Shown: positions 1 to 64,000 of the stretch, piece after piece
How positions within the stretch are numbered: position 1 is the stretch's first letter
How the letters are laid out: every line of letters starts with the position of its first letter
Assembly (NCBI RefSeq): GCF_004368405.1
Contig: NZ_SBJH01000010.1
Coordinates: forward strand, 62,001 to 126,000
DNA from: Olivibacter sp. XZL3
Lineage (GTDB): Bacteria; Bacteroidota; Bacteroidia; Sphingobacteriales; Sphingobacteriaceae
Direction: 5' to 3'
DNA length: 64,000 nt
Made by a program: the position numbers and the translations under genes
The notes under the pieces: model-generated
What the model saw: the letters and a program-made list of their open reading frames with translations, nothing else
What the model was told of the DNA's origin: nothing
The model's database searches: none

Positions 1-126
1 ATATCGTCTATCGTGGCGGCTTTTTTGAGGCACGATTATATCGTCAAGGCAATTTATAATGATAAGAGAGGATTTGATACCACGCGAGATCGTTACGATC
101 AGCTGATGAAATACCTGGATTTATAA
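1..126 (+). CDS. C-terminal fragment of a CBS-domain-type protein (5' end outside window)
   Basis: An open frame enters from the left edge and stops with TAA at 124-126, giving 41 residues that end in RYDQLMKYLDL. From memory, the CBS-domain protein that precedes NAD kinase in many Bacteroidota ends with a similar RYDxLMxYL tail, and the position next to nadK fits. No CBS motif itself is inside the window, so the family call rests on the tail and the neighbourhood. The reading frame is certain, the identity only likely. Confidence 0.5.
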   Translation: MSSIVAAFLRHDYIVKAIYNDKRGFDTTRDRYDQLMKYLDL

Positions 127-222
127 TGTCGGATGGACCTCATGAGCGGCTTTTAAAAGGACGTCAATCGGCGAAGCGGCGCTTATGTAAGCCTCATCTC
201 CGCAAGAAAACAATTTATTTTG

Positions 223-1113
223 ATGAAAATAGCCATATACGGACGGGAGTTTCAATATGCGGTCATACAATATGTACAAGCCTTATTTGATCTTTTAGCC
301 GAAGAAGGAGTGGGAATTTGGGTGTATCAACCCTTCAACGAATTTTTAGCCGATAAGATCGCTTGGAAACAAACCACCCATTCTTTCGAGGTACATAAAG
401 ACCTTCCAAAGGATATTCGGTTTATGTTAAGCCTCGGTGGAGATGGTACGATGCTCGCTGCGGTCTCAATTATTGCCGATAGTGGCATCCCGGTTACTGG
501 GATCAACTTCGGCCGATTGGGCTTTTTAGCCAGTATCAATAAAGATAAGATAGAGGATGCCCTGAGGCAATTGCTGACCGGCAGTTACGACATCGAAAAG
601 CGGGTATTGTTAGCTACCTACAAGGAGGATGGAAGCGGAACTGCCGCCAAACAACTGGCCTTCGCCTTAAATGATATTACCATCATTAAAAAAGACAGTT
701 CTGCCATGATCACCGTTCACGCTTATGTGAATAATGAGCTGTTAAACGCTTACTGGGCTGATGGTTTGATTATCGCAACGCCAACAGGTTCTACGGCTTA
801 TTCACTAAGTTGCGGCGGACCCATCGTCATGCCCGGCTCCGGCAATTTTATTATTACCCCTATCTCACCACACAACCTAAATGTCCGGCCCATTGTTGTG
901 TCAGACAGCAGCACAATCCGGATCGAGGTGGATAGCAGGAGCGACTCTTTCCTTTTTTCTTACGATTCAACCACCGAAACGGTCAATACCGGAGCGGTTA
1001 TCAATATTCAGAAAGCCGATTTTACCGTCAACCTGATTCGGTTAAAGAACGAAAGCTTTTTTAGTACCATACGTCACAAACTCTTATGGGGACTGGATAC
1101 AAGAAACTACTAA
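223..1113 (+). CDS. nadK: NAD kinase
   Basis: This cytoplasmic enzyme phosphorylates NAD to NADP. The 296-residue product has the family signature GGDGT at residues 72-76 (the Asp is catalytic), followed by GRLGFLAS, an NDI motif near residue 150 that binds the substrate nicotinamide riboside, TPTGSTAYSLSCGGP, and the C-terminal ISPHNLNVRP segment. The length matches bacterial NAD kinases (about 290). A TTG lies one codon upstream, but ATG at 223 is the better start because the conserved beta strand (MKIAIYGRE) begins there. It follows the CBS-type gene by about 95 nt and precedes uppS, the usual Bacteroidota order. Confidence 0.96.
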   Translation: MKIAIYGREFQYAVIQYVQALFDLLAEEGVGIWVYQPFNEFLADKIAWKQTTHSFEVHKDLPKDIRFMLSLGGDGTMLAAVSIIADSGIPVTGINFGRLGFLASINKDKIEDALRQLLTGSYDIEKRVLLATYKEDGSGTAAKQLAFALNDITIIKKDSSAMITVHAYVNNELLNAYWADGLIIATPTGSTAYSLSCGGPIVMPGSGNFIITPISPHNLNVRPIVVSDSSTIRIEVDSRSDSFLFSYDSTTETVNTGAVINIQKADFTVNLIRLKNESFFSTIRHKLLWGLDTRNY

Positions 1114-1486
1114 ACATCCGATAAGTGATCCGCTGAGAAGGATGTTGCAGGTAATAGTTTGGCCACTGAGCACGCAAAGCCCGAAGTGTATAGCATAAAG
1201 CCCGGAGCAGCTTATAACTGATCACTAAAGAAGATCACTAATTCGATTAATTCTCTTATCTTTACCACCTTTATTGGAAATGCGCCTTATATCTAAAGAT
1301 ACATTTGTATTGCTTGCAGTTGTGCTTTCTTGTACTCCTTGCCGGAGAACCTTAATTTTGGCGGAGAATTAGTAAATTCTGCATAGTTAGAGAAGGAAAG
1401 GCGTTTTATTGGCGATATTGCGGTTGCATATGCTATATTTAGGGCAAAATGCCCTGTTTATATAAAGAGAAGATTTAGCTTTTAAG
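1114..1486. other. Gene-poor spacer between nadK and uppS
   Basis: This 373-base stretch has no long reading frame. It holds a 7-bp inverted repeat (AACATCC at 1113-1119 and GGATGTT at 1140-1146), a direct repeat AAAGCCCG (about 1188 and 1197), clustered TGATC/GATCACT words (about 1126-1240), a possible -7 element TATCTTTA at 1257-1264, and a 30-codon open frame at 1280-1372. In related genomes I recall a beta-barrel gene (DUF6089 type) in this place, so the spacer may be what is left of it. Confidence 0.45.
1280..1372 (+). pseudogene. Short signal-peptide-like frame, possible gene remnant
   Basis: ATG at 1280 opens 30 codons encoding MRLISKD followed by a hydrophobic run (TFVLLAVVLSC), then a basic stretch and a TAG stop at 1370. 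It resembles an export signal or lipobox (L-S-C) with nothing behind it. A -7-like box (TATCTTTA) lies 16 nt upstream. I read it as the start of a decayed exported protein, perhaps the outer-membrane gene usually found between nadK and uppS. A random hydrophobic frame is the alternative. Confidence 0.25.
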
Positions 1487-2227
1487 ATGACTGATATTGA
1501 ACTTATAGACCGCAGTAAGCTGCCTCGCCACATTGCCATTATCATGGACGGTAATGGGCGTTGGGCGAAAGAGCGCGGTAAGTTGAGAGTGTTTGGACAT
1601 AAACGGGGCGTGGATGCTGTGAGAGACGTGTTGGAAGGTGCTGTGGAAATAGGCGTGCCTTACCTCACTTTATATACATTTTCTACCGAAAACTGGAACC
1701 GCCCCAAATTGGAGGTGGCGGCCCTTATGGAATTGCTGGTCTCGTCCATTGGTAGGGAGACGAAGAGGCTGATGGCCAACGGAGTGAAGCTCAATGCTAT
1801 CGGAAATTTAGAACAATTACCTCCCAAAGCATTAGCCCATTTAAAGCAATGCATGGAGGAAACCGCTGCCAATACGAAATGTACACTTACATTGGCACTA
1901 AGTTATAGTTCGCGGTGGGAAATTACAGCTGCCGCAAAGAAAATAGCGGAGTCTGTTGAGAAGGGTTTAATAAAGGCAGCCGATATCGATGAGCATCTGT
2001 TCGCCCAACAGCTTAGTTCTTACCCGTTGCCCGACCCTGAATTGATGATACGTACGAGCGGCGAACAGCGTGTCAGTAATTATCTCCTGTGGCAACTGGC
2101 TTATGCAGAACTGTATTTTACCAACAAATTGTGGCCCGACTTTCGGCGCGATGACCTGTATACCGCTATCATTGAGTTTCAAAATAGGGAGCGGAGATTC
2201 GGCTTAACGAGCGAACAATTAAAATAA
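1487..2227 (+). CDS. uppS: Isoprenyl transferase (undecaprenyl diphosphate synthase)
   Basis: This cis-prenyltransferase condenses isopentenyl diphosphate onto farnesyl diphosphate to make C55 undecaprenyl diphosphate, the carrier for peptidoglycan and O-antigen. The 246 residues carry the hallmark HIAIIMDGNGRWA (catalytic Asp21), GHKRGV, YTFSTENW, and the C-terminal RTSGEQRVSNYLLWQLAYAE block that binds the homoallylic substrate. Family proteins usually read RTSGExRxSNFLLWQ, so the match is close. It starts at ATG 1487 and leads into bamA, which fits an envelope-biogenesis operon. Confidence 0.96.
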   Translation: MTDIELIDRSKLPRHIAIIMDGNGRWAKERGKLRVFGHKRGVDAVRDVLEGAVEIGVPYLTLYTFSTENWNRPKLEVAALMELLVSSIGRETKRLMANGVKLNAIGNLEQLPPKALAHLKQCMEETAANTKCTLTLALSYSSRWEITAAAKKIAESVEKGLIKAADIDEHLFAQQLSSYPLPDPELMIRTSGEQRVSNYLLWQLAYAELYFTNKLWPDFRRDDLYTAIIEFQNRERRFGLTSEQLK

Positions 2228-2345
2228 GTATTTTAACTTTATATATATCAAATATCAAAAGCTAGCGTTCAAAATAGTTGAAAAAAAATAGTTTAACAAA
2301 AATTAACAACTGTTTATTTTACTTTAGCGGCGATAAATAAATTCA

Positions 2346-4916
2346 ATGAAGCGACTTTTTCTTTTAATAGGTTTTTGTTTGATAGGAGCGCAAATTGCTT
2401 CAGCACAACTTCGTATTGGTAATTCTTCTTCTAAACAAGCAGGAGGTTCAAGTTATTTGACTCCCAAGGATTATATTATCGGTGGCGTTACCATAAGCGG
2501 CACCAAGTTTTTAGATAATGATGTGTTATTAACCATTTCTAAATTGGCCGTTGGTGATCGGATCGAGGTGCCCGGAGAGGCAACCTCCAATGCAATAAAA
2601 AACCTGTGGTCGCAAGGGCTTTTCGATAACATCGAATTAACGATTGATATGATACGGGGCGACTCCGTTTTTTTTAATATCGATGTGGTTGAACGTCCCC
2701 GCTTAACGCGGATAGATCTCGACGGCTTAAGTAAAAGCCAAACGGAGGAGGTTAGAAAACGGCTCAATGAAAATACCGGAAAGATCATTAATGAAAATTT
2801 ACTTAACACGACGCAGAACACCATCAAGCGCTACTTAAGAGAAAAGGGGTATTTATATCCGGATATCAAGATCACCCAAGTAAAAGACACGACCGAGGCC
2901 AATAATCAAATCCTAAACGTAGCTGTTAACAAGAACAAAAAAGTAAAGGCCAAAAAAATCAACTTTACCGGCAATGAAGCATTTTCCAATGCGAAGATGC
3001 ATAAATACTTGAAAAAGGTTAAGCAAAAGAGATGGTGGAGGTTCTGGGGCCCCGGCAAGTTTAATTACGAGAAGTATGATGAAGGCAAAGAAGCGCTTGT
3101 GTCAAAAATGCGTAGCAAAGGTTATAGGGATGCAACTATTCTTCGGGATTCTGTTACACAGTTGGACCGGAAGAACGTGCGTATAGATATTGACGTATAT
3201 GAAGGGCCGAAATATTATTTTGGTAACATAACTTGGTCGGGAAATGCCAAATATACAGATGAAACGCTCACCAAAATTTTAGGGATTGAAAAGGGTGAAG
3301 TATTCAGTGAGGAGAAATTAAATACAAAATTATTAGGGCCATCCAAAACCGGCGCTGACGTGTCTGCCTATTACATGGACGATGGTTATTTGACCTTCCA
3401 AGTGGATCCGGTGCAGACAAGAATCTATGCAGATACCATTGATTTGGAAATGCGTATGTACGAAGGACCGCAATACGACGTAAACAGGATCGTGCTGAAA
3501 GGGAACGATGTGACCAATGATAAAGTCGTTAGGCGTCAGCTGCAAACGAAGCCGGGGCAAAAATTTTCCAAAACGAACATCATGCGGGACATTCGGGAGA
3601 TTGCAACTTTGGGTAACTTCGATGAGTCGAAAACTTCGCCAGTGCCTAAACCCAATCCAGCAGACGGAACGGTCGATATCGAGTATACGGTGGCAGAGAA
3701 GCCGTCCGATCAGGTCGAATTGTCGGGAGGTTTCGGAGCTGGCCGCATTATCGGTACCCTCGGTTTAACTTTTAATAACTTCTCTACCAGCAACCTTTTC
3801 AATAAAAAGGCGTGGAAGCCATTGCCACGAGGCGACGGCCAAAAATTGAGTTTAAGAGGTCAAACGAGCGGTAAATCGTATCAATCGTATAGCTTTTCTT
3901 TTTCTGAACCTTGGCTTGGTGGTAAAAAACCAATTTACTTCGGTATTAGTGCCTTTACTTCCATGTCGGCATATGGAGGATACGATTATTACACCGGCCG
4001 GGAATATATTACAGAGAGTACGCCGAAAATCCGAATGAACGGTATTACGGTCAGTTTAGGTAAGCGTTTAAAATGGCCAGATTATTATTTTCAGGTAAAT
4101 TACTCGTTAAACCTGCAGCAGTATAAATTGAGAAATTACGATGCCTACTTTCTTTTCAGAAATGGTACGTCCTATAATATCAACTTGACGCAGGAGATCA
4201 GCCGTAATTCATTGAGTGATCCGATTTTCCCTACGTCGGGATCGAATTTGCGCTTCACCGTACAGGCGACACCACCTTACTCGTTGTTCAATAATATCAA
4301 TTATCCAACTGCGCCAGATCACATCCGATACCGTTGGGTAGAATATCACAAGTGGAAGTTCGACTCTCAATGGTTCCAAACTGTTATGGGCAAATTGGTA
4401 TTCAAAGCGCAGGCTCAGTTCGGTTTTATCGGCTCGTATAGTAAAGTAACAGGTACTTCGGCTTTTGAACGTTTCAAGTTAGGGGGCGATGGTATGATGG
4501 GCTTCGACTTTTTGCAGGGCTCGGAGGTTGTTGCGATGCGCGGTTACGCCAATGGTTACGTCATACCTGAAAATAAAACCGCCAGTCAGGATATACAAAT
4601 CGCCCGAAATTCGGGTAGTCCAATCTACACGCGTTACCAGATGGAATTGCGGTATCCGGTGATGATGAACGAACAAGCGAAAGTGTTTCTGCTAGGTTTC
4701 GCCGATGCAGGTAACACTTGGGATGCGTTCAAGGATTTCAATCCGTTTAAAGTACGCCGTTCTGTAGGTATCGGTGCACGTATCTTCTTGCCTATCTTTG
4801 GATTGCTGGGGATCGATTATGGACATGCATTTGATCCAATTCCAGGCGTCGACAGAAGTCAGTGGCGCCAACCGTTTACCTTTAGTATTATGCAACAGAT
4901 GGGTGGATTTAATTAG
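2346..4916 (+). CDS. bamA: Outer membrane protein assembly factor BamA
   Basis: This is the core of the BAM machinery, which folds beta-barrel proteins into the outer membrane. The 856-residue precursor begins with a signal peptide (MKRLFLLIG...ASA, cut before QL). The first half contains repeated POTRA-like segments (for example IDLDGLSKSQTEEVRKRL, KKINFTGNEAFS, FGNITWSGNAKYTDETL, VNRIVLKGNDVTNDKVV). The second half, from about residue 450, is a 16-strand-type barrel rich in alternating aromatic residues, with a VRRSVGIGARIFLPIFG segment near the end. The length is typical of Bacteroidota BamA. A weak promoter candidate TACTTTAG lies at 2320-2327. It is followed by two Skp genes, its usual chaperone partners. 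Confidence 0.95.
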   Translation: MKRLFLLIGFCLIGAQIASAQLRIGNSSSKQAGGSSYLTPKDYIIGGVTISGTKFLDNDVLLTISKLAVGDRIEVPGEATSNAIKNLWSQGLFDNIELTIDMIRGDSVFFNIDVVERPRLTRIDLDGLSKSQTEEVRKRLNENTGKIINENLLNTTQNTIKRYLREKGYLYPDIKITQVKDTTEANNQILNVAVNKNKKVKAKKINFTGNEAFSNAKMHKYLKKVKQKRWWRFWGPGKFNYEKYDEGKEALVSKMRSKGYRDATILRDSVTQLDRKNVRIDIDVYEGPKYYFGNITWSGNAKYTDETLTKILGIEKGEVFSEEKLNTKLLGPSKTGADVSAYYMDDGYLTFQVDPVQTRIYADTIDLEMRMYEGPQYDVNRIVLKGNDVTNDKVVRRQLQTKPGQKFSKTNIMRDIREIATLGNFDESKTSPVPKPNPADGTVDIEYTVAEKPSDQVELSGGFGAGRIIGTLGLTFNNFSTSNLFNKKAWKPLPRGDGQKLSLRGQTSGKSYQSYSFSFSEPWLGGKKPIYFGISAFTSMSAYGGYDYYTGREYITESTPKIRMNGITVSLGKRLKWPDYYFQVNYSLNLQQYKLRNYDAYFLFRNGTSYNINLTQEISRNSLSDPIFPTSGSNLRFTVQATPPYSLFNNINYPTAPDHIRYRWVEYHKWKFDSQWFQTVMGKLVFKAQAQFGFIGSYSKVTGTSAFERFKLGGDGMMGFDFLQGSEVVAMRGYANGYVIPENKTASQDIQIARNSGSPIYTRYQMELRYPVMMNEQAKVFLLGFADAGNTWDAFKDFNPFKVRRSVGIGARIFLPIFGLLGIDYGHAFDPIPGVDRSQWRQPFTFSIMQQMGGFN

Positions 4917-5047
4917 TAAGATATAGGACGTTGTAGGGAGTGATGAGTAGTGGCAGTAGCAATAGCTAATACGACCCACGGCTGTCCCGGTACCAAAAGA
5001 ATTGCTAAAAAATGTTAAATTTTCTGTTTAAAATATAGGAATGGTAT

Positions 5048-5055
5048 TATATTTG
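5048..5055 (+). promoter_or_regulatory. Promoter -7 element for the skp pair
   Basis: TATATTTG matches the Bacteroidota -7 consensus TAnnTTTG exactly and lies 92 nt before the first skp start codon. The -33 region is poorly conserved. It suggests that the skp genes have a promoter separate from bamA. Confidence 0.5.
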
Positions 5056-5147
5056 GCAAGCACTGACTAGTGAGGCCTCTTTCTTATTTGGGAACAAGTT
5101 AAACCCTGAGTAAAAAGTAGCGTCTTAGAACTTAAAGGAGTAGAACA

Positions 5148-5684
5148 ATGAACACTAAAAAAATATTCTTAACGTTAGCTTTTATATTTGTCGCAGGAGC
5201 ATCGGCATTTGCACAACGTTTTGCGTATGTCGACAGCGAGTATATCCTGAAGCATATTCCTGAGTATGTTTCTGCACAAAGGCAACTGGAAGACATGTCA
5301 GAGAAGTGGCAAAAGGAGGTAGATGCACGATATGCCAGTATAGAACGGATGTATAAGGCTTATCAACAAGATCAGGTGATGTTGAGTGATGAAATGCGAA
5401 GAAAAAGGGAGGATGAGATTGTGCAAAAGGAACGCGAAACGAAAGAATTCCAAAAGAAAATTTTTGGCTTCGAAGGAGATCTTTACAAGGAACGTCTAAA
5501 GTTAATACAACCCATACAAGATCGCGTTACTAAGGCGATACAGGCGGTAGCGGAAAGCCAGAATCTCGACATCGTATTGGACAAAGGGAGCGAAGTGACG
5601 ATTCTTTACTCGAATCCCAGCTTGGATAAAAGCAAGGATGTGATTACCCGTTTAGGGTATAAACCCGAAGCACTTGCAAAATAG
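5148..5684 (+). CDS. OmpH/Skp family periplasmic chaperone (copy 1)
   Basis: Skp-type chaperones hold unfolded outer-membrane proteins in the periplasm before BamA inserts them. The 178-residue protein has a clear signal peptide (MNTKKIFLTLAFIFV...ASAFA, cut before QRF), a beta segment RFAYVDSEYILKHIPEY typical of the family, a long charged coiled coil at about residues 45-125, and a second beta region (LDIVLDKGSEVTILY). It follows bamA and precedes a paralogue. Skp-type proteins are often duplicated in Bacteroidota. Confidence 0.9.
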   Translation: MNTKKIFLTLAFIFVAGASAFAQRFAYVDSEYILKHIPEYVSAQRQLEDMSEKWQKEVDARYASIERMYKAYQQDQVMLSDEMRRKREDEIVQKERETKEFQKKIFGFEGDLYKERLKLIQPIQDRVTKAIQAVAESQNLDIVLDKGSEVTILYSNPSLDKSKDVITRLGYKPEALAK

Positions 5685-5825
5685 GGAATACTTGCTTAAA
5701 ATTGCATCGGTTTTGCAAATCTGTAGCGGTGCATGTTTAGGCAGCGTGGCGCAGTATAATAACGTAATTAACTTAAACAAAAATCATAGTCGGCTCATCG
5801 GGGCCAAACAAAATTGAAATTGCGA

Positions 5826-6416
5826 ATGAAACATTTATTAAAGTCGGTTTTAGTAGCTGCAGGATTATTTTTAACGGTTGGCGCTGTTAATGCACAACAA
5901 AAGATTGGGCACGTAAATTCACAGGAGATTTTATTTTTGATGCCGGAATACAAAACGGCTAATCAAGCATTAGAGACTTTTGTAGGAACCAAACGCACCG
6001 AAATCCAACAGATGGATGCCGAACGCCAAAAGAAAATTACGGCGTTTATGGACAAACAAAAGACCAGAAGTGAGGCTAATAAAGAAACAGTAGATCAAGA
6101 ATTGCAAACGCTAAGTACGGAAATCCAACAAATGGAAGGGCGTATGGGAGAAGTACAACAAAAAGCAGAACAGGAAGTAGGTGCAAAAAGAGAGGAAGTA
6201 TTTCAACCCGTTTTTGAAAAAGCAGAAAAAGCGATTCAAGCCGTAGCGAAAGAAAAAGGTTATGCTTATATTTTAGACATCGCGCAGCAATCCGTGTTAT
6301 ACTTTGAAGGAGGTGATGATATCAGCGCAGCCGTTAAGACAAAGTTAGGAATTGATCCAAACGCGAAGCCGGCAGCTCCGGCAAATGCAGCGCCTACGAC
6401 TCCGGCAGCGCAGTAA
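5826..6416 (+). CDS. OmpH/Skp family periplasmic chaperone (copy 2)
   Basis: This is a second Skp-like chaperone of 196 residues. The start is taken at ATG 5826, giving a clean signal peptide (MKHLLKSVLVAAGLFL...VNA, cut before QQ); a TTG four codons upstream is possible. The core is the same as in copy 1: KIGHVNSQEILFLMPEYK, a coiled coil rich in Gln and Glu, then YAYILDIAQQSVLYFEGG. Unlike copy 1 it ends in an Ala/Pro-rich tail of about 20 residues (PAAPANAAPTTPAAQ), probably flexible. A strong terminator follows, so it is the last gene of the unit. Confidence 0.9.
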   Translation: MKHLLKSVLVAAGLFLTVGAVNAQQKIGHVNSQEILFLMPEYKTANQALETFVGTKRTEIQQMDAERQKKITAFMDKQKTRSEANKETVDQELQTLSTEIQQMEGRMGEVQQKAEQEVGAKREEVFQPVFEKAEKAIQAVAKEKGYAYILDIAQQSVLYFEGGDDISAAVKTKLGIDPNAKPAAPANAAPTTPAAQ

Positions 6417-6431
6417 GTTGTCCAAGAGAAG

Positions 6432-6468
6432 AAAAACCGTTTCTATTTATAGAAGCGGTTTTTTTTTG
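6432..6468 (+). terminator. Rho-independent terminator after the skp pair
   Basis: A 14-bp stem (left arm ending ACCGTTTCTA, right arm TAGAAGCGGT, one G-U pair) with a four-base loop is followed by at least seven T residues. It begins 16 nt after the second skp stop codon. Confidence 0.9.
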
Positions 6469-6701
6469 TATAAGGAGATAAGGTAGTAGGGAATAATGTC
6501 TTGTTAATCGTTAAGTCGTTGTCTATGGGTGTTCGTTATTGGTTATGAGTAATAATAGGAGCAGAGGCAGTAGCAGAGGCGTTCTCGGCCTAATACCTAA
6601 AGCCTATTGCCTAACGCCTAAACCATAAATATCACCTATTTAAAAACGTTCTAAATAGCTGTGTTTTACAAAGTTTTGACACTGTAACACGTGCATAGCT
6701 G

Positions 6702-6709
6702 TACTTTTG
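6702..6709 (+). promoter_or_regulatory. Promoter -7 element for hemA
   Basis: TACTTTTG fits TAnnTTTG. A TTTG at 6675-6678 could serve as the -33 element, though its 23-nt spacing is a little long. The predicted start of transcription lies about 25 nt before the TTG start codon of hemA. Confidence 0.5.
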
Positions 6710-6742
6710 TCGACAGTATAATATAGAGAGGGTAAAGAGACC

Positions 6743-7987
6743 TTGGAGCATCTTAAAGTAATAGCATTTACACACAAACACGTTGACCTAAAAGATTTAG
6801 GCAATTTGGTTATTTGTAATGAAGAGCTTGAAAGCCGATTAATCAATGTCAAAAACAATTTCGATATTGAAGAGATTTTTTACGTAGGTACATGTAATCG
6901 GGTAGAGTTCATTTTTCATGGGAAACATACACTGACTGATGAGTTTGTGAAAAACTTTCTGAGGGGATTGAATTTCTGCGTACCGGACGAACAGTTTGAT
7001 CAGTTTCTCAATCAGGTTACCACGTATGAAGGCTTGGATGCCCTGCAACACTTGTTTCGGATGTCTTGCTCCTTAGAGAGTCTGGTAGTGGGCGAGAAAG
7101 AAATTTTAGCGCAAGTTCGTCGAGCCTATGAAAGATGCCGCTTATCTGGTTTAACGGGTGATTTTATGCGCTTAATGATGAACAGCTTGGTCAAGACAGC
7201 TAAAGAGGTTTATACCCACACCATGATATCACGCAATCCAGTGTCTGTCGTTTCTTTAGCTTATCGCAAATTAAAGGACCTTAAATTTGCAGACAACCCA
7301 CGGATCTTACTTGTTGGCGCCGGGGAAACCAACCAAAATATCTCAAAATACCTCCAGAAGCATAAATTTTCAAATTTCGTCGTATTCAATCGTACTCCGG
7401 ATAAGGCTAGGCGTTTAGCCAAAGAGTTAAACGGTAGAGCTTTTCCTTTAAGCGAATTGAGAAATTACAAAGAAGGTTTCGATATACTTATCACCTGTAC
7501 CGGCTCTACTGAACCGGTGATTACACCAGCCATTTATGAGACGCTACTCAATGGCGAATCATCTAAAAAGATTATCGTTGATTTAGCGGTTCCAAATGAC
7601 GTAGCCGCGGAAGTTATTGCTGATCACCCAATACACTATATTGAAGTGAGTGGTTTGCAGGCTATTGCGAATAGAAATCTTCAAGAGCGTTATAACGAGC
7701 TGATCCATGCAGAGAAGATCATCGAAAGCAATGTGGCCGAATTTCTTCCCATTCTGAAACAGCGGAAGGTTGAGATCGCCATGCGGCAAGTGCCCGAGAA
7801 AGTGAAAGAAATTAAATCTTTTGCCTTGAATACGGTTTTTGCTAACGAGCTCAGCTCATTAGACGCGAGCTCAAGGGAAGTTTTAGAAAAGGTCATTAAC
7901 TATATGGAGAAGAAATATATTAGTGGCCCAATGGTACTCGCGAAGGAGATATTAATTACCAAAAGTAAAGAGGTAACGGAAAACTAA
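6743..7987 (+). CDS. hemA: Glutamyl-tRNA reductase
   Basis: This enzyme reduces glutamyl-tRNA to glutamate-1-semialdehyde with NADPH, the first committed step of C5 haem synthesis. The 414 residues contain the catalytic Cys51 in GTCNRVEF, the SLESLVVGEKEILAQVRRAYE segment, an NADPH-binding loop GAGETNQNISKYL, FNRTPDKA, and a C-terminal dimerisation helix. The start codon is TTG at 6743, since no in-frame ATG lies near the conserved N-terminus (LKVIAFTH). The rare start may limit its translation. It has its own promoter candidate and terminator and heads a haem cluster with hemC-D, hemB, hemL and hemE. Confidence 0.95.
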   Translation: MEHLKVIAFTHKHVDLKDLGNLVICNEELESRLINVKNNFDIEEIFYVGTCNRVEFIFHGKHTLTDEFVKNFLRGLNFCVPDEQFDQFLNQVTTYEGLDALQHLFRMSCSLESLVVGEKEILAQVRRAYERCRLSGLTGDFMRLMMNSLVKTAKEVYTHTMISRNPVSVVSLAYRKLKDLKFADNPRILLVGAGETNQNISKYLQKHKFSNFVVFNRTPDKARRLAKELNGRAFPLSELRNYKEGFDILITCTGSTEPVITPAIYETLLNGESSKKIIVDLAVPNDVAAEVIADHPIHYIEVSGLQAIANRNLQERYNELIHAEKIIESNVAEFLPILKQRKVEIAMRQVPEKVKEIKSFALNTVFANELSSLDASSREVLEKVINYMEKKYISGPMVLAKEILITKSKEVTEN

Positions 7988-8059
7988 ATATTCCACTCCT
8001 TGTTACTTTCTGTATATTGCTTTTGGCTTATCGTATTATTTTTTATTTTTATGGCAACT

Positions 8060-8096
8060 AAAGATGGTTTATCAGATAATATACCATCTTTTTTAG
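8060..8096 (+). terminator. Terminator after hemA
   Basis: The perfect 9-bp arms AAAGATGGT and ACCATCTTT enclose a 14-nt A/T-rich loop and are followed by T residues to 8094. This suggests that hemA is transcribed apart from the hemCD gene. Confidence 0.65.
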
Positions 8097-8214
8097 CATA
8101 TATTGATTTGTGGAATGTTCGGTCAATCGCCAAAAAGCTTAAATGAGTAAGTTCTTGTCGGCAGGCGGCTTAAGGCTTAAGAAGAGTGTATACGAATGAA
8201 ACATAAATATAAAG

Positions 8215-9855
8215 GTGGATAGAAAGCTTATTATTGGAACAAGAGGCAGCGATTTGGCCTTATGGCAAGCCAATCATGTGAAAGATCGCTTAGCTGCAAT
8301 CGGTGTACAGGCGGAGCTGAAGGTTATTAAAACGCAGGGAGACAACATACAGCATCTTCGTTTAGATAAATTAGAGGGAAAGGGCTTTTTTACAAAAGAA
8401 TTGGAAGAAGAGCTTTTAGGTGGCCATATCGATATAGCCGTACATTCCCATAAAGATCTGCCAACCACCAATCCACCCGGATTGAAGATAGCAGCGGTTT
8501 CAGAACGGGAAGATCCTTCTGAGCTGTTGATCGTTTTGAAAGATTGCGTCGATCTTAAAAAAAGGCTGTCGGTTAAACATAACGCTATTGTCGGTACTTC
8601 GTCTAATCGGCGGAAAGCACAACTGCTTGCTTTTAGGCCTGATTTGGAGATTGAAGATTTGCGGGGAAACGTCAATACGCGCTTGCAAAAGTTGCGCGAC
8701 GAGAAATACGATGCGATCATGCTGGCAAAGGCCGGAGTCGAGCGGTTGAAGCTGGATTTAAGCGAGTTTCATGTAGAAGTCATTCCTCCCACCGAAATTA
8801 TTCCTGCGCCCGCGCAAGGCGTTTTAGCTATACAGATCCGTGAAACGGACGAGCTGCTAGAGGAAGTTTTGCAGCAAATACATCAAAAGGATGTAGCGGA
8901 AGCCATTGGAGTAGAACGGAAAGTACTCAACCTTTTTGAAGGAGGCTGCCACATGCCCTTAGGCTGTTACTGTAGGAAAACGGCTACCGGTTTTGAAGTT
9001 TGGACTGCTAAGGCCAAAGATGGCGAAAGTTTTCCGACCCGTTTGTATTTGAAAGCGGAAAGTACAGCGGGGTTAGCTGAAAGAATTAAGGAGAAATTCG
9101 ATCCAGGAAGGAAATTGCCGGAGTCGGTGTTTATTACCCGCGAGCTTTCGGAAACGTCATTTCTAAAACGATCTTTAGAGCAGCATCACACCAAAGTGGA
9201 AGGGCGTTCACTTATTAAGATCTTCTCGATCATAAATACGCTCGATCCTTATATATTAAAATACGTTCGTTGGGTGTTTTTCAGTAGTAAAAACGGTATT
9301 GAGAACTTTTTTAAGCTTAATCCGCGACTGAGTAAACACGTTCAATATGCCGTGGTAGGTCGGGGTTCAGAAGAGGCGCTGAGAAGTTACGGCATTATAC
9401 CTGCCTTTACAGGCGAAGCGGAAGGCATCGAAATGGAAAAAATAGGCGATGCTTTTGCGGAAATCGCGGCGGGTTCTACCGTACTTTTTCCTCGGGCAAA
9501 GGGCTCCTTACAAACGATACAAAGTAGATTAAAAGCTGATACAAAAGTGATCGACCTGCCAGTTTACGAAACACGTATTGACGAACAGGTAGAAGGGTCG
9601 CGGGCGGATGTACTTATTTTTACGAGTCCCACTAATGTAGAAGCGTATTTTAAAGACAATCTGGTTGAGCCAGGGCAGAAAGTGATCAGTATCGGCAATT
9701 CGACGGGAAAGAAACTGGAGGAAATCGGCGTGCAATATACGCTGCCCTTTTCTCCGGACGAATTAGGCCTGGCGGAGGCAGTGTTTGCGCTTGATTTTAC
9801 CGATGGAAAAATGACGAAAAGCGACCCGTCCGGAACTGTCACCCCATTGCTATAA
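8215..9855 (+). CDS. hemC: Fused porphobilinogen deaminase (HemC) and uroporphyrinogen-III synthase (HemD)
   Basis: The N-terminal half (about residues 1-290) is HemC: IIGTRGSDLALWQ, the catalytic HSHKDLPT, the RRKAQLLAFRPDL/RGNVNTR substrate-binding region, and Cys245 in EGGCHMPLG, which carries the dipyrromethane cofactor. From about residue 300 to the end a HemD-type domain follows (SVFITREL, VFFSSKNGIENF, AVVGRGSEEAL, VLFPRAKGS, VLIFTSPTNVEAYF, SIGNSTGKKLEE). The 546-residue protein would therefore make hydroxymethylbilane and then close it to uroporphyrinogen III. HemC alone is about 310 residues. Translation starts at GTG 8215 because IIGTRGSD must lie near the N-terminus. No separate hemD is present in the cluster. 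Confidence 0.93.
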   Translation: MDRKLIIGTRGSDLALWQANHVKDRLAAIGVQAELKVIKTQGDNIQHLRLDKLEGKGFFTKELEEELLGGHIDIAVHSHKDLPTTNPPGLKIAAVSEREDPSELLIVLKDCVDLKKRLSVKHNAIVGTSSNRRKAQLLAFRPDLEIEDLRGNVNTRLQKLRDEKYDAIMLAKAGVERLKLDLSEFHVEVIPPTEIIPAPAQGVLAIQIRETDELLEEVLQQIHQKDVAEAIGVERKVLNLFEGGCHMPLGCYCRKTATGFEVWTAKAKDGESFPTRLYLKAESTAGLAERIKEKFDPGRKLPESVFITRELSETSFLKRSLEQHHTKVEGRSLIKIFSIINTLDPYILKYVRWVFFSSKNGIENFFKLNPRLSKHVQYAVVGRGSEEALRSYGIIPAFTGEAEGIEMEKIGDAFAEIAAGSTVLFPRAKGSLQTIQSRLKADTKVIDLPVYETRIDEQVEGSRADVLIFTSPTNVEAYFKDNLVEPGQKVISIGNSTGKKLEEIGVQYTLPFSPDELGLAEAVFALDFTDGKMTKSDPSGTVTPLL

Positions 9856-9890
9856 TATGTCTTGCGTGCGAAATCGCATATTTTCCTGCT

Positions 9891-9898
9891 TATCTTTG
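9891..9898 (+). promoter_or_regulatory. Promoter -7 element for hemB
   Basis: TATCTTTG is an exact TAnnTTTG match, 121 nt before the hemB start. No good -33 box is visible. It suggests an independent start for hemB and the genes behind it. Confidence 0.45.
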
Positions 9899-10019
9899 TA
9901 ATAAGAGAACCCACAAAGCTTCGTGTCACGAGCACCTTCCTTTTCCCTTTGAAAACAATGGTGTTTAGCTTGCAAAGCTATGTAGTTCGTCTTGAGCGGT
10001 TAGATTTTAAAAGAAGAAG

Positions 10020-10988
10020 ATGATTTATCGACAACGTAGATTACGTAAAAATCCAATTATTAGAGAGATGGTGGCAGAAACCCGTCTGTCAAAGGATATG
10101 TTCATTTATCCTTATTTTATCGTCCCAGGAAATCAAGTGAAACATGCATTGCCTTCCTTACCGGGCGTTTATCATTTTTCCATTGATAAGCTTATCGAGG
10201 ACGTGGAGATTGGGTTGAAGTTAGGGGTAAATAAGATCATGCTCTTTGGGGTTGGAGAAGAAAAGAGCGCTGACGCCCATACGGCTTACGATCGCGACGG
10301 GCTGGTGCCCAGGACAATCAAAGCACTTCGAGAAGCTTTTGGAGAAGATTTATACATTGTTACGGATGTTTGTGTTTGTTCGTATACAAGCCATGGCCAC
10401 TGCGGAATTCTAGAACACGATTACGTGCAGAACGACCGTACCATTGACGTGTTGACAAAGATGTCGCTGGCTCATGCAGAGGCAGGGGCTGATATGTTGG
10501 CACCTTCGGACATGATGGACGGTCGCATTCGTGCGATTAGAAACGCGCTTGACGAGAATGGTCAGGTCAATGTAGCGATCATGTCCCATGCAACCAAGTT
10601 TGCTTCATCTTATTATGGCCCATTCAGGGAGGCCGCAGATTGTGCACCTAGTAAAGGCGATCGAAAAGCGTATCAAATGGATTTCAGAAATGCTAATGAG
10701 GCTTTACGCGAAGCGTTTCTGGATGAACAGGAAGGCGCTGATATCTTAATGATTAAGCCGGCTTTGGCTTATTTGGACGTAATTAGCCGGATAAAAAGTG
10801 AAAGCAGTTTGCCTTTGGCCTGCTATAATGTTTCCGGTGAATTTGCGATGGTAAAAGCCGCTGCGCAGAATGGGTGGATTGACGAACAAAGGATTGTGAT
10901 GGAAACCATGTACGCGTTTGCACGTGCCGGCGCTAGTGTCATTACTACCTACCATATCAGAGATATGGTGGAGCAGAAGTGGATTTAA
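10020..10988 (+). CDS. hemB: Delta-aminolevulinic acid dehydratase (porphobilinogen synthase)
   Basis: HemB condenses two 5-aminolevulinate molecules into porphobilinogen. The 322-residue protein has the zinc-binding cysteine cluster in TDVCVCSYTSHGHCGI and both Schiff-base lysines: Lys193 in MSHATKFASSYYGPFR and Lys246 in MIKPALAYLD. The family length is about 325. The start ATG 10020 puts RRLRKNPIIREMVAET at the N-terminus as expected. It is followed by hemL after a 102-nt spacer. Confidence 0.97.
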   Translation: MIYRQRRLRKNPIIREMVAETRLSKDMFIYPYFIVPGNQVKHALPSLPGVYHFSIDKLIEDVEIGLKLGVNKIMLFGVGEEKSADAHTAYDRDGLVPRTIKALREAFGEDLYIVTDVCVCSYTSHGHCGILEHDYVQNDRTIDVLTKMSLAHAEAGADMLAPSDMMDGRIRAIRNALDENGQVNVAIMSHATKFASSYYGPFREAADCAPSKGDRKAYQMDFRNANEALREAFLDEQEGADILMIKPALAYLDVISRIKSESSLPLACYNVSGEFAMVKAAAQNGWIDEQRIVMETMYAFARAGASVITTYHIRDMVEQKWI

Positions 10989-11090
10989 TTGGGAAATAGT
11001 TAGTAGGAAATAGTTAGCCGTTAGTTAAGATTGGTTGTATAACTTGACATCTTAACAATTTAACGTTTCAACAAATAGCAAATAAAGAAC

Positions 11091-12455
11091 ATGTTAGATT
11101 CCATAAAAAAGATGTTTTCCGGAAACGAAGAGGAAGTACGTGTGGCTGGAGCCAAAGCAGATATATCACGTGAGAAATCTGCGGTTTTATTCGAAAAAGC
11201 GAAGAAATATTTTCCAGGTGGCGTAAATTCGCCTGTACGGGCTTTTAAGTCGGTATACGGTACACCTTTATTTATCGAAAAGGGGGATGGATGCTTTGTT
11301 TGGGATGCGGATGGTAATAAATTTATAGATTTTTGTTGTTCTTGGGGGCCGCTTATTCTCGGTCATAATAACGAGAAAATCAGGGAAGCTGTTACGAACG
11401 CACTGCAAAATGGGCTAAGTTTTGGCGCGCCTACGGCGCTCGAGAACGAACTGGCCGAGCTTATATTAAAAAATAACAAGTATATCCAAAAGCTGCGTTT
11501 TGTGAGCTCCGGTACAGAGGCGGTGATGTCGGCAATCCGTTTAGCCAGAGGCTATACGAAACGTGATAAGATCATTAAATTTGAAGGGTGTTATCATGGA
11601 CATTCGGATTCGCTGCTGGTAAAAGCCGGTTCGGGATTGATCACTTTTGGCGAAACGTCCTCATTGGGCGTACCCAAGTCTTTTGCGGACGAAACGATTG
11701 TCATTGGCTTGAATGATAAGGAAGCCGTGAAGACGGCTTTCGCCGAATTCGATGGTGAAATTGCTGCTGTTATTATAGAAGGGATTCCCGCAAATAACGG
11801 TTTGTTAATGCAAGATAAAGACTATATCGAATTCTTACGCACAATCACAAAGGAACAGGGAAGCTTACTCATCTTTGATGAGGTAATTACCGGTTTCCGC
11901 TTGGGCTTTGAAGGTGCCGCGGCCTATTATGACGTGCAGCCTGATATTATCACCTATGGAAAAATCATTGGCGGTGGGATGCCGGTAGGCGCTTATGGAT
12001 CTTCGGAAGAGATCATGAGCTACATCTCTCCTGACGGAGGCGTTTATCAAGCGGGTACCTTGTCGGGCAACCCGGTTGCTATGGCGGCAGGGATCGCCCA
12101 ATTAAGCGAACTGAATAGACCTGGGTTTTATAAAGAGTTGAATCGGAAGGCAGCAGATTTCGCAGCGTCGATTCAGCGATACGCAAGTGCCAAAAATTAT
12201 AAAGTACGGGTATTTAATGTAGCCTCCATCTTTTGGATCGCTTTTACCGATAAAGAGGAGATACAGGCAGCTACAGATATCGAGGCTGCTAGCATGGAGA
12301 AATATAAAGTAATGCACCGGGAATTGCTAAATAGAGGTGTTTACCTCGGGCCTTCAGGTTATGAAGTTGGGTTCGTGTCAGCAGCCCATTCGAAAATAGA
12401 ACTGGAGAAAGCGAAAAGAGCTATATTTGAAAGCTTGGATATAGTGTTTAAATAG
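11091..12455 (+). CDS. hemL: Glutamate-1-semialdehyde 2,1-aminomutase
   Basis: This PLP enzyme turns glutamate-1-semialdehyde into 5-aminolevulinate and acts just after HemA. The 454 residues include FPGGVNSPVRAFKSV, the SGTEAVMSAIRLARG phosphate-binding region, ECYHGHSD-like (EGCYHGHSD), the IFDEVITGFR aspartate motif, and the PLP lysine Lys291 in YGKIIGGGMPVGA. The protein has about 28 extra charged residues before the usual N-terminus. An internal start would be needed to remove them, and no ATG is placed well, so the longer form is kept. It is part of the hemB-hemL-(HK-RR-TPR)-hemE run. Confidence 0.95.
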   Translation: MLDSIKKMFSGNEEEVRVAGAKADISREKSAVLFEKAKKYFPGGVNSPVRAFKSVYGTPLFIEKGDGCFVWDADGNKFIDFCCSWGPLILGHNNEKIREAVTNALQNGLSFGAPTALENELAELILKNNKYIQKLRFVSSGTEAVMSAIRLARGYTKRDKIIKFEGCYHGHSDSLLVKAGSGLITFGETSSLGVPKSFADETIVIGLNDKEAVKTAFAEFDGEIAAVIIEGIPANNGLLMQDKDYIEFLRTITKEQGSLLIFDEVITGFRLGFEGAAAYYDVQPDIITYGKIIGGGMPVGAYGSSEEIMSYISPDGGVYQAGTLSGNPVAMAAGIAQLSELNRPGFYKELNRKAADFAASIQRYASAKNYKVRVFNVASIFWIAFTDKEEIQAATDIEAASMEKYKVMHRELLNRGVYLGPSGYEVGFVSAAHSKIELEKAKRAIFESLDIVFK

Positions 12456-12492
12456 CTGTTAGCTTTTAGGGGTTCGCTTTTAGTTTAATTGG

Positions 12493-12532
12493 CTAACAAC
12501 TAACAACTAACAACTAACAACTGACAACTAAT
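12493..12532 (+). repeat. AACTAAC-type simple repeat before the histidine kinase gene
   Basis: The unit CTAACAA is repeated about five to six times with small changes (CTGACAA, CTAATTA) and ends 5 nt before the ATG at 12538. It is free of G except for one base, so it should stay unstructured in RNA. Similar tracts precede the genes at 15790 and 53645. Confidence 0.7.
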
Positions 12533-12537
12533 TAGGT

Positions 12538-13401
12538 ATGCGAAAACCATTGTTTTTGTTTTATTTTCTTGTTTTCTACGCAATTGCGCAGATTGTGTGG
12601 TGGGGAATGCTATTGATGGAGCTGGAACCCTTAAGAAAAGGAATGGTGATAGGAGAGGGGTTTATTTTTATGACCATCTTTTTGGTCGGAGCCATTAAAT
12701 TGAAAAGAGCCTTTGTGCATGAACACAAAACGCATAAGCAGCAGCACAATTTCCTTCTTTCCGTGACCCACGAGCTAAAATCGCCGTTGGCATCGATTAA
12801 GCTTTACATACAGACGATATTAAAACGAGACTTGAACAAAGAGCAACGGGATCAATTTTTGTCGAATTCGCTGAAAGATATTGAACGTTTGGACGACTTA
12901 GTAGAAAACGTACTGTTAGCGACGAAATTAGAGAGCATAGGAAAAAGCATCCCGAAAGAGGAGTTCGACTTTTCCGAGTTGACCGGCAGGGTGGCCGATA
13001 GACTGCAAGTGCATTCCTGTACCTCCCAGATCATTAAAACGGAGATTCAACCGAATATTTTTTATGTTGGCGATAAACTTGCCATCACATCGGTTATCAC
13101 CAACTTAATAGAGAATGCGATCAAATATTCCCCGCCCTGTGCCCATGTCCATGTGAAACTGTATAAGCACGAACATCAGATACGTTTTTCGGTGGCCGAT
13201 TTAGGGATCGGCATCAATGATGAGGAAAAAAAACGTATTTTTAATAAATTTTATCGTGTTGGGAGTGAGGATACCCGTAAAACGAAAGGTACGGGTTTGG
13301 GGTTATACATTGTAAAGTCGGTTTTGGACAAGCACAACGCCCAAATCAAAGTATTAAATAACACTCCTACAGGGAGCATTTTTGATGTAACATTTAATTG
13401 A
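12538..13401 (+). CDS. Sensor histidine kinase with two membrane helices and almost no external domain
   Basis: The 287-residue protein has two predicted membrane segments (about residues 5-26 and 36-55) joined by only about ten residues. The HisKA dimerisation domain follows with phospho-acceptor His78 in SVTHELKSPLASIK, then an HATPase domain with the N box NLIENAIKYSPP, the G1 box ADLGIGI, the F box KFYRVG, and the G2 box GTGLGLYIVK. The stop TGA is 2 nt before the start of the response-regulator gene, so they form one pair. With no periplasmic sensor, it probably detects a signal in the membrane or through a partner. The signal is unknown. Its place inside the haem cluster makes haem or envelope status a guess only. 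Confidence 0.9.
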   Translation: MRKPLFLFYFLVFYAIAQIVWWGMLLMELEPLRKGMVIGEGFIFMTIFLVGAIKLKRAFVHEHKTHKQQHNFLLSVTHELKSPLASIKLYIQTILKRDLNKEQRDQFLSNSLKDIERLDDLVENVLLATKLESIGKSIPKEEFDFSELTGRVADRLQVHSCTSQIIKTEIQPNIFYVGDKLAITSVITNLIENAIKYSPPCAHVHVKLYKHEHQIRFSVADLGIGINDEEKKRIFNKFYRVGSEDTRKTKGTGLGLYIVKSVLDKHNAQIKVLNNTPTGSIFDVTFN

Positions 13402-13403
13402 TT

Positions 13404-14111
13404 ATGCAAGCAAAACAACGCATACTTCTGGTAGAAGATGAAGAGCACTTACTCGAAGCCATTAAGTTGAATCTTGAATTGGAAGGATATAAAGTAACTA
13501 CGGCAACAGACGGTAAAAAGGCCCTTAAAAAGTTCAAGGAAGAACGCTTTAATTTGATTATTCTGGATGTCATGATACCCGAAATTGATGGTTTCCAAGT
13601 AGCCGAGACAATCCGCTTGGAAAACACGGAAGTTCCGATTATGTTTCTTACCGCCAAAAATACGAGTGAAGATCGGATTACGGGATTGAAGAAAGGGGCC
13701 GATGATTACTTGGTGAAGCCTTTTAATCTGGAAGAGCTGATCTTGCGTGTCGGCAATTTGGTTAGAAGAGGGATGAAGGGCGATGATCTAAAAGAACTTA
13801 ACTCGTACCAAATAGGCGACAAAACGATTTACTTCAACTCCTTCGAGTTGCATCATAACGATGGAACGGTTACCGCATTGACAAAAAAAGAGACCATGTT
13901 GCTTAAGCTGTTAATAGAGCGGCGAAATGAAGCGGTATCCCGCGAGCAGATTTTGGAAACGGTTTGGAATTATGACGTATACCCTTCTACACGCACGATT
14001 GACAATTTCATTTTAACCTTCCGTAAGTATTTTGAGCCGGACCAAAAAAATCCGATTTATTTCCACTCTATCAGAGGCGTTGGTTATAAGTTTACCGATA
14101 ACAAGAATTAG
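13404..14111 (+). CDS. OmpR/PhoB-family response regulator
   Basis: This 235-residue regulator is the partner of the kinase directly upstream. The receiver domain shows the acidic pair in LLVEDEE, phospho-acceptor Asp55 in LIILDVMIPEIDGF, the Thr of FLTAK, and Lys in DDYLVKPF. The C-terminal winged helix (about residues 140-232) has LTKKETMLLKLL, SREQILETVW and TRTIDNFILTFRKYF, and ends in IRGVGYKF, as in PhoB-type DNA-binding domains. A TTG two codons upstream would overlap the kinase stop; ATG 13404 is the better start. It probably binds DNA as a dimer; its targets cannot be read from this window. Confidence 0.93.
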   Translation: MQAKQRILLVEDEEHLLEAIKLNLELEGYKVTTATDGKKALKKFKEERFNLIILDVMIPEIDGFQVAETIRLENTEVPIMFLTAKNTSEDRITGLKKGADDYLVKPFNLEELILRVGNLVRRGMKGDDLKELNSYQIGDKTIYFNSFELHHNDGTVTALTKKETMLLKLLIERRNEAVSREQILETVWNYDVYPSTRTIDNFILTFRKYFEPDQKNPIYFHSIRGVGYKFTDNKN

Positions 14112-14114
14112 CCT

Positions 14115-14627
14115 ATGATGACTTCGAAAGCTCGACTGGGAGTTGTAGTACTTGCTTTATTGCTATTAGCGTATACCATTTATGCCAAGACTTATCAGTT
14201 GACCTCGTTAATGATCGGTTTGATTGGCTATACCATATGGAGCTATTACAGAGAAGGTACGGTACTCTTGGCTTCTGAAGCTTTTAAGAAGAAACAATAC
14301 GATCTAGCACGTACTCTTTTGGCGGATATCAAAAATCCTGATCATCTCAGAAAGAAGCGGCGAAATTATTACGAATTTATCAGCGGCAGCTTAGACTTAC
14401 AGCTACTTAACTATGATAGCGCGGAAAGACATTTCCAAATCGCCAGTAGGTTACCTTTCCGGCGTCAGAACGACAAGGCCTTAATCTTTGTGAACTTGGC
14501 AAACATCAATTTGATGAAGAAGGATTATGAACGCGTGAAGGTATACCTGGAAAAGGTAAAGGAATTGGAGGTAAGCAGCCGCATAGCTCAAATTGTAAAT
14601 AGAATAGAAAACGAAATACCTAAATAA
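14115..14627 (+). CDS. Small membrane-anchored TPR-like protein
   Basis: The 170-residue protein starts 3 nt after the response regulator stop and ends 2 nt before hemE, so it is translationally tied to both. Two hydrophobic segments (about residues 8-24 and 30-45) are followed by a soluble part whose helices look like TPR units: ASEAFKKKQYDLARTLL, SLDLQLLNYDSAERHFQ and LANINLMKKDYERVKVYLEK. TPR proteins mediate protein-protein contacts. The partner may be the kinase or the haem enzymes. I do not recognise a named family. Confidence 0.8.
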   Translation: MMTSKARLGVVVLALLLLAYTIYAKTYQLTSLMIGLIGYTIWSYYREGTVLLASEAFKKKQYDLARTLLADIKNPDHLRKKRRNYYEFISGSLDLQLLNYDSAERHFQIASRLPFRRQNDKALIFVNLANINLMKKDYERVKVYLEKVKELEVSSRIAQIVNRIENEIPK

Positions 14628-14629
14628 AA

Positions 14630-15667
14630 GTGACCAAAGCTATAAAAGACAGTTTATTTATTCGGGCAGCTTTTTCGCAGCCAACAGAACGTCCCCCGGT
14701 ATGGATGATGCGACAGGCGGGCAGATTTATGAAAGAATACTGGGATATAAAGAATAAATATTCTTTCTTGGAAATGTGTAAGACGCCCGAAATAGCGGCC
14801 GACGTAACAATGTTACCGGTAGACTTGTTAGGGATCGATGCTGCCATTCTGTTTTCTGATATCTTGGTAACAGCCGAAGCGATGGGTGGCGAACTAAGTT
14901 TTACGCAAGGAGTCGGACCCAGGTTCGCCAACCCGGTGCGGAACGAACAAGATATTGATGCCTTGCAAACGGACGTTGCGCATAAACTGCAATATGTAGC
15001 GGATGCTATCCAAGTGATTCAGCAAAGGCTTAACAGCAGCATTCCTTTGATCGGTTTTGCCGGAGCTCCTTTTACGGTGCTGAGCTATTTGATTGAGGGC
15101 GGATCGTCCAAAGATTTTAAGCTTACCAAACTTTTCCTTAACAACCATCCTGCGCTTGCTCATAAATTGTTAAAGAAAATAGCCGATGTGACGGTGACCT
15201 ACCTAAATATGCAGATCAAAGCGGGTGTAAATGCCCTGCAGTTGTTCGATAGCTGGGCTTTGGCTTTATCGTGGGACGATTATAACGAGTTTTCTCATCA
15301 GTATAACGCATCGATTATAGCACAGCTTGATAGGAAGGACATACCGATTATCTCTTTTTGTAAAGGAAGCTCTGTATTTGCTCCGCTCATGGCCGACGCA
15401 AAACCGGATGTGATTTCGGTCGATTGGAATGCCGATTTAAAGCAGATAAAGGATAAGTTGCCAAAAGGGATAGCCGTGCAGGGAAATTTGGATCCCTTCA
15501 TTTTATATGCTGACAAGTCGGTGATTAAAAAGAAAATCCTCCATCTATTTGAGCGCATGCGCGGGGAGGAAGGGTTTATCTTTAATTTGGGGCACGGAAT
15601 TATGCCAGATATTCCTTTCGATCACGTGAAGTATGCCATCGAAGTAGTGAAGGAGTTTAGATACTAA
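14630..15667 (+). CDS. hemE: Uroporphyrinogen decarboxylase
   Basis: HemE removes four acetate carboxyls from uroporphyrinogen III to give coproporphyrinogen III. The 345 residues contain the family signatures PPVWMMRQAGRFMKEY, an Asp-containing LFSDILV, GFAGAPFTVLSYLIEG, LFDSWA, QGNLDP and FNLGHGIMPD. The start is GTG at 14630, two bases after the preceding stop, with TKAIKDSLFIRA leading straight into the conserved core. The length matches bacterial HemE (about 345-355). Confidence 0.97.
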   Translation: MTKAIKDSLFIRAAFSQPTERPPVWMMRQAGRFMKEYWDIKNKYSFLEMCKTPEIAADVTMLPVDLLGIDAAILFSDILVTAEAMGGELSFTQGVGPRFANPVRNEQDIDALQTDVAHKLQYVADAIQVIQQRLNSSIPLIGFAGAPFTVLSYLIEGGSSKDFKLTKLFLNNHPALAHKLLKKIADVTVTYLNMQIKAGVNALQLFDSWALALSWDDYNEFSHQYNASIIAQLDRKDIPIISFCKGSSVFAPLMADAKPDVISVDWNADLKQIKDKLPKGIAVQGNLDPFILYADKSVIKKKILHLFERMRGEEGFIFNLGHGIMPDIPFDHVKYAIEVVKEFRY

Positions 15668-15750
15668 GCTTTGTTATCTGTTGTTGGTTATTGATTGTTC
15701 GCCGTATCATCTGATATTTTGATGGTATAAAATGTTTTCATGAAGCGCGT

Positions 15751-15785
15751 CTAACTAATAACCAGCAACTAATAACTAATAACCA
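15751..15785 (+). repeat. AACTAATAACC-type simple repeat before hemJ
   Basis: CTAACTAATAACC and related words repeat three to four times and end about 5 nt before ATG 15790. The tract contains one G in 35 bases and resembles the tract at 12493-12532. Confidence 0.65.
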
Positions 15786-15789
15786 AGAG

Positions 15790-16329
15790 ATGTACTTATA
15801 CGCAAAGGCTATCCATATCATTTTTGTCGTCTGTTGGATGGCGGGCTTATTTTATATGGTAAGGTTATTTATTTACCATACAGAAGCGAAACAACGACCG
15901 GAAAGCGAATATGCTATCTTGCATAAGCAGTTTGTGCTTATGGAACGTAAACTGTGGTGGATCATTACTACGCCTTCCATGTATTTCACCATCGCTGCTG
16001 CGGGAGTGATGATGTACCTGAATCCGGCTTGGTGGTACCAACCTTGGATGCATGTGAAACTTACCTTTGTTTTAGGACTGATTGTTTATCATTTCATTTC
16101 TCAACGGATTATGTTTAAGTTGGCCGAGGGAGAAGCTGGTAAGTGGACTTCGATGAAACTCAGGTTATGGAATGAACTGGCTACGGTTTTGTTGTTCGCT
16201 ATTGTGTTTACGGTAGTACTGAAAAGTGCAATAAACTGGATCTACGGCGTAGTAGGTTTAGTGCTCTTTGCGGTCATGCTTATGATAGCTGTTAAACTAT
16301 ATAAAAGACTGAGGGAAAAGAGCAATTAG
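15790..16329 (+). CDS. hemJ: Protoporphyrinogen IX oxidase, HemJ family (CopD-like membrane protein)
   Basis: HemJ oxidises protoporphyrinogen IX to protoporphyrin IX in the inner membrane. The 179-residue protein has about four to five hydrophobic helices. His9 in the first helix (KAIHIIFVVCWMAGLFYMVRLF) and Lys90 in WMHVKL correspond to the conserved His and Lys of the family. The family length is 140-190. It follows hemE at the end of the haem cluster, where an oxidase of this type is expected. No hemG, hemY or hemH gene is in the window. Confidence 0.9.
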   Translation: MYLYAKAIHIIFVVCWMAGLFYMVRLFIYHTEAKQRPESEYAILHKQFVLMERKLWWIITTPSMYFTIAAAGVMMYLNPAWWYQPWMHVKLTFVLGLIVYHFISQRIMFKLAEGEAGKWTSMKLRLWNELATVLLFAIVFTVVLKSAINWIYGVVGLVLFAVMLMIAVKLYKRLREKSN

Positions 16330-16330
16330 C

Positions 16331-19300
16331 CTATTGGCTAATTGCTGTCAGTTTTCTTTCGAGCATGGCATATTGATTGCCTAAATATTTTTCCATATCT
16401 GCTTGTTTATATTTTTTGGAATTGGCTAGCATTGCATTTAAGACGCCCATGCCTAATTGAATGCTACGTTCATCAATAGCGTTCGGCTTATCTTTCGCAA
16501 TAGCCAAGTTGTAATGGAGCTGTTCCGCAATATAATCTCCGTTTCGTTTCATGATTTCATTTGCTTTATTCTTTTCATCCACCTCATATAGGGTGTCCGA
16601 AATAAAATAGTAGTCAACCGCTTGATTCATCGTCAGCACTTGCTTAGGCAATACATCCAGGCACCTATTGACTACTTTTTTAGCCTCATCTTTTTGTTTA
16701 GCTTCTAAGAGCTCCCTGGATAAGATGTTAAAGCTGTTGGTGTATTGCGGAATGATGTTTCGCGTAATAGGATCTAAATAGCTTAGCTGACCTACATTTC
16801 CCCAGGTAAATCGATTCATTAAGTTATCGTATAAGGCCCATCTGTTTGTCCGTTGTGTATCAGTAGATACATTTGCCAGGGCAGACTGCCCGGTTTTATC
16901 TGGATCTATTGGCATCAATCTATGTAATAATCCCTCATTTATCAGGTATTTGTCCAAGCCCAAGGTTTCACTTGGTGGAATTTTTACGAAATAGATTGGA
17001 CGCTGCCACGCGTTGTTTTTCAGAAGATCTAATAGGGCTAAATCGCCGCGCGTGATATAGTCGCGGTTAAAATCCCATTCCATACTATCGGTTATAAAAT
17101 CTTGCCAAGCTTTCGGCACGGCCTTGTTTTTAATCACCTCCTCTTTAATTACTGTCAGCTTCATTTTTTTGGTAGGCAGGAAATTCTCTCCCGTGCGGTC
17201 AGATTTATCATCCGGATGGTCCGATAACATAATATCCAATAGCTCTTTAATTTCTACTGGTCTATCGATGTCATAGTCTTCATACACCAGGTAGTCCCGA
17301 ACACCTTTATCCAATTTGGCTGGCTCGATGCCTATCGGTAAAGGCGCTGAACGGTTGATCTTTTTACGCATCTGCTTTAGATACCAATCGGCATTCAGGT
17401 AGCCGATATTAACTACACGCACATCCGGACGAATCCCTTCCACTTCTTGTGCATACCAAATCGGAAAGGTATCGTTATCACCGTACGTAAACAGAATGGC
17501 ATTCGGTTCGCAAGAGGCTAGATAATTGCGGGCATATAAATCCCGGGTTGTATACTTTTCAGATCGGTCGTGGTCATCCCATCCCTGATATAGCAGTAAG
17601 CAGGGAACCGCTAGTAGACAGCTGAGTGTTGTCGATAAAACTAAAGATTTTTTTTTAACTAAGTTCGTCAATGCAACAAGGCCTAGCCCGATCCAGATGG
17701 CGAAGGTATAAAAAGACCCAACATAGGCATAGTCGCGTTCACGCGGCTGAATAGGTGTATCGTTCAGGTAGAGTACAATCGCCAGACCGGTAAAGAAGAA
17801 GAGAAGTAATACAATGCCCATATCTTTTCTACCGTTTCGATAATGCCAGGCTAAGCCAATTAACCCCAACATAAGTGGCAAGAAATAGAATTGATTGCGG
17901 GAAGGATCTTTTTTAGCAGATGTGGGCAAATCGTACTGCCCGCCAAGGCGCATGTTGTCGATAGGTTTGATACCGCTCAACCAGTTTCCATCCGTCAGGT
18001 TACCGATTTGTCCTGATTCATCATTTTGTCGCCCAACGAAATTCCACATAAAATAGCGCCAAAACATAACGCCGGCCTGATAACTGGTGAAAAACTGTAG
18101 ATTGCTCCAAAAACCGGGCTGCTCATTTTCCCCTAATTGTAGCCAATATCGATAGAAATCGCTGTCCTTTTGGCTGTGCACACGGGGAAACAGCGTGGTG
18201 CGGTCGTACGTATAAGCGGGCTTATGTCCCACGATGGTGTACTTATCCGCATCTTTCCTGTAAATTGGTGCGCCATCTTCTACCGCGATGGGACTGGAGT
18301 CAAAATACTTTCCTATGATTAACGGACTGGATACGTATTGGTCACGCGATACGTATTCCAGCAAAGAAAAAATATTATCGGGATTGTTATTGTTCAGTGA
18401 AGGATTTGCATTCGCCCTGATAAACACCATGGCAAAGGAGCTATACCCAAAAAGGACGAAACAAAAACAGAGGAGCACCAAATTCAGTTGCGCTTTATTA
18501 TGCTTAATGGAGTAACGAATGCCTAAAACGATTGCGGCAACTAATAACACGATAAAGGCGGAGATTCCGCTCCCGAATCCGAGGCCCAGCGTGTTGACGA
18601 AGAAAAGATCGAAGTGAGCGGCGGCTTTTATTAAATATTGGATTACGCCCCATAAAATCGCTCCTAATAGAAGAAAGCTGATGCCAAGCTGTTTAATAAT
18701 GCCCTTTGCGGTTACTTGCTTGGCTTTCTTAAAATAAATAACCATCGCAAGTACCGGAATAGTTAGCAGGTTCAATAAATGCACACCTATTGACAAGCCT
18801 ATAATAAAGGCGATTAACACCAGCCATTTCTCCGACCTCGGTTCATGTGCATGGTTTTCCCATTTCAGAATAAGCCAGAATAGCGTCGCTGTACACAAGG
18901 AGGACATGGCATATACTTCACTTTCTACCGCAGAAAACCAAAAGCTATCTGAAAAAGCGAAAGCGAGTGCTCCGACTGTACCGGCGCCTAAAATTTTCAC
19001 TAAGGTCAGTTCTGACAAACCTTTGTCTGTTAAGCTTCTCTTTGCCAAGGCAGTGATCGTCCAAAAGAGTAATAAGACGGTAAGACCGCTACAAACAGCA
19101 GAACCGGTATTCATCCAATACGCTAACATGGTTTTGTCGCCCAGGGCAAGGTTCGAAAAAACGTTTTGGAGCAGCAGGAATAGCGGCGCGCCCGGTTGGT
19201 GTACAATCTCCAGCTTATAGGCAGCGGCGATAAATTCGCCACAGTCCCAAAAACTGACGGTGGGTTCTTTCGTAAGGAAGTAGACGAGCGTTGCGATAAA

Positions 19301-19351
19301 GGCACATAGCCAACCGATAAGATTGTTAAGCTTGTTGTAGGTCTTCTCCAT
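16331..19351 (-). CDS. DUF2723 / GT117 (TMEM260-like) membrane glycosyltransferase, copy 1
   Basis: The 1006-residue protein has roughly a dozen hydrophobic helices in its first 600 residues and a soluble, probably periplasmic, C-terminal part with helical repeat-like segments (SRELLEAKQKDEAKKVVNRCLDVL). The first external loop carries WDCGEF (Asp36, Glu39), the acidic motif expected of the GT-C fold. The family (DUF2723) is related to human TMEM260, an O-mannosyltransferase, and is classed as GT117. By that relation it may glycosylate exported proteins, but the donor and target here are unknown. NAILFTYGDNDTFPIWYAQEVEG is a conserved soluble segment. It has a paralogue at 47569-50604. It converges on hemJ with one base between the genes. 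Confidence 0.88.
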   Translation of the reverse strand: MEKTYNKLNNLIGWLCAFIATLVYFLTKEPTVSFWDCGEFIAAAYKLEIVHQPGAPLFLLLQNVFSNLALGDKTMLAYWMNTGSAVCSGLTVLLLFWTITALAKRSLTDKGLSELTLVKILGAGTVGALAFAFSDSFWFSAVESEVYAMSSLCTATLFWLILKWENHAHEPRSEKWLVLIAFIIGLSIGVHLLNLLTIPVLAMVIYFKKAKQVTAKGIIKQLGISFLLLGAILWGVIQYLIKAAAHFDLFFVNTLGLGFGSGISAFIVLLVAAIVLGIRYSIKHNKAQLNLVLLCFCFVLFGYSSFAMVFIRANANPSLNNNNPDNIFSLLEYVSRDQYVSSPLIIGKYFDSSPIAVEDGAPIYRKDADKYTIVGHKPAYTYDRTTLFPRVHSQKDSDFYRYWLQLGENEQPGFWSNLQFFTSYQAGVMFWRYFMWNFVGRQNDESGQIGNLTDGNWLSGIKPIDNMRLGGQYDLPTSAKKDPSRNQFYFLPLMLGLIGLAWHYRNGRKDMGIVLLLFFFTGLAIVLYLNDTPIQPRERDYAYVGSFYTFAIWIGLGLVALTNLVKKKSLVLSTTLSCLLAVPCLLLYQGWDDHDRSEKYTTRDLYARNYLASCEPNAILFTYGDNDTFPIWYAQEVEGIRPDVRVVNIGYLNADWYLKQMRKKINRSAPLPIGIEPAKLDKGVRDYLVYEDYDIDRPVEIKELLDIMLSDHPDDKSDRTGENFLPTKKMKLTVIKEEVIKNKAVPKAWQDFITDSMEWDFNRDYITRGDLALLDLLKNNAWQRPIYFVKIPPSETLGLDKYLINEGLLHRLMPIDPDKTGQSALANVSTDTQRTNRWALYDNLMNRFTWGNVGQLSYLDPITRNIIPQYTNSFNILSRELLEAKQKDEAKKVVNRCLDVLPKQVLTMNQAVDYYFISDTLYEVDEKNKANEIMKRNGDYIAEQLHYNLAIAKDKPNAIDERSIQLGMGVLNAMLANSKKYKQADMEKYLGNQYAMLERKLTAISQ

Positions 19352-19438
19352 AATAAGGCGTTTTGTTACCTAAAATTAGCGGAGAAAAGCTGAAAACCTT
19401 AGCCTAAAATGTTAAATGTTAATATGTATGTGTGTTTG

Positions 19439-19792
19439 TTACAATAGCGTGCTTCTGATCCGAGGTGAAAGCTTGTTATAAACCAATTCGTAACTATGGT
19501 CAATAAGGTCTTTGAGTTGTTGAAGAGAAAGTTCTCCGTTTGCTTCTACGGTATTCCAGTGTTTCTTATTCATATGATAGCCGGGAAATACACTAAAGGG
19601 GTATTGCTCGCGTAAGTCGATCGCCCGTTCGGGATCGCACTTGGCGTTGAAAGATAGAGGTTGCACATCCAAACCGGTTAAGAGGAAGACTTTTCCGCCG
19701 ACCTTAAAGACCAGGGTGTCCGGACCGAAAGGAAATCCTTCCGTAACGCCTTTTTTGCTCAGGCAATAGGTTCGCAGTTCTTCGATGTTCAT
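19439..19792 (-). CDS. MmcQ/YjbR family protein
   Basis: The 117-residue protein matches the MmcQ/YjbR family: an N-terminal MNIEELRTYCLSKKGVTEGFPFG with the typical E-x-FPFG turn, KVFLLTGLD, LSFNAKCDPERAIDLRE, and YHMNKKHWNTVE. The fold is related to the CyaY/double-wing type, and members are often annotated as DNA-binding, though the function is not established. The leader contains a direct repeat of AAAATTCAAAAG at about 19803-19828. It lies between bshC and the glycosyltransferase on the same strand. Confidence 0.88.
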   Translation of the reverse strand: MNIEELRTYCLSKKGVTEGFPFGPDTLVFKVGGKVFLLTGLDVQPLSFNAKCDPERAIDLREQYPFSVFPGYHMNKKHWNTVEANGELSLQQLKDLIDHSYELVYNKLSPRIRSTLL

Positions 19793-19906
19793 TTTTTAAC
19801 TCAAAATTCAAAAGTAAAAATTCAAAAGCTTGCTTTCCGAAGGGATGGTCAAAATCGAACCTAAGTGTTCGGGGGAAAACCAACAACGAATCAGCAGTAA
19901 CTAAAA

Positions 19907-21499
19907 CTAATACAATATCGTAAACTTCATATCCAAAGGATTGAAGAATTTAAGTAGATCGTTTATTAGCTCATCGCCATATTTTACGTATAGTAAACCG
20001 AAATTCTCTACACGTTCTTGAAGTTGGCCATTAGGGAAAAACTTTTCCTTCATATGGTCGATTTGCGATATAGCGTCTTCGAAATTTTGTTTATCCGCTT
20101 TGATGAACTTTTTCTCCAGGTTATTGATCGCCTTATGCAGTCGCGCTTTCACCGCCTCCGTGCTTGGGCGCAGGGTAGGGTCTATTTTAGCGGCCCTGTC
20201 TTTAATTCGTTCAAAAATAGCTTCCATTTCTAACCACTCATCGTTTAAATTAAGACGATGTTTTGAATGAATGCGGACGTACTCCCTTTTTAGTTCGTTT
20301 GTGTCCCTAAAAAGGCTTTTAAACGTTAAATTAAGCCTAAAAACTTTATAGTCTAAATGTTCGTTGGATACAATGGCCGAGTTACGGGGAAGCAGAATAG
20401 GGAAATCTACTTGATAGTGTTCAAAGTTACTTTTGAGCTGTAACCAGTAAATAATCTCAGCGCCGCCGCCGATATAACAGATATTTGGTAGAATAATCTC
20501 TTGATAAAGCGGCCGCATCACCACGTTTGGGCTAAAGCGCTCCGGATGGTTTTCGATCTCCCTAACCAATTCTTCTTTTGAGAAAAATTTGTTGTGGTGC
20601 AATACTTCAAAGTCTCCGTTCGGTGTTTGGACAATACGCTCTCGATACGTATCTGTCAAGTAAAAGAAGTTTATCTCGCGGGCATGCGCTTGGGCTTCGA
20701 AGCCAGCTTGTTCTAATGCTTGTGTCGTACGCACAATATTTTGATAACTATACCGGTTCAATATATCCTCTTTTATGTAAGGAGCAAACAAGGTTTTTAG
20801 TCCACGGTGATCGGGATCAATGGTCACTAAGCCATATTTGCCAAATAATCCATTTACCAGACAGCGTGTTGCATCGGCTAAGTTTTTTTGATGAAGATAA
20901 GCTTCTTCGACCAGTTTGGCCAATCGATCCGAATTGTGGCTTAAGCCCAGTAGTCTTTGGTATTTCTTTACGGTGCGAGCCATCGAGAAAGTTTCCATCC
21001 TACCGGTGGCGGCTTGGGCAGGGGTATCCCATTTAATCAATTCGCCTTGCAATTGGGTATGATTGATTTCGGCAAAATCATGGTCTTCGGTAGCCATCCA
21101 ATAAACAGGTACAAAGTTGTGATCAGGAAATTTCTCTTTCAACTGCATACACAGTTTAATGGTGCTTACGATTTTGAAAATGAAATAAAGAGGCCCTGTG
21201 AAGATATTTAGCTGATGTCCTGTTGTGACGGTGAAGGTGTTTTCTTCCTTTAGTAAGTTGATGTTATTTTGTACTTGTGGCGAAAGGTGTTCAAAAGATT
21301 TATATTGATCTATTAGCGCGTCAACCAGCACAGCCCGATCTGTTTTTTGCCCCTTTTTCTGGTTAATTTGTTTTTCAAAGCCTGATAGATCCGGGTTATT
21401 ACCTACGAAGGGGGCAAGTTTCTTGTCTTTCGCTATATAAGCTAGCAGGGTTTCCGAAAAACTATTGGTATCGCTGTAATTAATATAACTTGCTTTCAT
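19907..21499 (-). CDS. bshC: Putative cysteine ligase BshC (bacillithiol synthesis)
   Basis: BshC adds cysteine to glucosaminyl-malate in the last step of bacillithiol synthesis. The 530-residue length is typical. Recognised segments are TVTTGHQLNIFTGPLYFIFKI near residue 95, PVYWMATEDHDFAEI, the NICYIGGGAEIIYWLQL block in the central domain, and a C-terminal coiled coil (LHKAINNLEKKFIKADKQN). The start ATG 21499 gives MKASYINYSDT, close to homologues. Its presence implies a bacillithiol redox buffer; bshA and bshB must lie elsewhere. Confidence 0.95.
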   Translation of the reverse strand: MKASYINYSDTNSFSETLLAYIAKDKKLAPFVGNNPDLSGFEKQINQKKGQKTDRAVLVDALIDQYKSFEHLSPQVQNNINLLKEENTFTVTTGHQLNIFTGPLYFIFKIVSTIKLCMQLKEKFPDHNFVPVYWMATEDHDFAEINHTQLQGELIKWDTPAQAATGRMETFSMARTVKKYQRLLGLSHNSDRLAKLVEEAYLHQKNLADATRCLVNGLFGKYGLVTIDPDHRGLKTLFAPYIKEDILNRYSYQNIVRTTQALEQAGFEAQAHAREINFFYLTDTYRERIVQTPNGDFEVLHHNKFFSKEELVREIENHPERFSPNVVMRPLYQEIILPNICYIGGGAEIIYWLQLKSNFEHYQVDFPILLPRNSAIVSNEHLDYKVFRLNLTFKSLFRDTNELKREYVRIHSKHRLNLNDEWLEMEAIFERIKDRAAKIDPTLRPSTEAVKARLHKAINNLEKKFIKADKQNFEDAISQIDHMKEKFFPNGQLQERVENFGLLYVKYGDELINDLLKFFNPLDMKFTILY

Positions 21500-21613
21500 C
21501 TGTTTTATATAGGCTCTCAGCAGTCGGCCGTCCGCCGTCCGCTTTGTATATACCTACAATAATAAACGATAAAACTGATTCCTTTCGTCCTTTTATCGTC
21601 AATTTAGTAATTC

Positions 21614-22942
21614 TTATGACTTGATTGTCCCATAGAGATCGAAGTCCTCCGCCCGGTCGACATGCACATGGGCGAATCTACCAACGGAAGTATAGCCGGT
21701 GTTAGCGGGAATCAGTACTTCGTTATCCACTTCAGGCGAATCATATTCCGTGCGTCCAACAAAGTAACCTTCTTCCATTCGGTCTATAAGCACTTTATAG
21801 GTATTTCCCACCTTCGCTTGATTGATTTCATAGGATATTCCTTGTTGGAGTTCCATGATTTGTTCTACTCTCGACTCCTTTTCTTCTTGCGAAATATCAT
21901 CCTCCAAAGAATGGGCGTGTGTCTTTTCTTCATGTGAATAAGTAAAACATCCCAAACGATCAAAACGCGTGTTTTCCACCCATTCCATCATCTCGGCGAA
22001 ATCTTGTTCTGTTTCACCGGGATAGCCGCAAATCAGGGTCGTGCGAAGCGCAATATTAGGAACTTTCTGCCGGATCGCATCCACCAGATCGATCGTTTTT
22101 TGTTTTGTTATACCTCGGCGCATGGATTTGAGCATATTATCTGAAATATGTTGTAAAGGCATATCCAAATAATTGCAGATATTAGATCTTTCGTTCATTA
22201 CGTCCAATATATCCATGGGGAAACCTGAGGGGTATGCATACTGTAGGCGAATCCATTCAATACCTTCGACGTCCGACAGATTTCTTAGCAGGTCTGCCAA
22301 GTTCCTTTTCCCGTATAGATCTAAACCATAATAGGTGAGATCCTGTGCAATCAATATCAGTTCCTTGGTGCCGTTTTTGGCTAAGTATTTGGCTTCTTTA
22401 ACTAAATCGGCAATCGGTTTCGATACATGCTTACCGCGCATTAACGGTATTGCACAGAAGGAGCAGGGGCGGTTACAACCTTCAGCAATTTTAAAATAGG
22501 CATAATGGGAAGGTGTGGTTAACATTCGCTCGCCAAGTAGCTCGTGTTTATAATCGGCCCCTACACTTGTCAGCAATTGCTGTAGGTCGTTGGTACCGAA
22601 ATAGGCGTCAATATTGGGTATTTCTGTTTCAAGTTCCGGTTTATATCGTTCCGACAAACAACCCGTTACAATCACTTTATCGAGCTTCCCTTCGTCCTTT
22701 AATGCACTGTATTGCAAAATGGTGTCGATAGACTCCTGTTTGGCATTATCAATAAAGCCGCAGGTATTGATAACGACGATATCATTTTCGTGAATATTAT
22801 CCGCTTCATGCACAACTTCCATCTGGTTCCCACGCAGTTGTCCCATGAGTATTTCGCTGTCATGAATGTTTTTTGAACATCCCAGCGTAATCACATTGAC
22901 CCGTGGTGTTGAGGTGCCGTTGTTCGTCTTTTTCGTTTTCAT
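21614..22942 (-). CDS. rimO: Ribosomal protein S12 methylthiotransferase
   Basis: RimO is a radical-SAM enzyme that adds a methylthio group to the conserved aspartate of ribosomal protein S12. The 442-residue protein has the N-terminal cluster cysteines Cys22, Cys61 and Cys95, the radical-SAM triad Cys156, Cys160 and Cys163 (EGCNRPCSFC), and a C-terminal TRAM-like domain (GNTYKVLIDRMEEGYFVGRTEYDSPEVD). A further 12 codons open upstream but would overlap ftsY; ATG 22942 gives MKTKKTNN and leaves a 13-nt gap after ftsY, so it is preferred. It is co-directional with the ribosomal genes upstream. Confidence 0.95.
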   Translation of the reverse strand: MKTKKTNNGTSTPRVNVITLGCSKNIHDSEILMGQLRGNQMEVVHEADNIHENDIVVINTCGFIDNAKQESIDTILQYSALKDEGKLDKVIVTGCLSERYKPELETEIPNIDAYFGTNDLQQLLTSVGADYKHELLGERMLTTPSHYAYFKIAEGCNRPCSFCAIPLMRGKHVSKPIADLVKEAKYLAKNGTKELILIAQDLTYYGLDLYGKRNLADLLRNLSDVEGIEWIRLQYAYPSGFPMDILDVMNERSNICNYLDMPLQHISDNMLKSMRRGITKQKTIDLVDAIRQKVPNIALRTTLICGYPGETEQDFAEMMEWVENTRFDRLGCFTYSHEEKTHAHSLEDDISQEEKESRVEQIMELQQGISYEINQAKVGNTYKVLIDRMEEGYFVGRTEYDSPEVDNEVLIPANTGYTSVGRFAHVHVDRAEDFDLYGTIKS

Positions 22943-22955
22943 TCCTACACTTTCC

Positions 22956-23918
22956 CTATTTGAACAGGGAATCCACAAATTCTTTTTTATTAAATAATTG
23001 CAAGTCGTTTATCCCTTCCCCAACACCTATATATTTCACAGGTATTTTAAATTGGTCGGAGATACCAATAACCACACCTCCTTTGGCAGTGCCGTCGAGT
23101 TTTGTCAATGCCAGCGCGTTGACATCTGTGGCTTGGGTAAATTGTTTACATTGTTCAATCGCATTTTGCCCCGTTGATGCATCTAAAACAAGTAGTATTT
23201 CGTGAGGTGCTCCCGGAACTACTTTTTTCATTACATTTTTGATTTTCGTCAGCTCGTTCATCAAGGCAAGTTTATTGTGCAGGCGTCCGGCAGTATCGAT
23301 AATAACGACGTCCTCTTGACTTGCTACAGCCGATTGAATGGTATCGAAAGCTACCGACGCAGGATCCGAACCCATGGCTTGCGCCACTACTCGAACACCT
23401 ACTCTTTCTCCCCAGAGCTTAATTTGATCAACCGCCGCCGCCCTAAAGGTGTCGGCAGCGCCCAAGACGACTTTATTTCCTGCTTGTTTCAATTTATGAG
23501 CAAGCTTGCCAATGGTGGTTGTTTTGCCAACGCCATTTACGCCAACAACCATAATGACATAAGGCTTATGGTTGCCGTACTCGAAGTTCTCAAAATCGTT
23601 GCTGTTGTTTTCGGCAAGGAGTTCCTGGATTTCGTTACGGAGTATGTCATTTAACTCAGAGGTATTGATGTACTTGTCGCGAGCAACGCGGTCCTCAATA
23701 CGCTCAATGATCTTTAACGTTGTAGTGACCCCCACATCCGAGGTCACGAGCACCTCTTCCAGATCGTCCAGCACTTCTTCGTCAACCATCGACTTACCAA
23801 CCACCGCCTTGGTGATTTTAGTGAAAAAGCCTTCCTTTGTTTTTTCTAGACCTTTATTTAGTGCTTCCTGAGCTTCCGGGGTCTGCTCTTTCTTCTTGAA
23901 AAAATCGAATAATCCCAT
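22956..23918 (-). CDS. ftsY: Signal recognition particle receptor FtsY
   Basis: FtsY docks ribosome-SRP complexes at the membrane and hydrolyses GTP with Ffh. The 320 residues begin with a short amphipathic N-terminus (MGLFDFFKKK) in place of the long acidic A domain of E. coli, then the N domain, and the GTPase motifs GVNGVGKT (126-133), DTFRAAAVDQL-like (DTFRAAAVDQI), DTAGR, TKLDGTAKGG and the closing GVGEGINDLQLF. The length is usual for Bacteroidota. An inverted repeat lies 59-109 nt upstream of its start. Confidence 0.97.
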   Translation of the reverse strand: MGLFDFFKKKEQTPEAQEALNKGLEKTKEGFFTKITKAVVGKSMVDEEVLDDLEEVLVTSDVGVTTTLKIIERIEDRVARDKYINTSELNDILRNEIQELLAENNSNDFENFEYGNHKPYVIMVVGVNGVGKTTTIGKLAHKLKQAGNKVVLGAADTFRAAAVDQIKLWGERVGVRVVAQAMGSDPASVAFDTIQSAVASQEDVVIIDTAGRLHNKLALMNELTKIKNVMKKVVPGAPHEILLVLDASTGQNAIEQCKQFTQATDVNALALTKLDGTAKGGVVIGISDQFKIPVKYIGVGEGINDLQLFNKKEFVDSLFK

Positions 23919-23976
23919 AGTATTAAGATGCCAGAATCAATGTTTTTATTGGTAAAGGTACTAATTTCCTCTATAA

Positions 23977-24027
23977 AACCTTCATGATCGATGCAGGATC
24001 AAATAGGTAAAACGTGTCATGAAGGTT
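23977..24027 (-). repeat. Perfect 11-bp inverted repeat upstream of ftsY
   Basis: AACCTTCATGA (23977-23987) and TCATGAAGGTT (24017-24027) are exact reverse complements separated by 29 nt. No T run follows on either side, so a terminator is unlikely. It sits in the ftsY leader or promoter region, after the DUF4295 terminator. Confidence 0.7.
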
Positions 24028-24106
24028 CTTGATGGCCTTTTGAACCGAGTGCAAGGATCGCATTCATGCTGCTGAGGCCGAGGTGTTTAATAACCAAGGT
24101 GCTTTC

Positions 24107-24145
24107 AAAAAAAAAGCCCTTCCAACTGAAATCGGAACGGCTCTT
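24107..24145 (-). terminator. Terminator after the rpmB-rpmG-DUF4295 unit
   Basis: Read on the minus strand, AGCCGTTCC and GGAAGGGCT form a 9-bp stem with one mismatch, followed by nine T residues. It lies 23 nt beyond the DUF4295 stop and separates the ribosomal genes from ftsY. Confidence 0.8.
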
Positions 24146-24167
24146 TACATGCACAGCTCACTTATTT

Positions 24168-24350
24168 TTAAGCGTTGTTTTCAGCAACAATTTCTTTTGC
24201 AGCTTCTACCGCGTCTTTAATGTGGTCGTTGTGAGCAATCAATTCTTTGAAAGTATAAGCACCTGTTTTAGGTGATCTAACCGCAGTAATTACTTTCGTG
24301 TAATCTTTACCTTTACCGGTTTTAAGGGTTGCAACGGTTTTCTTAGCCAT
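24168..24350 (-). CDS. DUF4295 family small protein
   Basis: The 60-residue basic protein (MAKKTVATLKTGKGKDYTK...VRSPKTGAYTFKE) matches the DUF4295 family, which is found in Bacteroidota directly behind the L28 and L33 genes. It may be a small ribosome-associated protein. That role is inferred only from the conserved position and charge. It is slightly longer than the 50-residue norm because of an acidic C-terminal tail. It follows rpmG by 43 nt. Confidence 0.9.
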   Translation of the reverse strand: MAKKTVATLKTGKGKDYTKVITAVRSPKTGAYTFKELIAHNDHIKDAVEAAKEIVAENNA

Positions 24351-24393
24351 TTTCTTTTATTTTTATGCCCTTTCGAGCTTGTTATCAAAAGAT

Positions 24394-24576
24394 TTATTTA
24401 ATCTCTTTGTGAACGGTTACTTTTTTAAGTACGGGGTTGTATTTTTTCAACTCCAAACGTTCAGTGGTATTCTTTTTATTCTTGGTGGAAATATAACGAG
24501 ACATTCCCGGCATACCACTTTCCTTATGTTCAGTGCACTCTAAGATTACTTGAACTCTATTACCTTTTTTAGCCAT
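24394..24576 (-). CDS. rpmG: 50S ribosomal protein L33
   Basis: The 60-residue protein has the L33 core ([45 protein letters not shown]). It has a single cysteine and so lacks the two CxxC pairs of zinc-binding L33; this is the zinc-independent type. It follows rpmB and precedes DUF4295. Confidence 0.97.
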
Positions 24577-24657
24577 TGTTATTTTGTCTTAAATGCCGCA
24601 ATTCTGCGGGATATTTTTTGCTACAGGATGAATAGTTATGATGCTAATAACGCTAAA

Positions 24658-24891
24658 CTAAACGTATCCTTTTTTTATGAACTTACTAATAACTGCGGTT
24701 ATACCATTTTTGTTGATGGTTTTGATTGCAGATGTTGAAACTTTTAATGTAATCCAACGGTTTTCTTCCGGGATAAAGAACCTCTTAGTTTGAAGGTTTG
24801 GGTAAAATTTACGTTTGGTTTTAACGTTTGAGTTAGAAACGTTATATCCATTCAATGCTGCTTTACCGGTTAAATCACAAATTCTTGACAT
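24658..24891 (-). CDS. rpmB: 50S ribosomal protein L28
   Basis: The 77 residues show the L28 pattern: MSRICDLTGK, NGYNVSNSNVKTKRKFYPNLQ, and RFFIPEENRWITLKVSTSAIKTINKNG. It is the first gene of the minus-strand unit rpmB-rpmG-DUF4295, with the next gene (25092) divergent. No zinc cysteine pair is present. Confidence 0.97.
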   Translation of the reverse strand: MSRICDLTGKAALNGYNVSNSNVKTKRKFYPNLQTKRFFIPEENRWITLKVSTSAIKTINKNGITAVISKFIKKGYV

Positions 24892-25091
24892 GACTATATG
24901 CTGTTCGTTCTATTTTAAAAATCAGTTTCTCAAAGAGTGTGCAAATATCCGAAAATGTTTTTTCTTATGCAAGTGTTTTTTTTTATGATTTTTTTCTTAC
25001 GGTGATGATACACAGGAAGTGATCTATTTTTACCGACTATATCTGCTAAAATACTATATTTATGGTAATTTACTATATATACATCAAAGAT

Positions 25092-25514
25092 ATGTCGGTA
25101 GCCATAAATTGTCCACGGTGTTTCAGCGAAGCTTATGTGAAAAGTGGTTATGTCAATAATCGCCAACGCTATCGCTGTAAAAGCTGCAATTACTTTTTTT
25201 CGGTGCAGAAGCCAGGGAAAAAGATCGATGCGTATTACGTAACGAAGGCGCTTCAATTGTATCTAGAGGGCGTCAGTTACCGCGAAATTGAACATATTTT
25301 GGGTGTTAGCCACGTTTCTGTCATGAACTGGGTTAAACAATATGGGATCAGTCGGCCCTCTCATTCCCATTTCCGCGCGACCTACCGAATTATGCGTCAC
25401 AGTGAGGTCGTTGAGTTCTTTGCCGACCCCAAGAACCTGACAAACCGGGGCATGATCTTAACTGAGCTTGGGGATAAGTATATGCTGATAAAATGGGATC
25501 GCTTTCGTGATTAA
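25092..25514 (+). CDS. Orphan zinc-ribbon plus helix-turn-helix protein of IS1/IS1595 transposase ancestry, probable regulator
   Basis: The 140-residue protein (start ATG 25092, giving MSVAINCPRCFSE; an in-frame ATG at 25062 would add 10 unlikely residues) has an N-terminal zinc ribbon with CPRC and CKSC pairs, followed by a helix-turn-helix (ALQLYLEGVSYREIEHILGVSHVSVMNWVKQYG, about residues 52-85). This is the DNA-binding head of an IS1/IS1595-type transposase. The catalytic part is missing; instead there is a short tail ending GDKYMLIKWDRF. No terminal inverted repeats or target duplications are visible around it, and the frame is intact. I infer a domesticated DNA-binding protein. It stands alone upstream of the porin-symporter-kinase-acs genes, so it may regulate them. 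Confidence 0.75.
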   Translation: MSVAINCPRCFSEAYVKSGYVNNRQRYRCKSCNYFFSVQKPGKKIDAYYVTKALQLYLEGVSYREIEHILGVSHVSVMNWVKQYGISRPSHSHFRATYRIMRHSEVVEFFADPKNLTNRGMILTELGDKYMLIKWDRFRD

Positions 25515-25697
25515 TTATTGGTGTAAGCCAAATTATTATCCTTTTTATACCAAAACGATCATTGGTAACTATAGTTTCTTAACAGGTATATATAGCTTTT
25601 TTGGATTTCAGAAAGGGGATTCCGTATTTCGATATAACATTAGCGCGACGTACAGCCATTGTGTTTTGATGATTTGTTAACCAATTGACTATTGACC

Positions 25698-27092
25698 ATG
25701 AAAACTTTGATAAGCCGAATAGTCGTTACATGCGGAATCCTTACTATTTTCACAATAGATGTCTATGCACAAGGTTCAGATATTTACGGGCCTGGACTGA
25801 AAGTAAACATCGACGAGGAGGGAGAGAAGTATGTCCGTTTTCTTATCTGGAACCAGATATGGGCCCGCAGCGGCGCAAATAACCCCGGTACGATGCAAAA
25901 CGGTGTTGCGGCCGACCGGGCTTGGGATATCGGGGCACGCCGATTACGTTTTCTGGCTTATGCGCAGATATCTCCCCGGTACATGATTTTATCTCATTTT
26001 GGAATAAACAACCAAACCTTTGTAAATGGTGGGGCGTCGGGTGCAAGTGGAACAGGTGCCTATGGTCAGGGTAAGAAACCGGGCGTTTTTTTTCATGATG
26101 TTTGGAATGAATATGCCGTCGTACCGGATAAAAATCCCCTAAAGGGTACATCGAACAACTATACGTTCTATATTGGTGGTGGTCTTCATTATTGGTCGGG
26201 TTTATCTCGGATGACTTCCGCCTCCACCTTGAACTTTTTAGCCGTAGATGCACCCATTTTTAACTGGCCATTGATTGAGCAGTCCGACCAGTTTGCGCGG
26301 CAGTTTGGCTTTTACGCAAAGGGCAAATTATCCAGACTTTGGTATCAGGTGAGTTTAAATAAACCTTTTGCGACCAATATGGATCCTACGGCTGAAAATG
26401 TGGCAGTTGATCATAATACGGGTAAGCCGGGATATGGAGGTTATTTTGATTGGGAGTTCTTAGAAGCAGAATCGCAGTTGCTTCCTTTCCGTGTGGGTAG
26501 TTACCTAGGGAGTAAGCGGGTATTTAACTTGGGGGCCGGCTTTTACATTAACCCGGAAGGCACTCGGAGTATAGATGCAGAGGCTGCCGTTAAGCAACAC
26601 GATATCAGGCTGTTTTCGGTAGACGCCTTTTTGGATATACCCTTTGGGCGGGAGGATAAGCGCATGGCTTTGACCGCTTATAGCGTGTTTTACGATTATA
26701 ATTTCGGACCGAATTATTTACGGCATATCGGTATTATGAATACGGGCACCTTAGATCCCGCTTTTACCGGACAACAGGCGATGGAAGGGGCCGGAAATGC
26801 GCGGGCTATGATAGGGACTGGCCAGATATGGTATACGCAGGCGGGTTGGGTTGCACCTAAATTTTCTGCGAACAGTAAAACGCGTCTACAGCCTTTTGCT
26901 GCTTATACCTATAAAAAATTTGACGCGCATCGGCAAAGTGGCAGTTTCTGGGATATGGGGGCTAATTTATTGCTGGACGGCCAAAATGCTAAAATAACTG
27001 CGCAATATGCGAGTCGGCAGCTCTTTACCGAAGAGGGATATCGGTTTCAAAGAAAAGGGGAGTGGATTTTACAGTTGCAGATTTACCTCTAA
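25698..27092 (+). CDS. Outer-membrane porin of the acetate-type locus
   Basis: The 464-residue protein (ATG 25698; a TTG two codons earlier is less likely) has a signal peptide (MKTLISRIVVTCGILTIF...VYA, cut before QGS). The rest is rich in alternating aromatic and polar residues typical of beta strands (YVRFLIWNQIWAR, RRLRFLAYAQISPRYMILSHFG, FGFYAKGKLSRLWYQVSLNKPF) and ends GEWILQLQIYL, a barrel-like terminal strand. I take it as a general or carboxylate porin. The substrate is not readable from the sequence. It is followed by the MHS symporter after 50 nt. Confidence 0.75.
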   Translation: MKTLISRIVVTCGILTIFTIDVYAQGSDIYGPGLKVNIDEEGEKYVRFLIWNQIWARSGANNPGTMQNGVAADRAWDIGARRLRFLAYAQISPRYMILSHFGINNQTFVNGGASGASGTGAYGQGKKPGVFFHDVWNEYAVVPDKNPLKGTSNNYTFYIGGGLHYWSGLSRMTSASTLNFLAVDAPIFNWPLIEQSDQFARQFGFYAKGKLSRLWYQVSLNKPFATNMDPTAENVAVDHNTGKPGYGGYFDWEFLEAESQLLPFRVGSYLGSKRVFNLGAGFYINPEGTRSIDAEAAVKQHDIRLFSVDAFLDIPFGREDKRMALTAYSVFYDYNFGPNYLRHIGIMNTGTLDPAFTGQQAMEGAGNARAMIGTGQIWYTQAGWVAPKFSANSKTRLQPFAAYTYKKFDAHRQSGSFWDMGANLLLDGQNAKITAQYASRQLFTEEGYRFQRKGEWILQLQIYL

Positions 27093-27142
27093 CAATTAGA
27101 TGTTAATAATAATCAACGATCAATTATAAATACCAAATAAAT

Positions 27143-28720
27143 ATGATGGAACAACAAGTGTCTTACAAAAAAGTCGATAACAGAACCTTATGGAAAGTGA
27201 TCGGCGCTTCATCCTTAGGAACGCTCATCGAGTGGTACGATTTTTATATTTTCGGAAGCCTCGCAATCGTTATTTCTACTAAATTTTTTCCGGCCGATAA
27301 TCCCACAGCGGCGTTTCTCTCCACCTTGGCTACCTTTGCGGCGGGTTTCGTGGTGCGTCCTTTCGGGGCTTTGTTTTTTGGCCGTTTGGGTGATATCGTA
27401 GGGCGGAAGTATACCTTTCTTATTACCTTATTAATTATGGGGTTATCTACGTTCGCTATCGGCTTAGTACCGGGCTATGAGACGATCGGTTTCGCAGCGC
27501 CGGTTTTGGTGCTTGCCTTTCGCTTATTGCAGGGATTAGCCCTTGGCGGTGAATACGGGGGAGCGGCTACCTACGTTGCGGAATATTCAGAACCGGATAA
27601 GCGGGGATTCCGGACATCATGGATACAAACGACGGCAACTTTCGGTCTTTTTATCTCCCTGGGAGTGATTATGCTCACGAAAAGCTTGATGTCAGACGAA
27701 GCTTTTCAAGATTGGGGTTGGCGGGTGCCTTTTCTCATCTCCATCGTGATGGTGGTAATCTCGTATTTTATCCGTAAAAACATGGAAGAATCTCCACTGT
27801 TCAAGAAAGCAAAAGCCGAGGGTAAGACCAGCAGTAACCCGCTTAAAGAATCCTTTGGAAAACGTTATAATTTTAAGTTCGTATTGCTGGCTTTATTCGG
27901 CGCAGCCATGGGCCAGGGCGTGGTTTGGTATGCCGGCCAGTTTTATGCCCTTTCCTTTCTACAGAATGTATGTAAGGTGGATTTCGACCAAACGAACTAC
28001 ATGATCGGTGCCGGCTTACTAGGAGCAACGGGTTTCTTCGTTTTCTTTGGATGGTTGTCCGACAAGATCGGTCGGAAGGCCGTCATGCTAAGTGGGATGC
28101 TGATTGCTGTATTTACGTATCGCCCGATCTTCGACAAGATTTATCATGCTGCAGATCCTGCTAATAAGGTGGAGATAGGAAAGGAACAGCCGGTGGTGAA
28201 AGAAGCGGTGGATGAAGAGACGGGCGAGCGGATACGGACCACTACCCTGATCAGTAATTTTAGTGATGGCAGTTCGTTGAAGGAAATCAAGCGGGAACGC
28301 TTTGATCAAAACGCGCTAGATGCGGGTCCGAAGATCGATACCAGTAGAAGTATCCACTTGGGAAATAGTAGTTTTTGGACCATCGTATCGCTCTGTTTCG
28401 TGCTGGTATTTTATGTAACTATGGTGTACGGACCCATAGCGGCCTTTCTGGTGGAGATGTTCCCGGTGAAGATTCGCTATACATCGATGTCTTTGCCCTA
28501 TCATATCGGGAATGGTATTTTTGGTGGCTTGCTCCCGGCCGTAGCAACGTACTTGGTTGCCAAATCGCAGGCTCTGAACGATGCCGCCGCCGCTGCGGGT
28601 AATGCCTTACCTGTTGATAAGCCCTATCTGGCGGGTTTGTGGTACCCTATAATCATTGCCAGCGTGAGTTTTTGTATTGGTTTATTATATATAAGTAACA
28701 AAAAAAGAGATATCAGTTAA
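27143..28720 (+). CDS. MFS transporter, metabolite:H+ symporter (MHS) family
   Basis: The 525-residue protein has about 12 membrane helices. MHS family marks include LGTLIEWYDFYIFGSLA, FVVRPFGALFFGRLGDIVGRK, RLLQGLALGGEYGGAATYVAEY and RGFRTSWIQTTATFG. Relatives (ShiA, KgtP, ProP) import organic acids or osmolytes with protons. A hydrophilic stretch of about 85 residues (near 327-412, rich in Glu, Lys and Asp) separates the helix ending AVFTYRP from the helix beginning FWTIVSLCFV and is unusual for the family. It sits between the porin and the transporter-kinase gene, which favours a short-chain organic acid as substrate. That is inference. Confidence 0.88.
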   Translation: MMEQQVSYKKVDNRTLWKVIGASSLGTLIEWYDFYIFGSLAIVISTKFFPADNPTAAFLSTLATFAAGFVVRPFGALFFGRLGDIVGRKYTFLITLLIMGLSTFAIGLVPGYETIGFAAPVLVLAFRLLQGLALGGEYGGAATYVAEYSEPDKRGFRTSWIQTTATFGLFISLGVIMLTKSLMSDEAFQDWGWRVPFLISIVMVVISYFIRKNMEESPLFKKAKAEGKTSSNPLKESFGKRYNFKFVLLALFGAAMGQGVVWYAGQFYALSFLQNVCKVDFDQTNYMIGAGLLGATGFFVFFGWLSDKIGRKAVMLSGMLIAVFTYRPIFDKIYHAADPANKVEIGKEQPVVKEAVDEETGERIRTTTLISNFSDGSSLKEIKRERFDQNALDAGPKIDTSRSIHLGNSSFWTIVSLCFVLVFYVTMVYGPIAAFLVEMFPVKIRYTSMSLPYHIGNGIFGGLLPAVATYLVAKSQALNDAAAAAGNALPVDKPYLAGLWYPIIIASVSFCIGLLYISNKKRDIS

Positions 28721-28746
28721 GTGATCTCTCTCATCAAGAGAATTAT

Positions 28747-28974
28747 ATGGAAGCTTTAAAAAGAATTTTAGGGATTGTATGGATGCTATTGGGCCTCGCG
28801 GCAGGTTATTACTTGCTGGTAAGTCAGGCTATTCCCCAATTTCAAAGTGATAATCCGGACGACTTGGTCCCTGCGATTATCTACACCTTTATTCTGGCGC
28901 CCTTGATAACTGGAGGCCTGATTATATTTGGGTATTATGCGTTAATCGGCGAGTATAGTGAAGACCGCATGTAA
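28747..28974 (+). CDS. Small two-helix membrane protein (DUF6814-like)
   Basis: The 75-residue protein has two hydrophobic segments (about residues 8-27 and 41-65) flanking a short acidic loop (QSDNPDDLVP). I recall proteins of this kind annotated DUF6814 beside MHS transporters in Bacteroidota. It begins 26 nt after the symporter stop and ends 5 nt before the next small gene. It may be an accessory subunit of the symporter; there is no direct evidence. Confidence 0.75.
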   Translation: MEALKRILGIVWMLLGLAAGYYLLVSQAIPQFQSDNPDDLVPAIIYTFILAPLITGGLIIFGYYALIGEYSEDRM

Positions 28975-28979
28975 AACGA

Positions 28980-29168
28980 ATGGATAAGCAGAAACGAAAG
29001 AATTACCAGTTGGTACTTATCTCGTTCATCGGGATATTGTTGTTCAATTTTCCTTTATTGTCAGGGATAAGTGCCAACACGTTGTTTTTCGGCTTACCTT
29101 CTCTGTATGCGTATATTTTTGTTTGCTGGTTTGTCGTCGTTTTTATGATTTGGATGGTTTTAAAATAG
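28980..29168 (+). CDS. Small two-helix membrane protein, possible SSS-transporter partner
   Basis: The 62-residue protein has a basic start (MDKQKRKNYQ) and two hydrophobic helices (about 11-30 and 40-60) joined by NTLFFGLPSLYAY. The pattern of a small protein with an LFG-P-LY motif placed just before a sodium:solute symporter gene resembles DUF3311-type companions. It ends 15 nt before the transporter-kinase gene. The family call is tentative. Confidence 0.65.
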   Translation: MDKQKRKNYQLVLISFIGILLFNFPLLSGISANTLFFGLPSLYAYIFVCWFVVVFMIWMVLK

Positions 29169-29183
29169 TATTGGTTGATAGTT

Positions 29184-31934
29184 ATGACAGGTTGGATGAT
29201 CATAGGTATTTCTTTCTCCTATCTGTTGTTACTGTTCGGTATTGCTCATTGGGCCGAGAAACATAAAAAACGCTACCTAAATTTTTTCCATAGTCCGTAT
29301 ATATATGCATTGTCTTTAGCGGTTTATTGTTCGGCTTGGACTTTCTATGGCAGTATTGGGAGAGTCGATACGGATGGACTGGATTTTCTCACAACCTATT
29401 TAGGTCCGGTGATTGCAGCACCTTTGTTTGGGATTGTTTTGAAGAAAATGATCCGGATTTCAAAAACCCAGGGAATCAGCACCGTTGCCGATTTCATTTC
29501 TGCACGATATGGCAAAAGCTCTTTTTTGGGGGTGTTGGTCAGCGTCATTTCCCTATTAGGGGTCATACCCTACATTTCGTTGCAGATAAAAGCGATTGCC
29601 AGCAGCTTATCTATTGTGCTTTCTGATTATGCCCTTATTGGAAGCACGGCGTACATTCCCCTTTACATCACTATTTTTTTGGCCGTTTTTGTGCTGATTT
29701 ACGGCAATCGGCACATTGATTCTACGCGGCAACACATCGGGATGGTTACCGCCGTAGCTTTCGAATCAATCGTCAAATTAATGGCATTTCTAACAGCGGG
29801 AATTTTTATTTGCTATGGCCTGTTTAACGGACTGGACGATATTTTTTCCAGGGGAATTGATTTGCCTGTTTACCCGCAGCTGACTGCTTTGTCTAAGGAT
29901 AATAGTTATATCAATTGGTTTTCCATGACTGTGCTGGCCTTTTTTGCCGTATTACTGCTGCCAAGGCAATTTCAGCTTGGGGTAGTAGAGAATATTCACG
30001 AAAAGCAGGTGGACAAAGCCATGTGGATTTTTCCGATTTATTTATTGATTATTAACTTTTTTGTACTGCCGATTGCACTAGCTGGCTTTTTGTATTTCGA
30101 TGGGCAATCCTATGATGCCGATTACACCCTGCTTTTACTACCGTTGAAAGCCTCGCAGCCCTGGATCGTTATATTGGTTTACTTAGGCGGCTTCTCTGCA
30201 GCTACCGGAATGATCATCGTAGAAACTACGGCGCTCGCCGTGATGCTCTCCAATAATATATTGATGCCACTTGTCGTGGCCATCAAACCACTGAAACGCT
30301 TCGTGCTGAAAAATGCACAAGATCGACTGCGCTCTATTCGGAAATTTTCCATTGTTTTGATACTGATATTGGCTTATGGTTATTACCGTTCCATAGCCCA
30401 CAGTTTTAAACTCAGTGAATTGGGACACATTTCGTTTGTCGCCATCATCCAGTTTGCACCCTCATTATTAATCGGCATGTTTTGGAAAGATGCTACAAAA
30501 ATAGGAGCAAAAGTTGGATTGATTGTAGGTTTTCTGGTTTGGTTTTACACTTTGATCGTGCCGTCACTGGTCGAGATTAACAGGCTACCGCAGCAAATTG
30601 TGGAGGAAGGCATCTTCGGTTTGAGCTTTTTAAAACCTGCTTCTCTATTTGGTTTGACGACACTAGACACTATCCCACATGCGGTTTTTTGGAGTATGAC
30701 GTTAAACTTGCTGTCCTTCATTGCCGTGTCTGTCTATACTAAGAAGGATGCGTTGGAAACGATTCAGGCAGAGCTTTTTGTAGAGGTATTTAAATATTAT
30801 CCGACCTTTGTCCGGGGAACAGAAAGCAAAGGAGCAGACGATCCGCTTATGATCGACAAAGGTGCGGAAACGGAGGCTTTGTACAGTGAGAGGGGACCGC
30901 TGAGTACTTTGTTGGAGACCTTTTTCGGCAAGGCCGAAACAGTTAAACTTTTTAAGGAGTTTCAGCAACAGCATTCCGACAACCTGGCTCCCTTGGGCAA
31001 CCGATCCTTTTATTACTTCGTTGAACAACGCCTTTCCGGTATTATCGGATCTGCTTCCGCCAAAGTCATGATGGCCTCACTTGGTAGCGATCATCATATT
31101 GACTTACAAGAGGTGGTGGAAATGGTGCGGGAATCGCAGCAGTTGATTTCACTAAATAAAGAGTTGACTGAAACCACCGCGCAGCTCAAGCGTGCCACAG
31201 AGGCACTCGCTGCCGCCAACCAGCAGTTACAGGAAGCCGACGAAAGAAAGAACGAATTTCTGTATACGATTACCCATGAATTAAGAACTCCGCTCACGTC
31301 GATACGAGCTTTTGCAGAAATATTATACGATCATCCCGATTTGGACGACGAACAACGGAGGGAGTTTCTACAGGCTATGACTTCTGAAATCGAACGGCTC
31401 AGTAGGTTGATTACGGAGGTGCTTGATCTAGAACGTTTGGATATCATCAAAGAAGGTCTTAATTTGCAACCGTTAAGGGTGGATGCATTTATTTCGGAAA
31501 GTGTACGGGCCGTAAGCCAATTAAAAGCAGATCGTAATATCAAATTTGATGTAACCGTAGATCCCGCAATTGTGGAAGAAACAATGGCAGACATCGACCT
31601 ATTAAAGCAGGTAATGATCAATTTACTGAGCAACGCGGTCAAATTCTGCGATCAGCAAAGCGGGCATATAGGCGTAAACGTTTGGCAAGAATCGGCAAAA
31701 ATAGTTTTTGAGGTGACTGATAACGGAGCCGGTATTGAAGAAGAACTGTACGATAAAGTGTTTGAGAAATTCTTTCAGGCGACGCAGGCGAATCAGGGCA
31801 ATGCCCATGTGGGTAGCGGTTTGGGCTTGGCCATCAGTAAAAAGATTGTGGAAAGGCACGGAGGGCGCATATGGGTAGCAGCAAGTGGCAAGGCGGCAAC
31901 GAGCTTTCGATTTTATATCCCCTTATCCAATTAA
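29184..31934 (+). CDS. Sodium:solute symporter-histidine kinase fusion (CrbS-like sensor)
   Basis: The 916-residue protein (ATG 29184; a TTG three codons earlier is possible) has about 13 membrane helices in residues 1-530 of the SSS/SLC5 type, with YCSAWTFYGSIG, STVADFISARYG and LPRQFQLGVVEN. A soluble linker and a coiled coil (TAQLKRATEALAAANQQLQE) lead to HisKA with His698 in TITHELRTPLTSIRA, then HATPase boxes NLLSNAVKF, DNGAGI and GSGLGLAISKK. This layout is that of CrbS/CbrA, in which a transporter-like domain senses or carries a solute. CrbS controls acs in Vibrio and Pseudomonas, and acs is two genes downstream here. I see no PAS domain. A receiver gene follows after 13 nt. Confidence 0.92.
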   Translation: MTGWMIIGISFSYLLLLFGIAHWAEKHKKRYLNFFHSPYIYALSLAVYCSAWTFYGSIGRVDTDGLDFLTTYLGPVIAAPLFGIVLKKMIRISKTQGISTVADFISARYGKSSFLGVLVSVISLLGVIPYISLQIKAIASSLSIVLSDYALIGSTAYIPLYITIFLAVFVLIYGNRHIDSTRQHIGMVTAVAFESIVKLMAFLTAGIFICYGLFNGLDDIFSRGIDLPVYPQLTALSKDNSYINWFSMTVLAFFAVLLLPRQFQLGVVENIHEKQVDKAMWIFPIYLLIINFFVLPIALAGFLYFDGQSYDADYTLLLLPLKASQPWIVILVYLGGFSAATGMIIVETTALAVMLSNNILMPLVVAIKPLKRFVLKNAQDRLRSIRKFSIVLILILAYGYYRSIAHSFKLSELGHISFVAIIQFAPSLLIGMFWKDATKIGAKVGLIVGFLVWFYTLIVPSLVEINRLPQQIVEEGIFGLSFLKPASLFGLTTLDTIPHAVFWSMTLNLLSFIAVSVYTKKDALETIQAELFVEVFKYYPTFVRGTESKGADDPLMIDKGAETEALYSERGPLSTLLETFFGKAETVKLFKEFQQQHSDNLAPLGNRSFYYFVEQRLSGIIGSASAKVMMASLGSDHHIDLQEVVEMVRESQQLISLNKELTETTAQLKRATEALAAANQQLQEADERKNEFLYTITHELRTPLTSIRAFAEILYDHPDLDDEQRREFLQAMTSEIERLSRLITEVLDLERLDIIKEGLNLQPLRVDAFISESVRAVSQLKADRNIKFDVTVDPAIVEETMADIDLLKQVMINLLSNAVKFCDQQSGHIGVNVWQESAKIVFEVTDNGAGIEEELYDKVFEKFFQATQANQGNAHVGSGLGLAISKKIVERHGGRIWVAASGKAATSFRFYIPLSN

Positions 31935-31947
31935 AGGTGCACTTGAT

Positions 31948-32310
31948 ATGAAAAAGGTATTAATAGTAGATGACGATTCCAATATTGTTCTGTCCCTCGA
32001 CTTTCTATTGAGGAAGGCAGGGTATACCGTGTTGATTGCGCGCGACGGGGAAGAGGCGATTGAGAGTATAGAAACACATCAGCCTTTACTGGTCGTTCTG
32101 GACATCAGAATGCCTAAAGTGGATGGTTTTGGTGTGGTTCAATATCTAAAATCAAAACCATTGTTTAAACAAATAAAGATCATTATCTTGTCGGCAAAGG
32201 GGAGAGATGCAGATATTGAGCGTGCTGCCAGCTTGGGGGTTGATCAGTATATGTTAAAGCCATTTTCTACCCGTACATTATTAGCTAATATTCAACTACT
32301 TCTTGCTTAG
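31948..32310 (+). CDS. Single-domain (receiver-only) response regulator
   Basis: The 120-residue protein is a receiver domain only: KVLIVDDDSN, phospho-acceptor Asp52 in LLVVLDIRMPKVDGFG, the switch serine in IIILSAKG, and the lysine in QYMLKPFS. The frame stays open 21 codons upstream into the kinase gene, but ATG 31948, 13 nt after the kinase stop, fits the receiver start. No DNA-binding or other output domain follows before the stop, unlike CrbR, which has a LuxR-type HTH. It probably acts by protein contact. It lies between the kinase and acs. Confidence 0.92.
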   Translation: MKKVLIVDDDSNIVLSLDFLLRKAGYTVLIARDGEEAIESIETHQPLLVVLDIRMPKVDGFGVVQYLKSKPLFKQIKIIILSAKGRDADIERAASLGVDQYMLKPFSTRTLLANIQLLLA

Positions 32311-32394
32311 TTGTTTAAGGTGCGGGGGTGATTTAAGCACGGTGTAGAATAACAGTATATCAATAAATTAACAACATATAAACACAACAACATT

Positions 32395-34317
32395 ATGAGT
32401 CTTTTAAGAGTCAAATCATTTGAAGATTATAAGGAAGTTTATAAAAAAAGTGTAGAACGACCAGAAGAGTTCTGGGCCGGTATAGCTGAAACCTTTAAAT
32501 GGAAGAAACCTTGGGATAAGGTGCTGAGCTGGAATTTTAAGGATCCGGATGTAAAGTGGTTTGAAGGCGGAAAGTTGAATATCACCGAAAACTGCCTAGA
32601 TAGGCACATTGCAGAGTTAGGCGACAAGCCGGCTATCATCTGGGAACCCAATGATCCAAACGAAAACTATCGTGTTTTAAGCTATAAGCAATTATTATTC
32701 AACGTGGAGCAGTTTGCCAATGTATTAAAAAACAACGGCATTGAGAAGGGAGATAGGGTCTGTATTTACCTGCCAATGGTGCCCGAGTTGGCGATAGCAG
32801 TGCTAGCTTGTGCCCGCGTTGGAGCCATTCACTCGGTAGTATTTGGTGGGTTTTCTGCTCAATCGATTGCTGATCGGATCAACGATGCGCAGTGCAAGTT
32901 AGTGATTACAGCGGATGGCAGCTTTAGAGGTACGAAAGTCATCGAATTAAAAGATATTGTAGATGATGCGTTGGGACAATGTAAATCGGTTGAAAAGGTA
33001 ATTGTTTTGACCCGCACTCGCACGGCGGTTTCTATGATCAAGGGAAGAGATGTATGGTGGGAAGATGAGATTAAAAAGGTAGAAACACAAGGCAACCCGC
33101 ACTTCCCGGCCGAAGAGATGGATTCGGAGGATGTGCTGTTTATATTATATACATCCGGCTCTACAGGTAGTCCGAAAGGAGTCGTTCATACCTGTGGTGG
33201 ATACATGGTTTATACCGGATACACATTTGCCAACACCTTTCAATACGAACGGGGAGATGTCTACTTCTGTACAGCCGATATCGGTTGGATTACCGGCCAT
33301 TCCTACATCCTTTATGGCCCCTTGTCGCAAGGCGCAACTTCCTTGATGTTTGAAGGGATTCCAACTTATCCGGATGCTGGAAGACTTTGGGATATCGTAG
33401 AAAAGTACAAGGTCAACATTGTGTACACAGCGCCTACAGCTATCCGTTCGTTAATGGGGTTTGGTGACGATTACGTAAAAGACAAAGACTTAAGCACCAT
33501 CAAAACTTTAGGGTCTGTTGGGGAGCCAATTAATGAGGAGGCTTGGAAGTGGTTTGATGAGAAAATCGGACATGGGAAGGCTCCTATTGTCGATACCTAT
33601 TGGCAAACAGAAACGGGCGGTTTTATTATCAGTCCGATTGCCGGAATTACACCGACGATTCCAGGTTATGCGATGTTCCCGCAACCGGGAATCCAATTAG
33701 CCTTGATGGATGAGAACGGAAAGGAAATCGAAGGAAATGGGGTAAGCGGTAACCTGTGTGTTAAGTTTCCTTGGCCAGGTATGTTGAGAACGACTTATGG
33801 CGATCACGAGCGTTGCCGGAAGACTTATTTTGCCACCTACGAAAATATGTATTTTACCGGTGACGGTTGTTTAAGAGATAAGGACGGTTATTATCGTATC
33901 ACCGGTCGGGTGGACGATGTGCTAAATGTTTCGGGACACCGTATAGGAACCGCCGAAGTGGAGGATGCCATAAACCGTCATAGCGATGTAGTGGAGTCGG
34001 CAGTGGTCGGCTATCCGCATGCGATCAAAGGACAAGGCATTTATGCTTTTGTGGTGGCCGGGGAGCATTTAAAGGATGCGGACTTGATGCGTGGCGACAT
34101 CAACAAAACCGTTTCCCGCATTATAGGTGCTATCGCAAAGCCCGAGAAAATCCAATTCGTAAGCGGTTTGCCGAAAACAAGATCGGGAAAGATTATGAGA
34201 CGTATTCTTCGTAAAATCGCCGAGGGTGATACTTCTAATCTTGGCGACACTACGACCCTGTTAGATCCGGAAGTGGTAGAAGAAATTAAAAAGGGCGCGG
34301 AAGCCTTGCGCGGTTAA
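32395..34317 (+). CDS. acs: Acetyl-CoA synthetase (acetate-CoA ligase)
   Basis: Acs activates acetate with ATP and CoA to acetyl-CoA. The 640-residue length and motifs are typical: YTSGSTGSPKGVVHT (ATP binding), ADIGWITGHSYILYGPL, TYWQTETGG, the hinge region GRVDDVLNVSGHRIGTAEVE, and the C-terminal PKTRSGKIMRRILRKIA, where Lys599 is the residue usually acetylated to switch the enzyme off. It ends the porin-symporter-kinase-receiver block, separated from the receiver gene by an 84-nt A/C-rich leader without a clear terminator. Confidence 0.97.
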   Translation: MSLLRVKSFEDYKEVYKKSVERPEEFWAGIAETFKWKKPWDKVLSWNFKDPDVKWFEGGKLNITENCLDRHIAELGDKPAIIWEPNDPNENYRVLSYKQLLFNVEQFANVLKNNGIEKGDRVCIYLPMVPELAIAVLACARVGAIHSVVFGGFSAQSIADRINDAQCKLVITADGSFRGTKVIELKDIVDDALGQCKSVEKVIVLTRTRTAVSMIKGRDVWWEDEIKKVETQGNPHFPAEEMDSEDVLFILYTSGSTGSPKGVVHTCGGYMVYTGYTFANTFQYERGDVYFCTADIGWITGHSYILYGPLSQGATSLMFEGIPTYPDAGRLWDIVEKYKVNIVYTAPTAIRSLMGFGDDYVKDKDLSTIKTLGSVGEPINEEAWKWFDEKIGHGKAPIVDTYWQTETGGFIISPIAGITPTIPGYAMFPQPGIQLALMDENGKEIEGNGVSGNLCVKFPWPGMLRTTYGDHERCRKTYFATYENMYFTGDGCLRDKDGYYRITGRVDDVLNVSGHRIGTAEVEDAINRHSDVVESAVVGYPHAIKGQGIYAFVVAGEHLKDADLMRGDINKTVSRIIGAIAKPEKIQFVSGLPKTRSGKIMRRILRKIAEGDTSNLGDTTTLLDPEVVEEIKKGAEALRG

Positions 34318-34432
34318 CAGATTCGCAGTAGACCCGCTCCGATTTCTTTACTTTTTTCGCCAAACAATCGCTCTTTACCGTTGTTTAATTAATAAACGAA
34401 CAAGATTGTTTACCTATTAAAAACGAGTTAAA

Positions 34433-34618
34433 ATGAGCAATTTGAAGTTAAAAGGAATGTGGAACGAAGTAAAAGGTAAGGCAAAACAAAGTTACGCCGA
34501 TTTAACGGACGATGATTTGATGTACGAGGAGGGAAAGGAAGATGAATTAATCGGTCGCTTGCAGAAAAAGACCGGAAAAACAAGAGACGAAGTTGTCGAT
34601 TGGTTAAACAGCCTTTAA
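34433..34618 (+). CDS. CsbD family stress-type protein
   Basis: The 61-residue protein matches the CsbD family: [19 protein letters not shown] followed by an acidic middle ([14 protein letters not shown]) and a [14 protein letters not shown] helix. Such proteins are induced by general stress in several bacteria; the biochemical role is unknown. It stands alone between acs and surE with a terminator after it. Confidence 0.93.
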
Positions 34619-34640
34619 ACATTTCCACCAATAGATTATT

Positions 34641-34677
34641 AAAGGGAGAACGGTGTTCAACATCGTTCTCCCTTTTT
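34641..34677 (+). terminator. Terminator after the csbD-like gene
   Basis: A long stem formed by AAGGGAGAACGGTGTT and AACATCGTTCTCCCTT (one G-T pair, almost no loop) ends in a run of five T. It starts 23 nt after the stop codon. Confidence 0.92.
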
Positions 34678-34799
34678 ATTTGCTGCTTCAGAGCAGACGG
34701 ATTCGCACTTGAAATTCGCGCTTGAAAGCATCGATGCCGTTCTCGACTGATCGGTTCTTCCTTATTAAAAACCCGTGCTTATTATAGACGCGGTTTTAG

Positions 34800-34807
34800 T
34801 ATCTTCG
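34800..34807 (+). promoter_or_regulatory. Promoter -7 element abutting surE
   Basis: TATCTTCG differs from TAnnTTTG at one base and lies only 4 nt before the surE ATG. If used, transcription would begin at or near the A of the start codon, giving a leaderless message. Confidence 0.4.
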
Positions 34808-34811
34808 CAAC

Positions 34812-35582
34812 ATGACAAAGCAAAAACCCACCATTCTCGTTGTAAACGATGATGGAATCACCGCTCCCGGTATTAAAGTACTCATGGAGGAGATGCAAAC
34901 TTTGGGAAAAGTAACGGTCGTTGCCCCGGAAAGTCCGCAGTCAGGCATGGGACATGCAATAACCATTGGTAAACCGCTTCGGGTTGACCCCGTAAATATT
35001 TATCCGAATGTAGAAATGTATCGATGTTCCGGCACGCCGGTAGACTGCGTGAAGCTGGCTGTTAATAAGATTTTTAAGGGGAGGAAGCCCGACCTTTGTG
35101 TGTCAGGGATAAATCATGGTTTGAATAACTCGATTAATGTATTGTATAGCGGCACCATGTCGGCCGCTGTTGAAGGCGCTATAGAAGGGATTCCCTCCGT
35201 TGGATTTTCTTATGATGATCATACATTCGAAGCTGATTTTGAAAACTGTCGACCTTATGTACGGGAGATTGCAAGCCAGGTTTTGAAAAACGGACTGCAG
35301 CTTGGAACCTTGTTGAACGTAAATTTTCCGCAAGGGCAGATAAAAGGGATCAAGGTGTGTCGACAGGCGGACGCAAAATGGGCAGAAGAGTTTGACGAGC
35401 GGATAGATCCTTACCATCGCCCATATTACTGGCTAACCGGTAAATTTGTGTCAAACGATCGAGGCGAAGATACCGATGTGTGGGCGCTCAGTCATGATTT
35501 CGTGTCGCTGGTGCCTGTTCAATTCGATATGACTGCGCATCATGCGATCCCACAATTGAATTCCTGGTCATTTGATGTGTAA
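34812..35582 (+). CDS. surE: 5'/3'-nucleotidase SurE
   Basis: SurE is a metal-dependent phosphatase acting on nucleoside monophosphates and linked to stationary-phase survival. The 256 residues show Asp13-Asp14 in LVVNDDGI (metal ligands), APESPQSGMGHAIT, CSGTPVDCVKLA, and VSGINHGLNNSINVLYSGTMSAAVEGA. The length is standard. It is followed by a small membrane protein and lpxB on the same strand. Confidence 0.97.
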   Translation: MTKQKPTILVVNDDGITAPGIKVLMEEMQTLGKVTVVAPESPQSGMGHAITIGKPLRVDPVNIYPNVEMYRCSGTPVDCVKLAVNKIFKGRKPDLCVSGINHGLNNSINVLYSGTMSAAVEGAIEGIPSVGFSYDDHTFEADFENCRPYVREIASQVLKNGLQLGTLLNVNFPQGQIKGIKVCRQADAKWAEEFDERIDPYHRPYYWLTGKFVSNDRGEDTDVWALSHDFVSLVPVQFDMTAHHAIPQLNSWSFDV

Positions 35583-35708
35583 CTTGTTCGGTTATAAGTT
35601 TTAGGTATTAGTTAGGTTTTAAGTGTGGGCTAATAATAGGAGCGCTGCGCTGATGAATGGGAAGCAAAAGCCCATGCCGCTAAGGCAAAGTTTGCTAGCT
35701 GATTGTAT

Positions 35709-35975
35709 ATGTTAAAGAAAAATAGTCTATTACTCGGTGTTTTATTAGGTGCTGTTGCTCCGTTAATTGCTTTTTTATTTACGGAATTTACTTCCTTGGG
35801 GCATCGATTTGCGGACAAGCCGCTTACTTTGTATGCAATTGGCGGTGCTGTTAACCTGCTATTGGTGAGGTATTATTATAAACAGCAAGCATCGCGTACC
35901 GGCGGAGGTATTATGGGGATAACTTTTGTGGGGCTCATCCTATTGTTGTATTTTAAAGGCGGTGTAAGCGCTTAG
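35709..35975 (+). CDS. Small membrane protein between surE and lpxB
   Basis: The 88-residue protein has three hydrophobic segments (about residues 5-25, 38-53 and 66-85). The start is ATG 35709 (MLKKNSLLLG); a TTG two codons upstream is weaker. It ends 25 nt before lpxB and may be co-transcribed with it. I know no function; the position beside lipid A synthesis suggests an envelope role at most. Confidence 0.7.
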   Translation: MLKKNSLLLGVLLGAVAPLIAFLFTEFTSLGHRFADKPLTLYAIGGAVNLLLVRYYYKQQASRTGGGIMGITFVGLILLLYFKGGVSA

Positions 35976-36000
35976 ATGAAGGCGAAGTCTTTAGGATTGA

Positions 36001-37122
36001 ATGTCTATGAAATATTATGTTATTGCAGGAGAAAGCTCCGGTGATTTACACGGCGCTCGTTTAATAGAGGAGCTGCGAAAACGGCAGGGTGCCGATGCTC
36101 AATTTCGCATCGTTGGCGGCGATCGTATGGAACAGGCCTGCGGAGAGCGAGCGATGTTGCATGTACGCGACATGTCATTTATGGGCTTCATTGAAGTGTT
36201 GCTAAATATAAAAAGCATCGCTAAGAATTTACGAACTGTTAAAGAAGATCTGCTGGCTTATCGGCCAGACGTATTGATTCTGATCGATTTCCCGGGATTT
36301 AACTTGAAGATTGCATCCTTTGCGAAACACCATGATATTAAGGTTTTCTATTACATCTCTCCGAAAGTTTGGGCTTGGAATACGGGTAGGGTAAAAACGA
36401 TTAAGCGCATTGTTGACCACCTGTTTTGCATCTTGCCTTTTGAGGTCGATTTTTATAAGCAGTGGGATATGAAAGTGGATTACGTGGGAAATCCTTTATT
36501 GGACGCCGTTGCATTACACCATTCAGACTCGACATTCAAAATAAGGCATGGTTTAGAAGGCAAAAAATTGATAGCGCTATTGCCGGGGAGCAGAAAGATG
36601 GAAATCAGTAAGCTACTGCCGGAGATGGTGAAGCTTGTTAATCTCTTTCCTGGACATCAGATGGTCATAGCGGGAGCCCCCAACTTTGATAAAGGGTATT
36701 ACGATGCATATATAGGAGGCCACGACTTGCCAGTTATTTTTGATGAGACATATAATCTTTTGCAGCATTCGGAAGCCGCGGTTGTTGCAAGTGGAACGGC
36801 TACCTTGGAAACTGCCCTGTTGGATATTCCACAGGTGGTGGTATATAAGGCTAATCCCATCTCCATTGCCATAGGCAGAAGAGTGATAAAAGTAAAGTAC
36901 ATCTCCTTGGTTAATTTGATCATGGATGAAGAAGTAGTAAAAGAGCTTATCCAAGAGGACGCCAATTACCGTTACATAGCAAATGAATTGAATCTTTTGT
37001 TAAATGATGGGACTCATCGCTTGAAAATGTTAGCTGCCTACAAACGGTTAAGAGATGTCATGGGCAAGCCGGGCGCCTCAAAAAAAGTTGCTGAACTGAT
37101 TGAAAGGTATTTGGCCAAATAA
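36001..37122 (+). CDS. lpxB: Lipid-A-disaccharide synthase
   Basis: LpxB joins UDP-diacylglucosamine and lipid X to form the lipid A disaccharide at the inner membrane. The 373-residue GT19 protein has VIAGESSGDLHGARL at the start, YYISPKVWAWN, RVKTIK, ALLPGSRKMEI and VVASGTATLETAL. A second ATG at 36007 (MKYYVIAG) is an equally good start. The length is slightly shorter than in E. coli (382). Confidence 0.96.
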   Translation: MSMKYYVIAGESSGDLHGARLIEELRKRQGADAQFRIVGGDRMEQACGERAMLHVRDMSFMGFIEVLLNIKSIAKNLRTVKEDLLAYRPDVLILIDFPGFNLKIASFAKHHDIKVFYYISPKVWAWNTGRVKTIKRIVDHLFCILPFEVDFYKQWDMKVDYVGNPLLDAVALHHSDSTFKIRHGLEGKKLIALLPGSRKMEISKLLPEMVKLVNLFPGHQMVIAGAPNFDKGYYDAYIGGHDLPVIFDETYNLLQHSEAAVVASGTATLETALLDIPQVVVYKANPISIAIGRRVIKVKYISLVNLIMDEEVVKELIQEDANYRYIANELNLLLNDGTHRLKMLAAYKRLRDVMGKPGASKKVAELIERYLAK

Positions 37123-37209
37123 ATCAGCAATCGGCCTGTTGCCAGCTGTCAATAGTCGTACAGATCCTTTTTGCTTCCTTTACGAGTTGTGCGAACGATA
37201 GCGCCCGAG

Positions 37210-39297
37210 CTAAATAAAGCAAGAAAGACCGAAGTAATAATTGCGTGGCATCGCTGCATTGTAATAACGACCGCCGAAGGCATTGATGTCATTGCCTAAG
37301 CTATAGGTCTCATTCAATAGGTTGTCGATCCCGCCGAATAGCTGTAGTGTCGTGGTTCTGAAAAGCCCTTTTTCCCAAGTGATTTTACCCTGTATTAGGT
37401 GGTATCGTTTTGCATAGGCTGTATTTGCATCGTTTAAGGGAATGGATGCGGTATAATTATGTTGCAGATACAGACCGATTTTTTTGGGGAAAAGTAGATG
37501 CATCCCGCTTACCAGAACCTCTCCCGGTACGCCGGTGAGTTTGTTTCCTGAATAGTCGTTATCGCTGTCGCGGTACCCAGCGAATCTAAAATGGCTCCAG
37601 GTGAGACTGCTTGAAAGACGCAGTCCGTTCACAAATCGATCTGTGCTAGGCTGTAAAATCCAGGCGTTGACAGCCGCTTCAAGTCCACGCTGCTTAACGC
37701 CTCCTGCGTTCGTGAAAAACTCTTCTCCGTTTTCATTACTGAGTCTGACAATAGCATCCTGCATGCGGTAAGTGAATGCGGAAATGTCCACCTGGATACG
37801 GTTTGTCGGACTTTGCCATCTGATGCCGGTTTCTTTGTTCCAACCGGTCTCGGGCTGCAGCTCAGTGTTAATGATTTTATCGGAGGACCTTACTTCGGCG
37901 GATGTAGGAGGAGAAAAGCCTCTGCCAACGGACGCGCGCCAACTGACTGTCGGTGTAATTAAATAGGAAGCCGCCAGTCGGGGCATCCACGTGGGATCAA
38001 AACCGACTGTTTGGAATTGATTAGTGGCCTCCGGAAAGAGACTCTTGTAAGCGTATTTGAAATAATTTAGACTGAGGGCCGCCTCAACGTTTAGTCGTTG
38101 TGCAAAATTGCCCGCGAGGCGAACGAAATAAAAGTGCTGGTAATTTTTAAGGGCATCTCCCGCTTGTTCACCTCCCTGCACGCCCTGATTATTGTCGAAG
38201 TTTAGGATATCTGCTTTCCCTTGCTGCCATTCTACTCCAGCGTCTGCTTGCCATGAAAACATGTTTTGACTTTGATGTGTGTAGGAGAGGTAAGAGCGCA
38301 AACCATAATTATGCTCGTATCTCTTTTCATAGTTCGTAATAAACGGATTTTTGAAGTCGGTGTAGGAACCGAAAATCGATAACACATGTTTCAGATTGGC
38401 GGTTAAGTTCGCCTCATGAACCAGTCCGCCCAAAAGGGTATTGTTGTAAATAGCGGCTTGTTGTTCCACTGCGCCCGGGTTAGGTCCCGCCGAAGGCCGC
38501 GCTTGTTTCGGGTTTTCAAGATATTGACTTTCTGTAAGTCCGCCCGGCGTTCTGTAGAACATACTTGAGTATAAACCGATAAACCGCAGCTCATTTTTAT
38601 CGGTATACTTAAAGCGTTGGGCAGTTTGTATAAAATGTCGACGATTTGCGGTGTTTTCGCGGTAGCCATTTCCTTCCTGGTATGCGTAATCCAGTCCGAT
38701 CTTATATTTATCACTGACTTTTTGGTTACCTGCGAGGTGGTGATGAAACAGGCCATAAGAGCCGAGGCTTTCCCTTAAACTCCAGCTTGCCGATTCATTG
38801 GTCTGCAATCCGTTAGGTGTCATGATGACCACTCCTCCCGAATTGGCACCATAGAGGCTGCCATCCGGGCCCTTTAAGATCGTCATGTTATAAATGGCGA
38901 AAGGGTCGATGGAATTCAAATACGTATTGCCGCTAGCGTCAGTGAGCGGAATCTCGTCCAGATAGATTTTTACATTCCGGACACCGAAGGGCGACCGCAG
39001 CAAGCTCCCTCTGATGGAAAGGCGGTAACTGCCGGGTGACCGCTCTTCCATCCGTACGCCCGGAATGGTGTTGAGAGCGGGTAGCAGGGTATTGCCTTGC
39101 TGTAAATTAAGGAGCTCTTTATCTATTAACCCTATGGAACTGGAAACTTCAAGATAGGGTTGGGTACGCAGGTAGGCCCGCACCGAAGCAGCCGGTAATT
39201 GCAACAAAGTGTCTGGTCTTGTTTCTTGTCCATAGGTCGTTGTAATGTATACTAGTTGAAAAGCTATGAGAAGGACCGCCAAAAAGTGAAGTTTCAT
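37210..39297 (-). CDS. TonB-dependent receptor
   Basis: The 695-residue outer-membrane protein (start ATG 39297, giving signal peptide MKLHFLAVLLIAFQLVY...TYGQ; a 19-codon upstream extension is unlikely) has a plug domain (about 45-160) with LPALNTIPGVRMEERSPGS, RLSIRGSLLRSPFG and ILKGPDGSLYGANSGGVV, and a 22-strand-type barrel ending NAAMPRNYYFGLSCFI. It lacks the carboxypeptidase-like N-terminal domain and the SusD partner of polysaccharide systems, so a siderophore, cofactor or metal receptor is more likely. The substrate is not identifiable. It diverges from the lipoprotein gene at 39380. Confidence 0.93.
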   Translation of the reverse strand: MKLHFLAVLLIAFQLVYITTTYGQETRPDTLLQLPAASVRAYLRTQPYLEVSSSIGLIDKELLNLQQGNTLLPALNTIPGVRMEERSPGSYRLSIRGSLLRSPFGVRNVKIYLDEIPLTDASGNTYLNSIDPFAIYNMTILKGPDGSLYGANSGGVVIMTPNGLQTNESASWSLRESLGSYGLFHHHLAGNQKVSDKYKIGLDYAYQEGNGYRENTANRRHFIQTAQRFKYTDKNELRFIGLYSSMFYRTPGGLTESQYLENPKQARPSAGPNPGAVEQQAAIYNNTLLGGLVHEANLTANLKHVLSIFGSYTDFKNPFITNYEKRYEHNYGLRSYLSYTHQSQNMFSWQADAGVEWQQGKADILNFDNNQGVQGGEQAGDALKNYQHFYFVRLAGNFAQRLNVEAALSLNYFKYAYKSLFPEATNQFQTVGFDPTWMPRLAASYLITPTVSWRASVGRGFSPPTSAEVRSSDKIINTELQPETGWNKETGIRWQSPTNRIQVDISAFTYRMQDAIVRLSNENGEEFFTNAGGVKQRGLEAAVNAWILQPSTDRFVNGLRLSSSLTWSHFRFAGYRDSDNDYSGNKLTGVPGEVLVSGMHLLFPKKIGLYLQHNYTASIPLNDANTAYAKRYHLIQGKITWEKGLFRTTTLQLFGGIDNLLNETYSLGNDINAFGGRYYNAAMPRNYYFGLSCFI

Positions 39298-39379
39298 TTT
39301 ATATCCCATGGTATTTAAACTAAAGTAGTAAAAGGGAGTCAAATAAGCAATCAAATACTTGTTATTAAATCTTATATTT

Positions 39380-40204
39380 ATGAATCGGCTTTTTTCTCTT
39401 TTAGCGTTAGTCTTTCTATTGTCTTCCTGTTCAACTTATTACGTCAGTAAGTTAAATAGCCCCGATCTTGGGAAAAATGAAGAAACCGGGGTGTTCACCT
39501 TTGAAAATGATTCGGTAAGAATAGCTTATAATTTTTTCGGAGAGGATGCGCCTGTCACAATTGATGTGTTTAATAAAATGGACGTGCCTCTCTACATCGA
39601 TTGGCAGCGATCGGCCTTAATTGTAGGTGATCAGGCAACGAGCTATATGGGCGACAACCTCGTGATTAATGGGCGTACTTCTTCGAGTAATTACCGTACT
39701 GTTTATGATTGGCGGCAGTCAAGAGGTGAAGGAACCTTTGATGGAACGGCGACGATTCCAAGAGGACTTACCTTTGTGCCGCCGAAGGCTAAAGTGGAAC
39801 AGACAAAACTGAAACTCGCTAATTTATTCTATGAAGGGATTGCCGATTCGAGCTATCAAAGTGCCGCATTGGCGACTACCGAAGGAACAGTGAAGAAGAT
39901 CAAGGTGCGGGATTATAGCCAAGAGAACACACCGTTGGCATTCCGGAGCTACCTCACACTCTACGTGCAAGATAACACGGATAAGCCGCGGCCCATGATT
40001 TTTGAACAAAAGTTCTATGTAGATCAGATTACCAAGCTTACGATCGAACCGAATAATTTGCTAGGGTTCCGCAGTAAACGAGGCGATACTTTTTTCAATA
40101 AGGAAACGAAGGGCCAAGGTGCGGCGCTGGCTACAGTAGCCGTGGCCGTGGGCGCGTTGGGTTATGTGGCTGAAGAAAGCAGCCAGAGGGCCGATAAAAA
40201 CTAG
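39380..40204 (+). CDS. Predicted lipoprotein of unknown function
   Basis: The 274-residue protein starts at ATG 39380, giving MNRLFSLLALVFLLSSCS, a lipoprotein signal with the cysteine at residue 17. The rest has beta-rich segments (RIAYNFFGEDAPVTIDVFNKMDVPLYIDW) that recall a small beta-sandwich. A short hydrophobic Ala/Val run near the C-terminus (GAALATVAVAVGALGYVAEE) may touch a membrane. Its last 4 bases overlap the convergent gene at 40201. I recognise no family. Confidence 0.75.
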   Translation: MNRLFSLLALVFLLSSCSTYYVSKLNSPDLGKNEETGVFTFENDSVRIAYNFFGEDAPVTIDVFNKMDVPLYIDWQRSALIVGDQATSYMGDNLVINGRTSSSNYRTVYDWRQSRGEGTFDGTATIPRGLTFVPPKAKVEQTKLKLANLFYEGIADSSYQSAALATTEGTVKKIKVRDYSQENTPLAFRSYLTLYVQDNTDKPRPMIFEQKFYVDQITKLTIEPNNLLGFRSKRGDTFFNKETKGQGAALATVAVAVGALGYVAEESSQRADKN

Positions 40205-40563
40205 CCGTTGATTAAGGACTCATTTTTTACTAAAAGGATTTCTTCTTGTTTGATCAATAGGTAGCCATATTCATAACAAAAGTAATATCTGGTACCTTTA
40301 GCGGTGTCGAGCACATGTGTGTGGTGCTTAAAGTCGAATCCCATGTGAGAGAGGTCCGCTTTTAGGACCTTTTTCTTTCCGTCGGGATTGAGGTGCATCA
40401 TAATATGCCTGTTTTTTTTCAGTATAGTGTTTATCCGGCGAATATAGTTTGGATCGTGCTTTTTCAACTTATTGTTGAAGTTACTTCGGCAGGCATCGTT
40501 GCAGAACTTTTTATCTGAACGACCAAATAAGGGCATGTTGCAATCACGGCAAAGACGTTCCAT
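40201..40563 (-). CDS. Small zinc-ribbon protein
   Basis: The 120-residue protein opens with a treble-clef-like zinc site, MERLCRDCNMPLFGRSDKKF then C-NDAC (Cys5, Cys8, Cys21, Cys25), seen in FYVE/DUF2116-type ribbons. The middle is strongly basic (NKLKKHDPNYIRRINTILKKNRH), suggesting nucleic-acid contact, and the C-terminus reads like a small beta fold (TRYYFCYEYGYLLIKQEEILLV). Function unknown. It converges with the lipoprotein gene with a 4-bp overlap. Confidence 0.75.
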   Translation of the reverse strand: MERLCRDCNMPLFGRSDKKFCNDACRSNFNNKLKKHDPNYIRRINTILKKNRHIMMHLNPDGKKKVLKADLSHMGFDFKHHTHVLDTAKGTRYYFCYEYGYLLIKQEEILLVKNESLING

Positions 40564-40703
40564 AAGCGATCGAGTTACTAAGAAACAAGAAGTCTCAAGT
40601 AATATACAAATTTAAGCAACGGGTAGTAAGCCAAGGAAAAGAATGAACAAACTGAACGTAGAGAACGTTTCCTCGGCTTCATCAATGCGGTGAATGCTTA
40701 TCA

Positions 40704-41078
40704 TTAACTGACGTCCAAGATGATATATTTTTTGATTCCCGCAGGCATTTTCCATGCTACTTGATCGCCTTCTTTAAATCCAATAAGGGCAGAACCCATG
40801 GGAGTCAACACGGATATTTTTTGCGCTTTTACATCTGCTAATTCAGGAGCCACGATACGGAAGGTCATTACACGTTGGTTGTCGAGATCTTGGATTTTGA
40901 CAAGAGAATTTAGCTTTACGCGCTCTTTTTCAATGGTTTCTTTTTTCAAAACTTTAGCTCGCCCCAACTCGTAAGCGAGTGACATCATCTGCTTGGGGTC
41001 ATTGGAAGGTCTTACATGTTTAATGAGGACGTTGTAATCTTCCTGTGTTAATACCACCTGATTTTTCAAATTTTCCAT
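40704..41078 (-). CDS. GreA/GreB-family C-terminal domain protein (Rnk-like)
   Basis: The 124-residue protein has a short helical N-terminus (VVLTQEDYNVLIKHV, ELGRAKVLKKETI) and an FKBP-like Gre C-terminal domain: RVMTFRIVAPELADVKAQKISVLTP followed by MGSALIGFKEGDQVAWKMPAG. True GreA has a long coiled coil with an acidic tip, which is missing here. It resembles Rnk, a regulator that binds RNA polymerase. It probably modulates transcription by binding the secondary channel or competing with Gre factors; this is inferred from the family. Confidence 0.85.
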   Translation of the reverse strand: MENLKNQVVLTQEDYNVLIKHVRPSNDPKQMMSLAYELGRAKVLKKETIEKERVKLNSLVKIQDLDNQRVMTFRIVAPELADVKAQKISVLTPMGSALIGFKEGDQVAWKMPAGIKKYIILDVS

Positions 41079-41405
41079 ATTCTTATTATTGAAGGATGAT
41101 AAAATAAATTGAATAAAAAACAGTTCTTCGCAAGGAAGAAGTTTTTTGATAAATGATAACTGATTTTTCCCCGGAACTGAGTGGGTCTGTAATGGAAGTC
41201 CCGGGTTTATATACTAAACTCTTTTGGGCACGAAAAACGATAGAAGCCGGTTTTACGACGATAAGGTGCGTCGTGGCGGCTTCCTTTTAATGTATATTGA
41301 AATGCGTTTTCCATGTTGACAAAGCTATATAAAATCAAGATGAAAGGCAATAGCTCTGCCCAGTGTTTTGGCAGGAACGGAAAATTACTTCGTTTCTATA
41401 AAGTT
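41079..41405. other. Gene-free spacer upstream of the Gre-like gene
   Basis: This 327-base region contains a nested hairpin (41243-41283) and a GCAAGG-centred imperfect inverted repeat of CTTC/GAAG words near 41128-41145. A 60-codon plus-strand frame at its right end is antisense to the MazG-like gene and has no supporting features. Nothing else is visible. Confidence 0.5.
41232..41283 (-). terminator. Probable terminator of the MazG-like gene (nested hairpin)
   Basis: The outer arms GAAGCCG and CGGCTTC (7 bp) and the inner arms ACGACG and CGTCGT (6 bp) can fold into one interrupted stem. On the minus strand it is followed by TATCG and then five T residues. It lies about 120 nt after the stop at 41406, rather far, so another RNA role is possible. 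Confidence 0.5.
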
Positions 41406-41897
41406 TTATTCCTGAATAATACCTTTAAGGTCGGCAGGAGAGTAATTAACCGATTTCAAGGTTTTGCGGTCTTCTGTTCGGTAGACCAAGTATAAATCGC
41501 CCTGCTGTTCATAGAAACAATCCACGCCTTTGTTTTTGTAGTGAAGTATGGTTGCTTCCGCTTCCTCCAGACTTTTGCACGCCTTGCTCATATTGGAACG
41601 TTGCACTTCGTCAAAAAGGGCTTTGAATTTCTCTGCTAATCCAAATTCCAAAATTGCACCGGATAAAACGTATTGTATATCGCAAAGGGCATCGGCAACT
41701 TCCACAATATCTTTGTTTTGAATGGCTTCTTCCAGTTCTTTCAGTTCCTCGGCTATCAGTGCGACACGCAGCTTGCAACGTTGTTCGCTAGGGATGGTTG
41801 GTTGTCCTAGAATCGGATGTTTAAATGTTTTATGAAATGCTGCAACTGAAGTCAGTGTAACGGGATCTTGCATGATATGTAAATTTTTTCCAAACAT
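41406..41897 (-). CDS. MazG-like / phosphoribosyl-ATP pyrophosphohydrolase-superfamily protein
   Basis: The 163-residue protein has the all-alpha NTP pyrophosphatase pattern: FHKTFKHPI, then RVALIAEELKELEEAI with the metal-binding E-E-x-x-E and, one helix later, EVADALCDIQYVLSGA with the second acidic site. A C-terminal extension (about residues 115-163) is beta-like and not typical of MazG. The enzyme probably hydrolyses a non-standard nucleoside triphosphate. ATG 41873 (MQDPVTL) is an alternative start. It diverges from ssb across a 226-nt spacer with a perfect palindrome. Confidence 0.82.
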   Translation of the reverse strand: MFGKNLHIMQDPVTLTSVAAFHKTFKHPILGQPTIPSEQRCKLRVALIAEELKELEEAIQNKDIVEVADALCDIQYVLSGAILEFGLAEKFKALFDEVQRSNMSKACKSLEEAEATILHYKNKGVDCFYEQQGDLYLVYRTEDRKTLKSVNYSPADLKGIIQE

Positions 41898-41980
41898 AAA
41901 AAAAATGGAGGAGATAATCGCGTGGCAACTGGCATGTCTTATGTTTTTTCATGCGACTTAAGCGTAAGTGATCCCTGGTG

Positions 41981-42010
41981 TAAACGGATATAAACGTTTA
42001 TATCCGTTTA
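41981..42010. promoter_or_regulatory. Perfect 30-bp palindrome in the divergent mazG-like/ssb spacer
   Basis: The left arm TAAACGGATATAAAC is followed at once by its exact reverse complement, with no unpaired centre. It ends 27 nt before the ssb -7 element, so it overlaps the expected -33 region. It looks like an operator for a dimeric regulator. A terminator is unlikely because no T run follows. Confidence 0.75.
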
Positions 42011-42037
42011 TTATACGGCTAGCATTCTCTCAGCACC

Positions 42038-42045
42038 TACTTTTG
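42038..42045 (+). promoter_or_regulatory. Promoter -7 element for ssb
   Basis: TACTTTTG fits TAnnTTTG and lies 78 nt before the ssb start. The place for the -33 box falls at the right edge of the 30-bp palindrome. Confidence 0.5.
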
Positions 42046-42123
42046 TGAAAGCAACAATCGCGATTGACGTAGGATACTTTAAGGGTAACTACAAGTAATT
42101 CTTGATCTAATAAAAAATGTATT

Positions 42124-42474
42124 ATGAGTACTTTAAAAAACAGTGTACGATTGACGGGCTTTTTGGGTAATAAGCCTGAGGTAAAAAAATTTGGAGATAA
42201 CAAATGCTTGGCGCGTGTATCCCTTGCCACCAACGACCGTTATCGAAATCAACGGGGCGAATGGTTAACAGATACGCAGTGGCATCAACTCGTTTTTTGG
42301 GGAAAGCAAGCTACTTTTGTCGAAAAAGCTTTGGACAAGGGCAGTGAAATTTCAATAGAAGGCAGATTGATTAACAGAAGCTACACAGATAAAGACGGGC
42401 TGGTTAAATATACTACCGAAGTGGTTGTTAATGAAGTACAGGCTATCCAAAGAGGCACTGCGCTTGCTGAATAA
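42124..42474 (+). CDS. ssb: Short single-stranded DNA-binding protein
   Basis: The 116-residue protein is an OB-fold SSB: NSVRLTGFLGNKPEVKKFG, ARVSLATNDRYRNQRGEWLTDTQWHQLVFWGKQA, EISIEGRLINRSYTDKDG, and YTTEVVVNEVQ. It stops about there and lacks the flexible linker and acidic tip (DDDIPF type) by which normal SSB recruits repair proteins. It is therefore probably an accessory SSB, with a full-length one elsewhere. It is divergent from the MazG-like gene. Confidence 0.93.
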   Translation: MSTLKNSVRLTGFLGNKPEVKKFGDNKCLARVSLATNDRYRNQRGEWLTDTQWHQLVFWGKQATFVEKALDKGSEISIEGRLINRSYTDKDGLVKYTTEVVVNEVQAIQRGTALAE

Positions 42475-42600
42475 AGCCTAAGCACCGTCCTGCCGTAGTC
42501 GGTGGGGCGGTCTGCATCTCTTTTATCAGCTGTAAACAAGGTAGTGAGCGCAGGGAAGCGCTGCATGTTTGCGCTGATATTCGCGATTTAGCTTATTTGG

Positions 42601-43119
42601 TCAAATATTTTTTGTGTTGAAACTTTTTCGAGTGTAAGGGCCCGGCATAGCGTGGTCTCCTTCTTTGAATAAGAAGTTAACAACATTGATATTGGCCAAA
42701 TCGGTGAAAGCATAGGTGGCTTCAGCTAAATAGGTCAATGCGCCGGTCGTGCCCATCTGTTGGGTTAGAAAGGTGGCATTCTGAATACTCACCGAAAGGG
42801 TATCGTGACTAGTTTTGCCGATTTCCAACTTAATTTCCGGATACTTAATGTTTAAGGCTTCGGCAAGCTCCTCCTTGTTTAGCGGAATCTTGCTCTTTTG
42901 TGGGTTCTCTTGTAGTTCGACGCGCGTCGTTGTCGAATCGACAACCGCAATGAAAGGTAACGTTAATGTTTTGCTGGTTTCCGAAAGGTCCTTATCTGTA
43001 TCAGTAGTGCGGGTAGCTCGCTGTTCCTCCTTGTTTCCTTCTTCGTTTCGACAAGCCAAGATGGCAACCGAAGTGAATAGGATGAAGGCAATTCTTTTTA
43101 TTGACTTTTTTGTTTTCAT
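42601..43119 (-). CDS. Predicted lipoprotein of unknown function
   Basis: The 172-residue protein has a lipoprotein signal (KRIAFILFTSVAILAC, cysteine at residue 23) followed by a polar Glu/Thr/Asp-rich linker (about 24-55) and a compact domain from residue 56 to the end. The segment LAEATYAFTDLANINVVNFLFKEGDHA resembles GerMN-like or related small periplasmic domains, but weakly. No clear family. It stands between ssb and an SDR gene. Confidence 0.65.
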   Translation of the reverse strand: MKTKKSIKRIAFILFTSVAILACRNEEGNKEEQRATRTTDTDKDLSETSKTLTLPFIAVVDSTTTRVELQENPQKSKIPLNKEELAEALNIKYPEIKLEIGKTSHDTLSVSIQNATFLTQQMGTTGALTYLAEATYAFTDLANINVVNFLFKEGDHAMPGPYTRKSFNTKNI

Positions 43120-43198
43120 GAGAGTTGAACTTGAAGTCCGTTAACATACATTTGTACCAAGCGCCGTCCTCTTGCCGGCTGGGCACTGGTACAGCTTC

Positions 43199-43909
43199 TT
43201 ACGGTGTTGTGACGGCTACCGGCAAAACCTTGCCATTAAAAAATTTATGGCCAGTCAGCGCAAAATCAGCTATATATTTGCCCATTTCGAAGGCGGCGAT
43301 TGGCGACTCATAATTAGGAAACGCTTTTTCCAGCATTTCTGTTTGCGCCGACCCGATTGCTAAGCAGTTGACGTGGATCTTTCTTTCTGCAAATTCAAGG
43401 GCAAGGCATTCGGTGAGCGTATGGAGCGCCGCTTTGCTGGCAGAATAGGCTGCAAGCCCGGGAAATTTTACGCTACCTTGAAATCCGCCCATACTACCAA
43501 TGTTTACTATGTGGCTTCCGGCAGGCATAATAGGGCAAAGGTGCTTAATCATTTTTACGTGTCCCAAAACGTTTGTTTGCAACATCTCTGCAAAATCGAT
43601 GGCACTGGTCTCTTCAAAAGGTTTGTTAATCAGCGAGCCAGCATTGTTGATCAAGATATCTACGTGGCCAATTTTCTCCTTGATGAAGGGTAGCAACCCA
43701 GATTCATAGTCGTCATGGACAATGTCAAATCGCGCAGGATATATATTGCAATCCGGATTCAGACCTTTAGCAATTTCAAATAATCTTTTCAGTTTGTCAT
43801 GCGACCGGGCCAACGCAACCACATGGTGGTCGTTTGTCAAAATGAGCTCCAATACCGCTTCAAAACCTATGCCGCTGCTTGCGCCTGTTATTACAATGTT
43901 CATATTCAC
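43199..43909 (-). CDS. Short-chain dehydrogenase/reductase
   Basis: The 236-residue SDR has the cofactor loop TGASSGIG near the N-terminus, the NNAGS motif, the catalytic serine region IVNIGSMGG and YSASKAAL with the Tyr-x-x-x-Lys pair, and LAIGSAQTEM after it. The Arg in ALARSHDKL suggests NADP. The substrate is unknown. ATG 43903 (MNIVITG) is an alternative start two codons downstream. Confidence 0.9.
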   Translation of the reverse strand: MNMNIVITGASSGIGFEAVLELILTNDHHVVALARSHDKLKRLFEIAKGLNPDCNIYPARFDIVHDDYESGLLPFIKEKIGHVDILINNAGSLINKPFEETSAIDFAEMLQTNVLGHVKMIKHLCPIMPAGSHIVNIGSMGGFQGSVKFPGLAAYSASKAALHTLTECLALEFAERKIHVNCLAIGSAQTEMLEKAFPNYESPIAAFEMGKYIADFALTGHKFFNGKVLPVAVTTP

Positions 43910-44085
43910 TATATTATTTGTTCAATTTGCTGTCTCGATACAATAAAATCTCCTTGAATGTGCTCAGATTGTTATTTCGAAAGACGGTTCAAAAATGTTT
44001 TTATCATACCTGTGCTTTAGCAAACGCTTACCTGGATTACAGGTCAAGCAGCTAAATGTTTAGGTAAAGTTACAATCTTTTTCGC

Positions 44086-44988
44086 CTAATCGTCTAAATC
44101 GACCTCATCGGTTTCAGGCAGCTTTTCTTCTCCCAGTGCTTTCGGATGAAGAGTAAAATAAGATCCTATTAAGGAGATAATTGCAGATATAAAGTACGAT
44201 ATCAAGCTGATTAAAATAGCCCGGTGCGAATCCAGGTGGAAATAATCCGATCCGTAAAGGAATACGATTTCCCTGGCTCCGAGGCCACCGATTGATAAAG
44301 GAATAACCGCTACGATCTGTGATAACAGAAAGAGTAGGAGATAGGGAGAAAATTTCCCTTCAAAATGCAGACTGTATAAGATACATATTGCACATATGAC
44401 CTGTAATGATTGGACGCCGAGCGCTTTGAAGTGTTTGAATGCAAAAGAATAGGCATAGTCGGTAAAAAAGCGATTCATCGCAAAGTAATAGGCAATCGTA
44501 CCGACAACCACAGTCACAATGGGCACCCAGTTCGGAATTTCCAGTTTGGGAATAAAAATTACTAGCACCGATGTGATCAGACAGAGCGCCCACATACCGC
44601 TCAATCTGTCGAAAAAGATGCAGGAAAGTAACTTCCGTCCCTTGATCTGATACTTTTTTCGCAAAAAATAGATCTTATAGCCGTCACCGCCAATGCCACC
44701 TGGTAGTGAGATGTTATAAAACATCCCCAGCAGGTACAGCTTGAAGTTATATAGCTCGGGAAGATAGAGCTTGATGCCTTTAAAAAAGGTGTTTAATCTC
44801 CAAGCGGAAATCGCGACGGATATAAAAAAACTTAAAAAACCTAAGAAGAGGAATAGTGGATCTGATTTAGTGAAAACTTCTTTTAAATCATTTAAGCTTA
44901 TTTTGGTAAACACAAGGTATAAGGCCAAGCCGGTTATGGCGAATTTCAAAAGTAGTTTGGATGTGTTCCAGAGCTTATGTTTGGTCAT
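44086..44988 (-). CDS. Flippase-like membrane protein (lysylphosphatidylglycerol synthase TM family)
   Basis: The 300-residue protein has about eight hydrophobic helices and the family motifs NISLPGGIGGDGYKIYFLRKKY, FDRLSGMWAL and IPLSIGGLGAREIVFLYG. The family (UPF0104, the N-terminal part of MprF) moves lipids or lipid-linked sugars across membranes, or is thought to. The substrate here is unknown. Its ATG directly follows the stop of the upstream gene at 44989, so the two are co-translated. Confidence 0.88.
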   Translation of the reverse strand: MTKHKLWNTSKLLLKFAITGLALYLVFTKISLNDLKEVFTKSDPLFLFLGFLSFFISVAISAWRLNTFFKGIKLYLPELYNFKLYLLGMFYNISLPGGIGGDGYKIYFLRKKYQIKGRKLLSCIFFDRLSGMWALCLITSVLVIFIPKLEIPNWVPIVTVVVGTIAYYFAMNRFFTDYAYSFAFKHFKALGVQSLQVICAICILYSLHFEGKFSPYLLLFLLSQIVAVIPLSIGGLGAREIVFLYGSDYFHLDSHRAILISLISYFISAIISLIGSYFTLHPKALGEEKLPETDEVDLDD

Positions 44989-45324
44989 TTATTTATAGAT
45001 CAAAGGAGCTAAACGGATAAAAAGCATGATTACATAGATGATCAAAAGGAGGGTATTGAGCGACAACATCCAATTAAGGTCGGTTTTTTCGTGACGGGCG
45101 CGCCCTGTCAAAATGAGCAAGGTCAGGAAACTGAGAAATAGGATTAAGGGGAATATGAACACCCATTTGTTTTCTATATAAACATAGGTGGTTTCCATTT
45201 TTGCGGCAATTTCATCGTCTACAAAAACAGGAATGATGGCGGCGGCCAAGATAATAATGAATAGTCTTACGAGCAACTTAGAGATAAATTTGCTCGTGGT
45301 ATGGTTTTTGGATGGGGACTTCAT
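44989..45324 (-). CDS. Three-helix membrane protein coupled to the flippase-like gene
   Basis: The 111-residue protein has hydrophobic helices at about residues 17-34, 53-73 and 85-106 and a basic, serine-rich start (MKSPSKNHTTSKFISK). It abuts the flippase-like gene with no gap, which suggests that they work together. No family is recognised. Confidence 0.7.
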   Translation of the reverse strand: MKSPSKNHTTSKFISKLLVRLFIIILAAAIIPVFVDDEIAAKMETTYVYIENKWVFIFPLILFLSFLTLLILTGRARHEKTDLNWMLSLNTLLLIIYVIMLFIRLAPLIYK

Positions 45325-45408
45325 GAATGTTTTTTTTGTTATTCCTTTTGCCGTTAGTTAGCGCTATTAACTCAATGAATAATTGTTTTAAAAAGCCGCA
45401 CAATGCTA

Positions 45409-45416
45409 TATCTTTG
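45409..45416 (+). promoter_or_regulatory. Promoter -7 element for the lipocalin-like lipoprotein
   Basis: TATCTTTG is an exact match to TAnnTTTG, with a TTTT at the -33 position (45386-45389, spacing 19). The predicted start lies about 155 nt before the ATG at 45579, leaving a long A/T-rich leader. Confidence 0.5.
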
Positions 45417-45578
45417 CATTGTATTTTTATCGCTCGAAACGCGTATAAAGGAAGCAAAGGTACAATTTTATTGTATTAAGATTAAAATCTGTCGCTAAAG
45501 AATAAACGATTCTATAAGACGTATCGTATTTAGCTCATTTTAATCTTTAACATAATTTATCATTAATAAATAATAGGA

Positions 45579-46100
45579 ATGAAAACAATCTCAAAATTTT
45601 TAGTTTTAGTGCCCCTTGTATTCTTTATTGTTGGCTGTTCATCTTCAAAACAAGCTACATCATCGTCTGCTCCCAGTGCCGGTCAGTGGAAAAGAGGAGT
45701 GAGGGGGCAGTGGGTGCTTAACAGTATTGAGAAGAAAAACTTCCCTTCTGGGGCGAGTGTAAAACGTATATTTGACGAGGCCCCGATTGACTGCTTCATT
45801 GGAAGTGCTTGGAACTTGATAGCCAATGGAAAGGGTAGTATTACTTTCTCGGCGGACGGCGAGCTTTGCGCACCGGGTGCTACTCGCGAAATTTTTTGGT
45901 CGATCTACGAACCGGAAAACGGAGGAGAAGCTCAATTTCAATTCAAGAAACTTTATCCCGGAGAAAAAGCAAAAAATGTTACCGAAGGCTATCGTTTAGA
46001 CTTAGCCTACGCTGATGAGGGAACACTGACGCTGCAAATGCCGGTAAATACCGGAGGTAATAGCGATTCTTTTTTAGAGTTTAAGTTTACCAAACGTTAA
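45579..46100 (+). CDS. Lipocalin-like lipoprotein
   Basis: The 173-residue protein has a lipoprotein signal MKTISKFLVLVPLVFFIVGCS (cysteine 20), a Ser/Ala linker, and a domain that opens with RGQWVLNSIEKKNFPSG and contains CFIGSAWNLIANGKGSITFSAD and TREIFWSIYEP. The W-V-L-N/W-N-L-I pattern is typical of the lipocalin-like family of Bacteroidota lipoproteins. It probably sits in the outer membrane; the ligand is unknown. A strong hairpin follows its stop. Confidence 0.8.
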   Translation: MKTISKFLVLVPLVFFIVGCSSSKQATSSSAPSAGQWKRGVRGQWVLNSIEKKNFPSGASVKRIFDEAPIDCFIGSAWNLIANGKGSITFSADGELCAPGATREIFWSIYEPENGGEAQFQFKKLYPGEKAKNVTEGYRLDLAYADEGTLTLQMPVNTGGNSDSFLEFKFTKR

Positions 46101-46128
46101 GATTACTTCTTTATTGACAATCTTAACA

Positions 46129-46175
46129 GGGGGTGTCTCCTATTCTTGCTTGCAACAAACATAGGAGACACCCCC
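46129..46175 (+). terminator. Long hairpin terminator after the lipocalin-like gene
   Basis: The perfect 15-bp arms GGGGGTGTCTCCTAT and ATAGGAGACACCCCC enclose a 17-nt loop and are followed by TTTCCTTTTCC. The T run is broken by C residues, but the stem is very stable. It begins 28 nt after the stop codon. Confidence 0.8.
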
Positions 46176-46309
46176 TTTCCTTTTCCTGGGCACAGCTACC
46201 ACGGCACTTAAGTCATTTTTTCGATATCCCTAAACCTTCATTTGTGGTTTGCCTATTAAAACTCTACATTTACGCCCCTAAACAAATTTCACGCATGCTA
46301 AAAATTAAT

Positions 46310-47494
46310 ATGAAGACGCTAGTCGTTGCCGCCGCTTTCTTTATGGCGGGCAATGGGCTTAGTCTAGCGCAAGACAATTTAGTTAACTCATTACAACAAA
46401 ACCAGAGCGACAGCAGTAAGTTCGGATTCAAATTTACAGAACTCATTAATCTGCAAAATACTTCGGTAAAAAACCAAGGGTCATCCGGAACCTGTTGGAG
46501 TTATTCCGGAAACTCTTTTCTTGAATCGGAAATGATCAGGAACGGACGCGAACCGGTGGAGATATCTCAGCTATTTACCGCGAGGAATGTGTACGTCGAA
46601 AAAGGAAAGAATTATGTTCGCTTACATGGCGGTTTAAGTTTAGGTGAAGGCGGACAGCTTCATGATGTGATCAATATGTACCGCAAATATGGCGCAGTGC
46701 CCCGGGAAGTTTATACCGGATTAAATTATGGTACGGAAGGGAATAAGTTGGCCGAGATGAGCGCAATAACAGACGCGATATTAGCTGCAGTAGTTAAAAA
46801 TCCAAACGGTAAATTGACGCCTAATTGGATGAAGGCTTATACCAATGCCATTGACGCCTACTTGGGAGCGGTGCCTGAAACCTTTAATTATAAAGGAAAG
46901 AACTACACATCCAAATCATTTGCGAAGGAAGTAATCGGGCTCGATGCCGACGATTATATTGAAATTTCCTCTTTTAAAAACGAACCTTATTATGGCAAAT
47001 TTACGTTGTTGATACCCGATAACTGGTCTTTTGACCAGGTATATAACGTGCCGATGGCGGATATTACCGGTATTATCGATCATGCTCTAAAAAACGGCTA
47101 TACGGTTGGCTGGGCCACTGACGTAAGTGAAAAAGGCTTTAGCTGGAAAAATGGGGTTGCCTATGTGCCGGAAACGCCTTATGAGGAGATGAGCAACGAA
47201 GAAAGAGCATCGATGTTCAACGGACCCAAACCTGAATTGGCAGTAACGGAAGCGTTGCGGCAGCAAGCTTTCGACGACTATTCCACTACCGACGATCATG
47301 GAATGCACATTGTGGGACTGGCAAAGGATCAAAATGGCAAAGAATACTATATAGTTAAAAATTCGTGGGGTATATCAAACGATTATAACGGCTACCTTTA
47401 CGTAACCAAGGCCTTTGTTCAGTTTAAAACAACGGCCTTTATGTTGCATAAAGGAGGACTGCCGAAGGATATAGCCAAGAAATTAGGGATATAA
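46310..47494 (+). CDS. C1-family cysteine aminopeptidase (PepC/bleomycin hydrolase type), exported
   Basis: This papain-like enzyme of 394 residues starts at ATG 46310, which gives a signal peptide MKTLVVAAAFFMAGNGLSLAQ; ATG 46295 would add five residues, and the longer open frame upstream runs through the hairpin and is not used. The catalytic Cys62 is in NQGSSGTCWSYS, the histidine in DDHGMHIVGLAKD, and the asparagine in IVKNSWG. PepC-type enzymes are usually cytoplasmic hexamers; here a signal peptide points to the periplasm. A -7-like TACATTTA lies at 46264-46271. Confidence 0.92.
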   Translation: MKTLVVAAAFFMAGNGLSLAQDNLVNSLQQNQSDSSKFGFKFTELINLQNTSVKNQGSSGTCWSYSGNSFLESEMIRNGREPVEISQLFTARNVYVEKGKNYVRLHGGLSLGEGGQLHDVINMYRKYGAVPREVYTGLNYGTEGNKLAEMSAITDAILAAVVKNPNGKLTPNWMKAYTNAIDAYLGAVPETFNYKGKNYTSKSFAKEVIGLDADDYIEISSFKNEPYYGKFTLLIPDNWSFDQVYNVPMADITGIIDHALKNGYTVGWATDVSEKGFSWKNGVAYVPETPYEEMSNEERASMFNGPKPELAVTEALRQQAFDDYSTTDDHGMHIVGLAKDQNGKEYYIVKNSWGISNDYNGYLYVTKAFVQFKTTAFMLHKGGLPKDIAKKLGI

Positions 47495-47509
47495 GGCTTA
47501 TTCAGTTAA

Positions 47510-47548
47510 AAAAAGAAACGTCCACCGCTGGAGTGGACGTTTCTTTTT
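47510..47548. terminator. Bidirectional terminator between the C1 peptidase and the GT117 copy
   Basis: AAGAAACGTCCAC and GTGGACGTTTCTT form a perfect stem with a 7-nt loop. An A run on the left and a T run on the right let it serve both convergent genes (stops at 47494 and 47569). Confidence 0.92.
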
Positions 47549-47568
47549 ATGTTAATTTGTTTCTTCTA

Positions 47569-50500
47569 TTAACCTTGAGGTGTTCCGGAAAACAGTTTTT
47601 CGATATTGTTTAAGGCATCTTCGAGTGCCTTTGCTTGTTCCGTTTGCTTGTATTCCTTCGCAAGTTCGGCAGAGCTGTAAATGATTTGCGTGCCAATTTG
47701 TATGTTTTGCATCTCTAAGTTCGGCTTGGTCTGTGCAATAGCAATATAATATCGTAGCAATTCACCCACGTATTTTCCGTTTTGTGCTAACAAAGCGTTC
47801 GCCTTGTCGGTCATACCGACCTGATAAAGTTGTCGGGACAGGAAATACAGTACGCGAGACTGGCTCAGGGAGTAGATGCGACTTGGTATAACCGTTAAAC
47901 ATTTTTCAAGCACCTTCTTGGCCTCTTCAGTGCGGCCTTCTTCGTAAAGCGTTTGGCTAAGTGTGCTGAAGTTATTGATGATTAAAGAAAGCATGCCGTA
48001 GGATTCATGATCCAGGTAACTTGCTTTTGCCATATTGCCCCACACAAATTTGTTCATGGTATTATCGTATAAGGCATCTACATTAACGGTTTCGCCCATA
48101 CGCATCTGCTCTTCGGTCTTGTCGAATTTAACGGGCATCAAACGTAAAGCGAAGCCCTCGTTAATGAGGTAGTTGTCGAGCCCTAAATAATTGCTGTTGG
48201 GCACGGTGGTAGCAAAGTAAATCGGACGTTTCCAATCGTTGTGTACTAAAATGTCAAACATAGCGAGCTCGGCCTTCGAAACAAAGTCTTTGTTATAAGT
48301 CCACACCATGGTGTCTACGATCTGGTTATCCCATTTGCTCGGAACTACCTTGTTTTTTAGCACATCGTTTTTGTTTACGGTCAGTTTGAAATTTTTGGTA
48401 AACAGGTAGTTGGAGCGACTGCCGTCTTGGTATTCAACCTGATCATTTGGGTTGTCGGATAATAAGACATCAAGAACGGAGCTGAGTTCAATGGGTTGTT
48501 TGAAGCCTGCATCCATAAACGACAAGCCATCCCGCGTTCCTTGTTTAAACTGACTGTCTTTCATAGTGATAGGCAGGGCGTCTGCCTCGTTCACTTTTTC
48601 CTTCATTTGGCGTACATACCAATCTGCACTCAATAAGCTGAGGTTGACAATCCGTACATCCGGTCTGAAATTTTCCACTTCCTGAACATACCAAAGCGGA
48701 TAGGTGTCATTGTCTCCATAAGTGAATAAGATAGCGTTCGGTGCGCAGGATTGTAAATAGTCTTTCGCTAAGTCGCGAGCTACATATTTGGTAGAGCGAT
48801 CGTGATCGTCCCAGCCTTCTTTTGCCATTAGCACAGGCGCCGCTAACAAGCCAATCAATGTGGCGGCGATGCCGGCTGTTTTGGCATTTGTTTTTTTCTG
48901 TAGTATGTCGGCTAAGCCGATGACACCTAACCCAATCCATATGGCAAAGGCATAAAAGGACCCAGCGTAGGCATAATCGCGTTCGCGGGGCTGAAGAGGG
49001 GTTTGGTTAAGATAAAGCACAATGGCCAGTCCGGTAAAGAAAAAGAGTAAACCGACAATTCCGGCATCTTTCTGATGGCGTTTGAAATGCCACAGGGCGC
49101 CTATGACTCCTAAAATAAGGGGAAGTCCGTAGAATTTATTATTCGAAGGGTCGGTTTTTAATGATTCGGGTAGGGCGTCTTGTCCACCCAAGCGAGCTTG
49201 GTCGATCGGTTTAATGCCGGTTATCCAGTTGCCCTCGGTAAAGCTTCCATCTCCCTTTTGATCATTCTGTCTACCTACAAAATTCCAAAAGAAATAGCGG
49301 GCGTACATATGTCCAATCTGATACGTGAAAAAGAAGTTAAGGTTATTGCCGAACGTAGGTTGGTCGTTTTCGCTCAAGTTCAGCCAGCTTCGATAAAATT
49401 GCGGATGGCCCCGTCCCGGGTCATTGCTATAAATGCGTGGGAAAATAGTTTCTCGATCGTAAACATAGTTATATTTCTTTCCTATATTTTCATATTTCTC
49501 CTCTCCTTTTATGTAGGAGCTGCCACCTTCTTTACGATCTACGATCTTCGAGGTAAAATACGGGCCTTTTAACAAGGGCTCTTCACCATACTGCTCGCGG
49601 TTGAGGTAACCTAAAAAAGAGAAGGCATTGTCGGGATCGCTGTTGTTCAGACTGGGATCGGCTTTAGCGCGGACCAGGATCATGGCAAAGGAGCCATAGC
49701 CGAAAATAATAAAACATATTCCCAATAAGATGAGATTTAGCCGGGGTTTTAGGTTCTTTATAGAATAGAAGATGCCAAAGGTCAAGCCTCCTATTACGAG
49801 TAAAGCAAAGAACACAACGCCGGTACCAAAACCCAGGCCGAGTGTATTGACAAAGAAGAGATCAAAATAGGCTGCAAATTTGATTAAGTACTGAATGATT
49901 CCCCATAGTACGAATGCAACAATAACACAACCAATGAGAAGGGTTTTGAAAACGCCGCTATTGGTGGGATTTTTAACCCTTTTAAAATAAACAACCAGTG
50001 CCAAGGCTGGAATGGTCAATAGGTTCAGCAAGTGTACACCGATGGAAAGGCCCATTACATAAGCAATCAACAAAAGCCATTTATCCGCACGGGGCTCTTC
50101 AGCATGTGCTTCCCATTTGAGGATAGCCCAGAATACAATCGCTGTGCATAAGGATGACATCGCGTATACTTCGGACTCTACCGCCGAAAACCAAAAAGTA
50201 TCCGAAACGCTATACGCTAAGGCTCCTACGAGGCCCGCTCCCATTATCTGAATAAGGTTGCCTTCCGCTTGCGCGGTGTCGCTCTTCCAAAGTACTTTAC
50301 GGGATAGTGCCGTGATGGTCCAAAACAGAAACATAATGGTTAAGCCACTGGAGACAGCAGATCCAAAATTCATCCAATAAGCAATGGATTCCTTGTTGCC
50401 AAAGGCCAAATTGCCAAAGATGTTCTGTAACATTAAGAAAAGTGGAGCGCCCGGTTGATGGACAATCTGCATCTTATAGGCTGCTGCGATAAATTCACCA

Positions 50501-50604
50501 CAGTCCCAATAACTGGCTGTAGGTTCTAGGGTTAACACATAAACTAAGGTGGAAACAATAAAGGTTATCCATCCAAGTAAATTGTTCGTTTTGTTATAAT
50601 CCAT
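47569..50604 (-). CDS. DUF2723 / GT117 (TMEM260-like) membrane glycosyltransferase, copy 2
   Basis: The 1011-residue protein is a close paralogue of the one at 16331-19351. The same order of segments is seen: WDCGEFIAAAYKMQIVHQPG (Asp34, Glu37), VESEVYAMSSLCTA, MGLSIGVHLLNLLTIPA, LQPRERDYAYAGSFY, GWDDHDRSTKYVARDLA and NAILFTYGDNDTYPLWYVQE, then a helical C-terminal part (YEEGRTEEAKKVLEKCL) like a TPR. About a dozen membrane helices. Most of the sequence is alignable by eye, so the pair arose by duplication and then moved apart, or are products of an older split. A weak -7 candidate lies at 50691-50698 on the minus strand. Confidence 0.88.
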   Translation of the reverse strand: MDYNKTNNLLGWITFIVSTLVYVLTLEPTASYWDCGEFIAAAYKMQIVHQPGAPLFLMLQNIFGNLAFGNKESIAYWMNFGSAVSSGLTIMFLFWTITALSRKVLWKSDTAQAEGNLIQIMGAGLVGALAYSVSDTFWFSAVESEVYAMSSLCTAIVFWAILKWEAHAEEPRADKWLLLIAYVMGLSIGVHLLNLLTIPALALVVYFKRVKNPTNSGVFKTLLIGCVIVAFVLWGIIQYLIKFAAYFDLFFVNTLGLGFGTGVVFFALLVIGGLTFGIFYSIKNLKPRLNLILLGICFIIFGYGSFAMILVRAKADPSLNNSDPDNAFSFLGYLNREQYGEEPLLKGPYFTSKIVDRKEGGSSYIKGEEKYENIGKKYNYVYDRETIFPRIYSNDPGRGHPQFYRSWLNLSENDQPTFGNNLNFFFTYQIGHMYARYFFWNFVGRQNDQKGDGSFTEGNWITGIKPIDQARLGGQDALPESLKTDPSNNKFYGLPLILGVIGALWHFKRHQKDAGIVGLLFFFTGLAIVLYLNQTPLQPRERDYAYAGSFYAFAIWIGLGVIGLADILQKKTNAKTAGIAATLIGLLAAPVLMAKEGWDDHDRSTKYVARDLAKDYLQSCAPNAILFTYGDNDTYPLWYVQEVENFRPDVRIVNLSLLSADWYVRQMKEKVNEADALPITMKDSQFKQGTRDGLSFMDAGFKQPIELSSVLDVLLSDNPNDQVEYQDGSRSNYLFTKNFKLTVNKNDVLKNKVVPSKWDNQIVDTMVWTYNKDFVSKAELAMFDILVHNDWKRPIYFATTVPNSNYLGLDNYLINEGFALRLMPVKFDKTEEQMRMGETVNVDALYDNTMNKFVWGNMAKASYLDHESYGMLSLIINNFSTLSQTLYEEGRTEEAKKVLEKCLTVIPSRIYSLSQSRVLYFLSRQLYQVGMTDKANALLAQNGKYVGELLRYYIAIAQTKPNLEMQNIQIGTQIIYSSAELAKEYKQTEQAKALEDALNNIEKLFSGTPQG

Positions 50605-50964
50605 CAGTTACTATTGTTTGTTTCTTTCTGTTATGCGTTTATTATTCGTATAAGGAACGCACAATATGCCATTATAATACAATTAAGTGCCGAAAATAAG
50701 TATTACTATTGATATAAAGGAAAAATTAAAAATTAAAAAATGAAAAAGGGGATAGCAAGAAAACGAAGGATTCCTCGCCAATGTACGTAAAAAGATAAAG
50801 ATTAGTCGCTAAATGCCGCCCGCCCCTACGGTTGAAAAAATCCGCTTGATAGTCAAGTAGCTGCAAAAAAAAGGAAAAAAAATGGATAAAATATTTTGTG
50901 TATTTAGAATATCGCTTTATATTTGCACTCCGTTTACGGCAGATGGCTGATAAACGAGAAGGAT
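50605..50964. other. A/T-rich spacer upstream of tRNA-Gln
   Basis: This 360-base spacer separates the divergent GT117 and tRNA-Gln genes. It contains an A/T-rich run at 50725-50745 (AAATTAAAAATTAAAAAATG words) and the tRNA promoter at 50895-50925. No coding frame is convincing. Confidence 0.55.
50895..50925 (+). promoter_or_regulatory. Promoter of tRNA-Gln (best consensus in the window)
   Basis: TTTG at 50895-50898, a 19-nt spacer, and TATATTTG at 50918-50925 match the Bacteroidota sigma consensus at every fixed position. Transcription should begin near 50932, about 33 nt before the tRNA. Confidence 0.88.
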
Positions 50965-51035
50965 TGCCCGATAGTATAAAGGTAGTACAACTGATTTTGG
51001 TTCAGTTTGTCTAGGTTCGAATCCTGGTCGGGCAA
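50965..51035 (+). tRNA. tRNA-Gln (anticodon TTG)
   Basis: A cloverleaf is clear: acceptor TGCCCGA pairs with TCGGGCA, the D arm is GTA/TAC, the anticodon stem ACTGA/TCAGT encloses TTTTGGT with anticodon TTG, and the T arm CTAGG/CCTGG encloses TTCGAAT. The discriminator is A, and CCA is not encoded. It reads CAA codons and, by wobble, CAG. It stands alone, with its own promoter and a terminator 18 nt downstream. Confidence 0.96.
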
Positions 51036-51052
51036 CAAAACGGAAAAGAGAC

Positions 51053-51084
51053 TCGGGTCGTTTTAAAACGACCCGAATTTTTTT
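51053..51084 (+). terminator. Terminator after tRNA-Gln
   Basis: TCGGGTCGTTTT is followed at once by its reverse complement AAAACGACCCGA and a run of seven T. It ends 21 nt before prs and may also reduce read-through into it. Confidence 0.9.
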
Positions 51085-51104
51085 AAACACCAAACCCGCA
51101 CTCA

Positions 51105-52061
51105 ATGCCTCTTCAATTTAACACGGTTAAATTATTTGCCGGATCTGGTAGCAAAGAACTGGCTCACAAAATCTCTCAAGCTTACGGTAAGGAACTGGGT
51201 GAAATGACCTTGTCTCGCTTTAGCGACGGTGAATTTCAGCCATTTTACAATGAATCTGTTCGCGGTAGCGATGTGTTCTTGATTCAATCCACTTATCAGC
51301 CTACTGATAATCTGTTTGAACTCTTATTAATGATTGACGCTGCAAAAAGGGCGTCTGCGCATTATATAACGGCTGTGGTGCCTTATTTTGGTTTTGCTCG
51401 TCAAGACCGTAAGGATAAGCCACGTGTGGCAATCGGCGCAAAGATGATCGCTAATTTGTTAACGGCAGCTGGTGCGCATCGCATCATGACGATGGATTTG
51501 CATGCCGCGCAAATTCAAGGCTTCTTTGATATTCCTGTCGATCACTTAGATGCAGCAAGTATTTTTGTGCCTTATATTAAGTCATTGAATCTTCCAAACT
51601 TAACAATCGCTTCTCCGGATATGGGCGGTTCTTACCGCGCCAGAACCTTTGCTAAATATTTCAATGCCGAAGTAGTTATATGTGATAAGCAACGTAAGCG
51701 GGCGAACGAAATTGAGTCGATGTCCATTATCGGTGATGTAACGGGACAGGATATTGTGTTGATCGATGATATCTGCGACACGGCCGGGACTTTATCAAAG
51801 GCGGCTTCCTTGATTATGGAAAATGGGGCAAGTAGTGTACGGGCCGTGTGTACGCATCCGGTACTTTCAGGTAAGGCCTATGAAACGGTCGAAAATTCGG
51901 TATTAAGTGAGTTGATCGTTACCGATACCATTCCGTTAAAGGGAGAAAGCAGCAAAATCAAGGTCTTGTCTACCGCAGATTTATTTGCACGCGCTATAAC
52001 GAACATTAACGAGCATGGTTCAATAAGCGATCTGTTCAAAATTTTCGACCAAAATAAATAA
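51105..52061 (+). CDS. prs: Ribose-phosphate pyrophosphokinase
   Basis: Prs makes PRPP from ribose-5-phosphate and ATP for purine, pyrimidine, NAD and histidine synthesis. The 318 residues show VKLFAGSGSKELAHKI, the flexible loop FGFARQDRKDKPR, the metal/ATP site MDLHAAQIQGFF, and the PRPP loop VLIDDICDTAGTL. The length matches the class I enzyme. It is followed by the L25/Ctc gene after 83 nt, a common Bacteroidota pair. Confidence 0.97.
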   Translation: MPLQFNTVKLFAGSGSKELAHKISQAYGKELGEMTLSRFSDGEFQPFYNESVRGSDVFLIQSTYQPTDNLFELLLMIDAAKRASAHYITAVVPYFGFARQDRKDKPRVAIGAKMIANLLTAAGAHRIMTMDLHAAQIQGFFDIPVDHLDAASIFVPYIKSLNLPNLTIASPDMGGSYRARTFAKYFNAEVVICDKQRKRANEIESMSIIGDVTGQDIVLIDDICDTAGTLSKAASLIMENGASSVRAVCTHPVLSGKAYETVENSVLSELIVTDTIPLKGESSKIKVLSTADLFARAITNINEHGSISDLFKIFDQNK

Positions 52062-52078
52062 TCGATCCATTTTTTTCC

Positions 52079-52086
52079 TATCTTTG
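52079..52086 (+). promoter_or_regulatory. Promoter -7 element for rplY
   Basis: TATCTTTG is an exact TAnnTTTG match 58 nt before the L25 start codon. No convincing -33 element, so a minor or internal promoter. Confidence 0.45.
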
Positions 52087-52144
52087 CAGGCTTGAAAATG
52101 GAACGTATAGTATGTTCTGTTAAAAACAAATAATAATAAAATAA

Positions 52145-52732
52145 ATGAAATCAATTGCTATTAGCGGTTCTCTTAGAGAGAACGTAGGGAAAAGAGACGC
52201 AAAAGAATTGCGCTATGCTGGTAAAGTGCCTGCAGTTCTTTATGGAGGTGATGAACAATACCACTTCGCTGTGTCCGCAGCTGATTTGAAACCTTTGATT
52301 TATACTCCTGAAGTTCATTTCGTAGATCTTGAAATTGACGGAAAAAAGTATCAAGCAATCGTTCAAGAAGCTCAATATCATCCGCTTACTGACCAAATTA
52401 TCCACGTTGACTTTTTGGCCTTAGATGATCAAAAAACGGTATCGATGAACATTCCTATCACGTTGACAGGTACTTCACCGGGCGTGAAAATGGGGGGTAA
52501 ATTAGTTCAAAAATTACGCAACCTGCGCGTGAAAGCATTGCCTAAAGATATGCCTCAGGTTATCGAAGTAAGTTTAGAGTCTTTAGAAGTTGGTAAATCG
52601 GTGCGCGTTGGTGCTATCGAAATTGAAAATGCTAAAGTTCTTAACAATGCAGACGATACGATTGTATCCGTAATCATGTCTCGCGCATTAAAACAAGCTG
52701 AACAGGAAGCTGCTAAAGCGGGTAAGAAATAA
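52145..52732 (+). CDS. rplY: 50S ribosomal protein L25 / general stress protein Ctc
   Basis: The 195-residue protein is the long form of L25 (Ctc type): an N-terminal 5S rRNA-binding domain (GSLRENVGKRDAKELR, VPAVLYGGDEQYHFAVS, DLEIDGKKYQAIVQEAQYHPLTDQIIHVDFL) and a C-terminal TL5-like beta domain (NIPITLTGTSPGVKMGGKLV). It ends with a Gln/Glu/Lys tail. It precedes pth with a terminator between. Confidence 0.96.
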   Translation: MKSIAISGSLRENVGKRDAKELRYAGKVPAVLYGGDEQYHFAVSAADLKPLIYTPEVHFVDLEIDGKKYQAIVQEAQYHPLTDQIIHVDFLALDDQKTVSMNIPITLTGTSPGVKMGGKLVQKLRNLRVKALPKDMPQVIEVSLESLEVGKSVRVGAIEIENAKVLNNADDTIVSVIMSRALKQAEQEAAKAGKK

Positions 52733-52754
52733 ATTTCTTTTTAAAAATTTATTG

Positions 52755-52791
52755 AAAGCACCCGATGATCAGCATCGGGTGCTTTTTTTTT
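52755..52791 (+). terminator. Terminator after rplY
   Basis: AAAGCACCCGATG and CATCGGGTGCTTT form a 13-bp perfect stem with a 5-nt loop and a following T run of eight. It starts 23 nt after the stop codon. Confidence 0.93.
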
Positions 52792-52948
52792 CTGAATCGG
52801 CTGTTTATTTATCCATGTCTTTATTTTCAGTGGCATGAATAAGCCTGTTGCACTCGATTCGAAAGGGCATCAATAACCTTGTTGATGACATCTTTTATCT
52901 CTGTTGGTGATCGTAGGGCTAAATCGAAGGTTTATTAGCTTAAAAAAA

Positions 52949-53509
52949 ATGAAATATTTAATCGTTGGTTTAGGTAATATCGGACAAGAATACGCGGACA
53001 CAAGACATAACATTGGCTTTATGGTGGCTGACGAACTCGTTCGCGAGTTCAGGGCAGGGTATTCGACGTTGAAATATGCCTTTTATTCGGAGTTTAAGCA
53101 CAAGGGACGGACTGTTCATGTGATTAAACCGACTACTTATATGAATTTAAGTGGAAAGGCGGTGAACTATTGGATGAATGAACTCAAAATACCCTTGGCT
53201 AACGTTTTAGTAGTTGTTGATGATTTGGCCATTCCGTTCGGCAGCATCCGCATAAAGCCAAAAGGAAGCGCTGCCGGCCATAATGGATTAAAGAATATCG
53301 AAGCACTATGCGGTGGTCAACAATATCCACGCCTACGCTTTGGCATAGGTGATCACTATCCGAAAGGAAGGCAGATTGATTATGTATTGGGCCCATTCGA
53401 CAAAGAGGAACAGCTTGAGTTGCCTTCTTTGATTCAACATGCTGTTGATGCTATTAAGAGCTTTGTGTCTGTAGGACTGGAACTAACGATGACGAATTTT
53501 AATAAGTAG
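52949..53509 (+). CDS. pth: Peptidyl-tRNA hydrolase
   Basis: Pth cleaves the ester bond of peptidyl-tRNA released during translation. The 186-residue protein (start ATG 52949, MKYLIVGLGN; an upstream extension of 15 codons lacks family similarity) has Asn10, the catalytic His20 in TRHNIGF, KPTTYMNLSG, DDLAIPFG, and GSAAGHNGLKNI. The length is normal. A simple-repeat region separates it from the ArsC-like gene. Confidence 0.96.
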   Translation: MKYLIVGLGNIGQEYADTRHNIGFMVADELVREFRAGYSTLKYAFYSEFKHKGRTVHVIKPTTYMNLSGKAVNYWMNELKIPLANVLVVVDDLAIPFGSIRIKPKGSAAGHNGLKNIEALCGGQQYPRLRFGIGDHYPKGRQIDYVLGPFDKEEQLELPSLIQHAVDAIKSFVSVGLELTMTNFNK

Positions 53510-53604
53510 GGAGTAGGGAGTGAGGGTTTAAGGTATATGGTGTGCGGTTTAAGGTGTAAGAGATAAAAGCCTATGGCCTAAGGCTTACAGCTGGTGCACT
53601 GACA

Positions 53605-53640
53605 CGAGTAACGAATAACGAACAACCAATAACTGATAAC
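53605..53640 (+). repeat. AACGAATAACGAAC-type simple repeat before the ArsC-like gene
   Basis: AGTAACGAATAACGAACAA and AATAACTGATAACGAA words repeat three to four times and end within 5 nt of ATG 53645. The region just before it (53565-53590) contains AAAGCCTATGGCCTAAGG, like the tract at 6587-6625. Confidence 0.6.
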
Positions 53641-53644
53641 GAAC

Positions 53645-53989
53645 ATGAAAGTTTACGGAATTAAGAACTGCAATACGGTAAAGAAAGCATTAGATTGGTT
53701 AAACAGTAACCACATTGCTTATGATTTTCACGATTTCAAAAAGCTGGGGGTAGACGAAGCTACCTTACAGCGTTGGGAAAAGGAGGTGAGTTGGGAATTG
53801 TTGGTGAACAAAAAGGGGACAACATGGAGAGGGTTGACCGATGAGGAAAAGGAAGCGGTTAACGACCGAGATTCGGCCAACAAGTTGATGCAAGAAAAAA
53901 CGAGTGTTATAAAAAGACCGGTTATTGAATCACCGAAGGGTCTGATTCTGGGATTCGATGAGAAGGTGTACCAAGACAAATTAAAATAA
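53645..53989 (+). CDS. ArsC/Spx-family protein (YffB-like)
   Basis: The 114-residue thioredoxin-fold protein has VYGIKNCNTVKKALDWL with a single Cys9, the family helix DFHDFKKLGVD, and the conserved Arg-Pro in VIKRPVIE. It lacks the second cysteine of a redox CxxC pair. YffB-type members are often called arsenate reductases, but the activity is not shown for most; Spx-like regulation is another possibility. No other arsenic gene is nearby. Confidence 0.85.
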   Translation: MKVYGIKNCNTVKKALDWLNSNHIAYDFHDFKKLGVDEATLQRWEKEVSWELLVNKKGTTWRGLTDEEKEAVNDRDSANKLMQEKTSVIKRPVIESPKGLILGFDEKVYQDKLK

Positions 53990-53996
53990 TTGTTAC

Positions 53997-54028
53997 AAAG
54001 GCTTAAAATAAACGTTTTAAGCCTTTTT
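53997..54028 (+). terminator. Terminator after the ArsC-like gene
   Basis: AAAGGCTTAAAA and TTTTAAGCCTTT pair around a 6-nt loop and run into five T residues. It starts 8 nt after the stop codon. Confidence 0.9.
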
Positions 54029-54176
54029 CTTTTTATAATGCCTTAAAAATAAGTTTATATTAGCAAAAAAATATAGCTGAGCGTAATCGTTATTTTAGTT
54101 AACGGATGTTTTTAGCCGCTTTCGCCGGCTATCAGCCGGAAAATATTCACATGATATAATTTTTTAATCCATAAAT

Positions 54177-56144
54177 ATGTTTAAAAATCAATCCTTAATT
54201 GCCTTTGCTTTCTTTGCGCTTACAAGCAGTACTTCCTTTGCCCAACAACCGCTGTCTGTTCAAAGCAAATACGACTATGAAAAAGCTTTTGCTCCCGTCT
54301 TTTACACGCAGAATGGCGACGAATATCGATCTGCCGGCGGAAAGCCTGGGCCCAAGTATTGGCAGAATAGCGTAAATTACACACTGAAAGTACGTTTGAA
54401 TGAAGACCGTAAAGAGATTGAAGGCGTTGCCTATTTAGACTATACCAATAACAGTCCTGACGAGCTTGAATTTCTCTGGATACAGCTCGATCAGAACCTT
54501 TTTTCGAAAAAGAGCCGCGGGGCGAATATCGTGCCCGTAGGGAGGAGCCGGTACGGCTCCCACGATACGCCTTTTGACGGCGGATATGCAATTGAAGCTG
54601 TTAAGGGCGCCGACGGCAAAGATGTATCTTACACGATCGATGATACGCGCATGAAGGTGGTCCTACCACAGGCGCTCAATGCTGCGGGCGGAAATACGAA
54701 ATTGGCGATTCACTACCGTTACACGATACCCGATTATGGGGCGGACCGCACGGGAATATTAGAAACAAGCAATGGAAATATTTTTGCGATCGCACAATGG
54801 TATCCCCGGGTGGCTGTTTACGATAATGTGCTCGGCTGGAATGTACAGCCTTACACCGGCCCCGGAGAATTTTATCTTGAATACGGTGATTTTAATGTTG
54901 AAATCACGGCGCCGAGTAAACACGTTGTAGTATGTGGAGGCGAGTTGCAGAATCCCGAAGATGTATATACAGCAGAACAATTGAAAAGATGGGACAGCGC
55001 CCGGAAAAGCGATAAAACAGTCATCATCCGTTCTGCAGAGGAAGTGACCGACCCAGCTTCCCGTCCACAGAATAAAAAGGAATTAACCTGGCGTTTTAAA
55101 CTGAACCGTAGTAGAGATGTCGCTTGGGCCTCTTCCAGTGCTTTCATAGTGGATGCCGCAAAGATCAACCTGCCGGAAGGAAAAACCGCTATGGCAATCT
55201 CTGCCTATCCTGTTGAAAGTAACGGCAACAACGCGTGGGAGCGTTCTACCGAATATACAAAATCGTCTATCGAATACTATTCTAATAAATGGTACACTTA
55301 TCCTTATCCTGTTGCGGTCAATGTTGCATCCAATATTGGCGGGATGGAATACCCAGGGATCGTCTTCTGTAAGAACACGGCGAAAGGTGCCAGTTTATGG
55401 GGTGTAACCGACCACGAATTTGGACATATTTGGTTCCCTATGATTGTAGGAAGTAATGAGCGCTTATATGCCTGGATGGACGAGGGCTTTAATAGCTTTA
55501 TTAATTCACTTTCGAGAGACGCCTTTAATAAAGGCGAATATAAGGCGCCAAGATATGACGGGCATAAGCTAGCAAGTATTTATTTTGACGATGACTTGGA
55601 GCCTATTATGTCTTCGCCACAAAACATGAAAGAAAGTCATATCGGGACGTTGGCGTATAGGAAGCCACAGCTTGCATTAACTATTTTACGCGAACACATT
55701 TTGGGCGAAGAGCGCTTTGATAACGCATTTAAAACCTATATTGATTACTGGGCCTATAAACATCCCACCCCGGACGACTTCTTCAGAACCATAGAGAACG
55801 TTGCCGGCGAAAATTTAAGCTGGTTTTGGCGGTCGTGGTTCCAATATAATTGGAAACTGGATCAAGCTATTGAGGAGGTGCGTTATGTAGACGACGACCC
55901 TGCGAAGGGAGCACTCGTTACCGTTTCCAATTTAGGGGAAATGCCGATGCCTGTACTGGTTGAGGTTGTTTCCGCTAGCGGCGACAAACAGCAGATCAAG
56001 CTTCCTGTAGAGGTGTGGGAGCGTAATCAATCCTTTTCGTTCAAGGTGCCCACTACAGAAAAGCTTAAGTCCGTAATTATCGACCCAGAGAAATTTTTCC
56101 CAGATGTCAATCCTGGCAATAACAGCTGGTCGGATACGCAATAA
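54177..56144 (+). CDS. M1-family metallopeptidase
   Basis: The 655-residue exported peptidase has a signal peptide ([23 protein letters not shown]), an N-terminal beta domain ([24 protein letters not shown]), the substrate-binding NIGGMEYPG, and the zinc site HEFGH at His413-His417 with Glu436 exactly 18 residues later (the gluzincin pattern). DEGFNSF follows. It lacks the long C-terminal alpha domain of large M1 enzymes. It probably works in the periplasm or at the surface on N-terminal amino acids. Confidence 0.93.
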
Positions 56145-56223
56145 GTGTTAAATTTCTCGTTTCGACTAACACTTTTCGCTTAAAACTGTTTAGTTTGTAC
56201 CTAAGAACATCAGAATACATTAT

Positions 56224-56982
56224 ATGGTTAGGCCTTTTATACTAGTTTTTGTTTTATTGATTGCTGCTTTTACGGTACGTTCACAGGATCGTTTTAAGGG
56301 AATTGTGTTAGAATATAAGAGTAACGAATTCATGCCGGAAGTCTCTGTAAGGAATTTGAACCGGTCTGATAGTACGCGTAGCAATAAAGCGGGGGAATTT
56401 TCCATTTCCGCCGTTAAGGACGATATTTTGGTTTTTTCTTATCCTGGCTATCGAGTCGACAGTTTAGTCGTAACCGATTTTGCCTTGAAGCGTGTTTATT
56501 TAACGCCGATCAACGACCCGCGCATGTTAGAAGAAGTGAACGTTACCGCCTTAACTAATAGCAGAATTGCGGAAGAGAAAGAACGATTAAAGAAGGAAGG
56601 GCAGTTTGCCAATACGGTATCGAGTGGAAGCGCCGGAAACGGGACGCAACGCATGGGCGGTATTGGCTTTTCCCCTTCCCGTATTTTTGGGAAAAATGCC
56701 CGGAATGCGCGCAGACAATACAACATGCTGGAAGAAGAGAGCAATAATCGCATCATAGACGCCCGATTTAACGAACGATTGATAACCAGTTTAACACCAC
56801 TAAGGGGGGAAGACCTAAGTTTGTTTATGGCTAAATACCGCCCCAAAGCGTCGTTCATTCAAGAAGCCAATGATGAAACGCTCCGTCTTTATATTATGGA
56901 TTCTTATAATGAGTATAAGGATTTAGATACTGCGGCCAAAGCGAAAATTAAGCTAAAAGAGACGAATAAACGAACTAAATAA
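56224..56982 (+). CDS. Exported protein with a carboxypeptidase-regulatory-like domain
   Basis: The 252-residue protein has a signal peptide (MVRPFILVFVLLIAAFTVRSQ) and then a transthyretin-like domain (RFKGIVLEYKSNEFMPEVSVRNLN, STRSNKAGEFSISAVKDDILVFSYPGY, about residues 24-100) as at the N-terminus of many Bacteroidota TonB receptors. No barrel follows; instead there is a charged helical part (EEKERLKKEGQFAN, about residues 115-250). It may anchor or scaffold envelope proteins. Function unknown. Its last 8 bases overlap the WD40 gene. Confidence 0.75.
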   Translation: MVRPFILVFVLLIAAFTVRSQDRFKGIVLEYKSNEFMPEVSVRNLNRSDSTRSNKAGEFSISAVKDDILVFSYPGYRVDSLVVTDFALKRVYLTPINDPRMLEEVNVTALTNSRIAEEKERLKKEGQFANTVSSGSAGNGTQRMGGIGFSPSRIFGKNARNARRQYNMLEEESNNRIIDARFNERLITSLTPLRGEDLSLFMAKYRPKASFIQEANDETLRLYIMDSYNEYKDLDTAAKAKIKLKETNKRTK

Positions 56983-57892
56983 GGTTTATCTCCCAAACGA
57001 TAGCGGTTTTATCATCACTCACGGAAACGAAGGTTTGATCGTCTATCCACGATATATTGTTGATGGACAGGCGATGGCTTTCATATCCCTTTTCAAGGCT
57101 GATATTTTTGATGAGGGAATAATCGTTCGCCCGCCAGATTTTTATGCTTTTATCCCGACTAGCGGTTAGAAAAAGCGGAAGGCTCGGGTGGTATACAATA
57201 CCGTAAATGCTAAACATGTGAGCCGTTACGTTCTTTTTCAATTGAAAGTGTCCCGTCTCAAAGATATTTAATTGGGCATCCCGGCCACCGGTTAATAAAT
57301 GCTCATCGTCGGGGGAGAAGGTCAGTGACGTGATCGCGGCACTGTGCGCGTCAAGTTCCTGTAACCGGCTGTAATCGGCCGCCTGGAATATCCTTATCAT
57401 GCTGTCTTTTGAGCCGACGGCCAATATGTCTTCTTTCCGATTGAGGGCAATGCAACGTACGGTTTCTTTCGACACGCTGAAATGATACAAGAGTTTAAAA
57501 TTGGTGGTGTCCCATACCGAAAGTGTACCATCTTCCGAAGATACAATCATTTCCGTTTTTGTGCTAAAGGCTTGTATTCCGAAGACCGGTTTTTCGTGAT
57601 GTTGCAGGCGCGCAACGATATGCTGTTTTTCAAAGTCGACAATCGTTACTAATCCACTACGTTCGCCAACAGTCAACAGATTACTGGAAGGGATGCGGTG
57701 CAAAGAATAGACCGAACTTTTCACCGGAAGAAGTATTTTCGTGAATTTACCCGACTCGAGATCCCATTCAACGACGCCTTTATCGTTACCTGCAGTGAAT
57801 AGGGTAGAGCGGGCGCTTCCACTTTCAACCGCAAATATCGGGTTCTGATGTCCCGACAAGGTGTACTTCTTACGAACCTCGAATCTATTCAT
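56975..57892 (-). CDS. WD40-repeat protein at the end of the his operon
   Basis: The 305-residue protein is a run of about seven WD40 blades: LSGHQNPIFAVE, GNDKGVVEWDL, SSEDGTLSVWDTT, GSKDSMIRIFQ, HSAAITSLTFSPDDEHLLTGGRD, AHMFSIYGIVYHP with SRDKSIKIWRA, and SDDKTAIVWEI. It has no signal peptide or other domain, so it should be a cytoplasmic seven-bladed propeller that binds proteins. It begins 3 nt after the hisIE stop. A role in histidine synthesis is not known; close coupling suggests co-expression only. Confidence 0.88.
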   Translation of the reverse strand: MNRFEVRKKYTLSGHQNPIFAVESGSARSTLFTAGNDKGVVEWDLESGKFTKILLPVKSSVYSLHRIPSSNLLTVGERSGLVTIVDFEKQHIVARLQHHEKPVFGIQAFSTKTEMIVSSEDGTLSVWDTTNFKLLYHFSVSKETVRCIALNRKEDILAVGSKDSMIRIFQAADYSRLQELDAHSAAITSLTFSPDDEHLLTGGRDAQLNIFETGHFQLKKNVTAHMFSIYGIVYHPSLPLFLTASRDKSIKIWRANDYSLIKNISLEKGYESHRLSINNISWIDDQTFVSVSDDKTAIVWEINLI

Positions 57893-57895
57893 AGC

Positions 57896-58483
57896 TTAAT
57901 TTTGATGCCGTTCGGCTAGGTTCTCAGCGATACGCGATAAGGGTATGTTTTTCTCTCGCAACAAAACCAGCAGGTGAAAAACCAAGTCGGACGATTCATT
58001 GACAAAGTCGGTTTCCGATTCATTAAGTGCTGCTATCACCGTCTCTACGGCTTCTTCACCAACTTTTTGTGCGATTTTATTGATGCCTTTTTCCCTTAAC
58101 CTGTTGACATAAGAGCCTTCAGTGGGATTTATAAAGCGATCGTTTACGATCTTTTCCAACTGGAAAATAAAATTCTGGTTGTAGTTTGTTTTGAAGCAGC
58201 TCCGTGATCCGGTATGGCAAGTCGGCCCGACCGGGTTCACTTTGATTAGCAGCGTGTCATTGTCACAATCAATAGAGGTAGATACTACTTCTAAGTAATG
58301 GCCGCTTTCTTCTCCCTTCGTCCATAAACGATTCTTGGTACGTGAAAAAAAAGTAACGCGCTGTTCTTGTTTTGTTTTCTCCCATGCTTCCTTGTTCATA
58401 TAGCCCAGCATAAGCACTTCAAGGGTTTGATTGTCTTGGATAACGACTGGGACTAAACCTGCTCCTTTATTGAAATCTAGCAT
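57896..58483 (-). CDS. hisI: Bifunctional phosphoribosyl-AMP cyclohydrolase / phosphoribosyl-ATP pyrophosphatase
   Basis: HisIE catalyses steps 2 and 3 of histidine synthesis. The N-terminal HisI part (about 1-105) has VLMLGYMNKEAW, the zinc site DCDNDTLLIKVNPVGPTCHTG-like cysteines (SIDCDNDTLL, GPTCHTGSRSCF). The C-terminal HisE part has INKIAQKVGEEAVETVIAAL and the acidic ESSDLVFHLLVLL. The 195-residue length fits the fusion. Its ATG 58483 lies 20 nt after the hisF stop. Confidence 0.97.
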   Translation of the reverse strand: MLDFNKGAGLVPVVIQDNQTLEVLMLGYMNKEAWEKTKQEQRVTFFSRTKNRLWTKGEESGHYLEVVSTSIDCDNDTLLIKVNPVGPTCHTGSRSCFKTNYNQNFIFQLEKIVNDRFINPTEGSYVNRLREKGINKIAQKVGEEAVETVIAALNESETDFVNESSDLVFHLLVLLREKNIPLSRIAENLAERHQN

Positions 58484-58503
58484 TCTCTTTAATTTAATTA
58501 GCT

Positions 58504-59292
58504 TTAGCGGACCTCAATACCATGCGTCCTTAATTCTTCTTTCAGTTCAGGTATACGTATCTCTCCGTAATGAAAAACCGAGGCTGCCAAAGCCGCGTCG
58601 ACTTGGGTTTGTGTAAAGACATCTACGAAGTGCTGTTGGCTGCCCGCACCACCTGAAGCAATGATAGGTATACTGAGCGTTTGATTAACGGTGCGGAGTA
58701 ATGTACAATCAAAGCCGTTTTTTGTGCCATCGTGATCCATCGATGTCAGTAAAATCTCTCCCGCACCTCGACTTTCTACTTCTTTTATCCACTCCTCGGT
58801 GATAATATCCGTCTTTATGCGTCCACCGTTCAAATGCACATAGTTCTTGCCGTCAATATATTTGGTGTCAATCGCTACGACGACGAATTGAATGCCAAAA
58901 GCGTTAGCCAGTTCGTCGATTAAAGTTGGATTTCTTACAGCGGCCGAATTGATGGATATCTTGTCTGCGCCTGCGTTTAGCAGGATATCGGCATCGCTTA
59001 TTTCATGGATGCCGCCGCCGATGGTAAAGGGAATATTCACATTTCGGGCAACGGCTTTCACCATGTCCACCGTTGTTTTGCGCTTTTCGTGTGTAGCGGT
59101 AATGTCTAAGAATACCAATTCATCAGCCTCTTGTCTGGAATATTGCCAAGCCAGCTCAACCGGGTCTCCGGCGTCTCTTAGGTCAACAAAATTGACCCCT
59201 TTCACCGTCCTTCCATCTTTTACATCAAGACAGGGGATAAGACGTTTAGCAACGCCGGTATTTAAAAGTTGATGAGCGAACGAAGGTTCCAT
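58504..59292 (-). CDS. hisF: Imidazole glycerol phosphate synthase, cyclase subunit
   Basis: HisF takes ammonia from HisH and closes the imidazole ring. The 262-residue TIM barrel has [34 protein letters not shown], and the late ASGGAG. The catalytic aspartates are Asp23 and Asp142 (normally 11 and 130), so the protein begins with about 12 extra residues. ATG 59292 is the only good start and makes the gene overlap hisA by 31 bp. A non-standard start nearer Ala15 cannot be excluded. Confidence 0.95.
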
Positions 59293-60011
59293 TCTTTTAT
59301 TTCTTCAATACTTATTCTGTTTTCGTAAATCGCTTTTCCAACTACACAGGCCTCAATGCGCAGGTCATCAAGTGCTTTGATGTCTTCGATGGAACTGATG
59401 CCGCCAGAAGCTATCAACTTAATAATGGGTGAATGATCCAGCAACTTTTTATACAAGTCGACCCCGGCGCCACCCAGTTTTCCATCTTTATTGATGTCTG
59501 TACATAAAAACCGGAAGAAACCGAGTTCTAAGCACCGATCTATATAGTCGATCAACTTCAATGGAGAGCTTTCCATCCAGCCCGAGTATTTGATAACCTC
59601 ATCCAATACATCAATAGCAACCACAATATGGTCGGAGCATTTGATACCATTACAATAGAGGTGACTAAGTTCATCTAAAAATTCCGGATTGGTGATAGCT
59701 TGTGTTCCGACGATTACACGGTGTATGCCGGCGTCAATCAGTTCTTTTACCTTATCGATACTTCGCACCCCTCCGCCATACTGCACCTTCATGTCCGTTT
59801 TTTTGATGATGTCAAAAAGGTACTGTTGATTACTGAAGTCGCCTTTGGCACCGTTGAGATCGATGATATGGACAAACTCGGTGCCGTTTGACTGATACTT
59901 TTCTATCATCTCTTCCAAACTGATGTCGTAAGTGGTCACATCGTCGTATTTACCTTCTCGTAAACGCACTACCTTTTTATCCAATATATCGATCGCTGGA
60001 ATAATATACAT
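59262..60011 (-). CDS. hisA: Phosphoribosylformimino-5-aminoimidazole carboxamide ribotide isomerase
   Basis: HisA opens the ribose of ProFAR to give PRFAR. The 249-residue TIM barrel begins [17 protein letters not shown] with catalytic Asp8, then [31 protein letters not shown] and [12 protein letters not shown]. An 8-codon upstream extension is open, but ATG 60011 gives the family N-terminus and an 11-nt gap after hisH. Its 3' end overlaps hisF. Confidence 0.95.
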
Positions 60012-60022
60012 TTCTTTATTGA

Positions 60023-60613
60023 TTAGATTGTACAAAAATTTTTTAATAAAAGTTCTCCGGCTTCCCCTGATTTCTCAGGATGAAACTGGACCCCATAAAA
60101 GTTGTTAAACTGTATAGCCGAAGAAAACTTGAGACCATACGTCGTATAAGCTAGTGTAAAAGTAGGATTATATTCTATAAAATAAGAGTGAACGAAGTAA
60201 AAATATGCGTCAGCGGGAATTCCTTTGAAGAGTTCGCTCGTGTAGCAGGTGCTAACTTTGTTCCATCCCATATGGGGGACTTTATGCGCAATCTTGTGCG
60301 CAAAGTGTAAAGTGTCCATATCCATTATATTCAGTAACCGGGCATCTCCCTCCTCAGAATGGCGCGTTAATAATTGCATGCCTACACAAATCCCCAGTAC
60401 GGGTTGTTTAAGAGCCTTTATTGAATCAATTAGACCCGATGTCTCCAGTTTTCGCATTGCGGCACCGGCATGCCCAACACCAGGTATAATAATATGGCTG
60501 TATTTCTCCATATTTTCCCCCGCATTAACCATACCATATTTTAAATTTAGCCGGTCGAGGGCAGCTGTGAGCGAGAAAATATTGCCTGCGCCGTAATTGA
60601 TTATTCCGATCAT
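60023..60613 (-). CDS. hisH: Imidazole glycerol phosphate synthase, glutaminase subunit
   Basis: HisH releases ammonia from glutamine for HisF. The class I amidotransferase triad is complete: Cys76 in GICVGMQLL, His178 and Glu180 in VQFHPEKSG. The start IGIINYGAGN and the oxyanion strand PGVGHAG are also conserved. The 196 residues match the family. Confidence 0.97.
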   Translation of the reverse strand: MIGIINYGAGNIFSLTAALDRLNLKYGMVNAGENMEKYSHIIIPGVGHAGAAMRKLETSGLIDSIKALKQPVLGICVGMQLLTRHSEEGDARLLNIMDMDTLHFAHKIAHKVPHMGWNKVSTCYTSELFKGIPADAYFYFVHSYFIEYNPTFTLAYTTYGLKFSSAIQFNNFYGVQFHPEKSGEAGELLLKNFCTI

Positions 60614-60699
60614 TTTTCCAAAGTTGTATGTTATACGTGGTGTTTTTTACGCTGCATTACCACTCAATTTACTTAAAACGTAGAACTTAAAACTTAGTA

Positions 60700-61842
60700 T
60701 TAGAGCACGCCTTTTGTGCTAGGCAGTTCCATGTGCTCCGGGTCTCTTTTTGTCGCCATTTTAATCGCTTTGGCAAAAGCCTTAAAAATAGCCTCAATTT
60801 TATGATGCTCGTTTTCGCCTTCGGCTTTGATGTTGAGGTTGCATTTGGCGGCATCTGAAAAGGACTTAAAGAAGTGCAGAAACATCTCTGTAGGCATTTC
60901 CCCGATTTTCTCCCGCTTAAACGTTGCATCCCATACCAACCAGTTTCTCCCTCCAAAGTCTAAAGCTACTTGTGCCAGGCAGTCGTCCATTGGCAAACAG
61001 AAGCCGTAGCGTTCGATTCCCCGTTTATCGCCGAGTGCTTTTAAAATGGTTTCGCCCAATGCCAGCGCAGTATCTTCAATGGTGTGATGTTCATCGATAT
61101 GGAGATCGCCTTTTGCTTTTATGGTTAAGTCCATACTTCCATGGCGTGCTAGCTGGTCGAGCATGTGATCGAAAAAAGGAAGGCCTGTTTCAATAGCGGC
61201 CCTGCCTTTGCCGTCTAAGTTGACCGATACATATATGTCCGTCTCATTGGTGGTTCTTTGGTGTGTCGCTGAACGGCTTCCGACTTTTAGAAATTCATAA
61301 ACTTTGCTGAATTCGGTCGTTTCCAAAGCAACAACTTGGGAGTCGATGAGCAGGTTTTCATCTGCTCCGAGCGAATCGTCATTTCTCAGCCAAATCGCTT
61401 TTGCGCCTAAGTTCTGTGCAAGGCGGACGTCGTTCATTCGGTCGCCAATCACAAAGGAACCTGCTAAGTCGTATTTTTCTGTGTCGAAATAGGCTTTCAA
61501 CATCCCGATTCCCGGTTTTCTGGTTTCCGCTTGCTCATGCGGAAAGGTACGGTCGATATGCTCCTCAGCGAAGTGAACACCCTCACCGGCAAAGGTATCT
61601 ATGACAAAACGGTGTACGGGCCAGAAGTTTGCTTCGGGATACGAATCGGTTCCTAAACCATCTTGATTGCTCACTAATACCAACTCATAATCCAGTTCTT
61701 TGGCTATTCGAGGTAGGTATTGTAAAGCTCCCGGATAAAACTTAAGCTTTTCGAAGGAATCAATTTGTTCGTCTTCGGGTTCAAGGATTAAAGTTCCGTC
61801 GCGATCGATAAATAAAACGCGCTTTTTGTTGTTGCTAACCAT
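60700..61842 (-). CDS. hisB: Bifunctional histidinol-phosphatase / imidazoleglycerol-phosphate dehydratase
   Basis: The fused HisB performs steps 6 and 8. The N-terminal HAD phosphatase (about 1-165) has Asp13 and Asp15 in FIDRDGT, SNQDGLG, and VIGDRMNDV. The C-terminal dehydratase (about 185-380) has the manganese-binding [13 protein letters not shown] and [14 protein letters not shown], and later [11 protein letters not shown]. The 380-residue length is that of the fusion. The spacer to hisH carries a TTTTAAGTTCTACGTTTTAAG repeat-like tract on the minus strand. Confidence 0.97.
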
Positions 61843-61947
61843 ATGTCAATTCGTTCTTCCTTATCACCTATCGGCAAACAAAGTTACCATTTATTCCTGT
61901 TTCTTTTAAAAAGGTGCTTTGATGCTTTCGGTAGATTTTGTCGTGTT

Positions 61948-63027
61948 TTAAATAGTATTTCCTTGCTCTTTATTAACGGATACATATCCGCTGAGCGCGT
62001 TCAGGAGTTGTTGATTTTCGGTCGGCGTTCCAACCGTAATACGGAGGCAGCCTTCGCACAATATCACTGAAGATCGGTCGCGCACAATAATACCTAATTC
62101 AACAAGGTAATTGTAAACCGCTTTAGGGGCGGTCATTTTTACCAAAATGAAATTTGCCTCCGAAGGATATAGGTGTTGGACGAAAGGCAATGTGCTTAGG
62201 CTTGCAGCGAGCTTTTCTCTTTCTGCAACCGTAGTCTTTATCCAGGTGTTGATTTCGTCTACATTCTCCAGCGCTTGTAATGCCAATGTTTGCGAGGCCT
62301 CGTTAATGTTGTATGGAGGTTTGATCTTATTGAATACATGAATAATGTCGCTGGCGGCAAATGCCATACCGATTCGCAGTCCCGCTAAACCCCACGCCTT
62401 TGAGAGCGTCTGTAGGATTACCAAGTTGTTGTATTCGGCCAACTCCTGTGTAAAAGAGCGTTGTCTGGCAAAGTTGATATACGCTTCATCTACAACCACT
62501 ATGCCGTTAAAGTTATTCAACAGTGTTTCAATATCGCTTCTGTTGATGGCGTTTCCTGTCGGATTATTTGGCGAGCAGATAAAAATGATCTTGCTGTATT
62601 CGTCAATTGCTTCTGCAATACCGTTCAAATCGAGCTGAAAATCGGAGGTGAGCGGAACACGTTTAATAAGTACATCGTTGATATTGGCCGAGACTTCATA
62701 CATGCCGTACGTTGGCGGAACGATAATGATATTGTCTACACCTGGGCGACAAAACGCTCGGAATAACAGGTCGATCGCCTCATCGCTGCCATTGCCGATA
62801 AAAATATGCTCAGGCGGAACGCCTTTGACTTGACTGATTTTTGTCTTCAAGCGTCCCTGCAAAGGGTCAGGATATCGGTTGTAATTGGTCGGTAGCGGCG
62901 ATCCGAATGCGTTTTCATTGGCATCCAGCAGGATGGAGGCCTCTCCCTTAAATTCATCCCTTGCGGAAGAATAAGGCGTCAGTCTTTTTATATTTTCCCT
63001 TAACAGGTTTTCGATATTGACAAGCAT
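61948..63027 (-). CDS. hisC: Histidinol-phosphate aminotransferase
   Basis: HisC transfers an amino group to imidazole acetol phosphate. The 359-residue class II PLP enzyme has LLDANENAFGSP at the substrate-binding N-terminus, SPNNPTGN, VVDEAYINF, and the PLP lysine Lys210 in LSKAWGLAGLRIG. It ends with a Gln/Asn tail. It is separated from hisD by 53 nt with a 7-bp tandem repeat. Confidence 0.97.
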   Translation of the reverse strand: MLVNIENLLRENIKRLTPYSSARDEFKGEASILLDANENAFGSPLPTNYNRYPDPLQGRLKTKISQVKGVPPEHIFIGNGSDEAIDLLFRAFCRPGVDNIIIVPPTYGMYEVSANINDVLIKRVPLTSDFQLDLNGIAEAIDEYSKIIFICSPNNPTGNAINRSDIETLLNNFNGIVVVDEAYINFARQRSFTQELAEYNNLVILQTLSKAWGLAGLRIGMAFAASDIIHVFNKIKPPYNINEASQTLALQALENVDEINTWIKTTVAEREKLAASLSTLPFVQHLYPSEANFILVKMTAPKAVYNYLVELGIIVRDRSSVILCEGCLRITVGTPTENQQLLNALSGYVSVNKEQGNTI

Positions 63028-63036
63028 GTTTGAAAA

Positions 63037-63064
63037 AAAAAGTAAAAAGTAAAAAGTAAAAAGT
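63037..63064. repeat. Four tandem 7-bp repeats between hisD and hisC
   Basis: AAAAAGT occurs four times without change (ACTTTTT on the coding strand of the operon), continued by a longer A run at 63033-63036. It lies 9-37 nt before the hisC start codon. Copy number in such repeats can change by slippage. Confidence 0.85.
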
Positions 63065-63080
63065 AAATTTTAACTAACAA

Positions 63081-64000
63081 CTAACCTTTTAACCGTACGC
63101 TTACTGCGTTTTTATGGGCCTGTAGCCCTTCGAGCTCGGCTAATATTTCTACAGTAGGTCCGAGTTGTTTGATACCGTCGGATGTAATATGCTGAAAAGT
63201 AATTTTTTTAATAAAAGAATCTACCGACACCCCGGCATAAGCCTTTGCATAAGCGCTTGTAGGTAAGGTGTGGTTGGTGCCAGAAGCATAATCTCCTGCA
63301 CTTTCAGGGGTTAAATGCCCTAAGAAGACCGAACCTGCGTTTATTATTCGGTTCGTAATTGATTGCCAATTGTCGAGTGCAAGGATAAGATGTTCAGGTG
63401 CATAGGCGTTACTAAATGCCATGGCATCTATTAAGTCGTTACACAATATGGCATAGGAGTTAGCAATGGCGGCTCGTGCGATTTCGGCTCTCGGTAATAT
63501 ATCGATTTGTTTGGCCAGTTGTTGATTAACCTCTTTTATGATGGACTCGCTATCGGTCACCAAAATGGCTTGGCTATCTTTACCATGTTCGGCCTGAGCC
63601 AAAAGATCGGCTGCCACAAATACCGGATTACTTGTCCGGTCGGCTATGATCAGCACTTCCGAGGGGCCCGCGGGCATATCGATCGCTGTATTGGTAGTGG
63701 CTTGTACCGTGGTTTTTGCCTTTGTAACGAATTGATTTCCCGGTCCGAATATTTTGTCGACCTTCGGAACGGTTGCCGTTCCATACGCCATGGCTGCAAT
63801 AGCTTGGGCACCACCAATAAGGTAAATCCGTTTTATTTTCAATAAATAGGCACAATAGGCGATATAACCATTGATAAGGCCATTGGCTTGTGGTGGACAG
63901 CAGACCACAATTTCCCTGCATCCGGCAATACGAGCGGGCACGCCAAGCATCAGGAAGGTGCTGGGAAGTACCGCCGAACCGCCGGGCACATAAAGTCCTA
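63081..64000 (-). CDS. hisD: Histidinol dehydrogenase, partial (5' end outside window)
   Basis: HisD oxidises histidinol to histidine in two NAD-dependent steps. The visible 306 residues run from GLYVPGG to the stop at 63081 and contain VYFGPG-like (IFGPGNQFVTKAK), the catalytic histidine region LLAQAEHGKDSQA, NAGSVFLGHLTPESAGDYASGTNHTLPTS, and the C-terminal ITSDGI. The open frame continues to the right edge, so about 125 residues are missing. It is the first gene of the operon seen here; hisG is presumably upstream. Confidence 0.96.
   Translation of the reverse strand, partial: GLYVPGGSAVLPSTFLMLGVPARIAGCREIVVCCPPQANGLINGYIAYCAYLLKIKRIYLIGGAQAIAAMAYGTATVPKVDKIFGPGNQFVTKAKTTVQATTNTAIDMPAGPSEVLIIADRTSNPVFVAADLLAQAEHGKDSQAILVTDSESIIKEVNQQLAKQIDILPRAEIARAAIANSYAILCNDLIDAMAFSNAYAPEHLILALDNWQSITNRIINAGSVFLGHLTPESAGDYASGTNHTLPTSAYAKAYAGVSVDSFIKKITFQHITSDGIKQLGPTVEILAELEGLQAHKNAVSVRLKG

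Follow-up and report, generated by a model that had tools for sequence, protein, structure and literature searches.

A 10-bp-phased AAACGnnTA array upstream of a second ssb gene in Bacteroidota and ZnR, its candidate zinc-ribbon regulator

Tandem operators and phased activators are already known, and the closest described layout is that of OmpR at ompF, where tandem half-sites lying 10 bp apart (F1-F2-F3) reach from about -100 nearly to the promoter and are bound cooperatively and head to tail, with the last site located beside RNA polymerase. Bacteroidetes promoters have the consensus -33 TTTG and -7 TAnnTTTG, and Vibrio RctB is an iteron-binding replication initiator possessing winged-helix domains. 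Non-canonical LexA operators of Bacteroidetes, namely CTAA-N5-TTAG and GGA-N5-TCC, are described in the available part of PMC8565304, with Ssb being among the genes for which control through CTAA-N5-TTAG is backed by evidence from several species. According to the available part of PMC6560143, the late competence regulon of Streptococcus pneumoniae (ComX) includes ssbB, comEC and radC, and in Riemerella anatipestifer the loss of ComEC abolishes transformation and the loss of the YifB/ComM homologue lowers it (available part of PMC8459023). The open-licence texts on transformation in Bacteroidota, as far as available, name the machinery genes, and no transcriptional competence regulator was found in them.

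The window (the whole analyzed stretch of 64 kb from Olivibacter sp. XZL3) contains a perfect palindrome of 30 bp at 41981-42010 (no strand assigned), built from four TAAACG/CGTTTA elements (two of them outer, two inner), the arms of which, TAAACGGATATAAAC and GTTTATATCCGTTTA, form an exact inverted repeat with a spacer of 0. It is indeed located between divergent MazG-like and ssb genes, as stated in the original prediction, and is the longest perfect palindrome of the window, the runners-up having 24 bp (51053-51076) and then 14 bp. The 24-bp palindrome lies just downstream of tRNA-Gln (50965-51036) and is probably a terminator; an Rfam search over the window at the gathering threshold yielded nothing but a tRNA. 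Given the window base composition, perfect arms of at least 15 bp are expected 8e-5 times per 64 kb and 0.007 times per 5.36-Mb genome, in keeping with the claim that such a palindrome is very improbable by chance, although these odds are too strong because TAAACG is directly repeated inside the palindrome at a distance of 10 bp (41981 and 41991), which exaggerates the surprise. In the 5.36-Mb genome the half-site has no exact copy beyond the two arms of the palindrome itself. Searches with the half-site allowing 3 mismatches (174 and 143 matches vs 193 and 186 in the reversed control) and with the direct-repeat pattern allowing 1 mismatch (16 and 27 vs 40 and 28) gave background only and were discarded.

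The palindrome belongs to an array comprising four AAACGnnTA units at 41978-42017 (plus strand) with CG steps at 41985, 41995, 42005 and 42016, i.e. with spacings of 10, 10 and 11 bp, the register having been set from 93 loci described below. The array sits about 110 bp before the ssb gene, hereafter ssb2, and just 5′ of its -7 box TACTTTTG (TAnnTTTG; 42038-42045, plus strand), in which TTTG starts at 42042, 26 bp past the last CG step. The putative -33-position element is CGGCTAG (42016-42022, plus strand), CGACTAA-like in relatives and not the usual TTTG. With the element placed there, the palindrome stops 5 bp upstream of it and does not cover the -33 region, as had been proposed. R1, a sequence-only promoter model made from 63 sequences, matches 41978-42047 with 42.9 bits and an E value of 2e-12, the window array itself being in the training set. 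The ssb2 gene (42124-42474, plus strand) codes for a second SSB of 116 aa (Pfam SSB, E 2.2e-27), which lacks an acidic C-terminal tip and ends in RGTALAE, the main SSB of the genome ending in DDLPF and the third SSB likewise. An SSB domain in a copy extra to the housekeeping SSB and without the acidic C-terminal tip is what we take to define an SsbB-type (competence) SSB, and the window ssb2 possesses each of these sequence features.

For comparison, 110 ssb2 loci were collected, comprising 30 from the genomes of 60 relatives and the best 80 of a longer list from GTDB genomes, the latter belonging to Mucilaginibacter, Daejeonella, Parapedobacter, Flavobacterium, Winogradskyella, Niabella and other genera of several Bacteroidota families; together they give 105 distinct upstream regions. 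It was the search for half-site conservation in relatives, put forward with the original prediction as a check, that revealed the phased array. Pairs of CG exactly 10 bp apart occur 237 times in the 105 upstream regions vs 45.2 ± 6.4 times in dinucleotide shuffles, with an excess also at 11, 20-21, 30-31 and 41 bp, and the control stretch from -700 to -400 contains 41 pairs at 10 bp, its most frequent spacings being 21 and 15 bp with 71 and 70 pairs, respectively. The array was scored by a rule demanding a CG 26-28 bp before TTTG together with at least one further CG in phase, which was passed by 93 of the 105 distinct regions. A looser search at 24-32 bp gave a spacing of 27 bp in 80 of 94 and of 26 bp in 7, with no spacing found in 11 upstream regions. 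The 12 regions failing the rule, some of which (L035, L133 and L144) show an array on inspection by eye, were left out of the logo. Among the 87 arrays having the 27-bp spacing, the columns that played no part in selection show almost no variation (A at -14 in 100%, A at -34 and -44 in 98%, T at -7 in 97% and T at +4 in 100%), giving the unit AAACGnnTA. The units follow one another at 10 bp, with a final step of 11 bp, in arrays as long as about 60 bp, the last unit lying 26-27 bp ahead of TTTG in the -7 box, so that half-sites are repeated at 10-11 bp upstream of a promoter, which is the tandem layout of the OmpR/PhoB type.

A two-unit pattern with at most 2 mismatches matched 10 of 11 genomes, each including a site at ssb2; two other sites, one before a recombinase gene (G005) and one inside a TonB-receptor-like gene (G003), are considered background because the reversed control gave 7 matches in the same genomes. 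A broader pattern used on 18 more genomes gave background-level matches where ssb2 is absent, as well as extra arrays in G021. Run over the 60 genomes, R1 had its best match at ssb2 in 34 (E 1.4e-22 to 1.3e-3), a result obtained by construction for those genomes since 27 of the 63 R1 rows come from them. Neither G052 nor the plasmids described below contributed training rows, and the ssb2 site of G052 scores E 5.5e-10, being one among many matches in that genome.

Perfect symmetry over 30 bp is found in 3 of the 93 arrays (L019, which is the window locus, L076 and L136), and in five arrays of the window's genus (L019-L022 and L027) the longest palindromes are 30, 14, 14, 4 and 24 bp, two of the five reaching 24 bp. 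Random recombination of units gives a palindrome of at least 30 bp in 2.1% of draws for the 18 Sphingobacteriaceae-type arrays and in 0.055% for all 93; for at least 24 bp the respective value for the 18 arrays is 4.9%. As 6 of the 93 arrays, which come from related loci, reach at least 24 bp vs 0.28% of draws for all 93, symmetry is somewhat enriched, which may reflect the use of the array in both directions. An operator of the conventional symmetric kind, serving a dimeric repressor or activator at the window locus only, is consistent with this enrichment, with the perfect 30-bp dyad of the window and with the 46-bp perfect palindrome formed by an Adhaeribacter plasmid array (L431), but the dyad is not conserved, the phase being kept in 81 of 93 arrays with longest palindromes of at most 14 bp, and it is several units rather than two half-sites that are conserved, which makes such an operator improbable. 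The symmetrical regulator of the original prediction thus gives way to a 10-bp-phased array; its proposed operator for ssb has good support in the location, the conservation and the fixed spacing to the -7 box, symmetry not being the conserved feature. Judging from the arrays compared, evolution keeps the 10-bp phase and not the dyad symmetry, and the palindrome is one local form of the array.

The SOS operator of Bacteroidetes, bound by non-canonical LexA, resembles the array in coming from the same phylum, in being palindromic and in having ssb as a target in several species (PMC8565304, available part), and CTAA-N5-TTAG does occur in 4 of the 105 ssb2 upstream regions. Despite that, LexA operators are short single dyads and the array is a long 10-bp-phased repeat differing in sequence and period, CTAA-N5-TTAG is missing from the remaining 101 regions, GGA-N5-TCC is present in 6 of 105, and neither motif is found in the window ssb2 upstream region, which leaves an SOS operator very improbable as an explanation. 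The four regions with CTAA-N5-TTAG are L023, L027, L119 and L131, the motif overlapping the -33 element beside the array in L023, L027 and L131, suggesting dual control by the array and the SOS system in a few species.

Divergent from ssb2 in the window is the gene coding for a MazG-like protein (Pfam PRA-PH; 41406-41897, minus strand), found, within the window's genus only, in the flank of 4 of the 110 ssb2 loci vs 66 of 110 for ZnR, the candidate regulator discussed below. The MazG-like neighbor is incidental as far as gene neighborhoods can tell, and the link to nucleotide quality drawn through it finds no support. A lipoprotein-like ORF downstream of ssb2 (42601-43119, minus strand) lies beside ssb2 in 8 of 110 loci, and a short-chain dehydrogenase gene is present in 19 of 110 flanks.

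ZnR (40201-40563, minus strand), a protein of 120 aa with a predicted treble-clef zinc-ribbon and winged-helix-like architecture, is encoded two genes from ssb2 in the window. In all 66 flanks with a homologue its gene is divergent from ssb2, and in 50 of them it starts at most 330 bp from it; the fetched flanks extended up to 1.5 or 2.5 kb, and the window's own ZnR, lying outside the L019 flank, was scored as a miss. A ZnR homologue is present in the flanks of 64 of 98 loci passing the array rule (duplicates included) vs 2 of 12 failing it (L033 and L133). The ZnR profile A2, made from 51 sequences, matched 39 of the 60 genomes, of which the weak matches in G041 and G045 were set aside, leaving 37. 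The presence of ssb2 was assigned from score, alignment start and neighborhood, and that of the array from an R1 match at ssb2, with the weak array of G040 (E 1.3e-3) being counted. In raw counts over the 60 genomes, kinship being ignored, ZnR and the array occur together in 35, ZnR only in 2 (G028 and G055, both having ssb2 and no recognizable array), the array only in none and neither in 23; ZnR and ssb2 occur together in 37, ssb2 only in 1, ZnR only in none and neither in 22. The sole genome with ssb2 and without ZnR is G059 (91% complete), which has no recognizable array. The best R1 match reaches E <= 1e-3 in 34 of the 37 ZnR genomes vs none of the 23 others, several ZnR-negative genomes being reduced or incomplete. 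In three genera there is one genome with both genes and another with neither (G034/G010, G006/G030 and G011/G035).

It is quite reasonable to suggest, on this comparative sequence evidence, that ZnR is the array-binding regulator of ssb2, the probability being about 0.66. The protein has four invariant cysteines (C5, C8, C21 and C25), and the AlphaFold2 model, with a pLDDT of 91 (92.9 for the C-terminal domain alone), predicts a four-cysteine region, a long helix and an alpha/beta domain. Foldseek searches for ZnR in the PDB and viral libraries gave nothing at E <= 0.001, and the ZnR profile had just two insignificant matches among the sequences of solved structures; partial matches to the N-terminal zinc knuckle include HNH and homing endonucleases. 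The best VIA-align match of residues 36-120 is to RctB domains 2-3 (5ubf) with Z 5.0-5.2 and rmsd 3.3-3.6 Å over 74-77 residues, which is in the uninformative range, followed by yeast Stn1 with Z 4.4-4.5, too weak for membership; both are presumably DNA-binding proteins of the winged-helix type. RctB is a replication initiator and membership of ZnR in its family is not claimed. Chains of the MarR, ArsR and TrmBL2 types gave Z 2.0-2.5 only. The probable treble clef of Pfam DUF2116 scores 14.6 bits for ZnR, 25.3 for a paralogue (L416) and 19.9 for a plasmid homologue, all under the curated cut-off of 26.8.

This shortage of a clear DNA-binding family match would agree with some other regulator, e.g. 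an OmpR/PhoB-type response regulator with 10-bp half-sites, binding the array, with ZnR being its partner or a co-regulated gene, and the array, which has a half-site on every turn between about -95 and -37, is arranged like F1-F3 of OmpR at ompF. Several observations point the other way. No array-positive genome without ZnR is found among the 60, two ZnR paralogues adjoin another phased repeat (CCGAT every 19-20 bp; L149 and L152), and on 5 of 5 plasmids ZnR is immediately preceded by the array, no SSB match being present in the stretches concerned. Regulation by another protein is therefore rather unlikely. The plasmid ZnR genes, found by tblastn with the window ZnR, are on five records, one each from Pontibacter kalidii, Adhaeribacter swui and Rufibacter tibetensis and two from Persicobacter, with R1 E values for the arrays of 2.6e-9, 1.3e-7, 1.8e-7, 2.4e-6 and 4.6e-6. 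The stretches around ZnR in which no SSB match was found comprise 3.6-5.3 kb, and the five plasmids are not among the 60 ssb2 plasmid matches listed (at least 5000 records).

With ZnR as the regulator, the proposed mechanism would be as follows. The array would be an operator in the ssb2 promoter, the palindrome being part of it, and ZnR monomers, with the treble clef and the winged-helix-like domain, would cooperatively occupy four to six units along a single DNA face, with one monomer for each helical turn, until the last ZnR contacts RNA polymerase at the non-consensus -33 element and ssb2 is switched on. This differs from OmpR, a phosphorylated winged-helix response regulator, in that ZnR is a 120-aa zinc-ribbon protein with no receiver domain and in the half-site sequence. 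Activation is favored because the CGACTAA-like sequence at the -33 position departs from the usual TTTG and, given ZnR as the regulator, is the probable mode of action, judged from position alone; repression, or an effect on both znR and the gene divergent from it, is the less probable alternative. At loci with divergent ZnR, the array may in addition control znR itself. Such autoregulation is uncertain because ZnR genes separated from ssb2 (that of the window and six further regions, read by eye) have no array of their own and because on 4 of the 5 plasmids the better-scoring strand of the array points to the divergent gene and not to ZnR.

This divergent gene codes for a tyrosine recombinase on three plasmids according to Pfam, and on a fourth the ORF, cut by the record start, looks alike by eye; on the fifth plasmid an IS110 transposase lies on the divergent side of the array. 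A recombination site or DNA-structure element, whether att-like for a tyrosine recombinase or a cruciform, is consistent with the array bordering tyrosine recombinase genes on these four plasmids and on five chromosomes, with inverted copies about 15 kb apart in G021 and many interspersed copies in the genus g41, as well as with a recombinase in the flank of 2 of the 110 ssb2 loci, both of one lineage (L037 and L103), where a tyrosine recombinase of the array-linked kind is located directly behind ZnR on the same strand and next to ssb2. The other 108 flanks contain no such recombinase, a search of the window's genome for the G005 recombinase gave no homologue at E <= 1e-40, the distance of 26-27 bp to the -7 box is kept in 93 ssb2 loci, and a cruciform would leave the fixed phase, the fixed spacing and the link to ZnR unexplained; we regard this explanation as highly doubtful. 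The idea that the array is tied to one recombinase family was rejected, since among 13 genomes with a homologue (E <= 1e-40) the array lies upstream only in G005 and G021 (15 loci less L204 and L206). The two inverted copies in G021 (contig C21; L198 at about 2282 and L199 at about 2167) share flanks and resemble the array before the tyrosine recombinase of that genome (L211), and are possible recombination or inversion sites.

As to what ZnR would control, the proposed output is a DNA-acquisition program in which ssb2 would be a competence-type SSB; this is suggested by the array being located before comEC and comM in g41 and before tyrosine recombinase genes on plasmids and some chromosomes, and competence or DNA acquisition has about an even chance of being the biological output. 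The number of R1 strand matches at E <= 0.01 is 50 in G052, 27 in G060 and 29 in G061, the three g41 genomes, of which 23 sites in G052, 17 in G060 and G061 and a few more were inspected, many being interspersed intergenic repeats by eye. The array precedes comEC (PF03772), a DUF2851 gene and an XerA/integron-type tyrosine recombinase gene in 3 of 3 genomes, comM in G052 (TIGR00368) and G061 (97% identical), an M3 peptidase gene in G052 and G061, and ssb2 in G052, ssb2 being absent from the fetched stretches of G060 and G061. DUF2851 appears in the context of salt tolerance in the available parts of the open-licence literature. The arrays before comEC and, in G052, ssb2 recall the pneumococcal ComX regulon (PMC6560143, available part), which belongs to another phylum and another regulator, and ComEC and YifB/ComM of the Riemerella transformation set are both array-linked in g41, although that set includes neither ssb2, ZnR nor a named transcriptional regulator in the available part of PMC8459023. 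For comEC and comM outside g41, the search gave no such array: the comM, comEC and DUF2851 loci of 30 other ZnR genomes (88 of 90 loci, L354 and L414 being left out) contain no convincing array, with just two weak overlapping R1 matches in one locus (L355), between the end of the upstream gene and a terminator-like hairpin. The competence link thus comes from one genus and from gene functions. Many of the intergenic repeats in G052 (L248-L277) and in G060 and G061 (L309-L324) have a central ssb2-type array, outward -7-like boxes and GC-rich ends; some lie between convergent genes, and they may be an array-built mobile or small-RNA-producing element.

Second ZnR copies are found in G000, G005, G011 and G017, and also in G051 and G052. 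In the first four genomes the neighbor divergent from the second copy has a UPF0758_N domain of the RadC type; two of these four partners also pass DUF3276 and the other two are similar to it N-terminally by eye (DUF3276/PUR-like). The intergenic regions beside the paralogues contain CCGAT at 20-bp steps in G000 (L149/L416) and, in G011 (L152), at steps of 20, 19 and 20 bp, which is suggestive of paralogue-specific phased operators, as judged by the repeats. CCGAT spaced by 19-20 bp is absent from those of G005 and G017 (L150 and L151), the region in G005 having a weak R1 match (E 1.5e-4).

Somewhat less likely than not is the broader possibility that ZnR founds a family of small zinc-ribbon/winged-helix regulators across Bacteroidota and their plasmids, polymerizing with one molecule per turn on phased arrays that differ between paralogues (AAACGnnTA every 10 bp at ssb2, comEC, comM and tyrosine recombinases, and ~20-bp CCGAT beside RadC-like genes), and that it is also the first transcriptional regulator of competence or DNA acquisition found in the phylum. 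If true, one small gene and a readable promoter array, both kept across families and also on plasmids, would provide a handle on how Bacteroidota control the handling of incoming single-stranded DNA, and a DUF2116-like protein of unknown function would be a candidate for a family of transcription factors whose DNA code is readable from sequence. No description of the array, of ZnR as a regulator or of its targets, and no mention of DUF2116, was found in the open-licence literature, which lacks most subscription papers.

Many 5′ leaders of ssb2 (e.g. L030, L032, L029, L086 and L116) have a TCGTCG/TGTTGA-like start just past the -7 box and a potential 5′-terminal hairpin, the pairing of which is apparently kept by eye while the sequence varies.
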